In this document: piece by piece, positions 1 through 64,000 of the stretch | Layout of the letters: each line of letters opens with the position of its first letter | Numbering within the stretch: position 1 is the stretch's first letter | NCBI GenBank assembly: GCA_902500805.1 | Contig: CABVSA010000003.1 | Coordinates: 1-64,000, forward strand | Reading direction: 5' to 3' | Origin: an uncultured Nitrospira sp. | GTDB taxonomy: Bacteria; Nitrospirota; Nitrospiria; Nitrospirales; Nitrospiraceae | DNA: 64,000 bases | Notes under the pieces: generated by a model | Databases searched by the model: none | Told to the model about the DNA's origin: nothing | The model's input: the letters and a program-made list of their open reading frames with translations, nothing else | Translations under genes and position numbers: made by a program

Positions 1-36
1 GACGTTTACGACGACAATCGACGACCATTTCGCCAT

Positions 37-115
37 ATAAAGGGCGGGGCCAAGGTGGAGGCAGCCAACCTTCGCCCCGCGCTTGGTCCGAGCCGGAGGG
101 TCACCTGCTCGGACA
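37..115. repeat. 79-bp direct repeat, copy 1
   Basis: Begins ATAAAGGGCGGGGCC and ends CTGCTCGGACA. It matches copy 2 at 259-337 with one difference seen (GTCACC here, GCCACC there). The 3' part contains the inverted pair TCCGAGC/GCTCGGA, so the unit can fold into a hairpin. A diverged relative lies at about 1868-1908. Confidence 0.85.
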
Positions 116-258
116 ATTCATCGATCTCCATCCCACTCGTGAAACTTTGCACCGCGATAGCAGCACCCCAGAGCAAACGCACTACATGTGCCCTAAGTAT
201 GGCTCCAGGACTGCAGCGTGCCTTTGAGAGTCATCCCTTACCGTTCTTCCCCCTTGGG

Positions 259-337
259 ATAAAGGGCGGGGCCAAGGTGGAGGCAGCCAACCTTCGCCCC
301 GCGCTTGGTCCGAGCCGGAGGGCCACCTGCTCGGACA
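259..337. repeat. 79-bp direct repeat, copy 2
   Basis: Same 79-bp unit as 37-115, separated from it by 143 bp of unrelated sequence. It has the same TCCGAGC/GCTCGGA stem. It is probably an interspersed genomic repeat rather than a coding element. Confidence 0.85.
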
Positions 338-435
338 GTTCACACAGACAGTTTTTGTGAAATAGACGCAATCAGGCCGTATTCGTACCAGCGCGTAACA
401 ATAAGACTGCGCGGTCCGGATCAGCTAAACCTGAC

Positions 436-777
436 CTAGGAAATCGAAGGAGGTGCCCGCGAGTGGATCGCGGAGGTATCGATTGAAAGCAGAAGTCCCG
501 TGGAAGCGAATTCGACCGGCCCACTCACCAAATCCTTGACGGCCAGTGGTGGACCAGCTTCAGCAACAGTGTCCGCCGTAGCCTGACAAGCCCAGGCACA
601 GAACTGGTCTGCGGCAGATGAACCTTCGTCAGCGTGATGGTGATGATGACTTTGATTCAAGTCACCATGAACCAGATTGCAACTACTGCCTAAGACAAGC
701 AGCACGGCATACAGCAGTGCCGCAAAGCCGGCGATTGAAAGATGAGGCAATGAGTGGCGTGAGCGATTCACGTGCAT
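436..777 (-). CDS. small secreted His/Cys-rich protein (family copy A)
   Basis: A protein of about 113 residues with an N-terminal hydrophobic export segment, a run of five histidines, a C-A-W-A-C motif and a C-terminal S-R-A-P-P. Three other genes in this locus (3556-3900, 5105-5413, 6106-6411) share this architecture with little other similarity. The layout recalls DUF2946-type proteins found beside TonB-dependent copper transporters; that comparison is from memory. Histidines and a cysteine pair around a Trp suggest periplasmic metal or redox chemistry. I prefer the ATG at 777, preceded by AGGGA; an upstream in-frame start at 819 is possible. It is the last gene of a minus-strand series. 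The function is unproven. Confidence 0.65.
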   Translation of the reverse strand: MHVNRSRHSLPHLSIAGFAALLYAVLLVLGSSCNLVHGDLNQSHHHHHADEGSSAADQFCAWACQATADTVAEAGPPLAVKDLVSGPVEFASTGLLLSIDTSAIHSRAPPSIS

Positions 778-918
778 TCTGGTCCCTATCAATAATTTTG
801 CACTATACATGAGTGCCAAGAATTTGTCTGCTACGGTTACTCACCACTGCACCAGAAATTTTCACAATTTGACGATTTCAATCGAGTACGTCGTCACACC
901 GTGCTCATCCCTCATACG

Positions 919-1803
919 TTAGTTTGCCAAACTGTACACAATCGGAAGACTCACCACGATCTGCGGCTTTCCAATGGCATGTTTCATATAAAGCGGGCAT
1001 GCGAGCTTGACTGCTTCGATCGCTGCCGCATCAAGCACGGTGTATCCGGAGCTCTTCTGGACAAACACATCGGCTAACTGCCCATCCGATCGAATGACCG
1101 CTTTCAAGATAACTTTCCCTTCTTGGCCATTCAAACGGGCAGAGCTTGGATAGCGCTTCAGTTCTGCGACCCGACGCCACAATGATTCGGCCAGCCATCG
1201 GTTATCGGTTTTCACTTCAGAGTTAGACGTCGCAACTCCATCTACCGTCCTCTGCTGTGAGATTAGAACGTCAGAAGACAAGGCCGGAGCCGACGCCATT
1301 GCCACCGGTTCCTGTTGAACCGGTTGAGACTCCGGTGGTTCGACTGAATCGGCCAGTGCGACGGGCTCAGCCATTTTCCCTTCGACTGTCTGTTCAGCCA
1401 CCGGCGGCACTGTTTCAACAACGCGTTGTTCCATTGGCTCTTGGCGTAACTGAGGAACTTCCACCTTCTGCTCAATCACTGGTGCCGGTTCAATAGTCTG
1501 TTCCAACGGCTTTACTGCAGGGGATACTTCCGTCACACGTTTGGGTCGTGACGGAGGCAGGACCTTCGCCATCGGCTGCGCCGGCGTCGCCACGGATTGG
1601 ACCGACTCAGATAATGAGGCAGATTTCGTCGCTTCTACGAGCGCGACGTCCCACTGAAACAGGTCCTGCTGCAAGATTGGTTTGACTTGTGTTGCAACAG
1701 CAAACGCCACACCAATGACCACCCCATGCAGAGTCAGTGAGATTGCCCAGGCGGGGAAAAACAACTGATTGGTATTTACCGATGTTGCTTCGTCTACTGA
1801 CAA
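919..1803 (-). CDS. TonB family energy transducer
   Basis: An inner-membrane/periplasmic protein that carries proton-motive force to outer-membrane receptors. After a short cytoplasmic start come one transmembrane segment (LTLHGVVIGVAFAV), a long Pro/Glu/Val-rich periplasmic linker and a C-terminal TonB domain (KRYPSSARLNGQEG, then VFVQKSSGYTVLDAAAIEAV). The frame stays open to 2043 and would overlap the upstream lipoprotein gene by 35 nt. The extra 80 codons look non-coding and include a diverged copy of the 79-bp repeat, so I favour a TTG at 1803 with GGAG 6 nt upstream. No TonB-dependent receptor is visible in the window. The family call is firm and the start is not. Confidence 0.8.
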   Translation of the reverse strand: MSVDEATSVNTNQLFFPAWAISLTLHGVVIGVAFAVATQVKPILQQDLFQWDVALVEATKSASLSESVQSVATPAQPMAKVLPPSRPKRVTEVSPAVKPLEQTIEPAPVIEQKVEVPQLRQEPMEQRVVETVPPVAEQTVEGKMAEPVALADSVEPPESQPVQQEPVAMASAPALSSDVLISQQRTVDGVATSNSEVKTDNRWLAESLWRRVAELKRYPSSARLNGQEGKVILKAVIRSDGQLADVFVQKSSGYTVLDAAAIEAVKLACPLYMKHAIGKPQIVVSLPIVYSLAN

Positions 1804-1867
1804 GCTGCGCTCCACATCACTCGCTGGAATTGAGGTGCGAGGCGAAGGCCAAGGCAAGTGCGCCTCC

Positions 1868-1908
1868 ACCCCGCGCTGATCCGAGCCGGAAGCTGCCGGC
1901 TCGGGTAG
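1868..1908. repeat. diverged repeat relative with perfect hairpin
   Basis: CCGAGCCGG (1881-1889) and CCGGCTCGG (1896-1904) form a perfect 9-bp stem with a 6-nt loop. The flanking CCCCGCGCTGATCCGAGCCGG resembles the core of the 79-bp repeat at 37-115. It lies between the lipoprotein gene and the likely tonB start, which argues that this stretch is intergenic. Confidence 0.6.
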
Positions 1909-2008
1909 GACACATTCTCCAGCTCCCGTATTTCTTGTCCGAGAACCGACAGGCAGCCCATCAGAGGCTTCATGCACTCCGATGGACCGCTCTGTCTCCA
2001 CACTTCCT

Positions 2009-3475
2009 CTAATTGGTCGCCTGGTTGCCGGCTGCGGCCGCACCAGAATCGAACACCATCACCCCTCCAGGATTTGCCCCGACAGCGACCGTCTGCTTTT
2101 CTTGATGGTCAGTCGCATTGATAATGGTGAGCGAATTCGCCGGCGCTGCATTCGACACCGCTAGATACTTCGCCTCACCGACTCCTTCAGCCAGGACATC
2201 GAAGCCGTGCCCACCGGTTGACACCAACGGAATCTCCCTCAACAAAGTGAGTGCTGGAGGCGCCACAGTGGTCCAATCAAACGCAAACAACCGGTCTTTC
2301 TTTGTGGCCGTTGCTCCATTCCCGGCTAGAATGTAGAACCGCCCGGAGTTCGGGGCAAACTTGAACGCCCCAGGAGACGTTCCATCTAGTTCAGGGATGG
2401 TCAAGTTAGCGATAACTGGCGTCGAGGCACTCAGATCAATCACGCCAAGCTTCGTTGCTTGCGGCGCGGTTGTTTCGCCACGTAGGAGGAGATACTTCCC
2501 GTCTGGTGAAATACCATAGGAGGTGTAAGGAGTTCCGGCAAGATCAAAGGTCTTGGTAATAGCTAAAGTTGCCGGATCGATCTCCGCGATCTCACCATAC
2601 CCTTCTTGAATGCTGTAAACCTTCTTCGTCAATGTTGACCAACGGATGCCGTGCGGAGCTGAGGCATTCGGCGTAAACGCCGTCGTGATCGGCGTTGCGG
2701 ATTCGTCATTGCAAGGCGTAGTTTCCTTGGCTGACTTACAGAGATCGATGCGCGCAATCATCTTACGATAGTTCGCGGAGGTTTCATCGTCGTCAAGAAC
2801 GGCAATTTCACCGGCGGTTTCACTGGAGACAAAGACTCGCTTATTCTCTGCAAAGGCTGCAACTTTATGTCCGTCAGCTAAAATACAGGTCGTTCCGAGT
2901 ACGATAGGCGGACTTCCTCCTGGACCAAGGTGCGAATTATGAACCACTGTCACCGATCCCCCGCCTGACGCAGCACAATTGATCAAATCGTCGCCTGGTG
3001 TCGTGGTCCCTGCGGCATTGTCGCCGTCGTTCATGATCCAAATCACCTCGCCATCGTTTCGATCCCGATAGAGGTGAACCGGGCGCGTGCCTGTCCCCAG
3101 ATTCGCCTCATGAACCGGGGTCGCCGCTGTGAGCGGATCAATCGTCGCGACCTTGTTCGCTGCCGCAAGATTCACAAAAACCCAATCTTCCTTCGAAATC
3201 TGCATATCTCCCAGTGCGGCATTCTCGAATTCCGCTGCCTCGATCGTGTTGACCACCGAATTGCCGGAATCTCCCTTCAGCGCCACGCTGGTCAATGTCT
3301 TGTCTCCGGTATTATTCACGAACACTAGCGCACTGGTATTCCCGGCGCTACCGCCTGAAGTGGGCGTTGCCGTGGTGGTTTCTCCTGAATTACAGGCCGC
3401 AAGGCTGACCAGCGCAAGCCCTAAGGCGCCGGTTCTGGCACTCGAAATAAAGATGTTTCTCTTCCTCGTTTCCAT
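2009..3475 (-). CDS. lipoprotein with YncE-like beta-propeller
   Basis: A 488-residue protein with a signal peptide ending in a lipobox (SLAAC, Cys about 28). A low-complexity Thr/Ser/Gly linker follows, then repeated blade-like segments (TLTSVALKG, KVATIDPLTAATP, AEIDPATLAITKTFDL, GISPDGKYLLL, SLTIINATDHQ) typical of YncE/YVTN beta-propellers. It is probably anchored in a membrane facing the periplasm. The ligand is unknown. It lies between an outer-membrane barrel gene and tonB on the same strand, which suggests a role in the same envelope transport or sensing process. One cysteine pair (D-L-C-K ... T-P-C-N) might form a disulfide. Confidence 0.75.
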   Translation of the reverse strand: METRKRNIFISSARTGALGLALVSLAACNSGETTTATPTSGGSAGNTSALVFVNNTGDKTLTSVALKGDSGNSVVNTIEAAEFENAALGDMQISKEDWVFVNLAAANKVATIDPLTAATPVHEANLGTGTRPVHLYRDRNDGEVIWIMNDGDNAAGTTTPGDDLINCAASGGGSVTVVHNSHLGPGGSPPIVLGTTCILADGHKVAAFAENKRVFVSSETAGEIAVLDDDETSANYRKMIARIDLCKSAKETTPCNDESATPITTAFTPNASAPHGIRWSTLTKKVYSIQEGYGEIAEIDPATLAITKTFDLAGTPYTSYGISPDGKYLLLRGETTAPQATKLGVIDLSASTPVIANLTIPELDGTSPGAFKFAPNSGRFYILAGNGATATKKDRLFAFDWTTVAPPALTLLREIPLVSTGGHGFDVLAEGVGEAKYLAVSNAAPANSLTIINATDHQEKQTVAVGANPGGVMVFDSGAAAAGNQATN

Positions 3476-3555
3476 GGAACGTTCCTTCCTCGTGAATGAT
3501 CGTCTTCACCGTTATTATTAATGGGAGCGCAGCCGGCTCCCCGAACGAATTTGTG

Positions 3556-3900
3556 CTATGCAGTCTCCCAAACAGCCTGCGGCGGGCCACGGGGTGGATA
3601 TTGGCCATCCACATCTGCATGCCGAAGCGGAATGGTGCCAAGACTCCAGACGAGACCTACCTCTAGATCTGCCGAGCTGTCGCCTCGTCCGCCACTACTC
3701 TGAATATCGAAACCACTGCAGTGCCATGCGCAATGGTTGTGGCCCTGTTGGCTGTGCTGTGTCTGCCCACTCGGACAATGGGGCGCTGCCCATTGTGCCG
3801 TCAGATTGCCCTGTCCGACCGAGAGAGATCCGGTCAGCCACAGCAAGGCACAACAACCGGTGAGGACTCGAGAAACGTCTTGTCGCATCTTCCTTAACAT
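3556..3900 (-). CDS. small secreted His/Cys-rich protein (family copy B)
   Basis: A 114-residue protein with an N-terminal export segment, a region rich in His and Gln, C-A-W-H-C, and a C-terminal R-G-P-P. It is the most diverged of the four family members here and has an extra upstream Cys (H-C-P-S-G). It follows the outer-membrane barrel gene on the same strand. Alternative starts at 3900 and 3888 both lack an ideal ribosome binding site. Support comes mainly from the shared motif order and the operon position. The function is unknown, possibly metal binding. Confidence 0.55.
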   Translation of the reverse strand: MLRKMRQDVSRVLTGCCALLWLTGSLSVGQGNLTAQWAAPHCPSGQTQHSQQGHNHCAWHCSGFDIQSSGGRGDSSADLEVGLVWSLGTIPLRHADVDGQYPPRGPPQAVWETA

Positions 3901-3933
3901 CGTCGATTCGATTCCGTCGTTCCTGTGGATTCT

Positions 3934-5004
3934 CTACGACGCTCCGCCGAATAGCTGGAATGACTTGGTCATCCCGAAGATGTAGCTGATCTGTTGTTGG
4001 AGATTGCCGTTGAAATCCCTGTGAATAGGGATCTGCGCAATGAAATAAAACGAGGCGAAGTTCATGACATTGAACATGACGCCCGGTGAATAGGCGACAT
4101 AGGTTGAGCCGGTTGTCGGGATGGCTCGGAATTTAATCGCGGGATCCAATAAAATAGGCGCGCCTCCCGGATTGAACTGGAATAACGATGCGTCCATGGC
4201 GTCGTTCTGCATCCATCGAAAATTGAACTGCTGCGTCACCACCAACCAAGGCGTCTGTTCCAGCGGGATGACATTGAGACCCAACGCCCCGCTCACTTCG
4301 TCGCCGAACTTGTATCCGTCACTATTCTTAAACGTGTGTCGATAACTGACCGACGCGAACTGATTCACCCGATGGGGAATCAGCTCATAGGTCTGATAGA
4401 GCATGGGAACGATACCGAAGTTGCCCCGACCGATTTGCAGGGTTGATTCGGCTAAGCTCGTCCCCTGTGCAAATTTGCCGTAGCTGCCGGTCGGAAAATC
4501 GACTCCCACTCCAACCACAATCATGCTACGCAAGGTGGGAAGCACGTTGTACTTCAGCGAAGCCCGAATATCCCCCAGTCCTCCTTCACCGTATGGAACA
4601 GGAACGAGCCCGCCGATTTGGGCGTTGGATTCGACATGTTTGTAGGGGATCGCGACTTGGATGCCGAGACGTTCAGTCAAACCATAGTTCAAGTCCAATG
4701 TCGCGGTGCGCGTCGTGGTTTCGATACGGTTCACATCCAAATTCGCCAGAGTGAGGGTCCTTCCGCCCTGATCAGCAAAGGGAATACGACCACCTTCACC
4801 AGGAGGAGCCTCCATCGGAGTCCAGTTATAAATCGCGTTGACCGTCAGCAGTCCTTTCATCGGCACTTGTTGTTGCGACCCGATCACGACAAAACAGCTC
4901 ACCGACCCGCACGATGCCTCAACCGAGGATGGATTGAGCATCGAGAACAACATTCCGACTACACCACTGACACTGATGACCCTGGACCAGATCGTCCGTA
5001 CCAT
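3934..5004 (-). CDS. outer-membrane beta-barrel protein, transporter-like
   Basis: A protein of about 356 residues with a signal peptide. The mature start has closely spaced cysteines (A-S-C-G-S-V-S-C-F). It then shows alternating beta strands typical of a porin-like barrel (GLTERLGIQVAIPYK, GLGDIRASLKYNV, VNQFASVSYRHTF, SFYFIAQIPIH). It resembles the broad MetA-pathway/transporter barrel group; the substrate cannot be named. A GTG at 5034 would add ten residues, but the ATG at 5004 leaves a cleaner signal peptide. Its neighbours (small Cys/His proteins, thioredoxin, TonB) suggest the barrel is part of a metal-related envelope system. Confidence 0.65.
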   Translation of the reverse strand: MVRTIWSRVISVSGVVGMLFSMLNPSSVEASCGSVSCFVVIGSQQQVPMKGLLTVNAIYNWTPMEAPPGEGGRIPFADQGGRTLTLANLDVNRIETTTRTATLDLNYGLTERLGIQVAIPYKHVESNAQIGGLVPVPYGEGGLGDIRASLKYNVLPTLRSMIVVGVGVDFPTGSYGKFAQGTSLAESTLQIGRGNFGIVPMLYQTYELIPHRVNQFASVSYRHTFKNSDGYKFGDEVSGALGLNVIPLEQTPWLVVTQQFNFRWMQNDAMDASLFQFNPGGAPILLDPAIKFRAIPTTGSTYVAYSPGVMFNVMNFASFYFIAQIPIHRDFNGNLQQQISYIFGMTKSFQLFGGAS

Positions 5005-5104
5005 GATTCCCAAACTCTTTCTGTGTTGTGACACGGCGGAATCCGTTCATCCGGAAATCGCCGCGAGACACGGTTGTTGTGAATGCACCCGTCGACTGTG
5101 GGCG

Positions 5105-5413
5105 CTATGCGAAGAAAGGAGGAGGCCCGCGGAAGAAGTACTGGAACGAAACGGAAATGCGAATTGGATTGCTGTGGACAACGACCGGCTGTTCGACCAG
5201 CTGAAGAGTGGATTCCAACGAAATTGACGTGGACTCAATATCCTGGCCTGCCGCACAAAGCCAGGCACAGATTCCGGTCGAGTGGGTACCTGCCTGATGG
5301 TCGCCGTGGTGCTCGGCATGACCCACACTGGCGGCGGCCATTGCCCCGTTCACCAGTACGAGACAGACCAGCAGCAGCCAAACAAACCAGGATTGTTTTA
5401 ATCTTGCCAACAT
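5105..5413 (-). CDS. small secreted His/Cys-rich protein (family copy C)
   Basis: A 102-residue protein with a clear signal peptide (WFVWLLLVCLVLVNGAMA), a histidine-rich mature start (AEHHGDHQAGTH), C-A-W-L-C at about residue 50, and a C-terminal R-G-P-P-P-F-F-A. It begins 10 nt after the TlpA-like gene stop, so the two are probably cotranscribed. Such coupling to a thioredoxin suggests the C-x-W-x-C cysteines are redox partners or metal ligands. It is closest in sequence to copy D (6106-6411). Confidence 0.65.
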   Translation of the reverse strand: MLARLKQSWFVWLLLVCLVLVNGAMAAASVGHAEHHGDHQAGTHSTGICAWLCAAGQDIESTSISLESTLQLVEQPVVVHSNPIRISVSFQYFFRGPPPFFA

Positions 5414-5423
5414 ACTTCTTCGA

Positions 5424-5978
5424 CTATTTGAGCGATGCCGCCTTCATCGGTTCCGGCTTCTGAATCCGGGCTACCGTGTCGAGAATCACCTGCTCGGTCA
5501 GCAGCCCGCCCTTGATGTATTCTTGGACGACACCTTTTTCATCAATGAACACGCTGACCGGTAATCCGAAGACTCCGAACTGGTTCGCCACCTTGTTGTC
5601 TCGATCCATGAGCACCGGGAATGTGTGACCATGTTGCTGGATATGTTCACGCACCTTCGGCTCATCCTCCAGCTCATTGATGGCCAACACGACAAACCCC
5701 TTATCGCGCAGCTTGTCGTACATCGCTTGCATCGCCGGCATTTCCGTCGTGCAGGGCTTGCACCAGGTCGCCCAGAAATTGACCAGCACAACCTTTCCTC
5801 GATATTGACTCAAGCTCTGCTGTTTCCCGTCCAAATCAGCCAAGCGAAAATCTTCGGCGGTCGTCCCCACGGCAGGCACCCGAGAACCCATTCCCCACAC
5901 GAACCCGCTGCCAGCCATCAACAGCACACCGGCAAGCAGGAGACCAGCGAAGACTTTTTGATGATTCATTCCACTCAT
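5424..5978 (-). CDS. TlpA/ResA-type periplasmic thioredoxin
   Basis: A membrane-anchored thiol-disulfide oxidoreductase of about 184 residues. It has one N-terminal hydrophobic segment, then an AhpC/TSA-Redoxin fold with the active site F-W-A-T-W-C-K-P-C and the cis-proline loop G-L-P-V-S-V-F-I-D. ResA/TlpA proteins reduce periplasmic cysteines, for example in haem or copper-site maturation. Of several upstream ATGs, the one at 5978 sits 8 nt after GGAGGG. It is flanked by two of the small C-x-W-x-C proteins, plausible substrates or partners (inference). Confidence 0.85.
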   Translation of the reverse strand: MSGMNHQKVFAGLLLAGVLLMAGSGFVWGMGSRVPAVGTTAEDFRLADLDGKQQSLSQYRGKVVLVNFWATWCKPCTTEMPAMQAMYDKLRDKGFVVLAINELEDEPKVREHIQQHGHTFPVLMDRDNKVANQFGVFGLPVSVFIDEKGVVQEYIKGGLLTEQVILDTVARIQKPEPMKAASLK

Positions 5979-6105
5979 GTGCATCGCCCTCCACAATATC
6001 TTCATTGATATTAAGGGAAGTTCATGGATCAGCTTCCCTCCTCAGGGAGCTCACCCGGATCAAGCTCTCTCGTTTACGGATGATTATATAGAGACCAGCA
6101 ACTGT

Positions 6106-6411
6106 TTATGCTGGCAGGGATGGCGGAGCCCGGCTCGGCGTGACGTACAGACGCTCTGTACTAACGTGGATAGGATGAGCATGGGAGACGACCGCGATGG
6201 GGCGATGCTCAGATCGGATAAGAACGGCCTCGGTATCGAGGACTGTACCGGCCGCACACATCCAAGAACACAGCACGGTCCCGTGCGTGGCCGTTTGATG
6301 CTGAGCATGGTGTCCGGCATGTTCAGCCGCTTGCGCCTGTGCCAAACCACCGATGGCAAGGACGCAGAGTACGAGAGAGATCGAAAAGAATTCTCGGAAT
6401 GTCTGGCTCAT
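6106..6411 (-). CDS. small secreted His/Cys-rich protein (family copy D)
   Basis: A 101-residue protein with a signal peptide (SLVLCVLAIGGLAQAQA), a His-rich mature start (AEHAGHHAQHQTATHG), C-S-W-M-C, and a C-terminal S-R-A-P-P-S-L. The frame is open to 6606, but the upstream part reads as non-coding and has no export signal, so the ATG at 6411 is preferred. It is the first gene of the minus-strand envelope series, diverging from secA with about 240 bp between. The function is unknown; it belongs with the other three copies. Confidence 0.65.
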   Translation of the reverse strand: MSQTFREFFSISLVLCVLAIGGLAQAQAAEHAGHHAQHQTATHGTVLCSWMCAAGTVLDTEAVLIRSEHRPIAVVSHAHPIHVSTERLYVTPSRAPPSLPA

Positions 6412-6652
6412 GCTCGAAGACACTTCCCGACAGGGATCTGATTGATCTCTGACATGCCTACACATACTACAGATGCAACAACTCTCGCATACTAGGCGAC
6501 CGAAACAACGCCTGTCAAGCCACCAGAGCTGCTGCCGGAGGATCAGGTAGGATTCACCGAAAAGATGCTGTATACTGCCTCGGTTATCGAAGACACCGTG
6601 ACCCAACTATCATCAAGAACGACGATCTTTCACTACATACTTATCTACTTCT

Positions 6653-9376
6653 ATGGTTACGCAAGTACTCAATCTCATCTTCGGCAGTAAAAACGATCGT
6701 GAAATCAAGGCCATTCGGCCGATCGTGACTCAGATCAATGGACTGGAGGCCGGGCTCACTCCCCTTTCCGATGAGGCGCTCGCCGACAAGACCCAGGACT
6801 TCAAAAAGCGGCTTGCGGCAGGCCAGACGCTCGACGACATTTTGCCTGAGGCGTTTGCCGTATGCAGAGAAATGTCGCGCCGCAAGCTCAATATGCGCCA
6901 CTTCGATGTGCAGCTGATCGGCGGCATGATCCTCCATCGCGGGCGCATCGCCGAGATGAAAACCGGCGAAGGAAAAACTCTGGTGGCAACCTTGCCGGTC
7001 TACCTCAATGCCCTGGAAGGCAAAGGCGTCCATCTCGTGACGGTCAACGATTACCTGGCAAAGCGCGACGCCCAGTGGATGGCGCAGCTCTACCATGCGC
7101 TGGGACTCTCCACGGGCATCATCCAACACGATGCTTCATTTATGTACGACCCGACCTACGAGGCATCGGACAAACGGCTGCAGCACCTCCGTCCCTGCAC
7201 AAGACCTGAAGCCTATCGCGCCGATATTACCTATGGGACGAACAACGAATATGGCTTCGACTACCTTCGCGACAACCTCGTCGTCACGGCCTTGAACCAA
7301 TGCGTCCAACGTGAGCTGAACTTTGCAATCGTGGACGAGGTCGACAGCATTTTGATCGATGAGGCTCGTACCCCGCTGATCATTTCCGGTCAAACCGATC
7401 AGACCACGGACCTGTATTACCGGATTAATGCGATCATCCCTCAGCTGAAGACCGAAACAGACTACACCATTGAAGAGAAAACTAAGACGGCGGCCTTGAC
7501 CGAAGACGGCAACGCCCGCGTCGAAAAGCTGCTGGGCGTGGACAATCTGTACGATCCGGCCAACATGGACATGGTCCATCACGTGGTCAAGGCCCTACAG
7601 GCCTACACGCTCTATAAGCGAGACGTGGACTATGTGGTGAAAGACGGCGAAGTCATCATTGTGGACGAGTTCACAGGACGGTTGATGCCGGGGCGACGCT
7701 GGAGCGACGGGTTGCATCAAGCTGTCGAGGCCAAAGAAGGGGTCAAGATCGCCAACGAGAACCAGACCCTTGCGTCTGTGACCTTCCAGAACTATTTCCG
7801 CATGTACAACAAGCTCAGCGGCATGACCGGGACAGCCGACACCGAAGCCGCCGAGTTCGCCAAGATCTACAACCTCGATGTCAACGTCGTGCCGACCAAT
7901 CGTCAGATGATTCGGCAGGATTATGCCGATGTGGTGTATCGAACCGAGAAAGAGAAATTTTTGGCGATCGTCGAAGAGATCAAAGAATGTCATGAGCGCG
8001 GACAACCGGTGCTGGTCGGCACTATTTCCATCGAGAAATCTGAAAAAATTGCAGGCCTACTGAGCCGTAATGGCGTGAAACACAACGTCCTCAACGCCAA
8101 GCAGCATGAGCGGGAAGCCGAAATCGTTGCGCAAGCCGGGCGCAAAGGCGCGGTGACGATCGCCACCAACATGGCAGGCCGCGGAACCGACATCTTATTG
8201 GGCGGCAATCCGGACTTCATGTACAAGCAGATCCTGTATCGCGAGGAGAACATGTCCGAGAGCCGCAAGCTCGAGGTCTATGAGGATATTCGATCCGACT
8301 GCGAGAAGAACAAGCAGGACGTCATCGGCGTGGGGGGACTGCATATTCTCGGGACGGAGCGTCATGAGAGTCGCCGCATCGACAACCAGCTTCGTGGACG
8401 AGCCGGTCGCCAGGGCGATCCGGGCACATCACGGTTCTATCTCTCGCTGGAAGACGACTTGATGCGCATCTTCGCGTCCGAACGGGTGTCTCAGCTGATG
8501 CTCAAGCTCGGTATGGAGGAAGGCGTCCCGATCGAACATGGCATGGTCACGAGGGCGATCGCCAATGCACAAAAGAAGGTTGAGGCCCATAACTTCGAAA
8601 TCCGGAAACAGTTGCTCGAATACGACGACGTGATGAACAAGCAACGTGAAGTGATCTACCGTCACCGCCGGGCCGTACTGAGCGGAGACAACCTGACCAC
8701 TGATCTCCACGATATGATGGCCGGATCGGTGGAATCTTCTCTGAACGTGTATTGCCCTCCGGATCAATACCCTGAAGATTGGGACGTCAAAGGGTTGACC
8801 GAGGTCATGCATGCTCAGTTCGGCTTAGACGTCACCCAAGGCAAGCACGATGGTGGAGACTCGCTGCGTGATGTGGGACGCGACGCCTTGCTGGAAGATC
8901 TCAAAACCCACGTGCGAGAAGCCTACACAAAAAAAGAGGTGGAACTGGGACCGGAGTTGATGCGTTTTCTGGAAAAGACCTTCATGCTCCAGGTCATCGA
9001 TCACCATTGGAAAGACCATCTGTTGGGGATGGACCATCTGCGAGACGGCATCGGACTTCGTGGATACGGTCAGAAAGACCCCCTCATCGAATATAAACGA
9101 GAAGGGTTCGATCTGTTCGCCGGCATGATGGAACGGGTCAAGTCCGACACGCTGGAACGGCTGTTCCATGTACAGGCCGTCCGCCATGAGGGTGAACAGC
9201 CGGCGACTCCGCCTGAGCCGATTCCCCAACGCCCGCAACCCAAGCTGACCTTGAACCGTGGCGATGAACCGGTTGCCGCGCCTGCTCCAGCCCAGCGGAC
9301 CGAGAGTAAGGTCGGTCGCAACGATCCCTGCCCCTGCGGCAGCGGGAAAAAATACAAGAAGTGCCATGGCACATAA
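6653..9376 (+). CDS. secA: preprotein translocase subunit SecA
   Basis: The ATPase motor of the Sec export pathway, 907 residues and full length. It has Walker A GEGKT at 105-109, a D-E-V-D box at 228-231 followed by [10 protein letters not shown], helicase motif [12 protein letters not shown]-type segments, [17 protein letters not shown], and a C-terminal zinc SEC-C motif with C893, C895, C904 and H905. It stands alone, divergent from the secreted-protein locus. No Shine-Dalgarno sequence is visible immediately before the ATG. The identification is secure. Confidence 0.98.
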
Positions 9377-9668
9377 GACACAGGTGGCAATCGTCGCACA
9401 GATTTCGTTCCATACCTCTTGGAACAACCCCAGGAACTCAGGCTGGATACACCGCGAGTTGAAGAGCGCGCCCAGGGGTACTGATTGTATACAAATATGA
9501 CTCTGTTGTTTGCCCGGCAACCAGCAATTCTCCCTGATCTCACCTTGACTTAACGCAGTTCGAGAAGCTACCCTAACCCCCTTTCAATACCAGGAGATGG
9601 GTACATATGGCCCATGCTCTATGGGTGTCCTTTTCCCCTGAGTAACAGAAACTGTTTGGGAGCTCTTT
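9377..9668. other. intergenic region between secA and midA
   Basis: 292 bp without a convincing gene. It holds a possible promoter (TTGACT/TACCCT) for the midA-nuo operon. A 44-codon frame beginning inside the end of secA has no recognisable features and is not called. Confidence 0.4.
9545..9574 (+). promoter_or_regulatory. candidate promoter of midA-nuo operon
   Basis: TTGACT (9545-9550), an 18-bp spacer and TACCCT (9569-9574), about 95 bp before the midA start. The -35 match is good and the -10 match is moderate. Confidence 0.3.
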
Positions 9669-10844
9669 GTGAGCGTTGGCCATCCAGAACTCGTTGCTGC
9701 CATTGCCTCGGAGGTGATTGCCCTCGGTCCAATTCCGTTTGCGCGGTTCATGGAGTTAGCCTTGTACCATCCACAGTTCGGCTACTACATGCGCTCATCG
9801 GAACCGGTGGCTGAGCGGATCGGCTGGAAGGGTGATTTCTACACAAGCTCGGACGTCCATCCGATTCTTGGGCAAGCGCTGGCCAAACAAGCCGAGCAAA
9901 TGGACCGACTGCTCGGGCAACCGAGCTCCTTCACTCTTGTGGAGATGGGCCCAGGGAAGGGGTTGTTGGCACGACATATCTTGTCGACTTGTCAGCGCGA
10001 CTATCCTTCATTCTTCCACCGCCTCCACTATATTTTGATTGAACGAAGCCCGGCCATGCGCGAGGCACAACGTATCCATCTGGCCCCCTGGCTTGAGCGA
10101 CCTAATCTCATCACCTGGGTGGACGATCTTCCCACTATCCCCTCGCACAGCCTGACCGGGCTGTGCCTCAGCAATGAACTCGTGGACTCATTTCCGGTTC
10201 ACCGCATCCAGCTGACGGCACATGGCCTTGAAGAACTTTGGGTGGACTATCGGGATGGGCGGTTCGTGGAGTGTCTCAAACCGCTGTCATCGGATCGACT
10301 CGCAGCTCATCTTCGCCACATCGGTTCGGATTGGGTGGAAGGGTACCGCACGGAGGTGAATCTCGAGGCCGTCGATTGGATGACTCAGGTGGCCCACCGT
10401 TTGGCTCGTGGCTTTGTGCTCACCATCGATTACGGCCACACCGCACAGGACCTCTACTCCCTCGATCGAAAACGCGGAACATTCCTCTGCTACCGCCGCC
10501 ACGCGATTCATGAGGATCCGTTCCTGCACGTGGGCGAGCAGGACATGACCGCCCATGTGGATTTTTCGAGTTTGGCGACTGCCGGTGAAGAACAGGGTCT
10601 CCACACGACCGGCTTCACCAACCAGATGAGTTTTCTCATGGGGCTCGGGATCGAGCAGATGCTCACAGGGCTGAACCAGGACAGCCCGGAACTCGCAGCA
10701 GCGATTCAGTTGCTGAAGCCAAACGGGATGGGCACCACGTTCAAAGTCCTCGTTCAGCATAAAACCGTGCCGAATCCGAAACTCGATGGATTGCAGTATC
10801 AACCGTTCTTCCGTTCGGCACTCACCACACAGTCGGCGGCGTAG
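9669..10844 (+). CDS. SAM-dependent methyltransferase, MidA/NDUFAF7 family
   Basis: 391 residues of the family whose mitochondrial member NDUFAF7 methylates an arginine of complex I subunit NDUFS2 during assembly. Family marks are ARFMELALYHPQFGYY, GDFYTSSDV (55-63), the SAM loop E-M-G-P-G-K-G (92-98), and LIERSPAMRE. It starts at GTG 9669, 6 nt after GGAG. Its stop lies 9 bp before the nuoA start, so it heads the complex I operon. That position supports a role in NuoCD maturation (inference). The NuoD part of NuoCD keeps the equivalent arginine (R216). Confidence 0.88.
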   Translation: MSVGHPELVAAIASEVIALGPIPFARFMELALYHPQFGYYMRSSEPVAERIGWKGDFYTSSDVHPILGQALAKQAEQMDRLLGQPSSFTLVEMGPGKGLLARHILSTCQRDYPSFFHRLHYILIERSPAMREAQRIHLAPWLERPNLITWVDDLPTIPSHSLTGLCLSNELVDSFPVHRIQLTAHGLEELWVDYRDGRFVECLKPLSSDRLAAHLRHIGSDWVEGYRTEVNLEAVDWMTQVAHRLARGFVLTIDYGHTAQDLYSLDRKRGTFLCYRRHAIHEDPFLHVGEQDMTAHVDFSSLATAGEEQGLHTTGFTNQMSFLMGLGIEQMLTGLNQDSPELAAAIQLLKPNGMGTTFKVLVQHKTVPNPKLDGLQYQPFFRSALTTQSAA

Positions 10845-10853
10845 GGCTGAAGC

Positions 10854-11276
10854 ATGATGACCTCTCCAGTATTCAGTGACGGTTCAGGTGTCGCGCTTCA
10901 CGATGCCGTCATCGCGCCCGTCCCTGAAAACTATTTACCCATTCTCCTGTTCATTGCCATAGGGATTGTCCTTGGAACATTGACGCTCTATGTTGGGAAG
11001 TTTGTTCGCCCCAACCAGCCCTATCGCGCCAAGCTGGCGCCGTACGAAAGCGGAAGTCCGCTCTTTCAGGATGCCCGGGTGCAGTTTCCGATTCGGTATT
11101 ACGTGATCGCGATGCTGTTCGTCATTTTCGATATCGAAATCGTCTTTATGTTTCCTTGGGCCATTGCCTTTACCAGGCTTGGGCTAGTGGGATTAGTGGA
11201 AATGATGGTCTTCATCGCCATTTTGATCGTGGGGTTTTGGTACGCGTGGAAAAAGGGCGCGTTGGAATGGGATTGA
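10854..11276 (+). CDS. nuoA: NADH-quinone oxidoreductase subunit A
   Basis: 140 residues and three membrane helices: ILLFIAIGIVLGTLTLYVG; the conserved Y-E-S-G-S-P-L and RFPIRYYVIAMLFVIFDIEIVF-like segment; and MVFIAILIVGFWYAW, ending K-K-G-A-L-E-W. This is typical NuoA. It is an integral subunit of the membrane arm near the quinone site. The tandem ATGs at 10854 and 10857 are both possible starts. It is followed by a repeat-containing spacer before nuoB. Confidence 0.97.
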   Translation: MMTSPVFSDGSGVALHDAVIAPVPENYLPILLFIAIGIVLGTLTLYVGKFVRPNQPYRAKLAPYESGSPLFQDARVQFPIRYYVIAMLFVIFDIEIVFMFPWAIAFTRLGLVGLVEMMVFIAILIVGFWYAWKKGALEWD

Positions 11277-11373
11277 AATCGAGCCGTTGTTCGTATCTCG
11301 TGAAGCGTGAAGCGCAAACGTTGCGCATTTCGCCTTCAACGAATAACGATTCACGAACGACGAGAGACGTATC
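11277..11373. repeat. intergenic inverted repeat, nuoA-nuoB
   Basis: 97 bp built of the words TCGTGAAGCGTGAAGCG on the left and TTCACGAACGACGAGAGACG on the right. The right arm reads back as CGTCTCTCGTCGTTCGTGAA, so the spacer can fold. The same words recur at nuoE-nuoF, nuoF-nuoG and nuoK-nuoL. Confidence 0.7.
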
Positions 11374-11853
11374 ATGAGTCTTCTTGAACGCCAGTTTGAC
11401 GCCAACATCGTCACGACCAACCTGGATGCGGTCGTCAATTGGGCGAGAAAGTCCGCCCTCTGGCCCATGACGTTCGGGCTGGCCTGCTGTGCCATCGAGA
11501 TGATCGCCAGCGTTTCCTCTCGCTATGACTTAGATCGCTTCGGGGCCGGCGTTTTTCGGGCGTCCCCCAGACAATCGGATCTCATGATCGTCGCGGGAAC
11601 GGTTTCGCGCAAGATGGCGCCGGTGATTCGCCGGATCTACGATCAAATGCCTGAGCCGCGCTATGTGATTTGTATGGGCTCCTGTGCGACTTCCGGCAAT
11701 CACTACAACAGCTATGCGGTCGTGCAGGGTGTGGACCAGATCGTACCGGTCGATGTGTATGTGCCCGGATGCCCGCCGAGGCCGGAAGCCTTGCTGGACG
11801 GACTCTTGAAGTTACAGGAAAAGATTCAGCGGGAAAGAGTGTTTGTGAAATAG
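11374..11853 (+). CDS. nuoB: NADH-quinone oxidoreductase subunit B
   Basis: A 159-residue peripheral subunit carrying the terminal 4Fe-4S cluster N2 that reduces quinone. The tandem cysteines C38-C39 (G-L-A-C-C-A-I-E-M), C104 (M-G-S-C-A-T-S-G) and C133 (V-P-G-C-P-P-R-P-E) are present. Length is normal. It is separated from nuoA and nuoCD by repeat-bearing spacers but lies in the same orientation and is presumably cotranscribed. Confidence 0.98.
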
Positions 11854-11943
11854 TCATCGGTCATTCGTCGGTGGTCATTCTCGCGATGGATGCCATCCAC
11901 AGCTCGTCTCCGGACCAGTGACGATTGACCCGGTATCAATGCC
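11854..11943. repeat. intergenic repeat, nuoB-nuoCD
   Basis: 90 bp with GTCATCGGTCATTCGTCGG and GGTCATT on the left and CCAGTGACGATTGACC on the right. The words match the nuoL-nuoM spacer (GTCACT, GTCATT and their complements). It can form an imperfect fold-back. Confidence 0.55.
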
Positions 11944-13695
11944 ATGCAACCTCTCATCGAAACGCTGTTGAGCAAATTCCCTGAGGCCGTGCTCTCAGCT
12001 GACGTCGACACTGCGCACGCGGAAACGACCGTGCAGGTCGCCGCACCCCGGATCTTGGAAGTGATGCGTTTCCTTCATGATGCACCGGAAGCCTGCTTTG
12101 ACCACATCACGGATATCTGCTCAGCCGACTATCCGTCCGACCAACAGCGGTTCGAGGTCATCTACCAGCTCCTCTCAATTCCCCACGGGAAACGGATCCG
12201 CCTCAAAACCAGGCTCACGGAAGAGAACCCCTCCCTTGATTCGATCACGAGCATCTGGCGTGGTGCAGACTTTCTGGAGCGCGAAGTGTACGACATGATG
12301 GGGATCCGATTCGCCGGGCATCCGGATCTGCGCCGTATTCTCCTCCCCGAAGACTACACTGAAGGCTATCCCTTGCGAAAAGATTTCCCCGCCGAGGGAC
12401 GAGGCTGGCGCAGTCAGTTTGACTTTATCCCGCGACTTGATGAGCCGCCGGTGGAACAGGTCGACAGCGAGGTCTCCGAAGCCGATAGGAAGGTGTTCCT
12501 GGCGAACCCTAATGCCTCGCCGTCCAATCGACGGGAAGAACTCTTGTTGAACATGGGACCGCAACATCCCAGCACGCATGGCGTCGTGCGGGTCGTCCTC
12601 GAGCTGGATGGCGAACGGATCGTCAAGGCCACGCCGGATCTCGGCTATCTCCATCGAGGAGTGGAAAAGCTGGCTGAAGGCTTGGCGTACATGCAAATCA
12701 TTCCGCACACCGACCGGCTGGATTACGTCTGTGCGATGGCGAACAACTACGCCTATGTCCGAGCCGTGGAGAAACTCCTCGGTATCACCGTACCCGAGCG
12801 TGCGGAATACATCCGCACCATCGTTGCGGAAATGCAGCGCATTCTCGGCCATCTCTTCTGGCTGGGCGCCCAGGCCCTGGATATCGGCGCGATGACGGTG
12901 TTCTTCTGGACGTTTCGCGAGCGCGAAACGTTGCTCGATATGTTCGAACAACTCTGCGGGGCCAGACTGACTCTGAATTACTATCGGATCGGCGGGGTTG
13001 ATAGCGACTTCACTCCGGAACTGGTGGCTCGCTTGAGAACATTCTTGGAGACGTTCCCGCAGAAGGTCAACGAGTACGATACACTTCTCGCCAGCAACCG
13101 CATTTGGCTGGCACGAACCAAACATATCGCGGTGATCTCCGGGAAAGACGCCATCAATTTCGGCATGACCGGTCCGTCTCTGCGAGGGTCCGGGGTGGCG
13201 TACGATGTTCGCAAGCTTGAACCCTACGGGGTCTACCACAAAGTGGATTGGGAGGTCCCGGTCGGGAAAAACGGCGACACGTATGACCGGTATTGGATAC
13301 GCGTCGAGGAAATGCGCCAGAGCGCGCGGATCATCTCCCAATGTCTCGACCAGATGCCGCCTGGCCCAATCATCGCTGACGTGCCGCAATACATTCCGCC
13401 GCCGAAGCAACTGGTGATGCGGGATATGGAGAGCTTGATTCACCATTTCATCATCTTTACGCAGGGGTTCAAACCGCCGAAAGGCGAAACCTATTGCCCG
13501 ACTGAAGCCCCCAAAGGGGAACTCGGCTTCTTCATCATCAGTGACGGCAGTCCCCGCCCCTATCGTCTGAAGATTCGTTCACCGTCCTTTATTCACATGG
13601 GCGCGTTCGACCATATGGCGCGAGGCTATTTGATTTCCGACATCATTACGATTTTCGGCACATACGATGTGGTCATGGGGGAATGTGATAGATGA
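11944..13695 (+). CDS. nuoCD: NADH-quinone oxidoreductase fused subunits C and D
   Basis: 583 residues. Residues 1 to about 185 are the NuoC part (ITDICSADYP, WRGADFLEREVYDMMGIRF, LPEDYTEGYPLRKDFP). Residues about 195-583 are the NuoD part (NMGPQHPSTHGVVR, LDYVCAMANNYAYV, RIGGVDSDF, SFIHMGAFDHMARG, ending M-G-E-C-D-R). It forms part of the quinone-binding module. Arg216 in G-V-V-R corresponds to the arginine methylated by NDUFAF7 in mitochondrial NDUFS2, as recalled. Fusion of C and D is known in other bacteria such as E. coli. Confidence 0.97.
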   Translation: MQPLIETLLSKFPEAVLSADVDTAHAETTVQVAAPRILEVMRFLHDAPEACFDHITDICSADYPSDQQRFEVIYQLLSIPHGKRIRLKTRLTEENPSLDSITSIWRGADFLEREVYDMMGIRFAGHPDLRRILLPEDYTEGYPLRKDFPAEGRGWRSQFDFIPRLDEPPVEQVDSEVSEADRKVFLANPNASPSNRREELLLNMGPQHPSTHGVVRVVLELDGERIVKATPDLGYLHRGVEKLAEGLAYMQIIPHTDRLDYVCAMANNYAYVRAVEKLLGITVPERAEYIRTIVAEMQRILGHLFWLGAQALDIGAMTVFFWTFRERETLLDMFEQLCGARLTLNYYRIGGVDSDFTPELVARLRTFLETFPQKVNEYDTLLASNRIWLARTKHIAVISGKDAINFGMTGPSLRGSGVAYDVRKLEPYGVYHKVDWEVPVGKNGDTYDRYWIRVEEMRQSARIISQCLDQMPPGPIIADVPQYIPPPKQLVMRDMESLIHHFIIFTQGFKPPKGETYCPTEAPKGELGFFIISDGSPRPYRLKIRSPSFIHMGAFDHMARGYLISDIITIFGTYDVVMGECDR

Positions 13696-13701
13696 GGCAT
13701 A

Positions 13702-13784
13702 CGGTCAGGATGTTCCAGCGCCCGCTGCCCGCGCACGATCAGAATGTGCTCGGTCAATGCGCGCAGTGTGGAACGTCCTGACCG
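13702..13784. repeat. intergenic inverted repeat, nuoCD-nuoE
   Basis: The arms at 13702-13717 (CGGTCAGGATGTTCCA) and 13769-13784 (TGGAACGTCCTGACCG) are complementary with one mismatch. The loop also contains short GC-rich complementary stretches (GCTGCCCGCGCA/TGCGCGCAG). Confidence 0.8.
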
Positions 13785-13800
13785 CCGCCTCGATAAAGGG

Positions 13801-14358
13801 ATGTGTGGAGGAACCGTGCTGAAGGACAAATACGGAAAAGAAATCGACGAGATCCTGAGCCGCTATCCGGTCAAGCGCTCGGCGTTGATCCCGCTGCTCT
13901 ATGTCGCGCAGCGCGATCAGGGCTACGTGAGCGAGGCGGTCATGCAAGAAATTGCACGGTTGCTCGGGCTAACCCCGCCGCAAGTCTACGAAACCGTCAC
14001 GTTTTACACGATGTTCAATCTGAAACCGGTGGGCAAGTTCCACATTCAGGTCTGTAAGTCGCTCATGTGCGCACTGGTCGGCTCAGATACAATGATCGGA
14101 TGGATCAAGACCAAGCTTGGGATTGCACCGGGTGAATCAACGACGGACGGCCTGTTCACCCTCAGCGCGGTCGAATGTTTGGCGGCCTGCGGGACCGGTC
14201 CCATGATGCAGATCAATGAAGACTATTATGAACAGGTGACTGAGGACAAGCTCAACCGCATTTTGGCTGATTTACGATCGACAGGAACCAGCGCATTGAA
14301 GAGCGGGCCTTTTATGTGGCCGGAACCGACGCCCGCAGAGCGGGCGCGTGAAGCGTGA
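13801..14358 (+). CDS. nuoE: NADH-quinone oxidoreductase subunit E
   Basis: A protein of about 185 residues carrying the 2Fe-2S cluster N1a. Cluster cysteines lie in V-C-K-S-L-M-C and E-C-L-A-A-C-G-T-G-P. Upstream, RSALIPLLYVAQRDQGYV and VYETVTFYTMFNLKPVG are typical of the family. Starts are possible at ATG 13801 or at GTG 13816, which follows GGAGG; a further upstream ATG at 13744 lies inside the repeat and is unlikely. The last codons (R-A-R-E-A-stop) are written by the next repeat (GCGTGAAGCGTGA). Confidence 0.96.
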   Translation: MCGGTVLKDKYGKEIDEILSRYPVKRSALIPLLYVAQRDQGYVSEAVMQEIARLLGLTPPQVYETVTFYTMFNLKPVGKFHIQVCKSLMCALVGSDTMIGWIKTKLGIAPGESTTDGLFTLSAVECLAACGTGPMMQINEDYYEQVTEDKLNRILADLRSTGTSALKSGPFMWPEPTPAERAREA

Positions 14359-14436
14359 TGCGTATTTCGTCGTTCGCAAGAAAGAACGTCGGGTTGTCTG
14401 ACGCTTCACGTTTCACGAGAGACGCTTCACGAGATT
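14345..14436. repeat. intergenic inverted repeat, nuoE-nuoF
   Basis: The left arm CGTGAAGCGTGATGCG and right arm CGCTTCACGTTTCACG are near complements. A further TTTCACGAGAGACGCTTCACG follows. The left arm overlaps the final codons and stop of nuoE. Confidence 0.75.
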
Positions 14437-14439
14437 AAG

Positions 14440-15759
14440 ATGCCTAAACACGAACTGATCTTACTGAAAAACATGATGCAGCCCGGCTATACCGGATCGC
14501 TACAGGACTATGAGAAGACAGGAGGCTATCAGGCTGTTCGCAACACGTTCGGGAAAGTCGCGCCGGCAGATGTGACCACGATGGTACGAAAATCAGGCCT
14601 CCGCGGACGCGGTGGTGCCGGCTTCCCGACCGGAGTGAAGTGGGGCTTCCTCCCCAAAGATTACCAAGGTCCCAGATACCTCTGTTGCAACGCCGACGAG
14701 AGCGAGCCCGGCACGTTCAAGGACCGACAGCTGATGGAGCGCGATCCTCACCAAGTCTTGGAAGGCATCCTGTTGGCCTGCTATGCCATTGGCGCGGAAA
14801 CGGCTTACATCTATATCCGCGGAGAAATGGTCCTGGGCTCTAGGATTTTGGAGCAGGCCATCAATGAGGCCCGAGCGGCCGGATACATCGGGAAGAATAT
14901 TCTCGGCACCGGTATTCACGCAGACGTGTGGGTGCATCGTGGAGCAGGCGCCTATATCTGTGGTGAAGAAACGGCTCTCTTGGAATCGCTCGAAGGCAAA
15001 CGCGGACTCCCGCGCATTAAACCGCCGTTTCCTGCCACGCACGGGCTCTACAACAAACCCACGGTCGTCAATAACGTCGAGACGTTGGCTAACCTTCCCC
15101 ACATCCTGAACCGCGGCCCCGAATGGTTTGCGGCGATCGGGTCCCCGCCGAAAAGCACCGGGACCAGGGTGTTCTGTGTGAGCGGACATGTCAAACGACC
15201 GGGTAATTATGAAGTGCCGATGGGGATCACGATCCGAGAGTTGGTCTACGAACATGCCGGCGGGATGCGATCCGATAAACCCCTGAAAGCCATCATTCCC
15301 GGCGGAGCCTCGGCCCCCTTTCTGACGCCGGCGCATCTCGACGTGAAGCTGGATTTTGAGCACGTGGCCACGGCAGGATCGATGCTCGGATCCGGCGGCG
15401 TCACCGTCATGGAAGAAGGGACCAGTATGGTCTGGGCGGCGCTCCGGTTGATGGAATTCTTCTACCACGAGTCTTGCGGGAAGTGCAGTCCCTGTCGGGA
15501 GGGCAGCTCATGGCTGGTTCAAACATTGCGCAGGATTTTGGCGAAACGTGGCCGGATGCAAGATCTTGAAACCTTGTTGGATCTATGCAAGAACATCGCA
15601 GGCCGAACGGTTTGTGCGTTTGGGGATGCGGAGGTCGCTCCGATCCAGAGTACGCTGAAGCACTGGCGGCAGGAATATGTGGACCTCATCCACGAAGCAG
15701 AAGCCGCGAATTTGATCAGACCTGAGCCGGTAGGAGCAAAGCACGAACGTTTCTCGTGA
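14440..15759 (+). CDS. nuoF: NADH-quinone oxidoreductase subunit F
   Basis: A 439-residue NADH- and FMN-binding subunit. It has the glycine-rich G-R-G-G-A-G-F-P-T-G (56-65), NADESEPGTFKDR (FMN/NADH pocket), GAGAYICGEETALLESLEG, and N3 cluster cysteines C346, C349, C352 and C392. Length is normal. The stop codon is part of a repeat (TTCTCGTGAAGCG), so the C-terminal tail is shaped by the repeat. In a nitrite oxidiser this complex could run in reverse to make NADH (inference). Confidence 0.98.
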   Translation: MPKHELILLKNMMQPGYTGSLQDYEKTGGYQAVRNTFGKVAPADVTTMVRKSGLRGRGGAGFPTGVKWGFLPKDYQGPRYLCCNADESEPGTFKDRQLMERDPHQVLEGILLACYAIGAETAYIYIRGEMVLGSRILEQAINEARAAGYIGKNILGTGIHADVWVHRGAGAYICGEETALLESLEGKRGLPRIKPPFPATHGLYNKPTVVNNVETLANLPHILNRGPEWFAAIGSPPKSTGTRVFCVSGHVKRPGNYEVPMGITIRELVYEHAGGMRSDKPLKAIIPGGASAPFLTPAHLDVKLDFEHVATAGSMLGSGGVTVMEEGTSMVWAALRLMEFFYHESCGKCSPCREGSSWLVQTLRRILAKRGRMQDLETLLDLCKNIAGRTVCAFGDAEVAPIQSTLKHWRQEYVDLIHEAEAANLIRPEPVGAKHERFS

Positions 15760-15853
15760 AGCGTCTCTCGTCTGGTGCACGTGTAAGGGGATGGATGAAT
15801 TGTGAGATCGTACGAACTGGCGCTTCACGTTTCACGAACAACGCGCGACGAGC
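15752..15853. repeat. intergenic inverted repeat, nuoF-nuoG
   Basis: The left word TTTCTCGTGAAGCGTCTCTCG includes the nuoF stop. The right words are GGCGCTTCACGTTTCACGAA and CAACGCGCGACGAG. It belongs to the same word family as the nuoA-nuoB, nuoE-nuoF and nuoK-nuoL spacers. Confidence 0.7.
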
Positions 15854-15856
15854 ATA

Positions 15857-18523
15857 ATGCCTGATACGACAGCCCCAATGGTTCGCATGACGATCGATGG
15901 AATGACCGTCAAGGTCCCGAAAGGCACCTTGGTGATCGAAGCCGCCCGGCGTGTCGGCGTCATGATTCCGCATTTCTGCTACCACCCGAAGCTCAAGCCG
16001 GACGCCAACTGCCGCATGTGCCTGGTCGAAGTCGAAAAGATGCCGAAACTCCAAACTGCCTGCAGCACCCCGGTCGACGAGGGCATGAGCGTGCGCACCG
16101 CCACAAGCGTGGTCAACGATGCCCATCGATCGGTGCTCGAGTTTATCCTCGCCAATCATCCGCTCGATTGCCCGGTCTGCGATCAAGGCGGGAAATGCGA
16201 CCTTCAAGATTTTTCCCATCAGTACACGGCCACCAGCCGATTCATTGAGACCAAGCGCGTGTTTCAGAAGGAGTATTTCAGTCCACTGATCGAAACCCAG
16301 ATGAATCGCTGCGTGCAGTGTCTCCGCTGTGTCCGCTACTGCGATGAAGTGATGGACGTCAAGGCCCTGGCGCCGGCCGGTCGCGGCACTATGACGGAAA
16401 TCAAGCACTTCGGCCCGCACCCGTTGGACTGCGAGTTCTGCGGAGGCTGCGTGCAGATCTGCCCGGTCGGAGCCATTACCAGCCGGCTGTCCATGTATGA
16501 ATACCGGCCCTGGATGCTGAAGCGAGCCGACACCATCTGCGCGTACTGCGGAGACGGATGCCAGATGACCGTGCATACGAAGGGGACGGAGTTGATCGAG
16601 GTCAACTCAGCCCATGGAGCGGGACGTAACAACGGAGACCTTTGTGCTCGCGGTTTTTTTGGATTCCATGCGTCGAGCCATTCGGAACGCCTGACTCACC
16701 CGCTCATTCGCCGGAATGGCGCACTGGTCCAGACCACATGGGAAGAGGCCTTGGAATATGTCGCCGATCGCATCAGCACGATCAAGACCACGCACGGAGG
16801 ATCGAGCTTCGGGGGATTGATCTCAGGCCGGTGTACGAATGAAGAGCTGTACCTCTTCCAAAAACTTCTCCGCGTTGCCGTCGGCACCAACCACATCGAC
16901 AGCAGCGCCCGCTATGGACACGTCAACGGCGTCCACGCCATGCAACTCGTCCAAGGTACGCATCGCTGGACCGTGACGTTCGAAGACATCCTGGATGCCG
17001 ACGTGTTGCTTCTCGTCGGGACGAATATTACCGAAACCAACCCAGTCACCGGCCTCAAGGTTAAAGAAGCGGTCAAAAAGCGTCGGGCGACGTTAATCAC
17101 GATTGAGCCCCTGGAGCCGGTGATTGGAACGATCAGCAACATTGCGACCCTCTCGCACCATCATTTCCGTACTCTGCCGAGCGACATCCCCACCACCGTC
17201 CTGGGCTTGCTGAAGGCCGTCGTCGAACAGAGTCTGATACAACCGAACCTGACACAACAGTACCCCGCCTATGTCGGCGCGGTCACGAGCGCCGTGCAGG
17301 CAATCTCCTGGCAGGATCTCCGGTCGACGACGGGAATAGAGCCCGAGGCGTTCGAACAGGCTGCCAAGGTTCTCGCGGCCGGACGGCGGGTGGTCGTGCT
17401 CACCGGACAGCTGCTCTTACGAAGTGAACGCGGATATCGTGGATCTTTGACTCTCCTCGATCTGCTGCTGCTGACCGGCAAGCTGGATCAACCAGGCTGC
17501 GGCTTCGCTCCGCTTGCGGAAGAGAATAACGACCAAGGAGCGGTGGAGATGGGTGCCGTCGCGGAATTTCTTCCGGGCGCTTGCTCCGTGACCAACTGCG
17601 GCGACCACGATCGGATCATGAAGCAGTGGAACGCGGACGTGTCCCCCGATGTCGGAGCGTCCCTCGTCGACATGCTGGATCGTGCCAAAGCGGGATCGCT
17701 CAAGGGGATGCTCATCGTCGGAGAAAATCCGGTTGGGAGCCTGCCGGCATCACTGCGCCCCGAGGAAGCCTTGCGCAAACTCGATCTGCTCGTCTGTCAG
17801 GAACTCTTTTTGACTGAAACCGCAGCGCTCGCTCACGTCGTGTTGCCGGTCGCGTCATCTCTGGAGAAAAGCGGAACGTTCACGAATACCGAAGGGCATG
17901 TCCAAGCCGTTCGTCCCTCAATTGACCCTCCTGGAGAAAGCCGGCCGGACTGGGAAATCTTTTCAGCTCTCTCCATTTTATTGGGCTCACCGATGGAATA
18001 CGCCGAGAGCAAAGAGATCCTCAAGGAAATTCGAAGCCTTCTTCCTGGCTACGGATCTCTTGGACCCACCCCGCTGCCTCCGAAAATCGATCGCGCGACG
18101 ATGGAACGGTATCTCACCGATGGCTATCAGCGTGACCTTGCGGCACGATATCAACTCGTGGTACCGAAATCCCGCCCGGATGGAACGTTGCGACTCGACC
18201 TCGTCCAGAGCCTGTTTCACTCGGGAAAGTTTTCGACCCGCTCCAAGGGCTTGTTACAAGTAGAAGACAGGGGACGGCTTCGAATCAATCCGGTTGATGC
18301 AGCCCGCTTTGCCTTGGTGAACGGCGACCGAGTTCGCCTCTCCAGCACATCCGGAGAAATGACCACCGAAGTGACGCTTGTGGAGCGAGTCCCACAGGGA
18401 ACGGCCTGGTTCCCGGATCACTTCGGCCAAGCTGCCGTCCGATTATTTGACTGCGTCATTGATCCCATCACTCACGCGCCATCCCTCCGAACGGCAACCG
18501 TGTCCATGATGAGGGTGGCCTGA
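15857..18523 (+). CDS. nuoG: NADH-quinone oxidoreductase subunit G
   Basis: An 888-residue iron-sulfur subunit of the hydrophilic arm. An N-terminal 2Fe-2S domain (CYHPKLKPDANCRMC, then T-A-C) precedes a His-ligated cluster (H-P-L-D-C-P-V-C-D-Q-G-G-K-C). Two cysteine sets follow, CVQCLRCVRYC and CEFCGGCVQICP. Next comes a molybdopterin-oxidoreductase-like region with a further 4Fe-4S set (C-A-Y-C-G-D-G-C ... G-D-L-C), matching the extra N7-type cluster. The C-terminal molydopterin-binding-like fold keeps no evident catalytic role. Normal gene order. Confidence 0.97.
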   Translation: MPDTTAPMVRMTIDGMTVKVPKGTLVIEAARRVGVMIPHFCYHPKLKPDANCRMCLVEVEKMPKLQTACSTPVDEGMSVRTATSVVNDAHRSVLEFILANHPLDCPVCDQGGKCDLQDFSHQYTATSRFIETKRVFQKEYFSPLIETQMNRCVQCLRCVRYCDEVMDVKALAPAGRGTMTEIKHFGPHPLDCEFCGGCVQICPVGAITSRLSMYEYRPWMLKRADTICAYCGDGCQMTVHTKGTELIEVNSAHGAGRNNGDLCARGFFGFHASSHSERLTHPLIRRNGALVQTTWEEALEYVADRISTIKTTHGGSSFGGLISGRCTNEELYLFQKLLRVAVGTNHIDSSARYGHVNGVHAMQLVQGTHRWTVTFEDILDADVLLLVGTNITETNPVTGLKVKEAVKKRRATLITIEPLEPVIGTISNIATLSHHHFRTLPSDIPTTVLGLLKAVVEQSLIQPNLTQQYPAYVGAVTSAVQAISWQDLRSTTGIEPEAFEQAAKVLAAGRRVVVLTGQLLLRSERGYRGSLTLLDLLLLTGKLDQPGCGFAPLAEENNDQGAVEMGAVAEFLPGACSVTNCGDHDRIMKQWNADVSPDVGASLVDMLDRAKAGSLKGMLIVGENPVGSLPASLRPEEALRKLDLLVCQELFLTETAALAHVVLPVASSLEKSGTFTNTEGHVQAVRPSIDPPGESRPDWEIFSALSILLGSPMEYAESKEILKEIRSLLPGYGSLGPTPLPPKIDRATMERYLTDGYQRDLAARYQLVVPKSRPDGTLRLDLVQSLFHSGKFSTRSKGLLQVEDRGRLRINPVDAARFALVNGDRVRLSSTSGEMTTEVTLVERVPQGTAWFPDHFGQAAVRLFDCVIDPITHAPSLRTATVSMMRVA

Positions 18524-18564
18524 GAATTTGTTGAGCACTGCGACTATGCGAATCGAGGAGTCCC

Positions 18565-19641
18565 ATGGTGACTGAATTCGGATTACGTCTTGCTATTTCT
18601 CTGACTCAAATCGGTGCGGTCATGTGCATCGTGGTCATTACGGTGCTCATCCTGACCTTGGCGGAACGAAAAGTCTTAGGATGGATGCAGGATCGCATGG
18701 GCCCGATGGAAGTCGGTCCCTACGGCATTCTTCAGCCGTTTGCGGATGCCATCAAGCTGTTTTTCAAAGAAGATATCGTACCCGCCGGCGCCAACAAGTT
18801 CATCTTTACCATGGCGCCGATCCTCTGCTTGATCCCGACGTTTATCGGATTTGCCGTCATTCCCTGGGGACCCAACTGGACGTTTGAGATCAATGGCATC
18901 GTCGTGAAGCCGTTCGTCATCAGCGACATCAATATCGGGATTCTCTACATCCTCGCCTTCGCCTCACTCGCCGCCTACGGCATCATCCTCGGAGGATGGG
19001 CCTCCAACAGCAAGTACTCCTTGTTGGGTGGCCTCCGATCAGCCGCACAGGTGATCAGCTACGAGCTCAACGTGGGGTTGTCGATTGTCGGTGTATTGAT
19101 TTTAGCCGGCTCGCTCAGTCTCGTAAAAATTACTGACGCCCAGACCGGCTGGTTTTGGAACTGGCATATCTTCGCCCTACCGGCCCCGCAAATCTTTGCG
19201 TTCGTGGTCTACGTGATTTCGGTCGTCGCTGAAACCAACCGGGTGCCGTTCGATTTACCTGAGGCAGAGAGCGAGCTTGTCGCAGGGTTTTTCACCGAAT
19301 ACAGCGGGCTGCGGTTCGCGTTCTTCTTCCTCGCCGAATACGCCAACATGGTGCTCGTGTCCTGTGTGGCTTCTGCGTTGTTTCTCGGCGGCTGGAATGC
19401 ACCCTATCCAGGAACCTTAATGGAGCTTGTCGGTTTGTCATCCTGGTCCTGGATTGAAAGCACCATGTGGTTTGCGGTTAAAACCTACTCGTTATTGTTT
19501 CTGTTTTTCTGGCTGCGAGCGACGTTGCCGAGACTGCGCTATGATCAGCTGATGCGATTCGGGTGGAAGGTGCTGTTACCCATTGCGCTGGCCAACATCG
19601 TCGTGACGGCCATCGCCGTATTTATCTATCAACGGATCTAA
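18565..19641 (+). CDS. nuoH: NADH-quinone oxidoreductase subunit H
   Basis: A 358-residue membrane subunit at the junction with the hydrophilic arm, lining the quinone channel. Conserved marks are LAERKVLGWMQDRMGP, LQPFADAIKLFFKEDI, SYELNVGLSI and ETNRVPFDLPEAESELVAGF. About eight helices. It lies 41 bp after nuoG, and this junction carries no repeat. Start at ATG 18565, preceded by GAGGAG. Confidence 0.98.
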   Translation: MVTEFGLRLAISLTQIGAVMCIVVITVLILTLAERKVLGWMQDRMGPMEVGPYGILQPFADAIKLFFKEDIVPAGANKFIFTMAPILCLIPTFIGFAVIPWGPNWTFEINGIVVKPFVISDINIGILYILAFASLAAYGIILGGWASNSKYSLLGGLRSAAQVISYELNVGLSIVGVLILAGSLSLVKITDAQTGWFWNWHIFALPAPQIFAFVVYVISVVAETNRVPFDLPEAESELVAGFFTEYSGLRFAFFFLAEYANMVLVSCVASALFLGGWNAPYPGTLMELVGLSSWSWIESTMWFAVKTYSLLFLFFWLRATLPRLRYDQLMRFGWKVLLPIALANIVVTAIAVFIYQRI

Positions 19642-19658
19642 CCAGCGTACGGAACCCC

Positions 19659-20225
19659 ATGAGATCCACGCCCACGACCAAGCGCCTGAGCCTGTCCGAA
19701 TGGTTCAAGACGATCACGTTCTACGAAATCCTCGTCGGCATGAAGGCCACGCTTTCGCACTTGATCAATTACCGTCCGGTGACATTGCAGTATCCCCATG
19801 AGAAGCGCACGCTACCGGATAACTATCGAGGCATGCTCGCCCTGCTCCGTTACGACGACGGGACGGAGAAGTGCGTGGGATGCGATCTCTGTGAAGCGGC
19901 TTGTCCGTCCCGTGTCATCCGCGTGGTCAGCGCGGAAGTGCCGGGCGAGCCCACGAAGCGCTATTCAAAAGAATATTACATGGACATGACCCGGTGCTTG
20001 TTCTGCGGGATGTGTGTGGATGCCTGTCCCGTCGACGCCCTGGGGATGACTCGAGAATTTGAATGGGCGGTGTACGATAAACGCCAGCTCCATCTGAACA
20101 AACAGCAGTTGCTCGCCATCGGAGACCGCTCGTTTTCCGTTCGCGAGAAGCGCTTGGAACTTCAGCATCCAAACGTGGCGTTCTTTAACGTCGCGTTCAG
20201 CCACGTACCACCAAAGCCGAACTGA
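19659..20225 (+). CDS. nuoI: NADH-quinone oxidoreductase subunit I
   Basis: A 188-residue ferredoxin-like subunit with two 4Fe-4S motifs, C-V-G-C-D-L-C-E-A-A-C-P and C-L-F-C-G-M-C-V-D-A-C-P, carrying clusters N6a and N6b. An N-terminal amphipathic helix and YRPVTLQYPHEKR precede them. The frame is open upstream into nuoH, but the ATG at 19659 gives the family length and leaves a 17-bp gap after nuoH. Confidence 0.97.
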   Translation: MRSTPTTKRLSLSEWFKTITFYEILVGMKATLSHLINYRPVTLQYPHEKRTLPDNYRGMLALLRYDDGTEKCVGCDLCEAACPSRVIRVVSAEVPGEPTKRYSKEYYMDMTRCLFCGMCVDACPVDALGMTREFEWAVYDKRQLHLNKQQLLAIGDRSFSVREKRLELQHPNVAFFNVAFSHVPPKPN

Positions 20226-20312
20226 ACCAAGGGATTACGTATCGGCAGACCAATGGCTTCAGCATCCGTGTGCTAGTCCGGTCCAATCGACTTCGAACAT
20301 AGGAATTGTCAG

Positions 20313-20870
20313 ATGTCGCAACTCATTTTTGCATATTTTGCCGGCATGATTATCGCGGCATCCATTCTCGTCGTCGCGTTGAAGAACCCCGTCTACAGTG
20401 CACTGTCTCTCCTCGTCATGTTTTTCCACGTCGCCGGACTGTTCGTCACCCTTCATGCCGAGTTCTTGGCCGCCGTGCAAATCATCGTCTATGCCGGAGC
20501 GATTCTTGTGCTGTATTTGTTCGTCGTCATGATCTTGAACGTCAAACAAGACGACCGGTACCACAATCAGTGGCGGATCGCTGGATTCGTCTGCATCCCC
20601 TTGATGATGGAAGCCATGGTCCTTTTATCCGGTGGTGCGGAAACACGTACGGCCGGTAGCCAGACTGTTCTTGGCCCCTCAGCACAGGCCATTGCTCCGG
20701 ACAATACGTTCGCCATCGGGCAAACACTGTTTTCAACCTATCTCTTTCCGTTCGAGGTGGCCTCCTTGGTGCTCTTAGTGGCCATGATCGGCGCGATCGT
20801 CATCGCGAAGCGAGAGATCGGCGAGCCGGACGATCCCAGCCCCATGGGTCAAACAAAGGCAGTCGAATGA
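20313..20870 (+). CDS. nuoJ: NADH-quinone oxidoreductase subunit J
   Basis: A 185-residue membrane subunit with five helices: [60 protein letters not shown], which contains the characteristic [10 protein letters not shown]; one further helix; and a last one reading [20 protein letters not shown]. The stop overlaps the nuoK start (ATGA), indicating translational coupling. Confidence 0.97.
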
Positions 20871-21172
20871 CCATCCCCATCTCCTACTATCTGATTTTAA
20901 GCGGGATCGTGTTCCTGACGGGGATCGTCGGCGTACTCATCCGTCGCAACATTATCGCGATCTTGCTCTCAGTTGAGCTGATGCTGAATGCAACGAATAT
21001 TAACTTTGTCGCTTTCTCCGATTATTTTCGAGATCTGGGGGGACAGGTGTTCGTCTTCTTTGCCCTCACTGTCGCCGCTGCAGAGGTAGCCGTGGGGCTG
21101 GCGATCATCATCGCACTCCATCGCTCGCGATCGACCATCAATATAGAAGAATTCAATCTCTTGAAATGGTAG
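20867..21172 (+). CDS. nuoK: NADH-quinone oxidoreductase subunit K
   Basis: A 101-residue three-helix proton-channel subunit related to MrpC. It keeps the membrane glutamates in [12 protein letters not shown] and in [12 protein letters not shown]. The start overlaps the nuoJ stop by 4 nt. It is followed by a repeat spacer before nuoL. Confidence 0.98.
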
Positions 21173-21176
21173 AGAG

Positions 21177-21284
21177 GTCGTTATTCGTGAAGCGTGAAGC
21201 GTCGTTCGCAAGAAATCGGAGAACCGTACAACTAGTCCATCTCATCACGCTTCACCAACGACGAATAACGAGAAATCGACGCTG
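21177..21284. repeat. intergenic inverted repeat, nuoK-nuoL
   Basis: The left end TCGTTATTCGT(GAAGCGTGAAGCG) and right end TCACGCTTCACCAACGACGAATAACGA fold together; TCGTTATTCGT and ACGAATAACGA are perfect complements. The middle is unrelated sequence. It is the clearest member of the GTGAAGCG word family here. Confidence 0.8.
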
Positions 21285-23183
21285 ATGATCTACGCGCTGA
21301 TTCCATTCCTTCCCCTCGCGGCATTCCTTATCCTCGGACTGGCAGGGTCACGGTTCAAGGAGAACGCCCATGTGATTGCGGTTCCGGCGGTGTTGGTATC
21401 ACTGGCACTGGCGCTGGCTGCCTTTATCCAAGTGGCTTCGGGCTCCGTCATTTCCGTCCCCCTCTATACCTGGCTGACCTCAGGTCATCTTGATATCCAT
21501 ATCGGCCTCTACATCGACAGGCTGACCGCCGTCATGTTGCTCCTGGTCACCGGTGTCAGTTCCCTGGTGCACGTCTATACGATCGGCTACATGCACGGGG
21601 AACCGGGTTATGCCCGCTTCTTCAGCTATATCGCACTGTTTACCTTTTCCATGCTCATGCTGGTACTGGCGGATAACCTGCTTCAGTTGTTTGTGTTTTG
21701 GGAAGCCGTCGGTTTGTGCTCCTACCTCTTGATCGGGCATTGGTACGAACGTGCGTCAGCTTGCGCGGCGGCGACCAAAGCCTTTCTTGTGAATCGTGTC
21801 GGAGATTTTGGATTTCTGCTCGGACTGCTCTTGGTCTGGTATCACTTCGGCTCGCTGAACTATCTTGAGATCTTTCCGGCTCTTCATGAGGCAAGTGGTC
21901 TGACGATGAACCTCCTTGGCCCTCTGGGTGGCACCTGGGAAGTTTCCTTGTTCACGCTGATCGCACTCTTGCTATTCACCGGCGCGGTGGGAAAATCGGC
22001 CCAAGTGCCGCTTCACGTCTGGCTCCCAGATGCCATGGAAGGCCCGACGCCGATCTCAGCTCTCATTCATGCCGCGACCATGGTCACAGCTGGCGTGTTT
22101 ATGGTCGCTCGTCTGGCACCACTCTATAATCTCTCTCCGACCGCCATGAACGTCGTCGCGGTCACCGGAGGAGCCACCATGCTTCTCGGTGCGACCATCG
22201 CCTTGACACAAACGGATATCAAACGTGTCGTCGCCTACTCGACCGTCAGTCAGCTTGGATACATGGTCATGGCCTGCGGGCTCGGAGCCTACGCCTCAGG
22301 GATGTATCACCTCCTCACACACGGTGCGTTTAAAGCCTTATTGTTCCTCGGCTGTGGGTCGGTCATTATCGCACTCCACCACGAGCAGGATATCCGCCAC
22401 ATGGGTGGGCTCAAACAACAGTTGCCGACGACCTACTGGACGTTCGTGGTTGGATCATTGGCGCTCGCAGGATTCCCCCTCACGGCTGGGTTTTTCAGCA
22501 AGGACGAGATCTTGGTCGCGGCCTGGTCTGCCGGCGACCTTGGTCGGATCCTGGCAATCGCAGGCCTGTTCACCGCTCTCCTGACTGCGTTCTACAGCTT
22601 CAGGCTGGTGTTTGTGACCTTCTGGGGTGAGTCCCATGTCAACCCCCATCACGCAGACCATATCCACGAACCCTCCAAGACGATGACGACCCCGCTGCTG
22701 ATTCTGGCATTCTTTAGTATCGTCACCGGTTACCTTGGCATTCCAGCGTTTCTCGAACCGGTCTTTGCCACCGGTCAGCACCCGGCGGCGCATCATGGGG
22801 AAGCCGGCGTCATCATTATGATTGCCGCCACAGTTCTTGGATTGCTGGGCATTGCTGCGGCCTACTATGCCTATGTGCTCAAGCCGGATCTTCCAACGCG
22901 CCTGGCTCAGCAGTGGAACGGTCTGTACCAGGCTTCGTTGAACAAATGGTATGTCGATGAAGTCTACGACCGTCTATTCGTACGACCAACGCACATCGCA
23001 GCGTCGGCACTCTGGAAACGAATCGATGTCGCCGTCATCGATAGTACCGTCAACGGAGTCGGGCGAACGATCAGGTGGGGCGGATGGCTCTTGCGGTTGA
23101 TTCAGAGCGGACAAACCCAACATTATGCCTTGGCCATGGCGATGGGCATCGTCGTCATTGTCACGATCTTTCTGATTTCGTAG
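21285..23183 (+). CDS. nuoL: NADH-quinone oxidoreductase subunit L
   Basis: A 632-residue antiporter-like proton-pumping subunit with many helices. Conserved stretches include MHGEPGYARFFSYIALFTFSM-like sequence, FWEAVGLCSYLLIGHWYE, GKSAQVPLHVWLPDAMEGPTP, ALIHAATMVTAGVFM and SKDEIL, plus a C-terminal lateral helix region with K-W-Y-V-D-E-V-Y-D. It is distal in the membrane arm. Full length. Confidence 0.98.
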   Translation: MIYALIPFLPLAAFLILGLAGSRFKENAHVIAVPAVLVSLALALAAFIQVASGSVISVPLYTWLTSGHLDIHIGLYIDRLTAVMLLLVTGVSSLVHVYTIGYMHGEPGYARFFSYIALFTFSMLMLVLADNLLQLFVFWEAVGLCSYLLIGHWYERASACAAATKAFLVNRVGDFGFLLGLLLVWYHFGSLNYLEIFPALHEASGLTMNLLGPLGGTWEVSLFTLIALLLFTGAVGKSAQVPLHVWLPDAMEGPTPISALIHAATMVTAGVFMVARLAPLYNLSPTAMNVVAVTGGATMLLGATIALTQTDIKRVVAYSTVSQLGYMVMACGLGAYASGMYHLLTHGAFKALLFLGCGSVIIALHHEQDIRHMGGLKQQLPTTYWTFVVGSLALAGFPLTAGFFSKDEILVAAWSAGDLGRILAIAGLFTALLTAFYSFRLVFVTFWGESHVNPHHADHIHEPSKTMTTPLLILAFFSIVTGYLGIPAFLEPVFATGQHPAAHHGEAGVIIMIAATVLGLLGIAAAYYAYVLKPDLPTRLAQQWNGLYQASLNKWYVDEVYDRLFVRPTHIAASALWKRIDVAVIDSTVNGVGRTIRWGGWLLRLIQSGQTQHYALAMAMGIVVIVTIFLIS

Positions 23184-23185
23184 GA

Positions 23186-23283
23186 GGAAAGTCAATGGTC
23201 ACTGGTCACTAGTCATTGGAGAGGACAAATGCATACGCCTCACTCCAATGACCACTGACGAATGACCGATGACTACTGGACTA
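23186..23283. repeat. intergenic inverted repeat, nuoL-nuoM
   Basis: GTCACTAGTCATTGGAG on the left pairs with CTCCAATGACCACTGAC on the right with two mismatches. The words GGTCACT, GTCATT and CGAATGACCGATGAC repeat within it. It overlaps one candidate nuoM start (23269). Confidence 0.75.
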
Positions 23284-24900
23284 ATGACACATTCATTCCC
23301 CTGGCTCACGGCATTGATCTTCCTCCCGCTGATCGGAGCAGCAGCTGTCTTTGTCGTGAAAGATGCCTCTGTCCGGCTTACCGCGCTCTCCGTCACTGTT
23401 GCCGATCTTCTGATTTCGCTTCCGCTGTGGTGGCTCTTCGATGCCACCTCCGGTGAGATGCAATTCCTTGAATCGGCCGCATGGATCCCGTCACTGTCCA
23501 TCAACTACCGTCTCGGGCTGGATGGAATCAGTCTGCCGCTGATCCTCATGACCACCATTCTCATGCCGCTGTGCGTCATGATTTCATGGAATGCTATTGA
23601 GACCAGGCTCCGGGGTTTCATGGCCGTATTGCTCATCATGGAAGGCGCCATGATCGGCGTGTTCGCGGCGCTCGATTTCGTGCTGTTCTACGTGTTTTGG
23701 GAAGCGATGCTGATCCCCATGTATCTCCTGATCGGAGTCTGGGGAGGACCGAATCGCCTGTATGCCGCGATCAAATTCTTCCTCTACACGCTTGCCGGCA
23801 GCGTCTTGCTGTTGGTCGCGATTCTGGTGCTGTATTTTCAGGGTGGCCATACGTTCGACATCCTCGTGCTGAGCCGGCAGACCTACCCCCTCGCTCTTCA
23901 GACCTGGGTGTTTTTTGCCTTCTTTGCCGCGTTTGCCGTAAAGGTCCCCATGTTCCCATTCCATACCTGGCTGCCCGACGCACACGTGGAGGCCCCCACT
24001 GCCGGCAGTGTGATCCTCGCCAGCGTCCTGCTCAAAATGGGCACCTATGGCTTTGTGCGCTTTAGCCTACCGATGCTCCCGGATGCCTCACGGCTCTTCA
24101 CCCCCCTGATGGTCGTCCTGTCGATTGTGGCGATCATCTACGGGGCCTACATGGCATTGGCCCAGGCCGATCTCAAAAAGCTGATCGCCTATTCGAGCGT
24201 CAGTCACATGGGATTCGTCACGCTCGGCCTGTTCATGTTCAACATCCAGGGTATCGAAGGTGCCGTTCTGCAGATGGTGAATCACGGTATCACGACCGGC
24301 GGACTGTTTCTCTGTGTCGGGATGATTTACGAGCGTACCCATAGCCGACAAATTTCCGATAATATCGGGTTGACCAAGCCGATGCCGAGATATGCAACGT
24401 TTCTGGTTATTTTTGCGCTCTCCTCGCTGGGACTTCCTGGAACCAACAGTTTCGTTGGAGAGTTCATGGTCCTCGTCGGCACGTTTCTCTGGAGCAAGGT
24501 TGCAACAGCCTTCGCCTCGCTGGGTATTATCCTGGCCGCAGCATATTTGTTGTGGATGATCCAACGTGTCGCGTTCGGCACACCGGCTCCTCACATGCTG
24601 CACAAACTTTCAGACCTCACTCGACGAGAAACGGCGACGCTGTTACCCCTCGCAGTCCTGATCTTCGCGATCGGCCTCTTTCCCAATCCACTTCTCAGCC
24701 GGATGCACACCAGCGTCGAACAGGTCATCGCTCGCGTTGTTCCCTCCTCCCATCAACAGCATTCCTCTCAGGCCGTTCTGGATCAGCCAACGCCTTTGCT
24801 GAAGAACGAGTTGCTATCGACGCTCGACGCCGTCCATGCCGAAACCGTTACTCCCCCCGGCAGCCTGCCACTCACGGAATCGGAGGGAGAACGGCCATGA
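23284..24900 (+). CDS. nuoM: NADH-quinone oxidoreductase subunit M
   Basis: A protein of about 538 residues, the antiporter-like subunit of the membrane arm. Marks are MEGAMIGVFAALDFVLFYVFWEAMLIPMYLLIG-like sequence, KVPMFPFHTWLPDAHVEAPT, ASVLLKMGTYGF and VSHMGFVTLGLF. The start at 23284 gives the usual N-terminus (F-P-W-L-T-x-L-I-F-L-P); the ATG at 23269 lies in the repeat and would add five residues. A hydrophilic C-terminal tail of about 60 residues is longer than usual. The stop overlaps the nuoN start by 4 nt (ATGA). Only one nuoM is present. Confidence 0.97.
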   Translation: MTHSFPWLTALIFLPLIGAAAVFVVKDASVRLTALSVTVADLLISLPLWWLFDATSGEMQFLESAAWIPSLSINYRLGLDGISLPLILMTTILMPLCVMISWNAIETRLRGFMAVLLIMEGAMIGVFAALDFVLFYVFWEAMLIPMYLLIGVWGGPNRLYAAIKFFLYTLAGSVLLLVAILVLYFQGGHTFDILVLSRQTYPLALQTWVFFAFFAAFAVKVPMFPFHTWLPDAHVEAPTAGSVILASVLLKMGTYGFVRFSLPMLPDASRLFTPLMVVLSIVAIIYGAYMALAQADLKKLIAYSSVSHMGFVTLGLFMFNIQGIEGAVLQMVNHGITTGGLFLCVGMIYERTHSRQISDNIGLTKPMPRYATFLVIFALSSLGLPGTNSFVGEFMVLVGTFLWSKVATAFASLGIILAAAYLLWMIQRVAFGTPAPHMLHKLSDLTRRETATLLPLAVLIFAIGLFPNPLLSRMHTSVEQVIARVVPSSHQQHSSQAVLDQPTPLLKNELLSTLDAVHAETVTPPGSLPLTESEGERP

Positions 24901-26363
24901 CCTTTTCTGCTGCAGATCTCTTCCTCGTCCTACCCGAGTTGCTGGTCATCACGGCGGCCTGTGTCGTCTTCGTACTCGACCCCGTGCTACGACCATCCGA
25001 CAAGGATGGCCTGGTCTGGGTAAGCCTGGGAACACTCGCCGTGTGTATGGGCCTAACGGCATCCCAAATGGAAACGCACGCGTCAATATTTAGCGGCCTT
25101 GTCGTCATCGACGGCTATGGAGCCTTCTGGAAACTGCTGCTGTATTTCGTGACGGGGCTCACAATTCTCCTGTCGTACTCCTATTTAAAAGAAGAGCGAC
25201 TCTATTTTGGTGAGTACTACGGCTTCATGTTGCTCTCATTGTGCGGCATGATGGTCATGGTCTCCGCAACCGACTTGTTGACCATTTATTTGGGCACGGA
25301 ATTGATGTCGCTCTGTCTGTACGTCATGGCAGGGCTTAAGCGGAAGGAACCGCGTTCCCTCGAAGCGTCGGCCAAATACTTTGTGTTGGGCGCATTTTCC
25401 TCCGGCATTCTCCTCTACGGCATCTCCCTGCTCTACGGAGCGACCGGCAGCACGAGGCTACCGGCGATTGCCTCGGCGATCGCGACCCAGGGGTTTGCCG
25501 ACCCGTTGCTGTTGTTTTCGACGATCCTGTTGGCGGTGGGGTTCGGATTCAAGCTGGCCGCAGTGCCGTTTCACATGTGGACACCGGACGTCTATCAAGG
25601 CGCCCCGACTTCCGTCACAGCGTTCATGGCTGTGGGATCCAAAGCCGCCAGCTTCGGCGCATTCCTCCGTGTGTTTGTGGAAGGGTTGGGCGGAGTCAAA
25701 GCCGACTGGTCCGCCATCTTCGTCTTACTCTGTCTTGCCACCCTCGTCGTGGGCAACATCGTGGCGCTGGTTCAGACAAACATCAAGCGGATGCTGGCCT
25801 ATTCAAGCATTGCACATGCGGGCTATGCCATGATCGGTGTCGTCGCCGCCGGACGCACCGACCACTCGTCCGGCATCGCCAGCGTGCTGCTCTATATCGC
25901 CCTGTACGCATTCATGACCTTCGGGGCATTCGCTATTGTGGCGATGCTCCGAAAAGGCACGATCGAAGGTGAAGAAATCGAGGATTTCACCGGCTTGGCT
26001 AAGCACCAGCCTCTCCCGGCACTGCTGATGCTGGTGTTCATGGTTTCTCTGGCGGGTATTCCCCCGACCGCAGGTTTTATCGGGAAATTGTACGTCTTCA
26101 GATCCGCCGTGGAAGCCGGGATGGCCTGGCTGGCGGCCATTGCTCTCCTGTTTTCGGCCATTTCAGCCTATTACTATCTTCGGGTCGTCATGGTCATGTA
26201 TATGCAGGATCCCATTGCGGGAACGAACCCTGTTCCGCGGTTGGTGATGTCCCCAACCCTTTCCATCGTGCTCGCCTGCGCGGTCGCTGGAGTGGTGATC
26301 TTCGGGATCTACCCCAACCCACTCGTCAATCTTGCCCTGCAAGCCGTGTTGACGCTGAAGTAA
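24897..26363 (+). CDS. nuoN: NADH-quinone oxidoreductase subunit N
   Basis: 488 residues, the third antiporter-like subunit. Marks are DLLTIYLGTELMSLCLYVMAG, EASAKYFVLGAFSSGILLYG, KLAAVPFHMWTPDVYQGAPT, SIAHAGYAMIGVVA and AGIPPTAGFIGK. The ATG at 24897 overlaps the nuoM stop and gives the standard N-terminus; longer upstream frames shadow nuoM. Last gene of the operon. Confidence 0.98.
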   Translation: MTFSAADLFLVLPELLVITAACVVFVLDPVLRPSDKDGLVWVSLGTLAVCMGLTASQMETHASIFSGLVVIDGYGAFWKLLLYFVTGLTILLSYSYLKEERLYFGEYYGFMLLSLCGMMVMVSATDLLTIYLGTELMSLCLYVMAGLKRKEPRSLEASAKYFVLGAFSSGILLYGISLLYGATGSTRLPAIASAIATQGFADPLLLFSTILLAVGFGFKLAAVPFHMWTPDVYQGAPTSVTAFMAVGSKAASFGAFLRVFVEGLGGVKADWSAIFVLLCLATLVVGNIVALVQTNIKRMLAYSSIAHAGYAMIGVVAAGRTDHSSGIASVLLYIALYAFMTFGAFAIVAMLRKGTIEGEEIEDFTGLAKHQPLPALLMLVFMVSLAGIPPTAGFIGKLYVFRSAVEAGMAWLAAIALLFSAISAYYYLRVVMVMYMQDPIAGTNPVPRLVMSPTLSIVLACAVAGVVIFGIYPNPLVNLALQAVLTLK

Positions 26364-26400
26364 GGCCATTCATACTCTGACTATTTGCTGGCAGGACCGT

Positions 26401-27240
26401 ATGCATGTCATTCGCTTCCTGAGTGAGGCTGTTACATCGTTTTTGCGCCACGGATGTCCCAGCCTCGCTGCCGCGTTGGCGTTCTTCTCGCTGCTCTCAT
26501 TGTTTCCCCTGGTGTTTCTCCTCTTGTATGGAGTCGGTTTTCTCGTGAGCCAGAATGTGATCGGCGAGCAGTTCATGCTCAGTTTCCTCAAAGGCTTTCT
26601 CCCGTCCTTAGGTGAACGATTGGCGCAAGAGCTCCATCGGATCAGCTCCTTGGAGAGCGTCCGGTGGATTGTTCTGCTGTCATTCTTCTGGTTTGGTGGA
26701 CTTGTGTTCTATGAGCTCGATTATGCGCTGAATGTCGTGTTTCAGAGCACGCAAAAGCGCCACCCGCTTATTTCCACTGCCATTTCCATCGCGCTGCTGG
26801 GATCCACCGGCCTGTTACTCTTCACGTCCTATGTGGCCACTCAAGCCATTGCCTTCTTGACTGCCTATGCGCCTCGGCTCTGGGGATTGGATCTCGTCGC
26901 CTTAGCCGCACACGACTTTCATCTCACCTACACTCTCCCCTTTGCGCTCGCATTCCTGACGGTCAGCCTGCTGTATCGTCTCGTGCCTCGACGTCGTCCA
27001 CGGTGGAGAGATGCCATGGCCGGAGCCCTCACGTTCGGTCTGCTGTGGGTTGCGGCCAAGCTCTTGTTCGTCAATTACGGAGATTTTGCGACGGTCTATG
27101 CGCGGCTTTATGGATCGTTGCTTGAGGTCGTGCTCTTGTTGCTCTGGGTGTATTATTCTGCGGGGCTCCTCCTGTTCGGTGGCATCATTGCGCATAATCT
27201 AAAACAAATGGCCTGGCCATCACCCCCGAACCCCAATTGA
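26401..27240 (+). CDS. YihY/BrkB family inner-membrane protein
   Basis: 279 residues with about six helices and the family signatures GCPSLAAALAFFSLLSLFPL, LSFFWFGGLVFYELDYALN and VVLLLLWVYYSAGLLLFGG. YihY proteins are widespread membrane proteins of unsettled function and were formerly misassigned as RNase BN. It lies 37 bp after nuoN in the same direction and may be read through from the nuo operon. Confidence 0.9.
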   Translation: MHVIRFLSEAVTSFLRHGCPSLAAALAFFSLLSLFPLVFLLLYGVGFLVSQNVIGEQFMLSFLKGFLPSLGERLAQELHRISSLESVRWIVLLSFFWFGGLVFYELDYALNVVFQSTQKRHPLISTAISIALLGSTGLLLFTSYVATQAIAFLTAYAPRLWGLDLVALAAHDFHLTYTLPFALAFLTVSLLYRLVPRRRPRWRDAMAGALTFGLLWVAAKLLFVNYGDFATVYARLYGSLLEVVLLLLWVYYSAGLLLFGGIIAHNLKQMAWPSPPNPN

Positions 27241-27289
27241 TGCCTGATAGCGGGAATGCTGCGATGACAATTGAAATGCGTCGCGCGAT

Positions 27290-28459
27290 TCAACGGATAG
27301 GGTGGCGACGAAGCTGCAGAAAATGCACAAGAGCTGATTGCGTCACGAGTCCGACCATTTCTCCGCCCTCCATGACGATGAGTTGATCCGACCCCTCACG
27401 AGCCATGCGTCCCATCGCGTGAACTGCCGGAACATCAGGCGCGATGATCATCGAGTCCGAAAGAGGACGCATCACCTGATCGACCCGACGCCGGGACCAG
27501 GCATCCGCCGGCACAGCTCGAATGTCGGGTACGGTCACGAGTCCAAGCAGACGTCGATCGTCCACGACAGGAAATCCTCCATACCCATAGGTCTGGAAAT
27601 AGCGGTCTACAGCCTCATCAAGTGTGGTTTCGGCTGGAATGGACACAACCGTCGTCACCATCAGGTCTTGAGTCCGAATAGTCGAGATGGACTGGCGCAG
27701 CACCGCTTGTCGTCGACTCGCCAGCGCCGCGATGTAGAGAAAAATGCCGATCAGTGCCAGCCATGCTCCCGTCCAGACCATCGACGTATCCAGCTCACCG
27801 GTTGCCGCTTGCTGAATCCGCCGCAGCCCCCACAGTACAAAGATCACGCCAAACCCGAGGCCCGCCACTGCTGCTTGTTTCGTTGCTCGATAATAATCCT
27901 TTCCCCAGGCCCAGAGGCCCGCGCGCAGGATTCTCCCTCCGTCCAGCGGAAAACCCGGAATCAGATTGAACACCCCGAGCTGGAGGTTTCCAAACCCCAA
28001 TAAGAGTCCGAGCATGACTACCCCACGGAGCGCCTGTTCCTGTTGAATCGCCTCAGCCAGAGCGACAATCGCCAAGCAGCCCCCGCTGATCACGAAACTG
28101 ACGATCGGTCCGGCGATCGCAATGAAAAACTCTGCCTTGGGGGATGGGGCTTCCTGGCGCATGTGCGCGACCCCGCCAAAGAGAAACAACGTGATCTGCT
28201 CAATCGGAATCCGGTAGGACAGTGCTACGTAGGAATGTCCCAGCTCATGCAAGAGGACAGACAGAAAAAGGAGCGCCGCCGCGACGGCTCCCATCACCCA
28301 ATAGCGACCAGGACTGAGTCCGGGGAGAGTCTCCGGCAAATAGTCTGTTGAGAGCGTCCACGTGGCGAGGAGAAACACGAGAAGCCAGGACGGATGAATT
28401 CGAATGGGAATGCCCAACGCTCGGCCGATTTCCCACGAACGCATCTGCATGTCACACAC
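27290..28459 (-). CDS. site-2-protease-like M50 metalloprotease with CBS pair
   Basis: 389 residues of an integral membrane zinc protease. H-E-L-G-H lies at 71-75 in the second/third helix, and the third metal ligand is in N-L-I-P-G-F-P-L-D-G-G-R-I. Two CBS domains in the C-terminal third (MVTTVVSIPAETTLDEAV; VMRPLSDSMIIAPDVPAVHA) probably sense a nucleotide. It is similar to Rip3/SpoIVFB-type proteins that cleave membrane-bound regulators. The substrate is unknown. Starts at 28459 (GTG), 28450 or 28444 cannot be separated; none has a good ribosome binding site. Confidence 0.9.
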   Translation of the reverse strand: MCDMQMRSWEIGRALGIPIRIHPSWLLVFLLATWTLSTDYLPETLPGLSPGRYWVMGAVAAALLFLSVLLHELGHSYVALSYRIPIEQITLFLFGGVAHMRQEAPSPKAEFFIAIAGPIVSFVISGGCLAIVALAEAIQQEQALRGVVMLGLLLGFGNLQLGVFNLIPGFPLDGGRILRAGLWAWGKDYYRATKQAAVAGLGFGVIFVLWGLRRIQQAATGELDTSMVWTGAWLALIGIFLYIAALASRRQAVLRQSISTIRTQDLMVTTVVSIPAETTLDEAVDRYFQTYGYGGFPVVDDRRLLGLVTVPDIRAVPADAWSRRRVDQVMRPLSDSMIIAPDVPAVHAMGRMAREGSDQLIVMEGGEMVGLVTQSALVHFLQLRRHPIR

Positions 28460-28519
28460 CGTAACAGCGGGATGGGGAAGGGGTCAATCTTCTCCCTCCG
28501 TTCATGTATACTAACGTTC

Positions 28520-29236
28520 ATGGGACGACTGGTTGCAACACGTGCACTGCTGTACCTGCTCTCCCTCATGGCCCTTGAGCTGACGCCCTCGACTCCAAGT
28601 TTTGCCCAAGTCATCACCGCCGGTCCACCCACTTGTCCCGGTGTGGCCCTGACGTTTGACCTCTGTCCAGTGCGAAAGGGATCCGGTTATGATCAGCCGT
28701 TGATGGACTATCTGATTACCCATCGCATCCCGGCTACATTCTTCATGTCTGGTCAGTGGATGGCCAAACATGGCACACAAGTGGAACAGCTTCTGAGTCT
28801 GGACTTCTTTGAAGTTGGAACCCATGGCGAGGTTCACGCTCACCTTCCCATGCACGATGCCGACGAACAACGCGCAGAGATCCTTGGTCCCGTGAAACTG
28901 CTGCAGGCGCGCTACGGCCATGAGGCCATTCTCTTTCGCCCACCCTATGGAGAATACAACGATGTGACTGTCGCCGTAGTGAATTTGCTAGGCCTACAAT
29001 TCATCCAATGGAACATCGAATCGGGTGATCCAGATCCCACACTTTCCGTGGGGAGAATTCTGCTCAGAATTGCCAAGCGCGCAAAGCCCGGTAGTATCAT
29101 CGTACTTCATGCCAATGGAAAGGGTAAGCAGACTCGCAAGGTGATCGAGCATCTCACGCGTGAGATCCTCCCGGCCAAGAAGCTCCGCCCGATGACCGTG
29201 AGTGAGCTGCTGGATTGTACATCCCAAACTCCATGA
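28520..29236 (+). CDS. secreted polysaccharide deacetylase
   Basis: 238 residues with a signal peptide (ALLYLLSLMALELTPSTPSFAQ) and a NodB-homology domain. The metal-site marks are L-T-F-D-L-C-P, where the usual second Asp is replaced as in the TFDLC subgroup, and T-H-G-E-V-H. R-P-P-Y-G-E and I-V-L-H-A-N follow. It probably de-N-acetylates a cell-wall or surface glycan. A TATACT box at 28507-28512 lies only 7 nt before the ATG, so the message may be leaderless. It overlaps the next gene by 4 nt. Confidence 0.85.
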   Translation: MGRLVATRALLYLLSLMALELTPSTPSFAQVITAGPPTCPGVALTFDLCPVRKGSGYDQPLMDYLITHRIPATFFMSGQWMAKHGTQVEQLLSLDFFEVGTHGEVHAHLPMHDADEQRAEILGPVKLLQARYGHEAILFRPPYGEYNDVTVAVVNLLGLQFIQWNIESGDPDPTLSVGRILLRIAKRAKPGSIIVLHANGKGKQTRKVIEHLTREILPAKKLRPMTVSELLDCTSQTP

Positions 29237-29706
29237 CAACCTCGGCCATCAGAACCATGGTACCGGATGATCGGAAGGCGGTTATCCAGCTATTGAGTGA
29301 TTCTGAACCATGGAACCGGCTTGGTTACGGAGCGGATGATTGGAGCCGTATTTTCTGTCCTCTGCCTCAAGGCCGAGATTGCTATATCGCTGAACGTGAC
29401 GGACAAGTCGCAGGCGTTGCGATCGTGAAGCAGAAGTTTCTCTTGGGTGACTACCTCGAACTCTTAGGTGTCGCCGTCTGGGCTCATCAGAAGGGAGTCG
29501 GCGGTCAACTCTTGACGCACATTGAGAGTCTCGTGTTCCAGAGAACCAAGAACCTGTTTGCCTGCGTGTCGGATTTCAATGAACCAGCTCGGGCGTTCTA
29601 CAAGAAACAGGGCTACCTGGAAATCGGCCCCATGCCGAATTTTTTGATTCCTGGGCACGCCGAGATACTCCTTCGCAAGACGGCGGGACCCGCTAGAAAG
29701 AGTTGA
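29233..29706 (+). CDS. GNAT family N-acetyltransferase
   Basis: 157 residues with the GNAT core: GRDCYIAERDGQVAGVAIV, the acetyl-CoA loop region LLGVAVWAHQKGVGGQLL, and FNEPARAFYKKQGYLEIG. The substrate is unknown. The start overlaps the deacetylase stop (ATGA), so the pair is translationally coupled; an acetylation/deacetylation relation on the same glycan is possible but unproven. Confidence 0.85.
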   Translation: MTTSAIRTMVPDDRKAVIQLLSDSEPWNRLGYGADDWSRIFCPLPQGRDCYIAERDGQVAGVAIVKQKFLLGDYLELLGVAVWAHQKGVGGQLLTHIESLVFQRTKNLFACVSDFNEPARAFYKKQGYLEIGPMPNFLIPGHAEILLRKTAGPARKS

Positions 29707-29793
29707 TGGCTTATGGAAAATGGCGAAGAAAGATACATTCTGTGATTCCAGTCCCTACCATTGGCGATATGCTATCTGCTATAAGCTCCTCTC

Positions 29794-30192
29794 ATGAAGG
29801 TCACCAAACTGCTCCATACCCGCATGCGGGTCAGCGACCTGGATGAAACCATCCAGTTTTATACAAGCGTGCTGGGTCTTGAGGTCATTGAACGGAAAAC
29901 ATCTCCTCGTGGATCACACCTTGCTTTCTTAAAGGTGCCCAACAGCGACGAGCTAATCGAACTAACCAGTTTTCCTCCTAGCGGGCCAGTGAAGGTGCAG
30001 GAAGATCTGGTCCATCTGGCCTTCCAAGTTGACAATCTCGACGAGACAATCGCCTCGCTCAATGCCATAGGGATCAAGATTACCGATGGCCCAACGAAGA
30101 CTTCTTCCGGGAGCCGGTTTATCTTCATCGATGCGCCGGACGGTTACGAGATTGAGTTGATCGAACGGCCGGCAGGCGTGAAGATCGTTTGA
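29794..30192 (+). CDS. VOC family protein, glyoxalase I-like
   Basis: 132 residues with two beta-alpha-beta-beta-beta modules. H8 (L-L-H-T-R-M-R-V), a Glu in E-L-I-E-L-T-S, H74 (V-H-L-A-F-Q-V) and a late Glu (Y-E-I-E-L-I-E) fit the four metal ligands of lactoylglutathione lyase. It could detoxify methylglyoxal, but other VOC activities cannot be excluded. Monocistronic by spacing. Confidence 0.85.
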   Translation: MKVTKLLHTRMRVSDLDETIQFYTSVLGLEVIERKTSPRGSHLAFLKVPNSDELIELTSFPPSGPVKVQEDLVHLAFQVDNLDETIASLNAIGIKITDGPTKTSSGSRFIFIDAPDGYEIELIERPAGVKIV

Positions 30193-30347
30193 TATCCATG
30201 AAGCGTCGCTCGTTCCCTCGATCCTGGGTTCCAGGTTTCACCTTCACCGTTTCACGTTGTGCAGAATCCTCAAACTCGAACATGAAACCGGAAACCGTTG
30301 ACTGATATGCTTCACATTCCACGAACAACGAGATACGGAGGAGAAGA
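30193..30347. repeat. intergenic repeat-bearing spacer upstream of dapF-like gene
   Basis: 155 bp with GAAGCGTCGCTCG, TTTCACCTTCACCGTTTCACG and, at the right end, TTCCACGAACAACGAG. These are degenerate forms of the words seen between nuo genes. The right end supplies GGAGGAG, the ribosome binding site of the next gene. Confidence 0.5.
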
Positions 30348-31217
30348 ATGAAAAACGGGTTTTTCCGCGGGCACGGGCTGGGCAACGATTATATCGTGAT
30401 GGACCCCAAGGAACTGACCTTCAAACTCTCGCCCAAGAACATCAAAGCGGTCTGTGACCGCAATTGGGGGCTAGGCAGCGACGGGATCCTAGCCCTGGTT
30501 CCCTCAAAAAAGGCAGACTTTGGGCTGCGCATTTTTAATCCGGACGGCAGCGAAGCCGAGAAATCAGGAAACGGGCTTCGTATTTTCGCCCGCTACCTCC
30601 ATGCGACCGGGAGGACCAAGAAGAAATACTTCACGGTCGATACAAAAGGTGGGAAAGTGACAATTGCATTGCATGTAGACCGGCATGGCGATGCGGCAGC
30701 TGCAACCGTTGAGATGGGAACCGCCACCTTCAAGCCTGATGCACTCCCCTGCTCATTGGACGTGCCCGAATTGATTCAACAACCGATTGAAGCAGGTGGA
30801 ACTCCCCTGACTTTTACCGGCGTGAGCGTCGGAAACCCCCATTGCGTTGTCTTCAAGCCGGCGGGAGGATCCTGGTCGCGCGAAGAGCTCTTGACACTTG
30901 GGCCGACCCTTGAAAACCACACGCTGTTTCCCAAACGAACCAACGTGCAACTGGCCGTTCCAACCGGACCAAAAGAAATCTTCATTCTGATTTGGGAACG
31001 TGGAGCCGGAGAGACACAGGCCTCCGGTTCATCATCCTGCGCGGCAGCAAGCGTAGCGGTACGTCTCGGGCTGGTAAAGAGCCCTGTGACGGTGAAGATG
31101 CCAGGAGGCACGCTGAATATCGAGGTGGCCTCTGACTTTAACCTCACCATGAAGGGACCAGTGGCCGAGGTGGCGCGAGGCGCCTTGAGCCCGTCGTTTG
31201 TCCGCACGTTGAAATAA
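30348..31217 (+). CDS. diaminopimelate epimerase-like protein, both catalytic Cys replaced by Ser
   Basis: 289 residues with the whole DapF fold: GNDYIVMD, NPDGSEAEKSGNG, SVGNPHCV and RGAGETQASGSSSCA. DapF interconverts LL- and meso-diaminopimelate for lysine and peptidoglycan using two cysteines, found in C-G-N-G and A-C-G-S-G. Here both positions are serine: S73 (codon TCA, 30564-30566) and S226 (codon TCC, 31023-31025). The rest of the pocket is kept and the gene is intact, with a strong ribosome binding site. It may be a Ser-based epimerase, a different racemase, or a non-catalytic paralogue. The fold call is firm and the activity is open. Confidence 0.85.
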   Translation: MKNGFFRGHGLGNDYIVMDPKELTFKLSPKNIKAVCDRNWGLGSDGILALVPSKKADFGLRIFNPDGSEAEKSGNGLRIFARYLHATGRTKKKYFTVDTKGGKVTIALHVDRHGDAAAATVEMGTATFKPDALPCSLDVPELIQQPIEAGGTPLTFTGVSVGNPHCVVFKPAGGSWSREELLTLGPTLENHTLFPKRTNVQLAVPTGPKEIFILIWERGAGETQASGSSSCAAASVAVRLGLVKSPVTVKMPGGTLNIEVASDFNLTMKGPVAEVARGALSPSFVRTLK

Positions 31218-31233
31218 CAACCGTCCAGCAAAT

Positions 31234-31349
31234 AGCTGTCAGCCATCAGCCCGATTGCGGTCTCGAAATTGCTCGCTACTCCTTCGCGCCGTACAATGTA
31301 CAGAATCATCCCATTGTTTCTCTGACCTGAAGGCTGTTAGCTGATGGCT
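31234..31349. repeat. inverted repeat spanning dapF-uvrC spacer
   Basis: CAGCCATCAGC (31237-31247) and GCTGATGGCTG (31339-31349) are perfect complements. Flanking AGCTGT and GGCTGTTA extend the resemblance. The right arm contains the uvrC start codon (gctgATGgctg). Its word family differs from the GTGAAGCG type. Confidence 0.65.
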
Positions 31350-33176
31350 GCCTCATCCGATTTCCAATCTAAACTCGCGCATCTCCCCGATCAACCTGGC
31401 GTCTACCTATTCAAGAACGAACAACGAGACATCATTTACATCGGGAAAGCCGCAGTACTCGCCGACCGGGTCCGATCGTATTTTCAAAAGAGTGCCGACC
31501 ATAGCCCCAAGACTAGTCTGCTCGTCAGTCAGGTGGCCGATCTGGAAACGATGGTGACTCGATCAGAGCTCGAAGCGCTGATTCTCGAAAGCAACCTGGT
31601 CAAGCGTCACAAGCCTCGTTTCAACGTCGTGTTGCGGGACGATAAACAGTATCCCTATGTGCGGTTGCCGATCAAAGAGGACTTTCCTCGACTGTCGATC
31701 GTGCGCCGCGTGCAAAAAGACGGCGCGCTTTACTATGGCCCCTATACCCCAGCGAACGCCCTGCGAGAGACGTTGAAAGTCATCAAGCACGTCTTCCCGC
31801 TTGCCACCTGCACGATCGACATCGATGGCACCGCCGACCGCGCCTGTATCGAGTTTGAAATCAAACGATGCATGGCACCCTGTACTGGTAATCAGTCGAA
31901 AGAGGAGTACCATCAGATCGTCAAACAGGTCCGCCAGTTTCTGGAGGGCCGTGACCACGAGTTGCTGGACGATCTTCGGGCCCGCATGGAGGCCGCATCG
32001 GACCGGGAGGAATTCGAGGAGGCCGCACGGTTACGGGATCGTCTCTTTAAGATCGATCGGATGCTGGAGAAGCAACGGATCACGCAAACTTCAGCCGCTG
32101 ATCAAGATGTGATCGGCCTCTCCAGACAAGGCGCAGCCGTCGATCTCCAGATTCTGTTCGTGCGCGGCGGCTTACTAATTGGGCGGAAAGATTTCTTCTG
32201 GCCTCAGTCGGCTGATGCGTCGGACGAGGAGCTCGTCCGCTCAGCCATCGAACAATTCTATAATAAGGATGGGCAACCCCCGAGAGAACTGCTCATCCCA
32301 ACCGACCTCGAAGACGCGGTACTGATTCAGCAATGGCTATCCGAGAAGCGAGGCGAATCGGTACGTGTGTCCTCGCCAGAGCGAGGCGCCAAACATCAAC
32401 TCGTCCTCTTGGCCGAGGAGAATGCGGCTTCGGCGGTGGCTAATCATTTACGTGACGAAGAACGTGACCGGCAAGCCGGTGAGGAACTGAAGCGGATGCT
32501 GCGACTGGATCAGCCCCCACGTCGCATTGAAGGCTTCGACATCTCCAATACGATGGGCAACCAATCAGTTGCATCAATGGTCGTCTGGGAAGACGGGCAG
32601 ATGAAGAAAGCCGACTATCGGCGGTTCAAGATCCGAACCGTCGTGGGTGCCAACGATTTTGCCAGCATGAAGGAAGTGGTCACACGTCGCTACGGCGAGG
32701 CCGGGGGTGAGTCTGGTGGAACGATGGAGAACCTGGCCCAACCCGATCTGATTCTCATCGACGGCGGATTGGGTCAACTGGCGGCGGCGCTCGAGGGACT
32801 CAAAGCAGTTGGGCAACAGGGCGTACCGATCCTCGGATTGGCCAAGGCCCGTGGCGACAAGGAAGAGCGTGTGTTTCTGGCTGGGAGAAAAAATCCCATC
32901 GCGCTCAAGCCGCAGTCCCCCTCCACCCACCTGCTCCAACGCATCCGCGATGAAGCCCATCGCTTCGCGATCACGTTTCATCGGAAGCTACGCGGCAAAG
33001 CGCTGGTCAGCTCCAAACTCGATCAAGTCATCGGAATCGGTGAGCTACGACGCGATCGACTGCTGAAGCGGTTCGGCAGTCTTGAACAATTGGCCTCAGC
33101 CAGCGATGAGGCGCTGCGGGAGGTTGGACTAAATATGGAAACCGTTGTGAATCTCCGCAAAGTGCTTGGCAGTTGA
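31344..33176 (+). CDS. uvrC: excinuclease ABC subunit C
   Basis: 610 residues, the nucleotide-excision-repair nuclease that incises both sides of a lesion. A GIY-YIG domain at the start (PGVYLFKNEQRDIIYIGKA), a UVR motif (EEFEEAARLRDRLFKI), an RNase H-like domain (EGFDISNTMGNQSVASMVV; LILIDGGLGQL) and a C-terminal HhH region (GIGELRRDRLLKRFGS) are all present. Full length. uvrA lies in the same window at 57124-59631. Confidence 0.98.
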   Translation: MAASSDFQSKLAHLPDQPGVYLFKNEQRDIIYIGKAAVLADRVRSYFQKSADHSPKTSLLVSQVADLETMVTRSELEALILESNLVKRHKPRFNVVLRDDKQYPYVRLPIKEDFPRLSIVRRVQKDGALYYGPYTPANALRETLKVIKHVFPLATCTIDIDGTADRACIEFEIKRCMAPCTGNQSKEEYHQIVKQVRQFLEGRDHELLDDLRARMEAASDREEFEEAARLRDRLFKIDRMLEKQRITQTSAADQDVIGLSRQGAAVDLQILFVRGGLLIGRKDFFWPQSADASDEELVRSAIEQFYNKDGQPPRELLIPTDLEDAVLIQQWLSEKRGESVRVSSPERGAKHQLVLLAEENAASAVANHLRDEERDRQAGEELKRMLRLDQPPRRIEGFDISNTMGNQSVASMVVWEDGQMKKADYRRFKIRTVVGANDFASMKEVVTRRYGEAGGESGGTMENLAQPDLILIDGGLGQLAAALEGLKAVGQQGVPILGLAKARGDKEERVFLAGRKNPIALKPQSPSTHLLQRIRDEAHRFAITFHRKLRGKALVSSKLDQVIGIGELRRDRLLKRFGSLEQLASASDEALREVGLNMETVVNLRKVLGS

Positions 33177-33200
33177 TCGTATCTGTTCTGTGTTGTTTCC

Positions 33201-33425
33201 TAGCAGTGTGTTGACAAACCCTACGCCCTCCCTCAAACAGATCGATCCTCACGGTGACTGACCGAATCGAGATGCCCCGCAGGCTGTTCAGCAAGGCCGC
33301 AACGAGCGAAGGGGAGAATCATACTCCGGCCCGTAGGGTGAGCCTCTGAGCGACGTGACCTGCCTCGCGAAGCCGATTCGGCAAAGCGGGGAACGCCGCT
33401 GACGGCCTTTGTCAACAGTCTGCTA
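33201..33425. mobile_element. 225-bp MITE-like element with 18-bp terminal inverted repeats
   Basis: The left end TAGCAGTGTGTTGACAAA (33201-33218) and right end TTTGTCAACAGTCTGCTA (33408-33425) are inverted repeats matching at 16 of 18 positions. The interior has no convincing gene. The element lies between the convergent uvrC and FadL-like genes, and its right end contains the stop codon (TAG) of the latter. The TIR resembles interspersed repeats I recall from other bacteria, which is from memory. No target-site duplication was established. Confidence 0.65.
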
Positions 33426-34814
33426 GAAGAGATACCGAAAACTGAACGTCCCCAGATGCACAAACGCGTGGTAGGTCCCGTTCACGGTCGGATTCACATT
33501 ACCGACGACGGATTTTGACTCATAAAACCATTCCTGATAAGCCAGATCGACGCCAATTCCTTTAGGCCAGAAAACCGATTTTCCGCTGCAAGGGATCAGC
33601 CCCAGAAATCGACCGCTTCCTTTACACAGAAAACCCGCGCCAAGGGACAGGGTATGGGCGGGCAATGAAATGATACCGGGATTAAACGTCTCATCAGGAA
33701 CGGGATCTGCCGTATACGTATATCCTGACCGGACCGCGATCTCCCAGTGCGACAGCCACCGTGGGTTCAGCCATCGATACTCTGTGCCGAGTGCAATCAC
33801 CGGCACGTTCTTCCACCGTTGAGGCTGGGGAATACTGGCTCCATTGGACAATCGCACATCGAGATTCCTATTTGAGCTCCATCCTACGTACTCAACGTCG
33901 AGCTCAACTTTCCACTCTCTGTTGCGGGTACGCACCGGCCAGATTGCAACGGCTCCTGTAACCCGTTGCGGAAGCACAAGATCCGTCTCGGCGTCCGCCA
34001 CCTTGATCCCATTCACTAACAACGAGCCATTCAACGGCACCACCGCCTGACTCCGATAGACGGCGGCAATGGATACTATCGGCTTCTCGTCCTCGTTTCT
34101 CACGGGAGTATACAGCAACCCAACCGTCACGCCTGCTCCAGTTCCTGTACCGTTTAGTTCGATCGACGACCCTGGAGAAATACCAAGCCCTCCGGCACTG
34201 ACTTGCTTCTGCTCGGTATGTCCTTCTCCAAGAAAACTGGCAAAGGTATAAATGTCTGCACCGACAGCGATTGAGAAATCGTTGCTGACCCTGTAGGCAA
34301 TCGTGGGCGTGATATGGATCAGCGGTAATTCTGCCGATGTCACCGCCGTATTGAATGGACCGTCGACGGGATAACGGGTTCGTAACCCGAATGATGTGAC
34401 CAACCCCAACCCAACCGTTACGGCAGAGAAGCGAGGGAGCCCCAGGGCTCCAAGATTCGCGCTAAGGTACGTATGTCCCGGAGGGGGGAAGCTGACGCTT
34501 CCGCCGTAGTCTCCCCGTGTATCCAGTCCCGTAGTACTCTTGGTCTTGATAGAACCGCCCATTAACGCGATTCCAAAGACCGCCTGAATATCTCGGATCT
34601 GCGTCAGGCCTGCAGGATTATAGTGGAGGGCTGAGGCATCATCGGCCTGGGCGGCAAAGGCGTTTCCCTGACCCGCCGCTACCGCTCCCTGTGGTTGAAA
34701 CCGTAGTGCTTGCGCAAACGTGAGGAGGGGAAACAATAGGAAAACACTGCCGGCGATCAGTCCTGCTGCTAATCTCGGAGTAACTGGATAACCTGATGAA
34801 ACAGGCCTATGCAC
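33423..34814 (-). CDS. OmpP1/FadL family outer-membrane transporter
   Basis: 463 residues. A signal peptide (SVFLLFPLLTFAQA) precedes the FadL hatch/barrel start (GAVAAGQGNAFAAQADDASALHYNPAGLTQI), followed by many beta strands and a C-terminal phenylalanine as usual for barrels. FadL proteins import long-chain fatty acids and similar hydrophobic molecules. It starts at GTG 34814. It diverges from luxR. FadL has been linked to uptake of long-chain acyl-homoserine lactones in a rhizobium (recalled), so a link to the neighbouring quorum system is worth noting. The stop codon lies in the TIR of the adjacent element. Confidence 0.88.
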   Translation of the reverse strand: MHRPVSSGYPVTPRLAAGLIAGSVFLLFPLLTFAQALRFQPQGAVAAGQGNAFAAQADDASALHYNPAGLTQIRDIQAVFGIALMGGSIKTKSTTGLDTRGDYGGSVSFPPPGHTYLSANLGALGLPRFSAVTVGLGLVTSFGLRTRYPVDGPFNTAVTSAELPLIHITPTIAYRVSNDFSIAVGADIYTFASFLGEGHTEQKQVSAGGLGISPGSSIELNGTGTGAGVTVGLLYTPVRNEDEKPIVSIAAVYRSQAVVPLNGSLLVNGIKVADAETDLVLPQRVTGAVAIWPVRTRNREWKVELDVEYVGWSSNRNLDVRLSNGASIPQPQRWKNVPVIALGTEYRWLNPRWLSHWEIAVRSGYTYTADPVPDETFNPGIISLPAHTLSLGAGFLCKGSGRFLGLIPCSGKSVFWPKGIGVDLAYQEWFYESKSVVGNVNPTVNGTYHAFVHLGTFSFRYLF

Positions 34815-34890
34815 GGATCAACCCTGTTCGTGTGGCCAGCGATCCACTGTTTAGCCATAGATTCATTAGCCCATTTCACCTTCAAGGCAT

Positions 34891-34918
34891 AGGCCCATAC
34901 GGCTCTATGTATTGGCCT
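34891..34918. promoter_or_regulatory. imperfect inverted repeat upstream of luxR
   Basis: AGGCCCATAC (34891-34900) and GTATTGGCCT (34909-34918) are complementary with one mismatch. They lie just upstream of a TATAAT box, about 70-95 bp before the luxR start. It could be an operator. It is not a match to the lux-type box upstream of luxI. Confidence 0.35.
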
Positions 34919-34919
34919 C

Positions 34920-34948
34920 TATTCAAACTGCTTTTAATTTCATATAAT
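34920..34948 (+). promoter_or_regulatory. candidate luxR promoter
   Basis: A perfect TATAAT at 34943-34948 with a weak -35 (TATTCA, 17-bp spacer). It lies 37 bp before the luxR ATG, so the in-frame ATG at 34947 would fall inside the -10 box and cannot be the start from this promoter. Confidence 0.4.
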
Positions 34949-34985
34949 GCACCGCTGTTTTTATCCTTTTGATACGGAGGCGTCT

Positions 34986-35786
34986 ATGGGACAGACTGAT
35001 AGGAAACGCCCCTTCCCTCACCAACTTTTCGAACAACTTTCAAAGGCAGAATGTGCCTCCTTTATTGAGGCTCTTCATTACATGACCGAATCGAATACCA
35101 CTGCTGATGTGAAAGAGGCTCTCGTGCGGTTTCAAAATCTATTTCCGTTTTCACGAGTGATCGGCGGTCTCGCTCGCCTCTCGCCTAATGGTAATTTTGA
35201 TGGGTTTACCAACGTCGTGAACGTCAGTTACCCAGAGGAATGGATTAAGCTCTACTGGCAAAACGGCTACTTTGAAGTCGACCCAGTCTTCCAAACGGCC
35301 TTGAACAAGCCCGGCACCCAACACTGGGGAACCACGTACCGAGAGGCAACCTCTCCCAAGCAACAGGAATTCATGACCGCCGCCAGGGAGTTTGGGCTGG
35401 GTGATGGGATTACCACTGGATCCGCCGATCCGTCGTGCAGAGTGGCTACCTTCTGTTCGTTTGCCTCAGCGAGTAGCGTGGATGCTGCCCGATATGTGCC
35501 TCTCATCGAATATTTTGGGTACTACGTTCACATGGCGTTGTTACGCACAGCCCCAGCAAAGGCACAATCCATGAATCGCTGTGTCAAACGGCTCACCATG
35601 CGCGAGCTCACGATCCTCAACTGGGTCAAAAACGGCAAAACCAATTGGGAAATCGCTCAAATCATGGGGGTGACAGAGCGCACCATCCGATTCCACGTGG
35701 AAAGTATCTTTTCCAAGCTGGATGTCACATCTCGATCTCAAGCGGTTGCCACCGCCATTGAGCATGGCCTGCCGAATGTGGTCTAA
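34986..35786 (+). CDS. LuxR-type quorum-sensing regulator
   Basis: 266 residues. The N-terminal acyl-homoserine-lactone-binding domain keeps W86, Y90, D99, P100 and W114 with the same spacing as W57, Y61, D70, P71 and W85 of TraR. The C-terminal LuxR HTH reads LTMRELTILNWVKNGKTNWE...TIRFHVESIFSKL. The ATG at 34986 follows GGAGG by 5 nt; the ATG at 34947 overlaps a TATAAT box. Convergent with the luxI homologue and ending 22 bp from it. Predicted to bind DNA with its lactone, probably at the palindrome at 36628-36647 (inference). Confidence 0.92.
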   Translation: MGQTDRKRPFPHQLFEQLSKAECASFIEALHYMTESNTTADVKEALVRFQNLFPFSRVIGGLARLSPNGNFDGFTNVVNVSYPEEWIKLYWQNGYFEVDPVFQTALNKPGTQHWGTTYREATSPKQQEFMTAAREFGLGDGITTGSADPSCRVATFCSFASASSVDAARYVPLIEYFGYYVHMALLRTAPAKAQSMNRCVKRLTMRELTILNWVKNGKTNWEIAQIMGVTERTIRFHVESIFSKLDVTSRSQAVATAIEHGLPNVV

Positions 35787-35808
35787 GCATTTGTCATGTC
35801 CTGCCACG

Positions 35809-36531
35809 TCAGGTCATCACCAGATCTGCTCCCATTTTCTGATACGATGATGTTCGACCTGAGACGATTTCGCCGTCCGGTTTCTGAATCGTTGAAATCC
35901 ATTCAAGAAAGCTCGGCCGCTTTACGCTGTTTTCATCATCAAAGCGAGCCATATCATACAGCGCAGCGACCGCTTCGGCGCCAGCAGGCGGGAGCTTCAC
36001 CACTGGACCTATTGGCACACAAGGGAAACCCAGCATGCGAAGCGCTCGCAAGAATCGATGTTCCACTTCAAGGTAATAGTACCGAATCTCGTTCTCTACC
36101 GCCCACTGGTAGATCCCTTTCAACACGGCTAACATCACTCTGCTTGAGAGTTTTGGATCCTTAATGTCAGGATTCACTGTAAGCCTTGTAATCTCCGCGG
36201 TATCCTGCTCTTTTCTGATCCTATAGTCGGTTGGGAGTAACGCTCCGAATTCATTCCCTAACATGAATTCCCCTGAGGGAGGCAGAAGGCGTGCCATGCC
36301 AAGCAGCACTCCCTCGCGACTGAGAACCCCAACGGTGACGCCCCACAGGTCATACATATCCATTTCTTGACCATCCTCAGTTTCAGCCACCCACTTCAGT
36401 TGTTCTGCAAAAACACGATGTCGCAATTGATATGCCTTAACCATCTCGTCTTTCGTCTCAAGGGTCTTTACAACAATATCGCCCTCCATGAATACAATGT
36501 TGTGTACTGTTCGATCAGCTAGAACCGTCAT
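35809..36531 (-). CDS. LuxI-type acyl-homoserine-lactone synthase
   Basis: 240 residues. The autoinducer-synthase core residues keep LuxI spacing: R37, F41, W47, D58, D61, R81, E113 and R116 (compare R24, F28, W34, D45, D48, R69, E101, R104). The enzyme makes an acyl-homoserine lactone from SAM and an acyl carrier; chain length cannot be read. The start at 36531 follows GGGAGG by 5 nt. The gene ends 22 bp from luxR. About 100 bp upstream is a perfect palindrome with a lux-type box, so autoinduction is likely. Confidence 0.9.
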   Translation of the reverse strand: MTVLADRTVHNIVFMEGDIVVKTLETKDEMVKAYQLRHRVFAEQLKWVAETEDGQEMDMYDLWGVTVGVLSREGVLLGMARLLPPSGEFMLGNEFGALLPTDYRIRKEQDTAEITRLTVNPDIKDPKLSSRVMLAVLKGIYQWAVENEIRYYYLEVEHRFLRALRMLGFPCVPIGPVVKLPPAGAEAVAALYDMARFDDENSVKRPSFLEWISTIQKPDGEIVSGRTSSYQKMGADLVMT

Positions 36532-36582
36532 GGCGACCTCCCGTTTGGACCTGGCTATTTGTTCTGGAATGTAGAGCTGATT

Positions 36583-36598
36583 GCCCCGTGATCGGGGC
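36583..36598 (-). promoter_or_regulatory. hairpin in luxI leader
   Basis: GCCCCG-TGAT-CGGGGC, a perfect 6-bp GC stem with a tetraloop, between the lux-type box and the luxI start. It could affect luxI mRNA or be an incomplete terminator; no T-run follows. Confidence 0.35.
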
Positions 36599-36617
36599 GG
36601 ATGGTTTCATCTCTGGC

Positions 36618-36657
36618 ACCAGACGTCACCTGGCGGGTCCGCCAGGTGACGTCTGGT
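36618..36657. promoter_or_regulatory. 40-bp perfect palindrome with lux-type box
   Basis: Arms of 19 bp (36618-36636 and 36639-36657) are perfectly complementary around a 2-bp centre. The inner 20 bp, ACCTGGCGGGTCCGCCAGGT (36628-36647), has the ACCTG-N10-CAGGT form of lux/las boxes. It lies between luxI (minus) and a kinase/regulator pair (plus) and could control both. I found no convincing -10 at the spacing expected for a class II lux promoter. Confidence 0.7.
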
Positions 36658-36748
36658 CCTAAAAGAAGTACATATTCATACATCCTGTGATGTAGCGATT
36701 GGATCAGCGAAAGAACTAGGACGTGGTCAATTAACTGGAGGACGTATC

Positions 36749-37546
36749 GTGACTGAACAGAGAACGCGGTTTCAGCTGTTGGAAGGTGGGCGCCTAGCTA
36801 CGTCAACCCTCATGAAGGCCCAATCTGTTCGACCGACCCGTGAATCTTATGGCATCACTCACTTGGAACCTTGCGCAGGAGAATTGACCACAGCATTCAA
36901 GGCAAGAGAACGGCGCTTACACCAGCTCTTGGAAGATCGCTCCCGTCTCGGGCGCGACTTGCATGACTCCATATTGCAATCACTGTATGCCCTTGGACTC
37001 ACTATTGAATCCTCATATAGACTTAGGCATACTAGCGATGTGGAAACCTATCAAACTCCGGCAACAATTACCGAGCAAGTCAACCGGCTCATTCATGAAA
37101 TCCGAAGCATGATCCGCGAACTGGAGTCCGACACCGTCCGGGAGTTTGATTTATCCTCGGAACTCACTGCGCTCCAACAGACCTATGAGCAAACAGGACA
37201 TCTGGATGTGAAATTTGATCTTCAGCGCCACGCCATCGAGATGCTCACTCACGAAGAAGAACGAGAGATTCTCAATATCATTCGTGAAGCACTCAGCAAC
37301 TGTGCCCGCCATGCCCACGCCACCCAGGCTGCGGTCTCCATTCGCATGAAGGACACACGAGTCCGAGTCAGCATCCAGGATAACGGGATTGGCTTTGCTC
37401 CGGGACCAGCACGTGGGTACGGACTGACCAACATGGAGACCCGAGCCAAGAAACTCGGCGGGACGTTACGCGTTCAGTCGAAGACGGGAAAAGGCACGCA
37501 GATCACGGCAGAATTTTCATTGGAACCCTTACTGACATCCATATGA
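36749..37546 (+). CDS. soluble NarL-system histidine kinase (HisKA_3)
   Basis: 265 residues with no membrane segment or known sensor domain. A short N-terminal coil leads to the HisKA_3 box G-R-D-L-H-D-S-I-L-Q (phospho-accepting H72). A HATPase_c domain follows with REALSNCARHAHA, D-N-G-I-G-F and G-Y-G-L-T-N-M. GTG start with CTGGAGGA upstream. It overlaps the regulator gene by 4 nt. Its input is unknown. Divergence from luxI over a shared palindromic region suggests a link to quorum signalling. Confidence 0.9.
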   Translation: MTEQRTRFQLLEGGRLATSTLMKAQSVRPTRESYGITHLEPCAGELTTAFKARERRLHQLLEDRSRLGRDLHDSILQSLYALGLTIESSYRLRHTSDVETYQTPATITEQVNRLIHEIRSMIRELESDTVREFDLSSELTALQQTYEQTGHLDVKFDLQRHAIEMLTHEEEREILNIIREALSNCARHAHATQAAVSIRMKDTRVRVSIQDNGIGFAPGPARGYGLTNMETRAKKLGGTLRVQSKTGKGTQITAEFSLEPLLTSI

Positions 37547-38223
37547 AACAACCACAAACCAGTATCGTACTGATCGACGATCATGAAATGGTCCGTAGAG
37601 GACTCCGCGCCCTGCTTCACCTCGAAGCAGATCTCGCGATCGTGGGCGAAGCAGCCACCGTCGCCGGCGGTGTGGGGCTCGTCGAGCGACTGACACCTCA
37701 GATGGTCTTGCTCGACGTGAAGCTTCCTGACGCGACGGTCACTGAGGCCATCCGCCGTTTGCTGACCGTCTCACCCAAACTGCGAATTCTGATTCTCACA
37801 AGTTACGCTGAAGACACGACCGTCATGGCTGCCGTCCAGAACGGCGCCCATGGCTATGTGCTCAAAGACGTTCGCATGGACGACCTGATTCGGGCTATTC
37901 GCACGGTGGCCTCGGGACAGGGCTATCTTGATCCCCGCGTGACACAGCAGGCGCTGCATTGGATTCGGACCAGCTCACACTTGGGAGTCACTTCCCAAGG
38001 AGTCTCTCGGCTTTCTCCGCAGGAGCGCTTGATCTTGCCGCTTTTGGCAGAAGGCAAGACCAACAAGGAAATTGCGGTTCAACTTCGCCTGAGCGACAAG
38101 ACCATCAAAAACTACCTGGCGAATATTTTCGACAAACTCCATGTGAAACGGCGTACCGAAGCTGTGGCTTGGTTCATGAAGGAGTCTCATATCCCCACTG
38201 TGAGCCAAAGCCCAAAACTCTAA
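37543..38223 (+). CDS. NarL/FixJ-type response regulator
   Basis: 226 residues. The receiver domain has an acidic pair (I-D-D-H-E) and phospho-acceptor D58 (V-L-L-D-V-K-L-P). The output is a LuxR-type HTH (LSPQERLILPLLAEGKTNKE, TIKNYLANIFDKL). Start codon overlaps the kinase stop. It is the cognate partner of the upstream kinase. Confidence 0.95.
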   Translation: MKQPQTSIVLIDDHEMVRRGLRALLHLEADLAIVGEAATVAGGVGLVERLTPQMVLLDVKLPDATVTEAIRRLLTVSPKLRILILTSYAEDTTVMAAVQNGAHGYVLKDVRMDDLIRAIRTVASGQGYLDPRVTQQALHWIRTSSHLGVTSQGVSRLSPQERLILPLLAEGKTNKEIAVQLRLSDKTIKNYLANIFDKLHVKRRTEAVAWFMKESHIPTVSQSPKL

Positions 38224-38400
38224 CGTTCCTGCGACCGCGACAGTTCTCTCGTTCATCTCTCGCTGCGAATATTGCTGTCTCCATCCCCCTCTGGTTTTGT
38301 CAGACCAGCAGGTCCTATACTATCCCCAGCTGTCCGTGATCATTGATTGCACCCATGCTGACATTAGTACTTCGTCTGGACTAGCCAGAGGTTTCTGTTC

Positions 38401-41400
38401 ATGAGTTCACCGCCGGAGACCGAGAGTTCACTGATCAGTGAACTTACCCAACTGCGCCACCAGATCCTTGAGCTACAACAGGCGCTCGTTCATGCGAAAC
38501 AAGGCGCTCCCTCACCGCAGACCACGGCACTCGGGGCTGCCCAAGTGGGAACATGGGAGTGGGACGGCAGGACAAATCGGGTGATCTGGTCGCAAGAAAC
38601 TGAACGGATCTTCGGCCTTCCTCCCGGCACGTTCGATGGCTCATATGAAGGATTCTTTGCTCTCGTGCATCCGGATGACCGGCATTGTCTCAGTGCAGCC
38701 ATTACAAAGGCCGTGCACGACCGTTCTCCCTACAGAGTAGAACATCGCATCCTCACTCCTTCCGGAGCCGTTCGGTGGGTGGCCTGCCGTGGTCGTGCCA
38801 CAGGCGGCGAGCATGAGCCGGCCTCGGGCATGACGGGGACGGTCGAAGATATCACTGCCCGTAAAGAATTCGACCACACCCAGGAAGCTCTCCGAGAAAC
38901 CCTGGAAACACGTGTCCGAGAACGAACAGCCGGATTGGAACAGGCTGTCCATGAACTGACGACTGAAATTGCACGAAGGCAGCAGGCTGAGTCGGCACTC
39001 AAAGCAAGTGAACAACGCTACCAATCCCTCTACGAGCACAACCCCTTCATGTATTTCACTCTCTCCTCTGACGGCACGATGCTCTCCGTCAATAATTTTG
39101 GAGCGGATCAACTCGGATACCAGAAGGATGATCTCATCGGCCGGTCCATCCTGCAGCTATTTGACCGGAAAGACCACCAGACCGTGCTGGGACAGTTGAT
39201 CGCATGCGCCACCAGTCCCTACACCGTGTTTGAGTGGGACATTCAAAAAATCCGGAAAGACGGAGTCAGGATATGGGTCAAAGAGCGTGCGAGGGCGATC
39301 CACGATCATACCAATCAGATCCTCGTCCTCGTCGTCTGTGAAGATGTGACCGAGCGCAAGCGGACTGAAAAGCAACTCCAGGAAACGTCCCGTCTGCTCC
39401 AGACCCTCGTGGAGGAGTCCCCATTGCCCATTGTCAGCCTCGATCCAGAAGCGCGCGTAGTCAGCTGGAACCAAGCCGCAACCCGTCTGTTCGGATGGTC
39501 GAGAGAAGAAGTGCTCGGCCATGAACTTCCATATACCCAGCCCGAGGAGGAAATCGAGGCGAATGCCCTCTGGCACGCGGGCACACGTGGAGAATTAACC
39601 GGTCCGATAGAACTGCGCCGCCGGCACAAAGATGGAACGATATTGAACCTTCTGCTCTGGCCCGTCTTTGTCTATGATGAGTTTGAACAGCTGACTCTGG
39701 CTGTCGGCCTCTACGTGGATCAGTCTGAGATCAAACGAGCCGAGGAGGCGACTCTGAGGGGCGAGGCTCGTCTTCGCTCATTTTTGAATGCGCTGGACGA
39801 CCTCGCCTTTGAGTTCGACCAAGACGGACAATATCTCAATGTCTGGACCCGCAGCAACGACAAGCTGCTGATGCCCAAACAGGACCTCATCGGCCGACAC
39901 CTCACCGATCTCTTTGGAGAAGAAACAGGTTCCCACTATGTCGAAACGATCCGGCAAGTCATGACGACCGGCAAGGCTGCGACGATTAATTACGCCGTTC
40001 ATGTGCATCAAACCCTGCGGTATTTTTCAGGGGTCCTGACCCTGATTCCAGGGAGCCACACGTCCCAGGCGACAGTTGGCTGTCTTGTACGCGATATCAC
40101 CGAGAGCCGCCTCATCGAGGCACAGGTTCGAGAGAGCGAGGCTCGATGGAGAGCCCTCTATGAGCATGCAGGGGTCGGGATCGCCCAACTGAACCTCGAC
40201 GGACGATTTCTTCGAGTCAATCCGCACCTCTGCGAACTGCTGGGCTACTCCTCGGAAACCATGCTCCAGCGAACGTTTCAAGATCTCACGCACCCGGAGG
40301 ACCTCAAGCCGAACCTGGCCTACCTCGACGAATTGCGCAGGGATAGCCGGCATTCCTTCTCGATGGAGAAGCGGTATCGTCGAAGCAATGACACCTGGGC
40401 GTGGGTCGATTTGACCGTCTCGCTGGTCCATAGCGGCTCTGCCGATCAGGACTATTTGATCGCCGTGATCCAGAACATCGACGATCGCAAACGGGCAGAA
40501 CAGGCTCTCCAGGAGCAAGAAGCCCTGATGCGATCCGTCATTGAAACGGCGCCCGACGCAATTTTCATGAAGGATCGAGACGGTCACTATCGATTCGCCA
40601 ATTCGGCCTTTGCGCAAACTCTTTGTAAGCCCCCCGAGGACATCATCGGAAAGACCGATGCCGAAATGTTCCCCCCTGAGGTTGCTGATCGCTGTATGGC
40701 CGGAGATCGTGAAGTGTGTTCCGGCGCAGTCCAACGGGAATTCGAGGAAATTGTGCCCATCGACGGCACGCCTCGCATTTTTCATGTCATCAAAGCGCCC
40801 CACCGGGACCAGGAGGGAGGCGTCATCGGATTGGTCGGGGTCGCCCGCGACATGACCGACCTGAAGCAAGCCGAACGCGCCCTTCGGCTGACGCAGTTAG
40901 CCGTTGATCGATCCGCGGATTTCGTGTTCTGGGTCGATCAGTCTGCTCGCTTTCTCTATGTCAATGACGCCGCTTGCGCACGACTCGGATACTCACGTGA
41001 AGAGTTACTTCGCATGTCCGTGAATGACATCGATACCGAGTATCAAATCGAACGGTGGCCCGACCATTGGACGGAATTGAGTCGGGCGGGACGTCTTCGA
41101 TTTGAATCGCGTCATCGCACTAAATCCGGCGAAACCTACCCTGTAGAAGTTGTCGCGAATTTTATTGCCATGGAAGGGAAGGAGTACAACTTCGCCTTCG
41201 TTCGTGACATCTCCGATCGCAAACGATCGTACTCACTCCTGCAAGCCGCCATCAATTCCGTTGCCGACGGATTGCTGGTCGTTGACCGACAAGGGAAGGT
41301 CACCAGTGCGAATCAACGTTTCCTGCACCTGTGGAACATCCCTCAGACGCTTGTGGAGAGCGGAAACGACGACGCGCTTCTGACCTTTGTGATGGACCAG

Positions 41401-42594
41401 CTTCAGGAGCCCGAGGTATTCCTGCGGAAAGTCCGTGAGCTGTATGCGCATCCGGAGCAGGAAAGTTTTGACGTGGTCAGCTTCCATGATGGACGAGTGT
41501 TTGAGCGGTATTCCCGACCGCAGATTCTCGACAACGAAATTGTTGGCCGGGTCTGGAGCTTCCGGGATATCACCGAGCACAAACGCGCTGAGCAGGCATT
41601 ACGAGAGAGCGAACTGAGGCTCCAGCGCTTCGTCGCCGAAGCCCCCGTTGGGCTCTGCATTCTCGATGAAAACTGGCGTGTCATCACCGCGAATCTCGCT
41701 TTTTGCCAACTGACCGGATATGAGGTTCACGAAATCATCGGCAGCACATACGCGTTGTACACCCACCCGGAGGATCTCTCCGCCAATATTCGCCTGACTG
41801 AAGAATTCTACCGTGGCATCAGATCCGGCTACACCTATGAGAAGCGGTACATCCGGAAATCAGGTGAAATTATTTGGGTGCTGGTCAAAACCACCAGGAT
41901 CGACCTGCCCGGCCGGCCAGGCCCACTGCTGCTTGCAGCGATCCAGGATATTACCGAGCGCAAACTCGCGCTGGAAGAACGAGAGCAACTCAGTCGTGAC
42001 CTGCATGACAACCTCCTCCAAGCCCTGTACGCCGTTGGGATGCAGCTTGAAGCCAGCAAGCTAGCTATGGAGCGATCACCGCGCCGGTCCAAAACACATA
42101 TATCCCAGGCCATCCGCCAGCTGAACAGTCTCATGGTCGATGTTCGACGGTTTATTAGCGTACTCACAGAACGGACGTCCGTGCAGATGGACTTCGGACA
42201 GTCACTTCAAGAACTTATTGCCTCCACGACCGACACCGAGGGTGTCGCAGCCGAGCTCGACATTAAGAGTCCTGTGCTGTCCTTTGTCACTCCTCAGATC
42301 GGAGCGCAACTACTGAACATTTCGCGCGAAGCCCTGAGCAACAGCTTGCGTCATGCTCGTGCCTCCCGTCGCTGGCTGCATTTGAGTCTCGCTCACAACG
42401 CCATCCGATTACTCATCGGAGACAACGGCATCGGCTTCTCTCCGTCACGCAAACGCCGAACTGGCCGAGGACTTGCCAATATGGCCGCTCGTGCACAGCA
42501 GATGACGGCTTCCTTTACTCTTGAAAGTGTGCCAAGACGTGGAACCACGATCACGGTCGACGTGCCATTGAAAAAGGACGCCCTGTATGAGTAA
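38401..42594 (+). CDS. nine-PAS cytoplasmic sensor histidine kinase (HisKA_3)
   Basis: 1397 residues without clear transmembrane helices. I count nine PAS-like modules, each with a [G-x-x-x-x-x-N-x-x-x-x-x-L-G-Y]-type core: for example WEWDGRTNRVIWSQETERIFG, TLSSDGTMLSVNNFGADQLGY, QLNLDGRFLRVNPHLCELLGY and WVDQSARFLYVNDAACARLGY. A coiled coil follows the first PAS. The kinase end has S-R-D-L-H-D-N-L-L-Q, REALSNSLRHARA and D-N-G-I-G-F. It overlaps its response regulator by 8 nt. Ligands may include redox or gas signals, but none can be assigned. Confidence 0.92.
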   Translation: MSSPPETESSLISELTQLRHQILELQQALVHAKQGAPSPQTTALGAAQVGTWEWDGRTNRVIWSQETERIFGLPPGTFDGSYEGFFALVHPDDRHCLSAAITKAVHDRSPYRVEHRILTPSGAVRWVACRGRATGGEHEPASGMTGTVEDITARKEFDHTQEALRETLETRVRERTAGLEQAVHELTTEIARRQQAESALKASEQRYQSLYEHNPFMYFTLSSDGTMLSVNNFGADQLGYQKDDLIGRSILQLFDRKDHQTVLGQLIACATSPYTVFEWDIQKIRKDGVRIWVKERARAIHDHTNQILVLVVCEDVTERKRTEKQLQETSRLLQTLVEESPLPIVSLDPEARVVSWNQAATRLFGWSREEVLGHELPYTQPEEEIEANALWHAGTRGELTGPIELRRRHKDGTILNLLLWPVFVYDEFEQLTLAVGLYVDQSEIKRAEEATLRGEARLRSFLNALDDLAFEFDQDGQYLNVWTRSNDKLLMPKQDLIGRHLTDLFGEETGSHYVETIRQVMTTGKAATINYAVHVHQTLRYFSGVLTLIPGSHTSQATVGCLVRDITESRLIEAQVRESEARWRALYEHAGVGIAQLNLDGRFLRVNPHLCELLGYSSETMLQRTFQDLTHPEDLKPNLAYLDELRRDSRHSFSMEKRYRRSNDTWAWVDLTVSLVHSGSADQDYLIAVIQNIDDRKRAEQALQEQEALMRSVIETAPDAIFMKDRDGHYRFANSAFAQTLCKPPEDIIGKTDAEMFPPEVADRCMAGDREVCSGAVQREFEEIVPIDGTPRIFHVIKAPHRDQEGGVIGLVGVARDMTDLKQAERALRLTQLAVDRSADFVFWVDQSARFLYVNDAACARLGYSREELLRMSVNDIDTEYQIERWPDHWTELSRAGRLRFESRHRTKSGETYPVEVVANFIAMEGKEYNFAFVRDISDRKRSYSLLQAAINSVADGLLVVDRQGKVTSANQRFLHLWNIPQTLVESGNDDALLTFVMDQLQEPEVFLRKVRELYAHPEQESFDVVSFHDGRVFERYSRPQILDNEIVGRVWSFRDITEHKRAEQALRESELRLQRFVAEAPVGLCILDENWRVITANLAFCQLTGYEVHEIIGSTYALYTHPEDLSANIRLTEEFYRGIRSGYTYEKRYIRKSGEIIWVLVKTTRIDLPGRPGPLLLAAIQDITERKLALEEREQLSRDLHDNLLQALYAVGMQLEASKLAMERSPRRSKTHISQAIRQLNSLMVDVRRFISVLTERTSVQMDFGQSLQELIASTTDTEGVAAELDIKSPVLSFVTPQIGAQLLNISREALSNSLRHARASRRWLHLSLAHNAIRLLIGDNGIGFSPSRKRRTGRGLANMAARAQQMTASFTLESVPRRGTTITVDVPLKKDALYE

Positions 42595-43270
42595 GTCACC
42601 AACGGTTCGACTCGTGATCATCGATGACCACGAAGTCGTGCGAATCGGTCTCTGTGCCGTCCTCAATCTGACGCCTGGGCTCAAAGTCATCGGACAGGGG
42701 AAGCGAATGGCCGAGGCCAAAAAGCTCTGTGTTCGCCTGAAACCGGATCTCGTCTTGCTTGATATCCGATTGCCGGACGGAAGCGGTGTGGATGCAGCCC
42801 GTGAGATCCTTTCCCGATGTCCGACCACCCGAGTATTGTTCCTCACGAGTTTCGCCGACGACCATACGGTGCTTGAAGCAATTCTCGCCGGCGCTCATGG
42901 ATACCTCCTGAAGGACATCGCCTCTCAAACGCTTGTGCGCGCCATTCGCACCGTCGCAGCCGGAAAAACGCTGATGGACGCTCGCTTGCCCCAACACACG
43001 TTGAATTGGCTGAAGCACGTCCCCACCGAGCCAGGACAATCCAAGCGTCCTCTCCTTTCGCCCCAAGAGCAGCGGCTCCTTCCTCTCGTTGCCAAGGGTC
43101 TCACCAACAAGGAGATCGCCCAATTTTTGCGACTCAGCGAAAAAACGGTCAAGAACTACCTCGCCAATATCTACTCCAAGCTCAGTATAGGTCGCCGTTC
43201 GCAGATCGCTGCCTTCTACGCCGGAAGCTTCAAGGGGTCCGAATCCCGTCTACCGCTGGGTCGCGCCTAA
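42587..43270 (+). CDS. NarL/FixJ-type response regulator
   Basis: 227 residues. Receiver with I-I-D-D-H-E and phospho-acceptor D59 (V-L-L-D-I-R-L-P), then a LuxR HTH (LSPQEQRLLPLVAKGLTNKE, TVKNYLANIYSKL). Very similar to the regulator at 37543-38223, so the two kinase/regulator pairs are probably duplicated. Start lies within the upstream kinase gene, showing coupling. Confidence 0.95.
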   Translation: MSKSPTVRLVIIDDHEVVRIGLCAVLNLTPGLKVIGQGKRMAEAKKLCVRLKPDLVLLDIRLPDGSGVDAAREILSRCPTTRVLFLTSFADDHTVLEAILAGAHGYLLKDIASQTLVRAIRTVAAGKTLMDARLPQHTLNWLKHVPTEPGQSKRPLLSPQEQRLLPLVAKGLTNKEIAQFLRLSEKTVKNYLANIYSKLSIGRRSQIAAFYAGSFKGSESRLPLGRA

Positions 43271-43423
43271 ACAAGTTCTGATGGCAGCTTCTTGCTAAAC
43301 CTCCTCCGGTAAAGAACTCTGCACCTTGTTCCGATAAGAACAGAGTCATGCTCGTCCGGAACACGGGCTTGCTAGGCTACGCCGCCCGGTATCACTGCAC
43401 AAGAGACCATCGCCGTACTGAAC

Positions 43424-44110
43424 ATGCCGACAGAACTACCATCGTCAAGTGCGGCACTTTTGATCGAGTCTGATCCAGCCCTTGCCCGGGCGTTCCAGGA
43501 TCTGATAGTCCTTGCCTATCATTCGTCGGTGACGCTTAATATCGTATGCTCCCTCAGCGAGGGACTCACCTACCTACAGGCCCATCACGTGCCGGTGATT
43601 CTCATGGATCTCTCCCTGCCGGACAATGCGGGACGAAAGGCCGTGGATCTGGTACGAGAGACAGCCCCCGCCAGTGCACTCATTGGCTTCCACCGAACGA
43701 CCGATACCACTATGCTGTCTGACGCCATCCGTTGCGGAGCCCATGAAGTGTTGCCCGTCATTCCACCTTCAGCCGAGACACTCCGTCTGTCTATCACCAG
43801 CGCCTTGATCAGAGCGACTCGCCTTCAGACCGCTACCGAACCAGTGCCCTCGGTTGACGCTCACCAGACCCTATCGTTACCCCTCGCGAAGGTTGCACAC
43901 GACTTGAATAACTGCCTGACATCCATCAATGGATTTGCCGACATTCTCCTCGCACGACTGTCTGCGGAAGATCCGTCACACTACTGCGCTGAACAGATCA
44001 AACTGGCGTGCACACGAGCCGAATGTTTGATTAAGCAGTTACCGCAGATCACCTGTACATCCCCTACTCCCCAGCTATCAAAGCCAGCCAACAACGCTCC
44101 GGCAACCTAA
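43424..44110 (+). CDS. receiver-DHp protein lacking a kinase ATPase domain
   Basis: 228 residues. A receiver domain (acidic E15/D17, D62 in L-M-D-L-S-L-P; the usual Lys-Pro near the end is V-I-P-P instead) is joined to a histidine phosphotransfer helix pair (V-A-H-D-L-N-N-C-L-T-S-I-N-G, H159). The latter is typical of HisKA domains of hybrid kinases. No HATPase follows; the protein ends with a Pro/Ser tail. It may relay phosphate between other kinases and regulators, or be a worn-down hybrid kinase. Confidence 0.7.
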   Translation: MPTELPSSSAALLIESDPALARAFQDLIVLAYHSSVTLNIVCSLSEGLTYLQAHHVPVILMDLSLPDNAGRKAVDLVRETAPASALIGFHRTTDTTMLSDAIRCGAHEVLPVIPPSAETLRLSITSALIRATRLQTATEPVPSVDAHQTLSLPLAKVAHDLNNCLTSINGFADILLARLSAEDPSHYCAEQIKLACTRAECLIKQLPQITCTSPTPQLSKPANNAPAT

Positions 44111-44222
44111 CCTCCCCACTACTCTCAAGAATTGACAGACCCTCATCCCCTGACTAGGATACGGACGACTATTGATTGATCTGATTGAACAAATCCTCAT
44201 TTCTTCTGAAAGGAGCGCTGTA

Positions 44223-44798
44223 ATGTCCGACTCTGGTTTACCCGATTCCCGGGAAACCCACCGTTCGCATAAGCCCACTCACTCCGCCAGCAATCAGGTC
44301 GAGGCCGTCTTCGAATCGGTTATCTTTGCCAGTCGATGGATTCAGGCTCCACTCTATGCCGGACTGATCGTGGCAGAACTGCTCTACGCCTACAAGTTTC
44401 TCGCCGAACTGTGGGAAATGGTGATTCATATCAACAAGATGGATGAAACGGTCTTCATGCTGGGCGTCTTAGGCTTGATTGATGTCACCATGGTTGCCAA
44501 TCTGCTGACCATGGTCGTGATCGGCGGGTATGCGACATTTGTGAGCAAGCTGGATCTAGAACACCATCCCGATCGTCCGGAATGGCTGACGCACGTCGAT
44601 CCTGGCACCATCAAGATCAAACTGGCGGCTTCCTTGATCGGCATCTCCAGCATTCATTTGCTGAAGGGATTTGTGGATGTAGCCAATGAAAATCCAGAAC
44701 ACTTGAAATGGAAGATCTTTATCCACATGACCTTCCTCGCTTCCGCAATCTTGCTGGCCTGGACCGACAAGATCATGCAGAAGGACAAGAAACATTAA
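44223..44798 (+). CDS. UPF0114/YqhA family membrane protein
   Basis: 191 residues. Helices include APLYAGLIVAELLYAYKFLAELW, LGLIDVTMVANLLTMVVIGGYATFV, IKLAASLIGISSIHLLKGFV and FLASAILLAWTDKIM. The conserved LIDVTMVANLLTMVVIGGY marks the TIGR00645/YqhA family, whose function is not established. Start at ATG 44223 after AGGAG; an upstream in-frame ATG at 44172 lacks such a site. Confidence 0.85.
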   Translation: MSDSGLPDSRETHRSHKPTHSASNQVEAVFESVIFASRWIQAPLYAGLIVAELLYAYKFLAELWEMVIHINKMDETVFMLGVLGLIDVTMVANLLTMVVIGGYATFVSKLDLEHHPDRPEWLTHVDPGTIKIKLAASLIGISSIHLLKGFVDVANENPEHLKWKIFIHMTFLASAILLAWTDKIMQKDKKH

Positions 44799-44950
44799 GC
44801 CGTGGATTCATTCGCAGGGGGAAAAGAGGGACGCGCGTAGGCTTGAAACGATTCGGCACGCTATGGATCTACTCGATTGGAAAGGTTCGGTAGGATCAGC
44901 CCCCATACCCAAGACCGACCGATTCCCGTCAGCACGTTTTGGACGAACTG

Positions 44951-46510
44951 CTAGTCCACCTCGGTTCCCGCCGCAGCCTTGATGGCTTCGACAGTGAGGG
45001 GTTTTTTGAGATAGCCGTCGACGACGAATGGAAATTCTGGCGAGATCTCGCCACAGGCCATATCGTGAGTCAGTCCAAGAATTCGGAGCTGAGAAAACCG
45101 TTCTTTCAGCCGTTGTACCTGAATACGCTCTGCCTCTGAGGTCAGCAGACTGAACTCTGCCACCAAGACACTGGGTGCGCGTTCAGGACCAATCTGATCC
45201 AAACCGGCCATGTTCACAAGGCCAACGACTTGGTAGCCAAGCTTTTCCAAGGTTCTTCTGATAATCGCTTGACTGACCGCTTCCTTCACATACATGAGTG
45301 CATTCCGTTGTGTCACGGCCTGTGGAGGGCTCAGGCTTGCGGCGGCACATGGAAGGTCGACCCAGAAGCGGCTTCCTCTCCCGAGCTCACTCTCGAATTC
45401 GATTGTGCCACCCATCAATTCAACAAGCTGCTTTGCAAGGGCTAATCCCAGGCCCATCCCTCCGTATTTCCTTCGATAGGATCCATCTGCCTGGACGAAG
45501 GGCTGGAACAATCGATCCGCATCGGCCTTATCGATACCGATTCCTGTGTCAGCGACAGTAAACCGCATCCAGCGTGCTCCATCTGAAGATGTGGACTCCA
45601 TACCCGTAGGTATCTGTGGAGTGAGGCCTACCTGTAGGGAGACCTCACCTCGCTCCGTGAACTTGAGCGCATTGTTGATAAGGACAGACAGCAGACGACC
45701 AAGGCGCACCCGATCAGCACAGAGCTTTGCCGGAACGGCAGACGCGATGTCATGCCGAAGCAGAACGTTTTTCTCCTGTGCGCGCTCTCGAAATGGCGTC
45801 AGATAGTCGTGCACCATCCCGTGGATCTCGAACTCTTCTTGACTCAGTGTCACACGTCCCGACTCCAGCTTGGAGAAATCCAAAATGTCGTTGACGATTT
45901 CCAGCAATGCCTTGGCAGAGGTCCTAATCGTTTCCGCACAATCTCGCTGTTCTGGTGTCAGGTCTGTGTCGAGCAGCAGGTCATCCATCCCAATGATGCC
46001 GTTCATCGGTGTCCGGATCTCATGGCTAACGGTAGCCAAGAACTCAGATTTCACCCGCGCTCCTTCCAGTGCGGCATCACGAGCCTGAACCAACTTCTCC
46101 CGGCTGTCACGCAACTCGCGCATGGCGTGGCCGGCCCTCAGCATGTAACGGACCCGATGGCTGAGCAAGAGCCCATTGATCGGTTTGACGATAAAATCGG
46201 TGGCTCCGACATCATAGGCCTGCGTAATCGATTGGTAATCCTCCAGCCCGGTCATCATGAGCACCGGTGTGTGCGTTCCATTGGGTAACCGCCTCACCTC
46301 CGCGCAGACGGCGAACCCATCCATCTCCGGCATCATGATATCCAGAAGCACCAGATCAGGATAATGGCGGGCAAACGCCTCGATTCCGAGACGCCCGTTC
46401 TCTGCCTCTTCCACCAACCAGCCGGACTGTTCAAGCGCCTCGCGTGCCAGCATGCGGGCGATGGTATCATCGTCGATAACCAGAACTGTCGGACGTCGTT
46501 CGGTGGTCAT
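44951..46510 (-). CDS. receiver-histidine kinase with degenerate C-terminal receiver
   Basis: 519 residues. The N-terminal receiver is intact ([15 protein letters not shown]). HisKA ([14 protein letters not shown]) and HATPase ([31 protein letters not shown]) follow. A C-terminal receiver-like domain lacks the phospho-acceptor Asp (V-L-V-A-E-F) and its acidic pair, but keeps a K-K-P loop. Start overlaps the preceding hybrid kinase stop by 4 nt. Probably the last step of a relay in this operon. Confidence 0.9.
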
Positions 46511-49500
46511 GCCGCAGTGCTTCCTTTTGTCACTTCGCCGCGAAGCGCAGTACAGGCCGCCGCATAATGTTGCTCGAACCGGGCTACCACCTCATCAACA
46601 TGCGTGAAATCCTGGCGCTCTCCCATCTGCTCCAATTCTCGACAATCAGCGGAAACCGCCATGGCTCCGAGCTGAGCGCTACTCGACTTCAAGCGATGCG
46701 CCGCAGCACGCAGTTCCGTGGCATTCTGTGACTGTACGGCTGAACGCATTCGGTCGACAATTTCCGGCGATGTATCGAGATACGACGTCACCACACGTAC
46801 GACGATATCAGGCTGTCCTAAACGCTGAAGTGTGCGAATCCCCGCCAGCGCGGTTTGGTCAATGATCGATCCGGCAGGTTGCTCTACCGGAGCTGATACG
46901 CGACGCGGATCTTCCTGCCAATCACCCATTGTCTCTTTCCCGACGGAACCGGATGAAATCGTCTGCTGACTGACCTCACCCCTCGGCCAGTTTGGAAGCC
47001 ACCGAGAAAGCATGTGCTCAAGCTGCACGAGGGTAAACGGTTTGCTCAGGTGGTCGTCCATGCCGACGGAGAGACACTGCTCTCTGTCACCCTGCATCGC
47101 ATGCGCCGTCAACGCCACGATCGGCACACGACGGGGAGTGTCGGGTTTCGAGTTTTGAGTTTCAAGTTGAAGGCTCGGATGCACCGGTCTTGGACTCGAA
47201 ACCTGGAATTCGGAACTCGAAACAGCTTCTGCCGCTTCCCGTGCCCGAATCAGTTTGGTCGCCGTCAATCCATCCATCTCCGGCATCTGGCAATCCATAA
47301 AGACGAGTGCATAGTCGGTCTTGGCTATCGCATCAAGGGCTTCTCGGCCATTCTCTGCCGTGTCGATGGAACAATTGAGTACTTCCAACATGCCGCAAGC
47401 CACTTCGCGATTCACGGGATTGTCCTCCACCAGCAGAATACGAACCTCACCTGTCCTTATAGGATGCTGATCATTGGCTGTTTCACCACGTTTTGCGGAT
47501 ACGGGGCACAATTCCGTTGGCCTCTGAGTCGGCATATCAGCGGACTTACAGTAGATCGTGAATCGGAAACAGGTGCCCTCACCTGGACGACTCTGGAGCT
47601 CAATCGTCCCCCCCATGAGGGTCACCAGTTGCTTGACAATGGCCAGGCCTAATCCTGTTCCACCATACTTCCTCGTCGTCGATCCATCTGCCTGGGAGAA
47701 GGCATCGAAGATGTTTGACTGGGCTTCAAGGGAAATCCCAATACCAGTATCGGTCACACTGATGGATAACCCATATCGCCCTTCTCTCGTCTCGGTCAGC
47801 TCGGCGCTGACGGTGATCGTACCCTGCTCAGTGAATTTGACCGCATTGCTGACCAGATTGACGATGATCTGTCTCAGCCTTGTCGGATCACCGATCAGGG
47901 CAGACGGAATGTGCGGATCGATGCGACATGAGAGTCTCAGCCCTTTCTGTTCTGCAGTAGAGGAAGACACGGCAAGGGCTTCCTCAAAGGTCCGTCGAAC
48001 CTCGAAGGGGATGGCCTCCAATCGTAATTTCCCTGCCTCGATTTTCGAAAAATCAAGAATGTCATTGATGATGGCGAGAAGCACGGATCCGGATCGATGA
48101 ATCGATTGGGTCAAATGACGCTCTTTCTCATTGAGTGGATAGCGAAGCAACAACTCCGCCAGACCCAGCACGCCGTTCATCGGTGTCCTAATCTCATGGC
48201 TCATGTTGGCAAGAAATTGGCTCTTCGCACGACTCGCCGCTTCAGCGGCATCCTTGGCTTGACGCAGGACCTCTTCAGCGGCTTTTCGATCCGTCACATC
48301 GATGTGGATACCGACCATCCGAGACGAGAGTGCTCCCTCATTTCTAATGATGGTCCCACGGGCAAGAATCCATCGATATGACCCATCTTTATGGAGAAGG
48401 CGATGCTCATTTTCGAGGGCCCCCGTTCGTCCATTGAGATAGGCCTCAATCGCACCAAGAGAGCGCTCGTGGTCGTCCGGATGGACTCGACATTCCCACT
48501 CCTGAAACGAATTGGCGAACTCATGATCCTCATATCCCAGCTGCCGCTTCCATTCGGGAGAGAAATACACATCATTGGAACTAAGATCCCAATCCCAAAT
48601 CCCGATGTTCGTGCTCTGGACCGTCATCATCAGGCGTCCTTCGCTTGTCCGTAGGGCCTGCTCAACCTTTTTCCGATCAGCCGCCTCAAGGGCCAACGTG
48701 AGTGTGTTGGCCACCGACACGGCAAAATGTTGCTCTTCCAACGTCCAACATCGTATGGGACCAATGTGCTCGTGACAGATCACCCCCACCATCTGCCCTC
48801 CGGAACGGATCGGCACATCAAGCATCGAAGTGATCCCCAGGGGAGCTAAATAGCTTGTGGCGAACTCTGCCGTCTTTGGATCGTGCTGCGCATCATCCGC
48901 CACGACAGGTTGTTCCGTCTCCAACTCTCTGAAGTAGCGTGGGTACGCCGTTGCAGCCAGGACCGTGCCTTGCGAATATTCCTGGGTGGTGAATTGATAG
49001 AGTTTGGCACATTGAAGGGTGGAACGATTCTCTGTAAAAAACCAAATACTGACCCGCTCGACACACAGAAAGACCCCCGCCACTCGCGTGATGGTTTGAA
49101 AGGCCTGTTCGAGGTTCCCATTATAGATTTCCGGACTTTCCGCCAATTCAGACAAGCCGGTCTTGATGCGCCGAAGTAGGCCCTCAGTCTGTTCACGTTC
49201 CCGTTCAACCCGCTTCTGATGCGAGATGTCTCTGACCACCAGAACCGCACCGATCGCCTTGCCCCCCAACAGCAGAGGCGTCACGACCAGCGCAATGGGC
49301 AGCAGTTCACCGTTCCTGGTCAACAGTACTCCGTCATCCGTTCGATAGGGTTCACCGGATGCCAGTGAAGGAAATGTCGAGTCGGTAATAAGACATTCGG
49401 ATCGGTACTCTTCGGGACCCGGTGAAATCATCCGATACACGGAACGACCCAAGAGCGTGTGACCGGTTTCCTCGAACAAGAGTTCCGCTTGAGGATTGAC

Positions 49501-49803
49501 CATCTGGATCTTCCACTCCGCATCCACGACGCAGAGTCCATCACCCAGTGAATGCAGGACCGTCCGGAGTGTATTCCGCTCCTGCTCGAGTTGAGTTTCG
49601 CTGCTGTGCTTGAGCTGCGCATACAGCTCCTGCATTTCCGCTGAGGAAAGAGCCAGCGATCGCTCCAAGAGCGCATGACCTTGGTCGGCCTCGACATAAC
49701 TCTGGTCAATCTTCTTCAGCAGCTCGTCCCACACCGCCGGAGAAGGGGAATGCGTCTCATCGAGTCCCAGACGTTTGAGTTGTCGGGCCAGTAAGGGATG
49801 CAT
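46507..49803 (-). CDS. PAS-GAF-PAS hybrid histidine kinase with receiver and HPt
   Basis: About 1098 residues. Order: an N-terminal helical region; PAS ([21 protein letters not shown]); GAF (about 200-380); PAS ([22 protein letters not shown]); HisKA ([14 protein letters not shown]); HATPase; receiver ([20 protein letters not shown]); HPt ([14 protein letters not shown]). The receiver carries an extra segment of about 30 residues between helix 3 and strand 4, encoded by repeat-like DNA (about 47137-47230). The start may be ATG 49803 or TTG 49809. It is contiguous with the FIST gene. Confidence 0.93.
47137..47230. repeat. repeat-derived in-frame insertion in a receiver domain
   Basis: Contains TTTCGAGTTTTGAGTTTCAAG on one side (overlapping words) and CTCGAAACCTGGAATTCGG/AACTCGAAAC on the other, which fold back on each other. 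It encodes a Ser/Pro/Gln-rich stretch (S-S-S-E-F-Q-V-S-S...) absent from ordinary receiver domains. The reading frame is kept. Confidence 0.55.
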
Positions 49804-49809
49804 AGGCAA

Positions 49810-50952
49810 TCAGGCAGCCTCGCTCAACGTCGTTAAGGTCATGGTCTGGTTATGCAGGTCACAGGTTCCTGTGGCATAGGGAGAAATCTCGCCGTAGGAG
49901 TAGAAGCCGATCTGGTGCGTCCCCTTTGGTAGGACATCAAGTGTCGCCTCGATTTCCTCCTCCGTTCTGCCACCGAGCACGAGCCGGCGGCCGACACAAC
50001 TGATGGCGAGCGCAAGTGTGCAGGAAGCGCCGTCCGCGGAGAGTCTGGTTGATGTGGCGGCTTCCGAAGCTCCTTGAACTAATCGGTCGAAATTCGCTTT
50101 CATGAGTTGCGCCAGCGTTCCTTCTTGAATATCCCCTGCGAAGATGAGCGACTGGTCCCGTTCATTCACGGCCAAAATGGTCCTGACGAGGCTCTTGGGG
50201 TCCGACGCGTTGGCGCGCAACGCCAGCGGAAACAACAGACCGGTTGCGGGGAGTCCAGCCGCGCGATCACCAAGATATCCCTTGTACAGTTCGAGTGCAG
50301 GGCGGTCATCAAGCTCATAGAGTATGTTGCCCTTCGATTTAGTCACCCGGCGCTCCGGCCCAAACCGATCCCATCCTCCTTTTGATCCATGTCCAATTCG
50401 GATGCGATCGCCATAAAACCCAACTGCCGTCACAAAACCGGCCTGAGGACGCCTGCCGTGCAATACCCAGGTCCGACGAAAGCGATCTCCATCCCCAGCC
50501 AACCCTCCCGTGACAACAACCGATGATGAGACCTGAGAGTTGAGCCCCCGCACCAGCTCGCTCCCGTTCACCTGGAGCCCATCGGAAAGGACAAAGATGC
50601 CCCTGAGTCGTGCGTCGTTCAGCTGCCTGGCGATATCCTGTCCGGCAGCAAACGACTCGTCCGCTGACCGCACAGGAGCACTGGCCAGCCGAATATCAGT
50701 CTGCTCAAATCGCACGACCGCCGCACTGACACTCTCATCACAAATTCGCGTTCCCAGAATTTCTCCTGCTGTCGAACAGCCGATGGCGAGCGAGTCAGGA
50801 TAGTCGTGGAGCAATTCCTCGATCGGACCGTCGGCATCGAGAAGGCTTGAAGATCCAAACAGCACCACGAGCGTTCGAGACGAGTCAATCCTTGGTCGAT
50901 GGCTGACCGACCAGCGCGCCTTCTGATCGAACCCAAGCGTATGGACTTCCAT
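49810..50952 (-). CDS. FIST domain sensor protein
   Basis: 380 residues with FIST_N (LFGSSSLLDADGPIEELLHDYP, AIGCSTAGEILG, GLAGDGDRF) and FIST_C (ALELYKGYLG, FAGDIQEGTLAQLMKANFDRL, GTHQIGFYSYGEISP). FIST proteins are proposed small-molecule sensors that lie next to signalling genes. Strong ribosome binding site (AGGAGG, 8 nt). It directly precedes the PAS-GAF hybrid kinase on the same strand and probably feeds ligand information to it. Confidence 0.93.
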   Translation of the reverse strand: MEVHTLGFDQKARWSVSHRPRIDSSRTLVVLFGSSSLLDADGPIEELLHDYPDSLAIGCSTAGEILGTRICDESVSAAVVRFEQTDIRLASAPVRSADESFAAGQDIARQLNDARLRGIFVLSDGLQVNGSELVRGLNSQVSSSVVVTGGLAGDGDRFRRTWVLHGRRPQAGFVTAVGFYGDRIRIGHGSKGGWDRFGPERRVTKSKGNILYELDDRPALELYKGYLGDRAAGLPATGLLFPLALRANASDPKSLVRTILAVNERDQSLIFAGDIQEGTLAQLMKANFDRLVQGASEAATSTRLSADGASCTLALAISCVGRRLVLGGRTEEEIEATLDVLPKGTHQIGFYSYGEISPYATGTCDLHNQTMTLTTLSEAA

Positions 50953-50977
50953 TTCACAGCCTCCTTTGCGTCCTGCT

Positions 50978-52345
50978 CTACGCAGCGATTTGCCCTCTGT
51001 CTGAATCAGGATCCGTCACCGGGCCGTCTAGTTCATCTTCAGGAAACTCCACCGTGAACCAAAATCGCGAACCGGTTCCCGGTGCCGACTCCACCCCGAT
51101 CGATCCCTGCATCATCTCGACAAGTCGTTTGGAGATCGCCAGACCGAGCCCCGTACCTCCATGTTTCCTCGTCGAAGACCCATCGACTTGAGAGAACTCC
51201 TGAAAAAGCGTCGCTTGAGCCTCCGGTGAAATGCCGATCCCACTATCCTGAACCGCGATCCGGAACGATCCTGCCGAGCCGTTGCTTCGCTGCAGCGTCA
51301 CGGATATCGTGCCGGCACCAGTGAATTTGATGGCATTTCCGATCAAATTCGTCAGGACCTGGCGGAATCGATAGACATCCCCTACGACGTGAGTCTGGAG
51401 TCCCTCCTCCGCTCTATAGGAAAGCGTGAGCCCTTTGGCGTGAGCCCGCTCCAGAAATGACTCCACAATCTCCCTTATGACCACAGCCAGGTCGAACGGA
51501 TTACGCTCCAGCACGATCTTGCCCGCCTCGACCTTTGAAAAGTCGAGGATGTCATTGATGATGTGCAGTAGGTCGCCACCTGAACCACGAATCTGGTCCA
51601 CGTAGCGCCGTTGCTTCTCGGTCAGTGGTGTATGCGCGAGCAGCTCCGCCATGCCCAACACGCCGTTCATCGGAGTCCTGATCTCATGACTCATGTTGGC
51701 CAGGAACTGAGATTTTGCTTTGCTTGCTGCCTCCGCTCGTTCCTTTTCCTGGTAGAGATCACTCTGCACCGTTTCATTGACTCGCCAATAGACCAGGAGA
51801 GCCGCGCATTCGGCCAAGATGAAACCACCGTGGATAAGGGCCCAGATCCAAGGATGGTGTTGAGTTTCAGAATGATCGTACACCAGAGTCGGCGCGAGGG
51901 TTCCAATGAGCCCATGATCAACCACAATGGAGATGAGGGCCAGGAGAAAGGGCACCCAATCTTGGTACAAGACGATCACCGCCATCATCACAAAAAAATG
52001 AAAATGCGATTCGATATATCCGCCGGACAGATGGACCAACAGTGTTGAAGCCACTATCAACCCACCTGTCGTCAACGCAGCACGAATCCGTGCACCCAGT
52101 GATGGGATGAGGGCGAGAATGGCACAGCCCCCCAACAGTCCCCCGCCGACAAGGCCAAGCCAGACGTATGAGCCGGTCATAAAGCTGAACAGCGGGACTC
52201 CCACAGCGTGACACCCTAAGAGCCAGACGATACCCCGGTGGCGTCTGCTCCACTCAGCAGTCTCCAGCGAGTCCCCCCGTGGGAGCGCAGCCCACAGTTG
52301 CCTGGCGTAACTCTCAGAAGTGAATGGCGTCACTGCCTGTCCCAT
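50978..52345 (-). CDS. membrane sensor histidine kinase
   Basis: 455 residues. About six N-terminal helices ([56 protein letters not shown]) with a histidine-rich [11 protein letters not shown] segment. HisKA ([14 protein letters not shown]) and HATPase ([31 protein letters not shown]) follow. No receiver. ATG at 52345 is preferred over an upstream TTG. It lies just upstream of the FIST-kinase-kinase series with the same orientation; the membrane histidines might bind metal or haem (speculative). Confidence 0.9.
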
Positions 52346-52449
52346 CTCCAACTTCCTGATACTGCTGAACTTTCGACAAACCAATGCGGTACTTTTTCGG
52401 TCTAAAGAAGAGAAAACTTGATGGGATCTAGGAAGAGGACGTCTGGAGC

Positions 52450-52479
52450 AACACTCGGCTTGGCTACCTAGCGAGTGTT
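52450..52479. promoter_or_regulatory. inverted repeat upstream of membrane kinase
   Basis: AACACTCG (52450-52457) and CGAGTGTT (52472-52479) form a perfect 8-bp stem with a 14-nt loop. It lies between the HerA-like gene end and the kinase start. No T-run follows on either strand, so an operator is as likely as a terminator. Confidence 0.35.
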
Positions 52480-52555
52480 CTGAGGCCTAGACCGTCAACT
52501 TGAGCTGATGTCAAGGAGAGACCAGCGGTTATATAACTCGGAAGAAACGGAGGTG

Positions 52556-55090
52556 CTAAATCCAAGCCGGATTGAGACTCCCATTTGCATCTCGCCAGTG
52601 TGGAGTCCACGCTAAGGCCACGAGCTTTACGGCAATGTTGGCCTTGGTCGGTTTCACGGAAATCGTGTCGAGCTTTTCATTCAGTGGGTCTGTGGCGGCC
52701 GCCAATGCCTCGCTTTCTGACTTGAATTGTGTTTCAAGATCAGCCAGCTGCTGCTGGAGTGCCGCCACGTTTTCCTCGGCTGCTCCGACGTCCTTTGACT
52801 CTTTCATCACCCGGCCGGCACTGCGAATGGCTGTCGTCGCCCGACCAATGTTGGTGGCGCTGATGGTTTTCCGTCCCATAAAGGCACCAAGGATCGACGC
52901 CCCGACAGAGATAGCGGCTTGCATTTGACTGGAACGGGACTCGGCCTGTTGCTTTTCTTTCTGCAATTCAGCCCGTCTGATACGATCTTGTAAGGTTGCA
53001 ATCTTTGGGGCGTACTTTTGACGTAGCGCGTCAGCTCCCTTGTCGCGGGACTCACGACCGGACTGCTGCAACCGCACACGGAAATCCCGTTCGGACTCGC
53101 CAGGTTTTGAGACGTCTTTCGTACTGGGGCTTTTGAACAACTCGACCTTCTGTGTCCGGAAAAGCCACCCGCCGAAGTCCTTGTTCCAATCCGTGTAATT
53201 CTTGACCTTCCCGGCACTGGCCGGAATGGAAAGGAATTGCGCACCACCTTGCGGCGACGATTCAAGATCACCCACCGCCACATCCGTTATTGTGGCCTTG
53301 TCCCAATCGACTGCGACCGCACCCTCTGTTATCGATGCCAGTGCCGTCACATCTTGCATGGTCTCGACACCGCTCTTGGAATCGGAAAAACGAACCTGTG
53401 ACACGCCCAACAACATCGGGGCATAGACTAATTCACTCCCATCTAGCTTGCTTCCACGCAGCGGCACAAAATGCTGCGGCACATCCGGCGGCAGCATGGG
53501 ACGTGAAGCGTGGGTCGTGAAGCGTGAAGCGTGAGGCGAAGCCGCAGTTTTCTCTTTCCCCTCACCTTTTACCCCTAACCCCTTACCTCTTACCGGGTCC
53601 ATCAGTTGTTTAATCTGCGTCCTCGTGAGCGGACCGCGCAGATACGAGAGACACCAGCGTGTTTCAAATACAACCGGTTCATCCTCATGGACGTTATTCA
53701 TCAGGAAGATCCGATTGCCGAGACCAGCCAATGTTTGCTCCATACGGCCTCGATCGAACTTCTTCCCGGCACTGCTGGAGGCCCCTTCCAATCCTTCCAA
53801 GACGCGGGCCTTATCCCGTTCCGTCTGCAGCCGTCCGATAAACCAGGTCCCTGTGTTGGCCAAGCCCTTATAGTCGAGATCGACGGGATTCTGTGTAGCA
53901 AGAACGACTCCCAAACCAAACGCTCGCGCCTGCTTGAGCAACGTCATCAATGGCAGCTTGGAAGGAGGATTTGATACCGGCGGGGAATACCCGAAGATCT
54001 CATCCATATAGAGGAGTGCGCGCAGGCTGGTTGTGCCCGATTGCGCTCTCATCCACCCGACCATTTGACTGAGCAACAGCGTGACGAAGAACATCCGCTC
54101 GGCGTCGTTCAGATGGGCGATGGAGAAAATAGCCAAGCGAGGCTTGCCGGCTGAGGTATACATCATCGATTGAATATCAAGCGCCTCTCCTTCAAGCCAA
54201 GCCTGGAAGCCCGGTGCGGCAAGCAGATTATTCAGCTTCATCGCAAGGGCAAAGCGATCTTTCGACGGGAAAAAAGAGTCGACATCCATCACGCCGACCT
54301 TCGACACCGGCGGCGCTTGAATGGCCTGGATCAAAGCCGCCAGATCCAGATCTTGTCCTTTCCTCCAGGTCTGGTCGAGAATCGTGGACAGGAGGATGTG
54401 TTCACGACTCTGGATGGGATCAGCCTCAATGCCAAGCAAGCCAAGCAAACTCGTCACGGTGGTGCTGATCCGCTCGCGCAACAGTTCCGAATCGTCAAGC
54501 ACGTCGGCAGAGGGTGCGGAGAAGGATTTTAGGATGGAGACCGGCAATCCAGCGTTACTGCCGGGTGTGTACATCACCACATCCGCCGCGTCTCGTAAAC
54601 GCTGAATCCTGGCGCCATCCTGTTGCCAACTTGCAAGACCTTTAGCCCACAACTCTGCTTGCGCTTGGGCATACTCGTCGGGAGCCAACCCCTTTTTGCG
54701 CGCATCATCCTCGTTGATCCATGGCTGGAAGTCTTCGCCTTTTAGGCTGGGAAACGTCAGCATCAAGTTCCCCAAGTCACCCTTCGGGTCGATGATGATG
54801 GCCGGAATATTGTCGATCGCCGCTTCTTCAAGAAGCGCTAAACAAAGGCCGGTCTTTCCGCTGCCGGTCATGCCGACACAAACCGCGTGTGTCACCAGAT
54901 CTTTCGAGTCGTACAGGAGCCATCCTGGTTTGGCCTGCTTCGTGGCGAGATCGTACGGCCGTCCCATGTAAAAGACACCGAGCTTTTCGAAGTCTTCCGA
55001 CGTCGGCGTGGTTGTCCCTGCAGGTGTTATGGATTTCTTGGTTTCTTTTTCAGTCTTGGCTCCAACCTCTATTTTCTTTGCCTTCGGCAT
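52556..55090 (-). CDS. HerA-like P-loop ATPase (DUF853 type)
   Basis: 844 residues. Walker A G-M-T-G-S-G-K-T (about 74-81) and an I-I-D-P-K-G-D element follow; a Walker B-like segment is L-L-Y-M-D-E-I-F-G; then comes VVLATQNPVDLDYKGLANTG, and later an Arg-finger-type region. The C-terminal part is a long coiled coil (IATLQDRIRRAELQKEKQQA; VAALQQQLADLETQ) around an Ala/Gly-rich stretch. This is the DUF853/HerA family of DNA-translocase-like ATPases. No nurA is adjacent. Residues encoded by 53501-53593 come from a repeat inserted in frame. Ribosome binding site GGGAGA. Confidence 0.88.
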   Translation of the reverse strand: MPKAKKIEVGAKTEKETKKSITPAGTTTPTSEDFEKLGVFYMGRPYDLATKQAKPGWLLYDSKDLVTHAVCVGMTGSGKTGLCLALLEEAAIDNIPAIIIDPKGDLGNLMLTFPSLKGEDFQPWINEDDARKKGLAPDEYAQAQAELWAKGLASWQQDGARIQRLRDAADVVMYTPGSNAGLPVSILKSFSAPSADVLDDSELLRERISTTVTSLLGLLGIEADPIQSREHILLSTILDQTWRKGQDLDLAALIQAIQAPPVSKVGVMDVDSFFPSKDRFALAMKLNNLLAAPGFQAWLEGEALDIQSMMYTSAGKPRLAIFSIAHLNDAERMFFVTLLLSQMVGWMRAQSGTTSLRALLYMDEIFGYSPPVSNPPSKLPLMTLLKQARAFGLGVVLATQNPVDLDYKGLANTGTWFIGRLQTERDKARVLEGLEGASSSAGKKFDRGRMEQTLAGLGNRIFLMNNVHEDEPVVFETRWCLSYLRGPLTRTQIKQLMDPVRGKGLGVKGEGKEKTAASPHASRFTTHASRPMLPPDVPQHFVPLRGSKLDGSELVYAPMLLGVSQVRFSDSKSGVETMQDVTALASITEGAVAVDWDKATITDVAVGDLESSPQGGAQFLSIPASAGKVKNYTDWNKDFGGWLFRTQKVELFKSPSTKDVSKPGESERDFRVRLQQSGRESRDKGADALRQKYAPKIATLQDRIRRAELQKEKQQAESRSSQMQAAISVGASILGAFMGRKTISATNIGRATTAIRSAGRVMKESKDVGAAEENVAALQQQLADLETQFKSESEALAAATDPLNEKLDTISVKPTKANIAVKLVALAWTPHWRDANGSLNPAWI
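53501..53593. repeat. repeat-derived in-frame insertion in HerA-like gene
   Basis: 93 bp (31 codons) made of ACGTGAAGCGTGGGTCGTGA and GTGAAGCGTGAGGCG words plus a CCTTTTACCCCTAACCCCTT tract. The same GTGAAGCG words occur between nuo genes. It encodes a Gly/Lys- then Ser/His-rich segment between M-D-P-V and P-M-L-P-P without breaking the frame. Confidence 0.65.
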
Positions 55091-55263
55091 ACCACTGTCT
55101 CCCTTCGCTCGACAGTCACGATAAAAGTGGACCGTATTTTAGTGAGCTCGCAGATGCGCTGCAAGCGGAAGTGAGGGATGCGACGGGGGAAAGGATTGTG
55201 ATTGGGCCTGGCTTGCGACGGGCGCTGTAACTTACGTAGACCTATCGTGGCTTGAATCCACCT

Positions 55264-55593
55264 TCACCATTCTTTGAAAATGACAAACACCGCGCCGACC
55301 ATCATGCCGAAGCCGACCAGATAGTTCCATTTCAGCGGTTCTTTTAGATACAGGACAGAGAATACACAAAACACGACAAGCGTGATGACTTCCTGGATCG
55401 TCTTCAGTTGAGCCGCCGTAAAGTCATAGTGGCCGATCCGATTGGCCGGCACTTGCAGACAGTACTCAAAAAACGCGATCCCCCAGCTCCCCACGATCGC
55501 CATCCACAAGGGCGAGTCCTTATATTTCAGATGCCCATACCAGGCAAAGGTCATAAAGATGTTCGAGATGGTTAACAAGAGAATGGTCTGCAT
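55264..55593 (-). CDS. DMT family membrane protein (DUF486)
   Basis: 109 residues with four helices (TILLLTISNIFMTFAWYGHL, MAIVGSWGIAFFEYCLQVPA, EVITLVVFCVFSVLYL, YLVGFGMMVGAVFVIF). N-R-I-G and F-T-A-A-Q-L-K-T-I-Q-E mark DUF486, small drug/metabolite-transporter-like proteins of unknown substrate. It starts 9 nt after the acyl-carrier-like gene with GGAGG, so the two form an operon. Confidence 0.9.
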   Translation of the reverse strand: MQTILLLTISNIFMTFAWYGHLKYKDSPLWMAIVGSWGIAFFEYCLQVPANRIGHYDFTAAQLKTIQEVITLVVFCVFSVLYLKEPLKWNYLVGFGMMVGAVFVIFKEW

Positions 55594-55602
55594 GGGCCTC
55601 CT

Positions 55603-56058
55603 TCATGAGGATTGCTCTTTGACAGGATCAGCGATTTTGGCTTCACTTAGCCGCAGGGCTAAATGGTCAACTAGCTGCCCAAAAGTAAGATCTGGCTTCA
55701 GAGCTTCATCGTCTCGAAGCGAAATATTGAACTTCTTCTCCAGTTGAACAATGAATTCCGCACTGGACAGAGAGTCGAAAGTGTCCATCATGAGGTGTTG
55801 TTGAAATTTATCTTCCGGGCTAAGACCGTCAATAGAGACTGGTATATATTGGGCGAGGATTTTTCGTACTTCGGTTGCTAAGATCTCTCTGGACTTACTC
55901 TCACCAAAATAGGCTTTGCCAAATTCCTTGTGTGTAAGTTGTGGCCTAGACAGAAAGTAGCGCGACAACTTCGTTTTCCTCCGGCGAACGAACAAATAAT
56001 AGGCACCAAAGGTCAGGGCGAGAAAAGGAAGTACCGCCCAGGTTCCGACTTCTTTCAT
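55603..56058 (-). CDS. membrane-anchored acyl-carrier-protein-like protein
   Basis: 151 residues. An N-terminal helix (AVLPFLALTFGAYYLFV) with following Arg/Lys is an inner-membrane anchor with the rest in the cytoplasm. The C-terminal 90 residues resemble an acyl carrier protein, with the likely phosphopantetheine serine in F-D-S-L-S-S-A-E-F-I-V-Q-L-E-K-K-F. Carriers are normally soluble, so a tethered one is unusual. The start is 2 nt after the stop of a uvrA C-terminal remnant, a spacing that suggests this gene once followed uvrA directly. The partner enzymes are not visible. Confidence 0.7.
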   Translation of the reverse strand: MKEVGTWAVLPFLALTFGAYYLFVRRRKTKLSRYFLSRPQLTHKEFGKAYFGESKSREILATEVRKILAQYIPVSIDGLSPEDKFQQHLMMDTFDSLSSAEFIVQLEKKFNISLRDDEALKPDLTFGQLVDHLALRLSEAKIADPVKEQSS

Positions 56059-56060
56059 TC

Positions 56061-56148
56061 TTAGCCCAATCCAGACTCTTTCAACACCTGTCCTGTATAG
56101 GACCGCTTGGCCTTGGCAATCTCTTTGGGCGGGCCTTCGGCCACGATA
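56061..56148 (-). pseudogene. C-terminal remnant of a second uvrA
   Basis: Reads [19 protein letters not shown], then Q-V-L-K-E-S-G-L-G and a stop. The end of the intact UvrA reads the same except K-S-K for K-A-K and R-E-A-G-F for K-E-S-G-L-G. The DNA differs at many positions, so it is a diverged copy rather than a fresh duplication. Only about 27 codons remain; its stop (TAA) is 2 nt before the acyl-carrier-like gene. Confidence 0.8.
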
Positions 56149-56196
56149 CCCATCACTGCGACGCTATCCATTGCTATACGAAGCGTGAAGTCAATT

Positions 56197-56580
56197 CTAT
56201 GAGATTTGTTGCTCTGCCCAGCCACGGACAGCCGTGACGACTATCCGGGTGTGTTCGCGATCCAGTGGTTCAGTCGCCATCAAATCATATCGTAGCTCGA
56301 CTGCGAACGGACCCAGGGTGTCGATTCCTTCACGTAACGGTGGGCTTGGAAGATTGTTCTGAATGAGCAGGTCGATCAGAAGCTGCAAATCATGAGTTTT
56401 ACGCTGTTCAATGCGATGCTTGATCAACACCGCCTTGAGGCATTTTTCGACCGCTTGCTGGGCGTGAAAACCAACGACCTCGTCGTCGATTTCCGGATCA
56501 TCCGACAGCTTACGGAACGCTCTGATGTCCCGGTCGGCCAGAGCAAGAAAGCGGCGTGCAAGATCCTCAGGCCGCTTCAT
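56197..56580 (-). CDS. HEPN domain protein
   Basis: 127 residues, all helical. DEVVGFHAQQAVEKCLKAVL and R-K-T-H-D-L-Q-L-L-I-D-L-L are HEPN signatures. The pair with the overlapping nucleotidyltransferase gene upstream is a classic HEPN/MNT arrangement, in which HEPN acts as RNase toxin and MNT inactivates it by nucleotide transfer (family knowledge). The ATG at 56580 gives a 14-nt overlap with the partner. It lies in the segment flanked by uvrA remnants. Confidence 0.88.
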   Translation of the reverse strand: MKRPEDLARRFLALADRDIRAFRKLSDDPEIDDEVVGFHAQQAVEKCLKAVLIKHRIEQRKTHDLQLLIDLLIQNNLPSPPLREGIDTLGPFAVELRYDLMATEPLDREHTRIVVTAVRGWAEQQIS

Positions 56581-56884
56581 AGAGGACTTTGCCGTTTTTA
56601 AGAGCCCAGTACATAGCCGTTCCTGGTAGATGTCCCCACTCAGAAATTTCCCCTTCTGAAACGACAAGCACATCGACGGGAAACCCTATCGATCCAATGG
56701 CTTTTCGCAAACGAACCATCTCTGTACGCTTGGAGATAACCTCTTGTTCGATCACGAGCAAGTCCACATCGGACTCCGACGTGGCCGTCCCATCTGCGAA
56801 GGAACCGAAGAGAATGACCTTCCTCGGGCTAACCGCACCCACGAGCCGTCGAACCGCTGTATCAATAGCTTCTTGAGCAGTCAT
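56567..56884 (-). CDS. MNT-type minimal nucleotidyltransferase
   Basis: 105 residues. The nucleotidyltransferase signature G27-S28 with D39 and D41 (G-S-F-A-D-G-T-A-T-S-E-S-D-V-D-L-L-V) is complete, and a third acidic residue in P-V-D-V-L-V-V is present. It is the likely antitoxin of the HEPN gene that overlaps its end by 14 nt. Confidence 0.92.
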   Translation of the reverse strand: MTAQEAIDTAVRRLVGAVSPRKVILFGSFADGTATSESDVDLLVIEQEVISKRTEMVRLRKAIGSIGFPVDVLVVSEGEISEWGHLPGTAMYWALKNGKVLYEAA

Positions 56885-57043
56885 CGTGGCTTGTTCCGAG
56901 CGAACGTGGATACTGACAAGTCAATTAGGACACTCGTGTAACACCTGCCGATGGTAGCACTCATAGTCGGCAAAGTCATGCTGAGTGAGGTAATCCCGTT
57001 TCACAAATACAGGCGCCGCTCAACCCCTTGAGCACCTCAGGGT

Positions 57044-57064
57044 CCCGAGCTGAACTCGGGACAA
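57044..57064. other. stem-loop between uvrA and MNT gene
   Basis: GTCCCGAG-CTGAA-CTCGGGAC, a perfect 8-bp stem with a 5-nt loop, about 60 bp past the uvrA stop. No T-run follows on the uvrA strand, so it is at best a weak terminator or part of a repeat. Confidence 0.35.
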
Positions 57065-57123
57065 GCTCGTGGAACCAGTCCACTTCATCACACGGTTGAT
57101 GTCTGACGAATGACCATTGGCGC

Positions 57124-59631
57124 CTAGAACCCAGCCTCCCTTAACACCTGTCCCGTATACGACCGCTTCGACTTGGCAATCTCTTTTGGCGGGCCTTCAG
57201 CCACAATCTCGCCGCCGCGGTCTCCACCTTCTGGTCCAAGATCGATAATCCAATCGGCGTTTTTGATCATGTCCAGATTATGCTCGATCACGAGTACTGT
57301 GTTGCCGGCTTCAACCAATCGATCCAACACATCAAGCAATCGTTGCACATCGGCAAAATGGAGCCCAGTCGTTGGCTCATCGAGGATATACATGGTGCGA
57401 CCGGTAGCGCGCTTCGAGAGCTCTCGCGATAGTTTCACACGTTGCGCTTCGCCACCTGAAAGTGTCGTCGCGGACTGGCCGAGTTTCACATAGTGCAGAC
57501 CGACATCATGAAGGGTCTGCAGCTTCGTTTTGATCAAGGGGATGTGCTCGAAGAACTCCAACGCATCGTCCACCGTCATATTGAGGACATCGGCTATGCT
57601 CTTCCCCTTGTGATGAATCTCCATCGTCTCGCGGTTGTACCGTTGCCCCTTACACACCTCGCAGGTCACATAGACATCGGGCAGGAAGTGCATTTCGATC
57701 TTGATGAGCCCGTCTCCCTGACAAGCTTCGCACCGTCCACCCTTCACATTGAAACTGTAGCGTCCTGGCTTATAGCCACGGACACGTGACTCCGGAAGAT
57801 TGGAATAGAGATCGCGGATGTACCCGAACAGGCCTGTATAGGTTGCGGGATTAGACCGCGGTGTGCGGCCGATCGGTGATTGATCGATATCAATCACTTT
57901 ATCAAGGGCATCGACGCCTCGCAGATCCTTGCACCCATCGATCTTCGGTTTCTTGTGGTAGAGGAGTTGCGAGAGGGAATGAAACAGCACCTCCAGCACA
58001 AGAGTGCTCTTGCCTGACCCAGACACCCCTGTAACACAGGTGAAGAGCCCCAGAGGGATCCGTGCAGTCACATTTTTCAGATTGTGCTTCTCGGCCCCGA
58101 TCACCGAAAGCGTTCCTCTCGGTTTCCGCTGCCGCTGCGGTACCGAGACGGTCTGGATTCCACGCAGGTATTGGCCCGTGAGCGAATTTGGGTCGGCCAT
58201 GATCTGTTGTGGTGTCCCTTGCGCGATCACATACCCGCCCTGCGACCCTGCACCAGGCCCCATGTCGAGTAGATGATCGGCTGCCTGCATCGTCTCAGCA
58301 TCATGCTCGACCACGACGACCGTATTGCCGAGATCTCTCAGCCTGAGCAACGTTTGCAATAACCGGCGATTATCCCGCTGATGCAGCCCGATCGACGGCT
58401 CATCCAGGATGTACAGCACCCCGACTAATCCGGACCCAATTTGCGTGGCCAATCGGATGCGCTGCCCCTCGCCGCCAGACAACGTTGTCGCCGCCCGATC
58501 GAGCGTCAGATAGTCCAACCCCACGTTGACGAGAAACCCTAACCGTTCACGGATTTCTTTGAGAATCCGATGCGCAATGACTAACTCACGATCGGTAAAC
58601 TTGAGGGACAGAAAGAAATCAGCCGCCGCACGAACGGAGAGCTTGGTCACCTCGGCAATCGATTTCTTGGCGAGCTTGATGGACAAGCTTTCCGGTCTCA
58701 ATCTTGCGCCGTGGCAAGTCTCGCACGGCTCAAGTAGCGTGAAGTCCTCCTCCTCTTCGTTTCCAGGGGAAACGGCATAGCCGATTCCGTCACAGGCCGG
58801 ACAAGCGCCATGCGGACTATTGAAGGAAAAGACGCGAGGCGTGACCTCCGGATAACTCACCCCGCACTTGATGCAGGCCAACCGGTCGCTATAGAGCCTT
58901 GTTCGACCATCCTCCGTCAACACACCAACTAATCCCCCGGTCAACTTCACCGAGGTTTCCACCGAATCCGCCAATCGGCGCATGAGTGCATCGCCGGGTT
59001 TCATGATCAGCCGATCGACGATGATCTCAATCGTGTGCTTCTTCTGTTTATCGAGTGTGAGATCCTCGCCAAGATCCACGATCTTTTCATCGATCCTGGC
59101 GCGCACATATCCCGCCTTGCGCATCTCCAGCAATTCTTTCCGATACTCACCCTTCCGCCCTCGGACGATCGGCGCCAGGATCTGGAATTTCATCCCTTCC
59201 GGCTGCGCGGCAATGGCATCGACCATTTGCTGGACAGTTTGCGCCGTGATTTCCTCACCACATTGAAAGCAGTAGGGCCGCCCCACACGGGCGAAAAGGA
59301 GACGGAGGTAATCATAGATCTCTGTGACCGTACCGACGGTGGAACGGGGGTTATGACTCGTGCTTTTTTGCTCGATGGAGATAGCTGGAGACAAGCCTTC
59401 GATCGAATCGACGTCCGGCTTCCCCATCTGTTCGAGAAACTGTCGGGCATAGGCGGAGAGCGATTCAACATAGCGCCGTTGGCCTTCGGCATAAATGGTA
59501 TCGAAGGCAAGCGAAGACTTCCCCGACCCGCTCAAGCCGGTGATGACCACCAGCTTGTCCCGTGGAATCTCGACGTCGATGTTCTTGAGGTTATGCTCCC
59601 GCGCGCCCTTGATGATGATGGAGTTACCCAT
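57124..59631 (-). CDS. uvrA: excinuclease ABC subunit A, compact form
   Basis: 835 residues. Two ABC modules with Walker A motifs (G-L-S-G-S-G-K-S at 32-39; G-V-S-G-S-G-K-S), signatures [11 protein letters not shown] and [11 protein letters not shown], Walker [10 protein letters not shown] and I-L-D-E-P-T-T-G-L, and zinc cysteines (C-I-K-C...C-P-A-C; C-E-A-C...C-E-V-C). It recognises DNA damage with UvrB and UvrC. It is about 100 residues shorter than the usual 940, because the stretch between C-P-A-C-D-G and [10 protein letters not shown] is only about 20 residues. ATG 59631 follows AGGA. An extended -10 promoter lies at 59707-59715. Confidence 0.96.
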
Positions 59632-59716
59632 GCCGTTTTTCCTACTCGCCTCTCTCAACCCTCAGTCCCCAGCCCTCAGTACACAGCACTGACTCAGCGG
59701 CGCGGGATTATAGCAC
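59597..59716. repeat. 120-bp duplicated uvrA start/promoter, copy 1
   Basis: Identical at all 120 positions to 61435-61554 (constant offset 1838). It includes the first 11 codons of uvrA, the 5' leader with CAGCCCTCAGT/ACTGACTCAG words, and the TATAAT box. Homology continues into the coding side at lower identity (59541-59596). Confidence 0.92.
59707..59715 (-). promoter_or_regulatory. uvrA extended -10 promoter
   Basis: On the minus strand TGCTATAAT, a perfect extended -10, about 75 bp before the uvrA ATG. No good -35 is seen, as is common with extended -10 promoters. The same element is duplicated at 61545-61553. Confidence 0.5.
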
Positions 59717-59735
59717 GTGATAGATCGGATTGAGG

Positions 59736-61331
59736 TTAGAGGCGCTTACGGGACTTGCGGCGAGTTCCGTCGAGGGCTTCACCCCAACGGACCAGAAAAG
59801 CCGTGACAAATTCATGCGCTTCTGCCGGCGGCACGGCCAGACGAGCCAGTGCCAACGCGACCGCCAGCGCGATGTGGTACCCCTCCGAACGAGACGCCAC
59901 GGCACGGCGATACGCGGGATGCGCGTCATTGATGACAACAGTGGACTCGACGAGACGGCCAAGATCCGGATCTCCTTCCTGGGACTCGAACCGAATGGTG
60001 AGCCCGTAACGACCCGGTCGAGACCGTGCTTTGACACCAGGCACGACCGCGACACCAGGCAATGATTCCGGCTCCCGTTGTGCTTCGCTTTGCGTGCCGT
60101 CCCCCAGTGGCTGGATCATGCTTGGTTCCTGTGGCGTTGTCGGAGCGACACCGGCCTCTTCAGAACTCTCTATACCACCCATCAGTGAGGCAGCAAGCAT
60201 CTCCTGCCCGCTCTCTGCTGCCTCCGTTCGGCCGATCGGCAACCGCTTCTGGCCTCCTGCCCGCTGTTCGACCAAGGACGCCAGCAGGGGAAACTCGTCG
60301 GCCAGGTCCACCAAGACGGTTTCCAAATCACGCTCAAGCGGCCGCATGGTCCGCCGGCTAGCCTTGTCCTCCGACTCGCGAGCATCTCCCCACTGAGCCA
60401 ACTGTTGCGAAACCGCCTCTTGAATCGCTTTGCGATACCCAAGGTACAGCGCGCCTCTGGTGCCGACACGAACAAAATCACCTTTGTTCAGCGTCAGTGC
60501 CGCAGCCAATGCCGGAGCTTCGATCATCCCAGCTATTCTATCCGGTGCAGCCGGCATAATTCCCAGCCAATCCCATCCATGCTTGATGACTTTACCGAAG
60601 GTGCTGATCGCCAGACCTCGCTGATCTTCAGGAAACGGAGACCCGCTTCGCACCAGATAGCCGATGGCGACCGGTTTCCGTTTTCGCGCAAGGCAGACCG
60701 CAAGCTTCGAGACGTCCACGCCACAGGCTGACTGACGCTCCAACACCCGCCCGTTGACCTCAAATCGAAAGCCCTTTGGGTAATAGGCGGCAAGCACCTC
60801 ATCAAACTCCGGCTGGAGCAACGGTTGATACTGTCTGCGCAACACCCCCTCAATAAATCCTTCGTCTAGCAGAGGCGAGAGCGCATTCTGCAGCTTCAAT
60901 TGCACGGCGGTGCCATGATCAACCACCAACCCAAGCGGAGGAATCCATTTCCACGGCGCCTTGTGCCGCCCGGCGAGGTGCCAGCGGCTTGCCACATGTT
61001 CCTTACCCCGCCTCGTTTCCGTGACGACATCTTCACAAACGAGCAGACCAAGTTTGATTCCGACTCCGGCGAACCCGATGCCCTGGCCTCGCGTCTTCGT
61101 GCTGGCAGCCAGATCGTGATACCGCACCAGATCCCGCCGTCTCATACCCGACCCGTCATCGACGATAGTGAGCGTCAATGCCACGGGATCCGCCAGAAGC
61201 CTCAGACCAGTCGCGCCGGAATCGAGCGAATTCGCCACCACTTCGGTTAAAATCGTTTCTTCCAGCGCGCCAGGATAGGCATCGCGCAGGTCTTCAAGCA
61301 GATGCTGCAAATCAACGCGCGTTTCGCCCAT
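59736..61331 (-). CDS. GHKL-type ATPase of unknown function
   Basis: 531 residues. The first 100 carry a GHKL (gyrase/Hsp90/kinase/MutL) ATP site: E30-x3-N34 in T-E-V-V-A-N-S-L-D-S-G-A, D-D-G-S-G-M at 58-63 and G-I-G-F-A-G-V-G-I-K-L-G at 84-95. A transducer-like middle follows, then an acidic/Pro-rich linker (about 370-430) and a C-terminal helical domain. No kinase histidine is seen. It resembles MORC/Hsp90-like HATPase_c_3 proteins. It sits between the intact uvrA and the uvrA N-terminal remnant, and appears to be transcribed from the duplicated uvrA promoter. Ribosome binding site GGGGA. Confidence 0.75.
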   Translation of the reverse strand: MGETRVDLQHLLEDLRDAYPGALEETILTEVVANSLDSGATGLRLLADPVALTLTIVDDGSGMRRRDLVRYHDLAASTKTRGQGIGFAGVGIKLGLLVCEDVVTETRRGKEHVASRWHLAGRHKAPWKWIPPLGLVVDHGTAVQLKLQNALSPLLDEGFIEGVLRRQYQPLLQPEFDEVLAAYYPKGFRFEVNGRVLERQSACGVDVSKLAVCLARKRKPVAIGYLVRSGSPFPEDQRGLAISTFGKVIKHGWDWLGIMPAAPDRIAGMIEAPALAAALTLNKGDFVRVGTRGALYLGYRKAIQEAVSQQLAQWGDARESEDKASRRTMRPLERDLETVLVDLADEFPLLASLVEQRAGGQKRLPIGRTEAAESGQEMLAASLMGGIESSEEAGVAPTTPQEPSMIQPLGDGTQSEAQREPESLPGVAVVPGVKARSRPGRYGLTIRFESQEGDPDLGRLVESTVVINDAHPAYRRAVASRSEGYHIALAVALALARLAVPPAEAHEFVTAFLVRWGEALDGTRRKSRKRL

Positions 61332-61367
61332 AACGTCCCCTGCCGACAGCGAACGGCGACAGTCCTT

Positions 61368-61469
61368 TCATGCCCCGCCGATCATCACCAGCTTGTCCCG
61401 TGGAATCTCTAGGTCGATGTTCTTCAGATTGTGTTCCCGCGCGCCCTTGATGATGATGGAGTTACCCAT
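61368..61469 (-). pseudogene. N-terminal remnant of a second uvrA (33-codon leader frame)
   Basis: Starts [19 protein letters not shown], then [14 protein letters not shown] and stops. It matches the first 31 residues of UvrA with V20L and then ends before the P-loop. The 5' part is identical to the intact gene; the 3' part differs at about 8 of 58 bases. It ends 36 nt before the GHKL ATPase start and is now effectively a leader peptide. Confidence 0.8.
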
Positions 61470-61554
61470 GCCGTTTTTCCTACTCGCCTCTCTCAACCCT
61501 CAGTCCCCAGCCCTCAGTACACAGCACTGACTCAGCGGCGCGGGATTATAGCAC
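61435..61554. repeat. 120-bp duplicated uvrA start/promoter, copy 2
   Basis: Identical to 59597-59716. It provides a complete extended -10 promoter, leader and ATG upstream of the GHKL ATPase gene. Confidence 0.92.
61545..61553 (-). promoter_or_regulatory. duplicated extended -10 promoter for GHKL ATPase gene
   Basis: TGCTATAAT on the minus strand, the same as the uvrA promoter. Upstream flanks differ between the copies, so any -35 contribution would differ. Confidence 0.45.
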
Positions 61555-61612
61555 CTCTGTTTGGTTCGGTGCCGCTCCGCTTGACTCGACTGGCACGACC
61601 CACTTCAGTTTT

Positions 61613-62470
61613 GTGGATTTTCACCGATACATGAAGGCCGGTCCAATCTCCCCCACGCACCAGTACCCTCTGGACACCATGCTTGACGCGTTAGGTCTCT
61701 TCAAACGGAATATCAATCAGCTGTTTGGAATCTGCGTCGATATCATGAATACCGGACGCTCGCTCCAGTTGCTGTCGTCATCCATGCAGATTCTTGCCAT
61801 TAATGGCGTCGCCCAAGCCGCGAAAGTCGGAGGCGGCAAAGGCCGCCCCATCTTGGCGCTTGTTGAGATTCTCAATCACACGCCTAGGGAGATTAAGCCC
61901 GAGGTGGAAGCCATCGAACAGGTCTGCGCTGAACTCGCTCGGCTCACCGCCCACAGCTCGAATATCGTGTGGCGATACTACCAGCTGATCGCCGGTGTGC
62001 TGGCGGCAATGCCTCAGGACCGCCAGTCGTCTTGTCTTGCGGACAGGCACCTGTCTTCTCATCTGCGCTTCACAACCCCAGAAGACATCACCCGGTTGAT
62101 GATGGATCCATCGTTCCAGTTGGGTGAGCCGCTGGAACGGGACAACCGAAGTTCCATCGCGGCGATCTGCCAGGCCAACCTGACCGAACTGCATGCACGA
62201 CTGAGCGAAGCCTTACGCTGTCTCAATGAAACACGCCGTGCGTTGCACGGCCTGAAGATGATCGGCCTCACCGCCCGCTATCTGGCCTTCTGCATCGCCT
62301 CCGAAGCTGCTGCACTGGGAGAGGCCGGCATGAACTTCACGACACTCGCGGCAGAGATCGGTCATGTGGTGGACGAACTGGACGCCAGAATGCGTGCCAT
62401 GAAGAGCTCGATCGACAGTGGGCAGAGTTTGGTGGAATTGCTGCTGAAAGGGAATAGTGATGCAAAGTAA
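61613..62470 (+). CDS. MCP-like cytoplasmic helical protein
   Basis: 285 residues, helical and without transmembrane or HAMP segments. LLSSSMQILAINGVAQAAKV, G-G-K-G-R-P-I-L-A-L-V-E-I-L and a later matching arm (LKMIGLTARYLAFCIASEAA; FTTLAAEIGHVVDELDARM) resemble a degenerate receptor hairpin (compare LALNAAIEAARAGE.GRGFAVVA.EV). It may be a signalling partner rather than a methylated receptor. Starts at GTG 61613 or ATG 61631. It overlaps the next gene by 11 nt, a strong hint that the two products work together. Confidence 0.6.
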   Translation: MDFHRYMKAGPISPTHQYPLDTMLDALGLFKRNINQLFGICVDIMNTGRSLQLLSSSMQILAINGVAQAAKVGGGKGRPILALVEILNHTPREIKPEVEAIEQVCAELARLTAHSSNIVWRYYQLIAGVLAAMPQDRQSSCLADRHLSSHLRFTTPEDITRLMMDPSFQLGEPLERDNRSSIAAICQANLTELHARLSEALRCLNETRRALHGLKMIGLTARYLAFCIASEAAALGEAGMNFTTLAAEIGHVVDELDARMRAMKSSIDSGQSLVELLLKGNSDAK

Positions 62471-63239
62471 AACGCTCTTCAATGAACACGGTCATCAATG
62501 GATCGTGATCGGTCGCGACCCTCATAAGGACGCTCACGTCATCGATACGAATGAGTACGTCATCATCAGTCGCGGGCAAGCCATGTTACTGGATCCCGGT
62601 GGCATCCAAATATTTCCCCAAGTCCTCGCCGAACTGGCCAAATATGTGCGCGTCCAGGATATCCGCGTCATCTTCGCCAGCCATCAAGACCCGGATATTT
62701 CGTCGTCGCTTGCCATGTGGCTCGATCTCAACCCGGGCATCAAGACCTACTGTTCGTGGCTCTGGACCGGCTTTATCAGTCATTTCAGCACCGGCACCGC
62801 CATTGAACTCAACGCGATTCCCGACGAGGGTATGCGCATCAAAATCGGTGATCTTGGTGTGGAAGTCGAAGCCGTCCCCGCCCATTACTGCCACTCCTCA
62901 GGAAACTTTTCGCTCTACGACCCTCTCGCCGGCATCTTATTTTCCGGCGACATCGGATCCGCCTTGGTCCCCAGTCATGAAGCCGGCTTAATCGTGACGG
63001 ACTTCGATCAACATATCCAATATATGAGAGGATTCCATCTCAGATGGATGCCTTCGACCACCGCCTTACGGAGCTGGACTCAGCGGATTCGCACACTGAA
63101 GCCCAGGATGATTTGCCCACAACACGGCTCTGTCTTTCAGGGCGAGATGGTCACCAGATTGCTCGACTGGCTCGATAGTCTTGAAGTGGGCCAGTGGACA
63201 GGCTCAACCCCGACGCACGATATTCCGAAGGCAGCGTAA
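62460..63239 (+). CDS. metallo-beta-lactamase-fold di-iron protein (ODP-like)
   Basis: 259 residues. Metal ligands of the flavodiiron/ODP type are present: H75, D77 and D79 in S-H-Q-D-P-D, H145 in H-Y-C-H-S-S-G-N, D164 in F-S-G-D-I-G, and H222 in C-P-Q-H-G-S. There is no flavodoxin domain. Such stand-alone oxygen-binding di-iron proteins act as O2/iron sensors paired with chemotaxis receptors in some bacteria (recalled for Treponema). ATG 62460 follows AAAGGGA. Overlap with the MCP-like gene supports an oxygen-sensing pair. Confidence 0.8.
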   Translation: MQSKTLFNEHGHQWIVIGRDPHKDAHVIDTNEYVIISRGQAMLLDPGGIQIFPQVLAELAKYVRVQDIRVIFASHQDPDISSSLAMWLDLNPGIKTYCSWLWTGFISHFSTGTAIELNAIPDEGMRIKIGDLGVEVEAVPAHYCHSSGNFSLYDPLAGILFSGDIGSALVPSHEAGLIVTDFDQHIQYMRGFHLRWMPSTTALRSWTQRIRTLKPRMICPQHGSVFQGEMVTRLLDWLDSLEVGQWTGSTPTHDIPKAA

Positions 63240-63407
63240 AACCTGCTCAGCTCACACAACTTCTCCCGGCACCCCAGGGACAGTCAGGAACCAACACGTT
63301 TGACGCAGCACAATGAGTGTTCGGGTCCCCCCTGCTGCCATCTCACCTTGACAAAGCTTAAAACCGGGTGCTACCACCGTCATATGGTGGGAACCGAGCG
63401 TCATTCT

Positions 63408-64000
63408 ATGACTCAAGATCCGCAAACTCCGGCGAAGGTGGTGTCAACCTGGTCGGGCCAGGCCCGAGAGGACGCCGTCCAAAAGATGTTCACGTCCATT
63501 GCCGGAGCCTACGACCTGAATAACACGCTCTTGAGCTTCGGGCTCCATTACTATTGGAAGAAGATTACCGCCTCCTTCATTACTCCGGTCGGTCGAGGAA
63601 CCGCCCTCGATGTCGGATCAGGCACGGCTGACCTCGCACTCCTGATTGAGTCCCGCATGGGGCCGAAGGGTCGCGTGATCGCCTCAGACCTGAACCATGC
63701 CATGCTCGCTGAAGGCCTCAAGAAGATCAGCGACAAAGGCCTCGGCGACAAAATCACCTGCCTGCAGGCTAGCGCGGAACATCTCGGATTCGGTGACAAT
63801 ACCTTCGATGCGGTCACCACGGGGTTCTGCATGCGAAACGTCGGGGATCTGCCACAAGCCGTTCGGGAAATTCGCCGGGTGATGAAGCCCGGCGGCCGTT
63901 TTGTGTGCCTGGAGTTCTCCCGTCCGATCTTCGGCTGGTTGAGAGCCCTGTACGATTGGTATTCTTTCAAGCTCTTGCCTTTCATCGGCACGATCGTCGC
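63408..64000 (+). CDS. ubiE: UbiE/MenG-type methyltransferase, 3' end outside window
   Basis: At least 197 residues, open at the window end. QKMFTSIAGAYDLNNTLLSFGLHYYWK opens the family signature in part. A SAM loop A-L-D-V-G-S-G-T-A-D-L-A follows. Then come FGDNTFDAVTTGFCMRNV, and R-V-M-K-P-G-G-R-F-V-C-L-E-F-S-R-P. It performs the last C-methylation of menaquinone (or ubiquinone) synthesis and so feeds quinone to complex I. Start at 63408 or in-frame ATG 63384; neither has a clear ribosome binding site. Confidence 0.93.
   Translation, partial: MTQDPQTPAKVVSTWSGQAREDAVQKMFTSIAGAYDLNNTLLSFGLHYYWKKITASFITPVGRGTALDVGSGTADLALLIESRMGPKGRVIASDLNHAMLAEGLKKISDKGLGDKITCLQASAEHLGFGDNTFDAVTTGFCMRNVGDLPQAVREIRRVMKPGGRFVCLEFSRPIFGWLRALYDWYSFKLLPFIGTIV

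Follow-up and report, generated by a model that had tools for sequence, protein, structure and literature searches.

A DapF-like protein of Nitrospira with serine in place of both catalytic cysteines is probably a diaminopimelate epimerase

Diaminopimelate (DAP) epimerase, DapF, is an antibiotic target whose cysteine thiolate chemistry is a textbook example; inhibitors directed at thiols, aziridines among them, depend on its cysteines. The canonical enzymes (TIGR00652; those of H. influenzae, E. coli, Anabaena, and C. glutamicum) contain two catalytic cysteines, one per domain. In structures of complexes, DAP is contacted by a proximal Asn, by Gly-Asn and Gly-Thr backbone, and, at its distal end, by three Asn, a Glu, and an Arg (PMC5296763, PMC12039745). 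The placement of the cysteines at helix ends is thought to lower their pKa, and the Anabaena structure has no basic residue within 4 Å of them (PMC12039745). Disulfide inactivation is known for Corynebacterium DapF (PMC5296763).

Engineered replacement of these cysteines by serine is nearly fatal to activity. In particular, Cys-to-Ser mutants of the DapF relative PddB have less than 0.1% activity (PMC8225329), the same trace activity is cited there for Cys-to-Ser M. tuberculosis DapF, and HisR mutants have greatly reduced activity (PMC11602996), which makes a natural enzyme with serine at both positions (Ser/Ser) surprising. H. influenzae DapF C73S and C217S (PDB 2q9h and 2q9j) carry the same two substitutions singly but, unlike a natural Ser/Ser protein, are laboratory mutants of a thiol-tuned enzyme. 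A natural serine in place of one acid/base cysteine is found in the Ser93/Cys255 4R-hydroxyproline 2-epimerase, which is active in 1,1-proton transfer (PMC4113996); unlike the protein described here, it belongs to the proline racemase superfamily, acts on another substrate, and has one cysteine left. A literature search that covered few subscription-journal papers found no paper on a Ser/Ser DapF.

The DNA analysed here, the window, is a 64,000-nucleotide stretch from an uncultured member of Nitrospira, nitrite and ammonia oxidisers. Its source assembly (G000) comprises 4.3 Mb in 220 contigs and is 93.5% complete. The features of the dapF-like locus are as follows:

29794..30192, + strand: upstream VOC/glyoxalase-like gene, named from sequence; adjoins in the Nitrospira family only; outside the DAP pathway
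30348..31217, + strand: dapF-like gene, Ser/Ser subfamily; intact 289-aa frame; TIGR00652 match
30384..30386, + strand: N13 codon; predicted proximal amine contact (PMC12039745), invariant in all groups
30537..30539, + strand: N64 codon; predicted distal DAP contact (PMC5296763, PMC12039745), invariant
30561..30563, + strand: K72 codon, AAA; Lys in 102/102 Ser/Ser sequences, Met, Phe, or Gln in 51 Cys/Cys sequences
30564..30566, + strand: S73 codon, TCA, in place of the first catalytic Cys; predicted directly before helix 74-86
30996..31001, + strand: E217-R218 codons; predicted distal DAP contacts (PMC5296763, PMC12039745), invariant
31023..31025, + strand: S226 codon, TCC, in place of the second catalytic Cys; predicted directly before helix 227-239
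31026..31040, + strand: G227-S-S-S-C231, at the helix start where canonical enzymes have G-T-G-A-C; S228 and S229 class-specific
31344..33176, + strand: downstream uvrC-like gene, named from sequence; adjoins in the Nitrospira family only; outside the DAP pathway

The gene is a single, complete open frame with an ATG start and a GGAGGAG ribosome-binding site directly 5′ of it. The encoded protein scores 227.6 bits against the NCBIfam equivalog model TIGR00652, twice the cut-off of 114.65, and 179 bits against PF01678, and the solved structures nearest to it by sequence are DAP epimerases. Against NF038284, the model for bifunctional DapF/glutamate racemase, it scores 55.1 bits, below the cut-off of 350. 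S73 and S226 align to the catalytic cysteines of solved DapFs, so that neither domain has its catalytic cysteine. Specifically, the segment N64-P-D-G-S-EAEK-S-G-N-G-L-R departs from the PROSITE PDOC01029 signature (N-x-[DN]-[GS]-[SENGFT]-x(4)-C-[GI]-N-[GA]-x-R, as quoted in PMC8225329) solely at the Cys. An earlier note on this DNA had claimed that serines replace both catalytic cysteines, that the two codons read TCA and TCC, and that the frame is intact, and all of this agrees with what we find.

The protein shares predicted fold, domain order, the tested DAP-contact residues, and pathway context with canonical DapF, and differs from it in the serines at both catalytic positions, in Ile for the conserved Cys79, in class-specific residues, and in a gene position outside the lysA-dapA cluster. 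Because homology, fold, pocket, and context are those of a DapF and the catalytic cysteines are missing, we stop short of the name canonical DapF; from its sequence and predicted structure, it is a Ser/Ser variant of DapF and very probably a working DAP epimerase.

Both serines are invariant within the subfamily. All 113 tblastn matches in Nitrospira, at 112 loci of which three are the window's own gene, are Ser/Ser, including those of N. moscoviensis (L057) and N. defluvii (L068), as are all 102 distinct sequences of the subfamily; close orthologues thus have serine throughout, the reverse of the cysteines that the earlier note named as grounds for refutation. The S73 codon in the 102 sequences is TCC in 47, TCA in 34, TCG in 8, AGC in 8, and TCT in 5, that is, five of the six serine codons, indicating that serine is maintained even as its codon changes. 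The dN/dS of the gene against six orthologues is 0.04–0.09. Invariance across independent genomes, complete ones included, together with the codon turnover and the low dN/dS, rules out, to near certainty, that the gene reflects sequencing error, decay, or a pseudogene, and upholds the earlier claim that the double replacement is not random decay.

The pocket for DAP is retained. N13, N64, G74, N75, N163, N199, E217, R218, and G227 are invariant in 102/102 Ser/Ser sequences, and at position 228 all but one, which has Thr, have Ser (101 sequences); the invariance of the tested contact residues indicates a pocket kept for DAP. An AlphaFold2 model of the protein (pLDDT 93.4) places S73 and S226 directly before their helices, as the cysteines are placed in known DapFs. 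In the PDB it is matched best by DAP epimerases (E 2e-34, TM 0.84–0.87); its fold matches include both H. influenzae single mutants as well as PhzF, proline racemase, and O-ureidoserine racemase. Class-specific residues near the predicted site comprise Y15, S44, P65, K72, I79, S228, and S229. With no basic residue near the Anabaena cysteines, K72 is a candidate activator of S73, which we offer as a guess. C231 is unlikely to be a substitute catalytic cysteine; Cys/Cys enzymes, too, commonly have Cys there, and it is missing from one member of the Ser/Ser subfamily.

The EKSGNG motif around S73 occurs in 137/396 genomes of the phylum, in families f1, f3, f18, and f21 only, and may also occur outside the phylum. 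A single scan of genome contigs yielded only close relatives, a search of viral contigs found no relatives, and one of plasmids found distant DapFs only (38% identity in the best-ranked row). In a tree of 72 DapFs, the 17 Ser/Ser sequences form one long-branched clade with support of 100/100; within it, L154 has a long branch of its own, and its placement is less sure. The S73 codon is AGY in f18 and f21 and almost always TCN in f1 and f3, and thus Ser73 occurs in both serine codon blocks. One g1 genome (G310) has AGC.

A second group, with Ser73 and the second cysteine kept (Ser/Cys), comprises L158, L159, L160, and L177, from genera g16, g13, g18, and g20 of the same family. Like the Ser/Ser protein, these enzymes have Ser at 73 and are the sole DapF of their genome; unlike it, they keep the second cysteine, lie beside lysA, and are nested among Cys/Cys operon-type enzymes, which indicates that Ser73 arose separately there.

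Three f18 genomes (G064, G074, and G083) each have two DapF genes. In G064 (L153, L154), one is Cys/Cys and lies beside lysA, and the other is Ser/Ser, so a different function of the Ser/Ser protein is possible in f18. This G064 Ser/Ser gene sits after a ribulose-phosphate-epimerase-like gene (named from sequence). Extended to the whole subfamily, such a reading would make the Ser/Ser protein a DapF paralogue with another job, be it lyase activity, racemization of another amino acid, or regulation without catalysis, and would leave meso-DAP to an unrecognised enzyme. The coexistence in f18 is consistent with this, as are the near-dead engineered Cys-to-Ser enzymes (PMC11602996, PMC8225329), the other activities hosted by the DapF fold, as in the fold matches above, and the binding of E. 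coli DapF to RppH (PMC4227774), an example of a regulatory role. Against it, every tested DAP-contact residue is invariant, and the genomic context, described below, also speaks against it.

The immediate neighbours of the gene give no hint of another function, and they vary among f1, f3, f21, and f18. DAP genes are absent from the neighbourhood, which counts against the reading as a DAP epimerase. At two loci (L161, 2920-5158; L106, 4796-7034), the Ser/Ser dapF is duplicated in tandem, and the two copies flank a second VOC-like gene.

In Cys/Cys relatives and in Ser/Cys genomes, dapF adjoins lysA and precedes dapA, although in G171 the two are separated by a short ORF. The 13 Ser/Ser genomes that were read have dapA after lysA and lack a dapF at this place, and dapB comes next in 12 of the 13. 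In G000, lysA and dapA share a one-base overlap, and in the two f21 genomes an unrelated 184-aa ORF separates them. ORF picking did not resolve the lysA-dapA order in G190 and G198, which are outside the 13. The absence of dapF beside lysA, with the Ser/Ser gene elsewhere, is what one would expect had the Ser/Ser enzyme assumed the role of the operonic copy before that copy disappeared.

No DapF match other than the Ser/Ser gene is present in G000 or in the single-contig genomes G021, G023, G196, G113, G039, G052, and G077, as judged by homology, a kind of search that epimerases of unknown type escape. The Ser/Ser genomes retain dapA, dapB, lysA, the LL-DAP aminotransferase DapL, and MurE with a DNPR motif. 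Specifically, LysA is matched in 29/29 genomes (28 over cut-off), TIGR03540-type DapL in 23/23 (18 over cut-off, including G000), and the DNPR motif, which is not known to distinguish LL-DAP from meso-DAP, in 23/23. DAP dehydrogenase (Ddh, TIGR01921) is over cut-off in 0/29 genomes. LL-DAP is thus made and meso-DAP needed, and for the conversion of one into the other no enzyme but the Ser/Ser protein is recognisable. Growth of N. moscoviensis in mineral medium (PMC8407350) means that lysine and cell-wall synthesis must run. The lack of a further DapF match, the lack of dapF beside lysA, and the retention of lysA and DapL argue against a paralogue with another job, which we consider unlikely.

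Synthesis of meso-DAP with no epimerase would call for a divergent Ddh or for a D-amino-acid aminotransferase acting on open-chain tetrahydrodipicolinate. Full-length Ddh-like ORFs are present in three genomes (L213, L214, and L215, in G067, G113, and G194), at 113–129 bits, below the curated cut-off, and the TIGR01121 D-amino-acid aminotransferase is over cut-off in 15/17 genomes. However, G000 and most single-contig genomes have no full-length Ddh-like match, DapL is retained, G077 has only the Ser/Ser DapF and no TIGR01121 aminotransferase over cut-off, and the same aminotransferase is found in the Cys/Cys families f2, f4, and f5, where no bypass is needed. We consider such a route very improbable. 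The earlier note had left two possibilities, a working Ser/Ser site or another source of meso-DAP; with no second dapF or Ddh recognised and with DapL, lysA, and MurE present, the first is favoured. Three findings go beyond that note: the fixation of the trait in a whole clade, the absence of dapF from its usual position at lysA, and the separate Ser/Cys DapF of sister genera.

The order Nitrospirales also lacks a recognisable MurI (TIGR00067, over cut-off in 0/236 genomes), and Chlamydia DapF is bifunctional (PMC5885031), raising the idea that glutamate racemization is the main or a second activity of the Ser/Ser protein. However, members of the order with a Cys/Cys or Ser/Cys DapF lack MurI too, D-Glu can be made by a D-amino-acid aminotransferase, and in chlamydial DapF both cysteines are present and the pocket is remodelled (PMC5885031), whereas the DAP pocket is intact here. 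We reject a specific link between Ser/Ser and the missing MurI, since the whole order is without MurI and the aminotransferase is present, and we give glutamate racemization by the Ser/Ser protein hardly any credence. In G000, the TIGR01121 aminotransferase lies at C40:30650-31450 and is a likely source of D-Glu.

Taken with the model, the sequence comparisons favour, at a rough probability of 0.77, a Ser/Ser protein that epimerizes LL-DAP to meso-DAP with a serine–serine acid-base pair and that displaced the operonic cysteine DapF. LL-DAP from DapA, DapB, and DapL would be converted to meso-DAP by the Ser/Ser DapF, and meso-DAP would then be used by MurE and LysA. One serine would take a proton, as an alkoxide or a hydrogen-bonded hydroxyl, and the other would return one. 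Both serines are predicted at helix N-termini, and K72, S228, and S229 may lower their pKa. The epimerase activity, the acid/base roles of the serines, and the contributions of these three residues are what we infer; if the enzyme works, the near-inactivity of engineered Cys-to-Ser mutants means that its native context must compensate. The subfamily would have replaced a cysteine DapF still present next to lysA in relatives. We speculate that a benefit may be a thiol-free site immune to disulfide inactivation.

If this reading is true, a natural Ser/Ser enzyme on which cells depend would indicate that most of the catalysis is due to the pocket rather than to the thiol. The Ser/Ser enzymes would be predicted to be insensitive to thiol-directed inhibitors and to oxidation. 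They would also be a warning that automatic annotation disregards catalytic residues.
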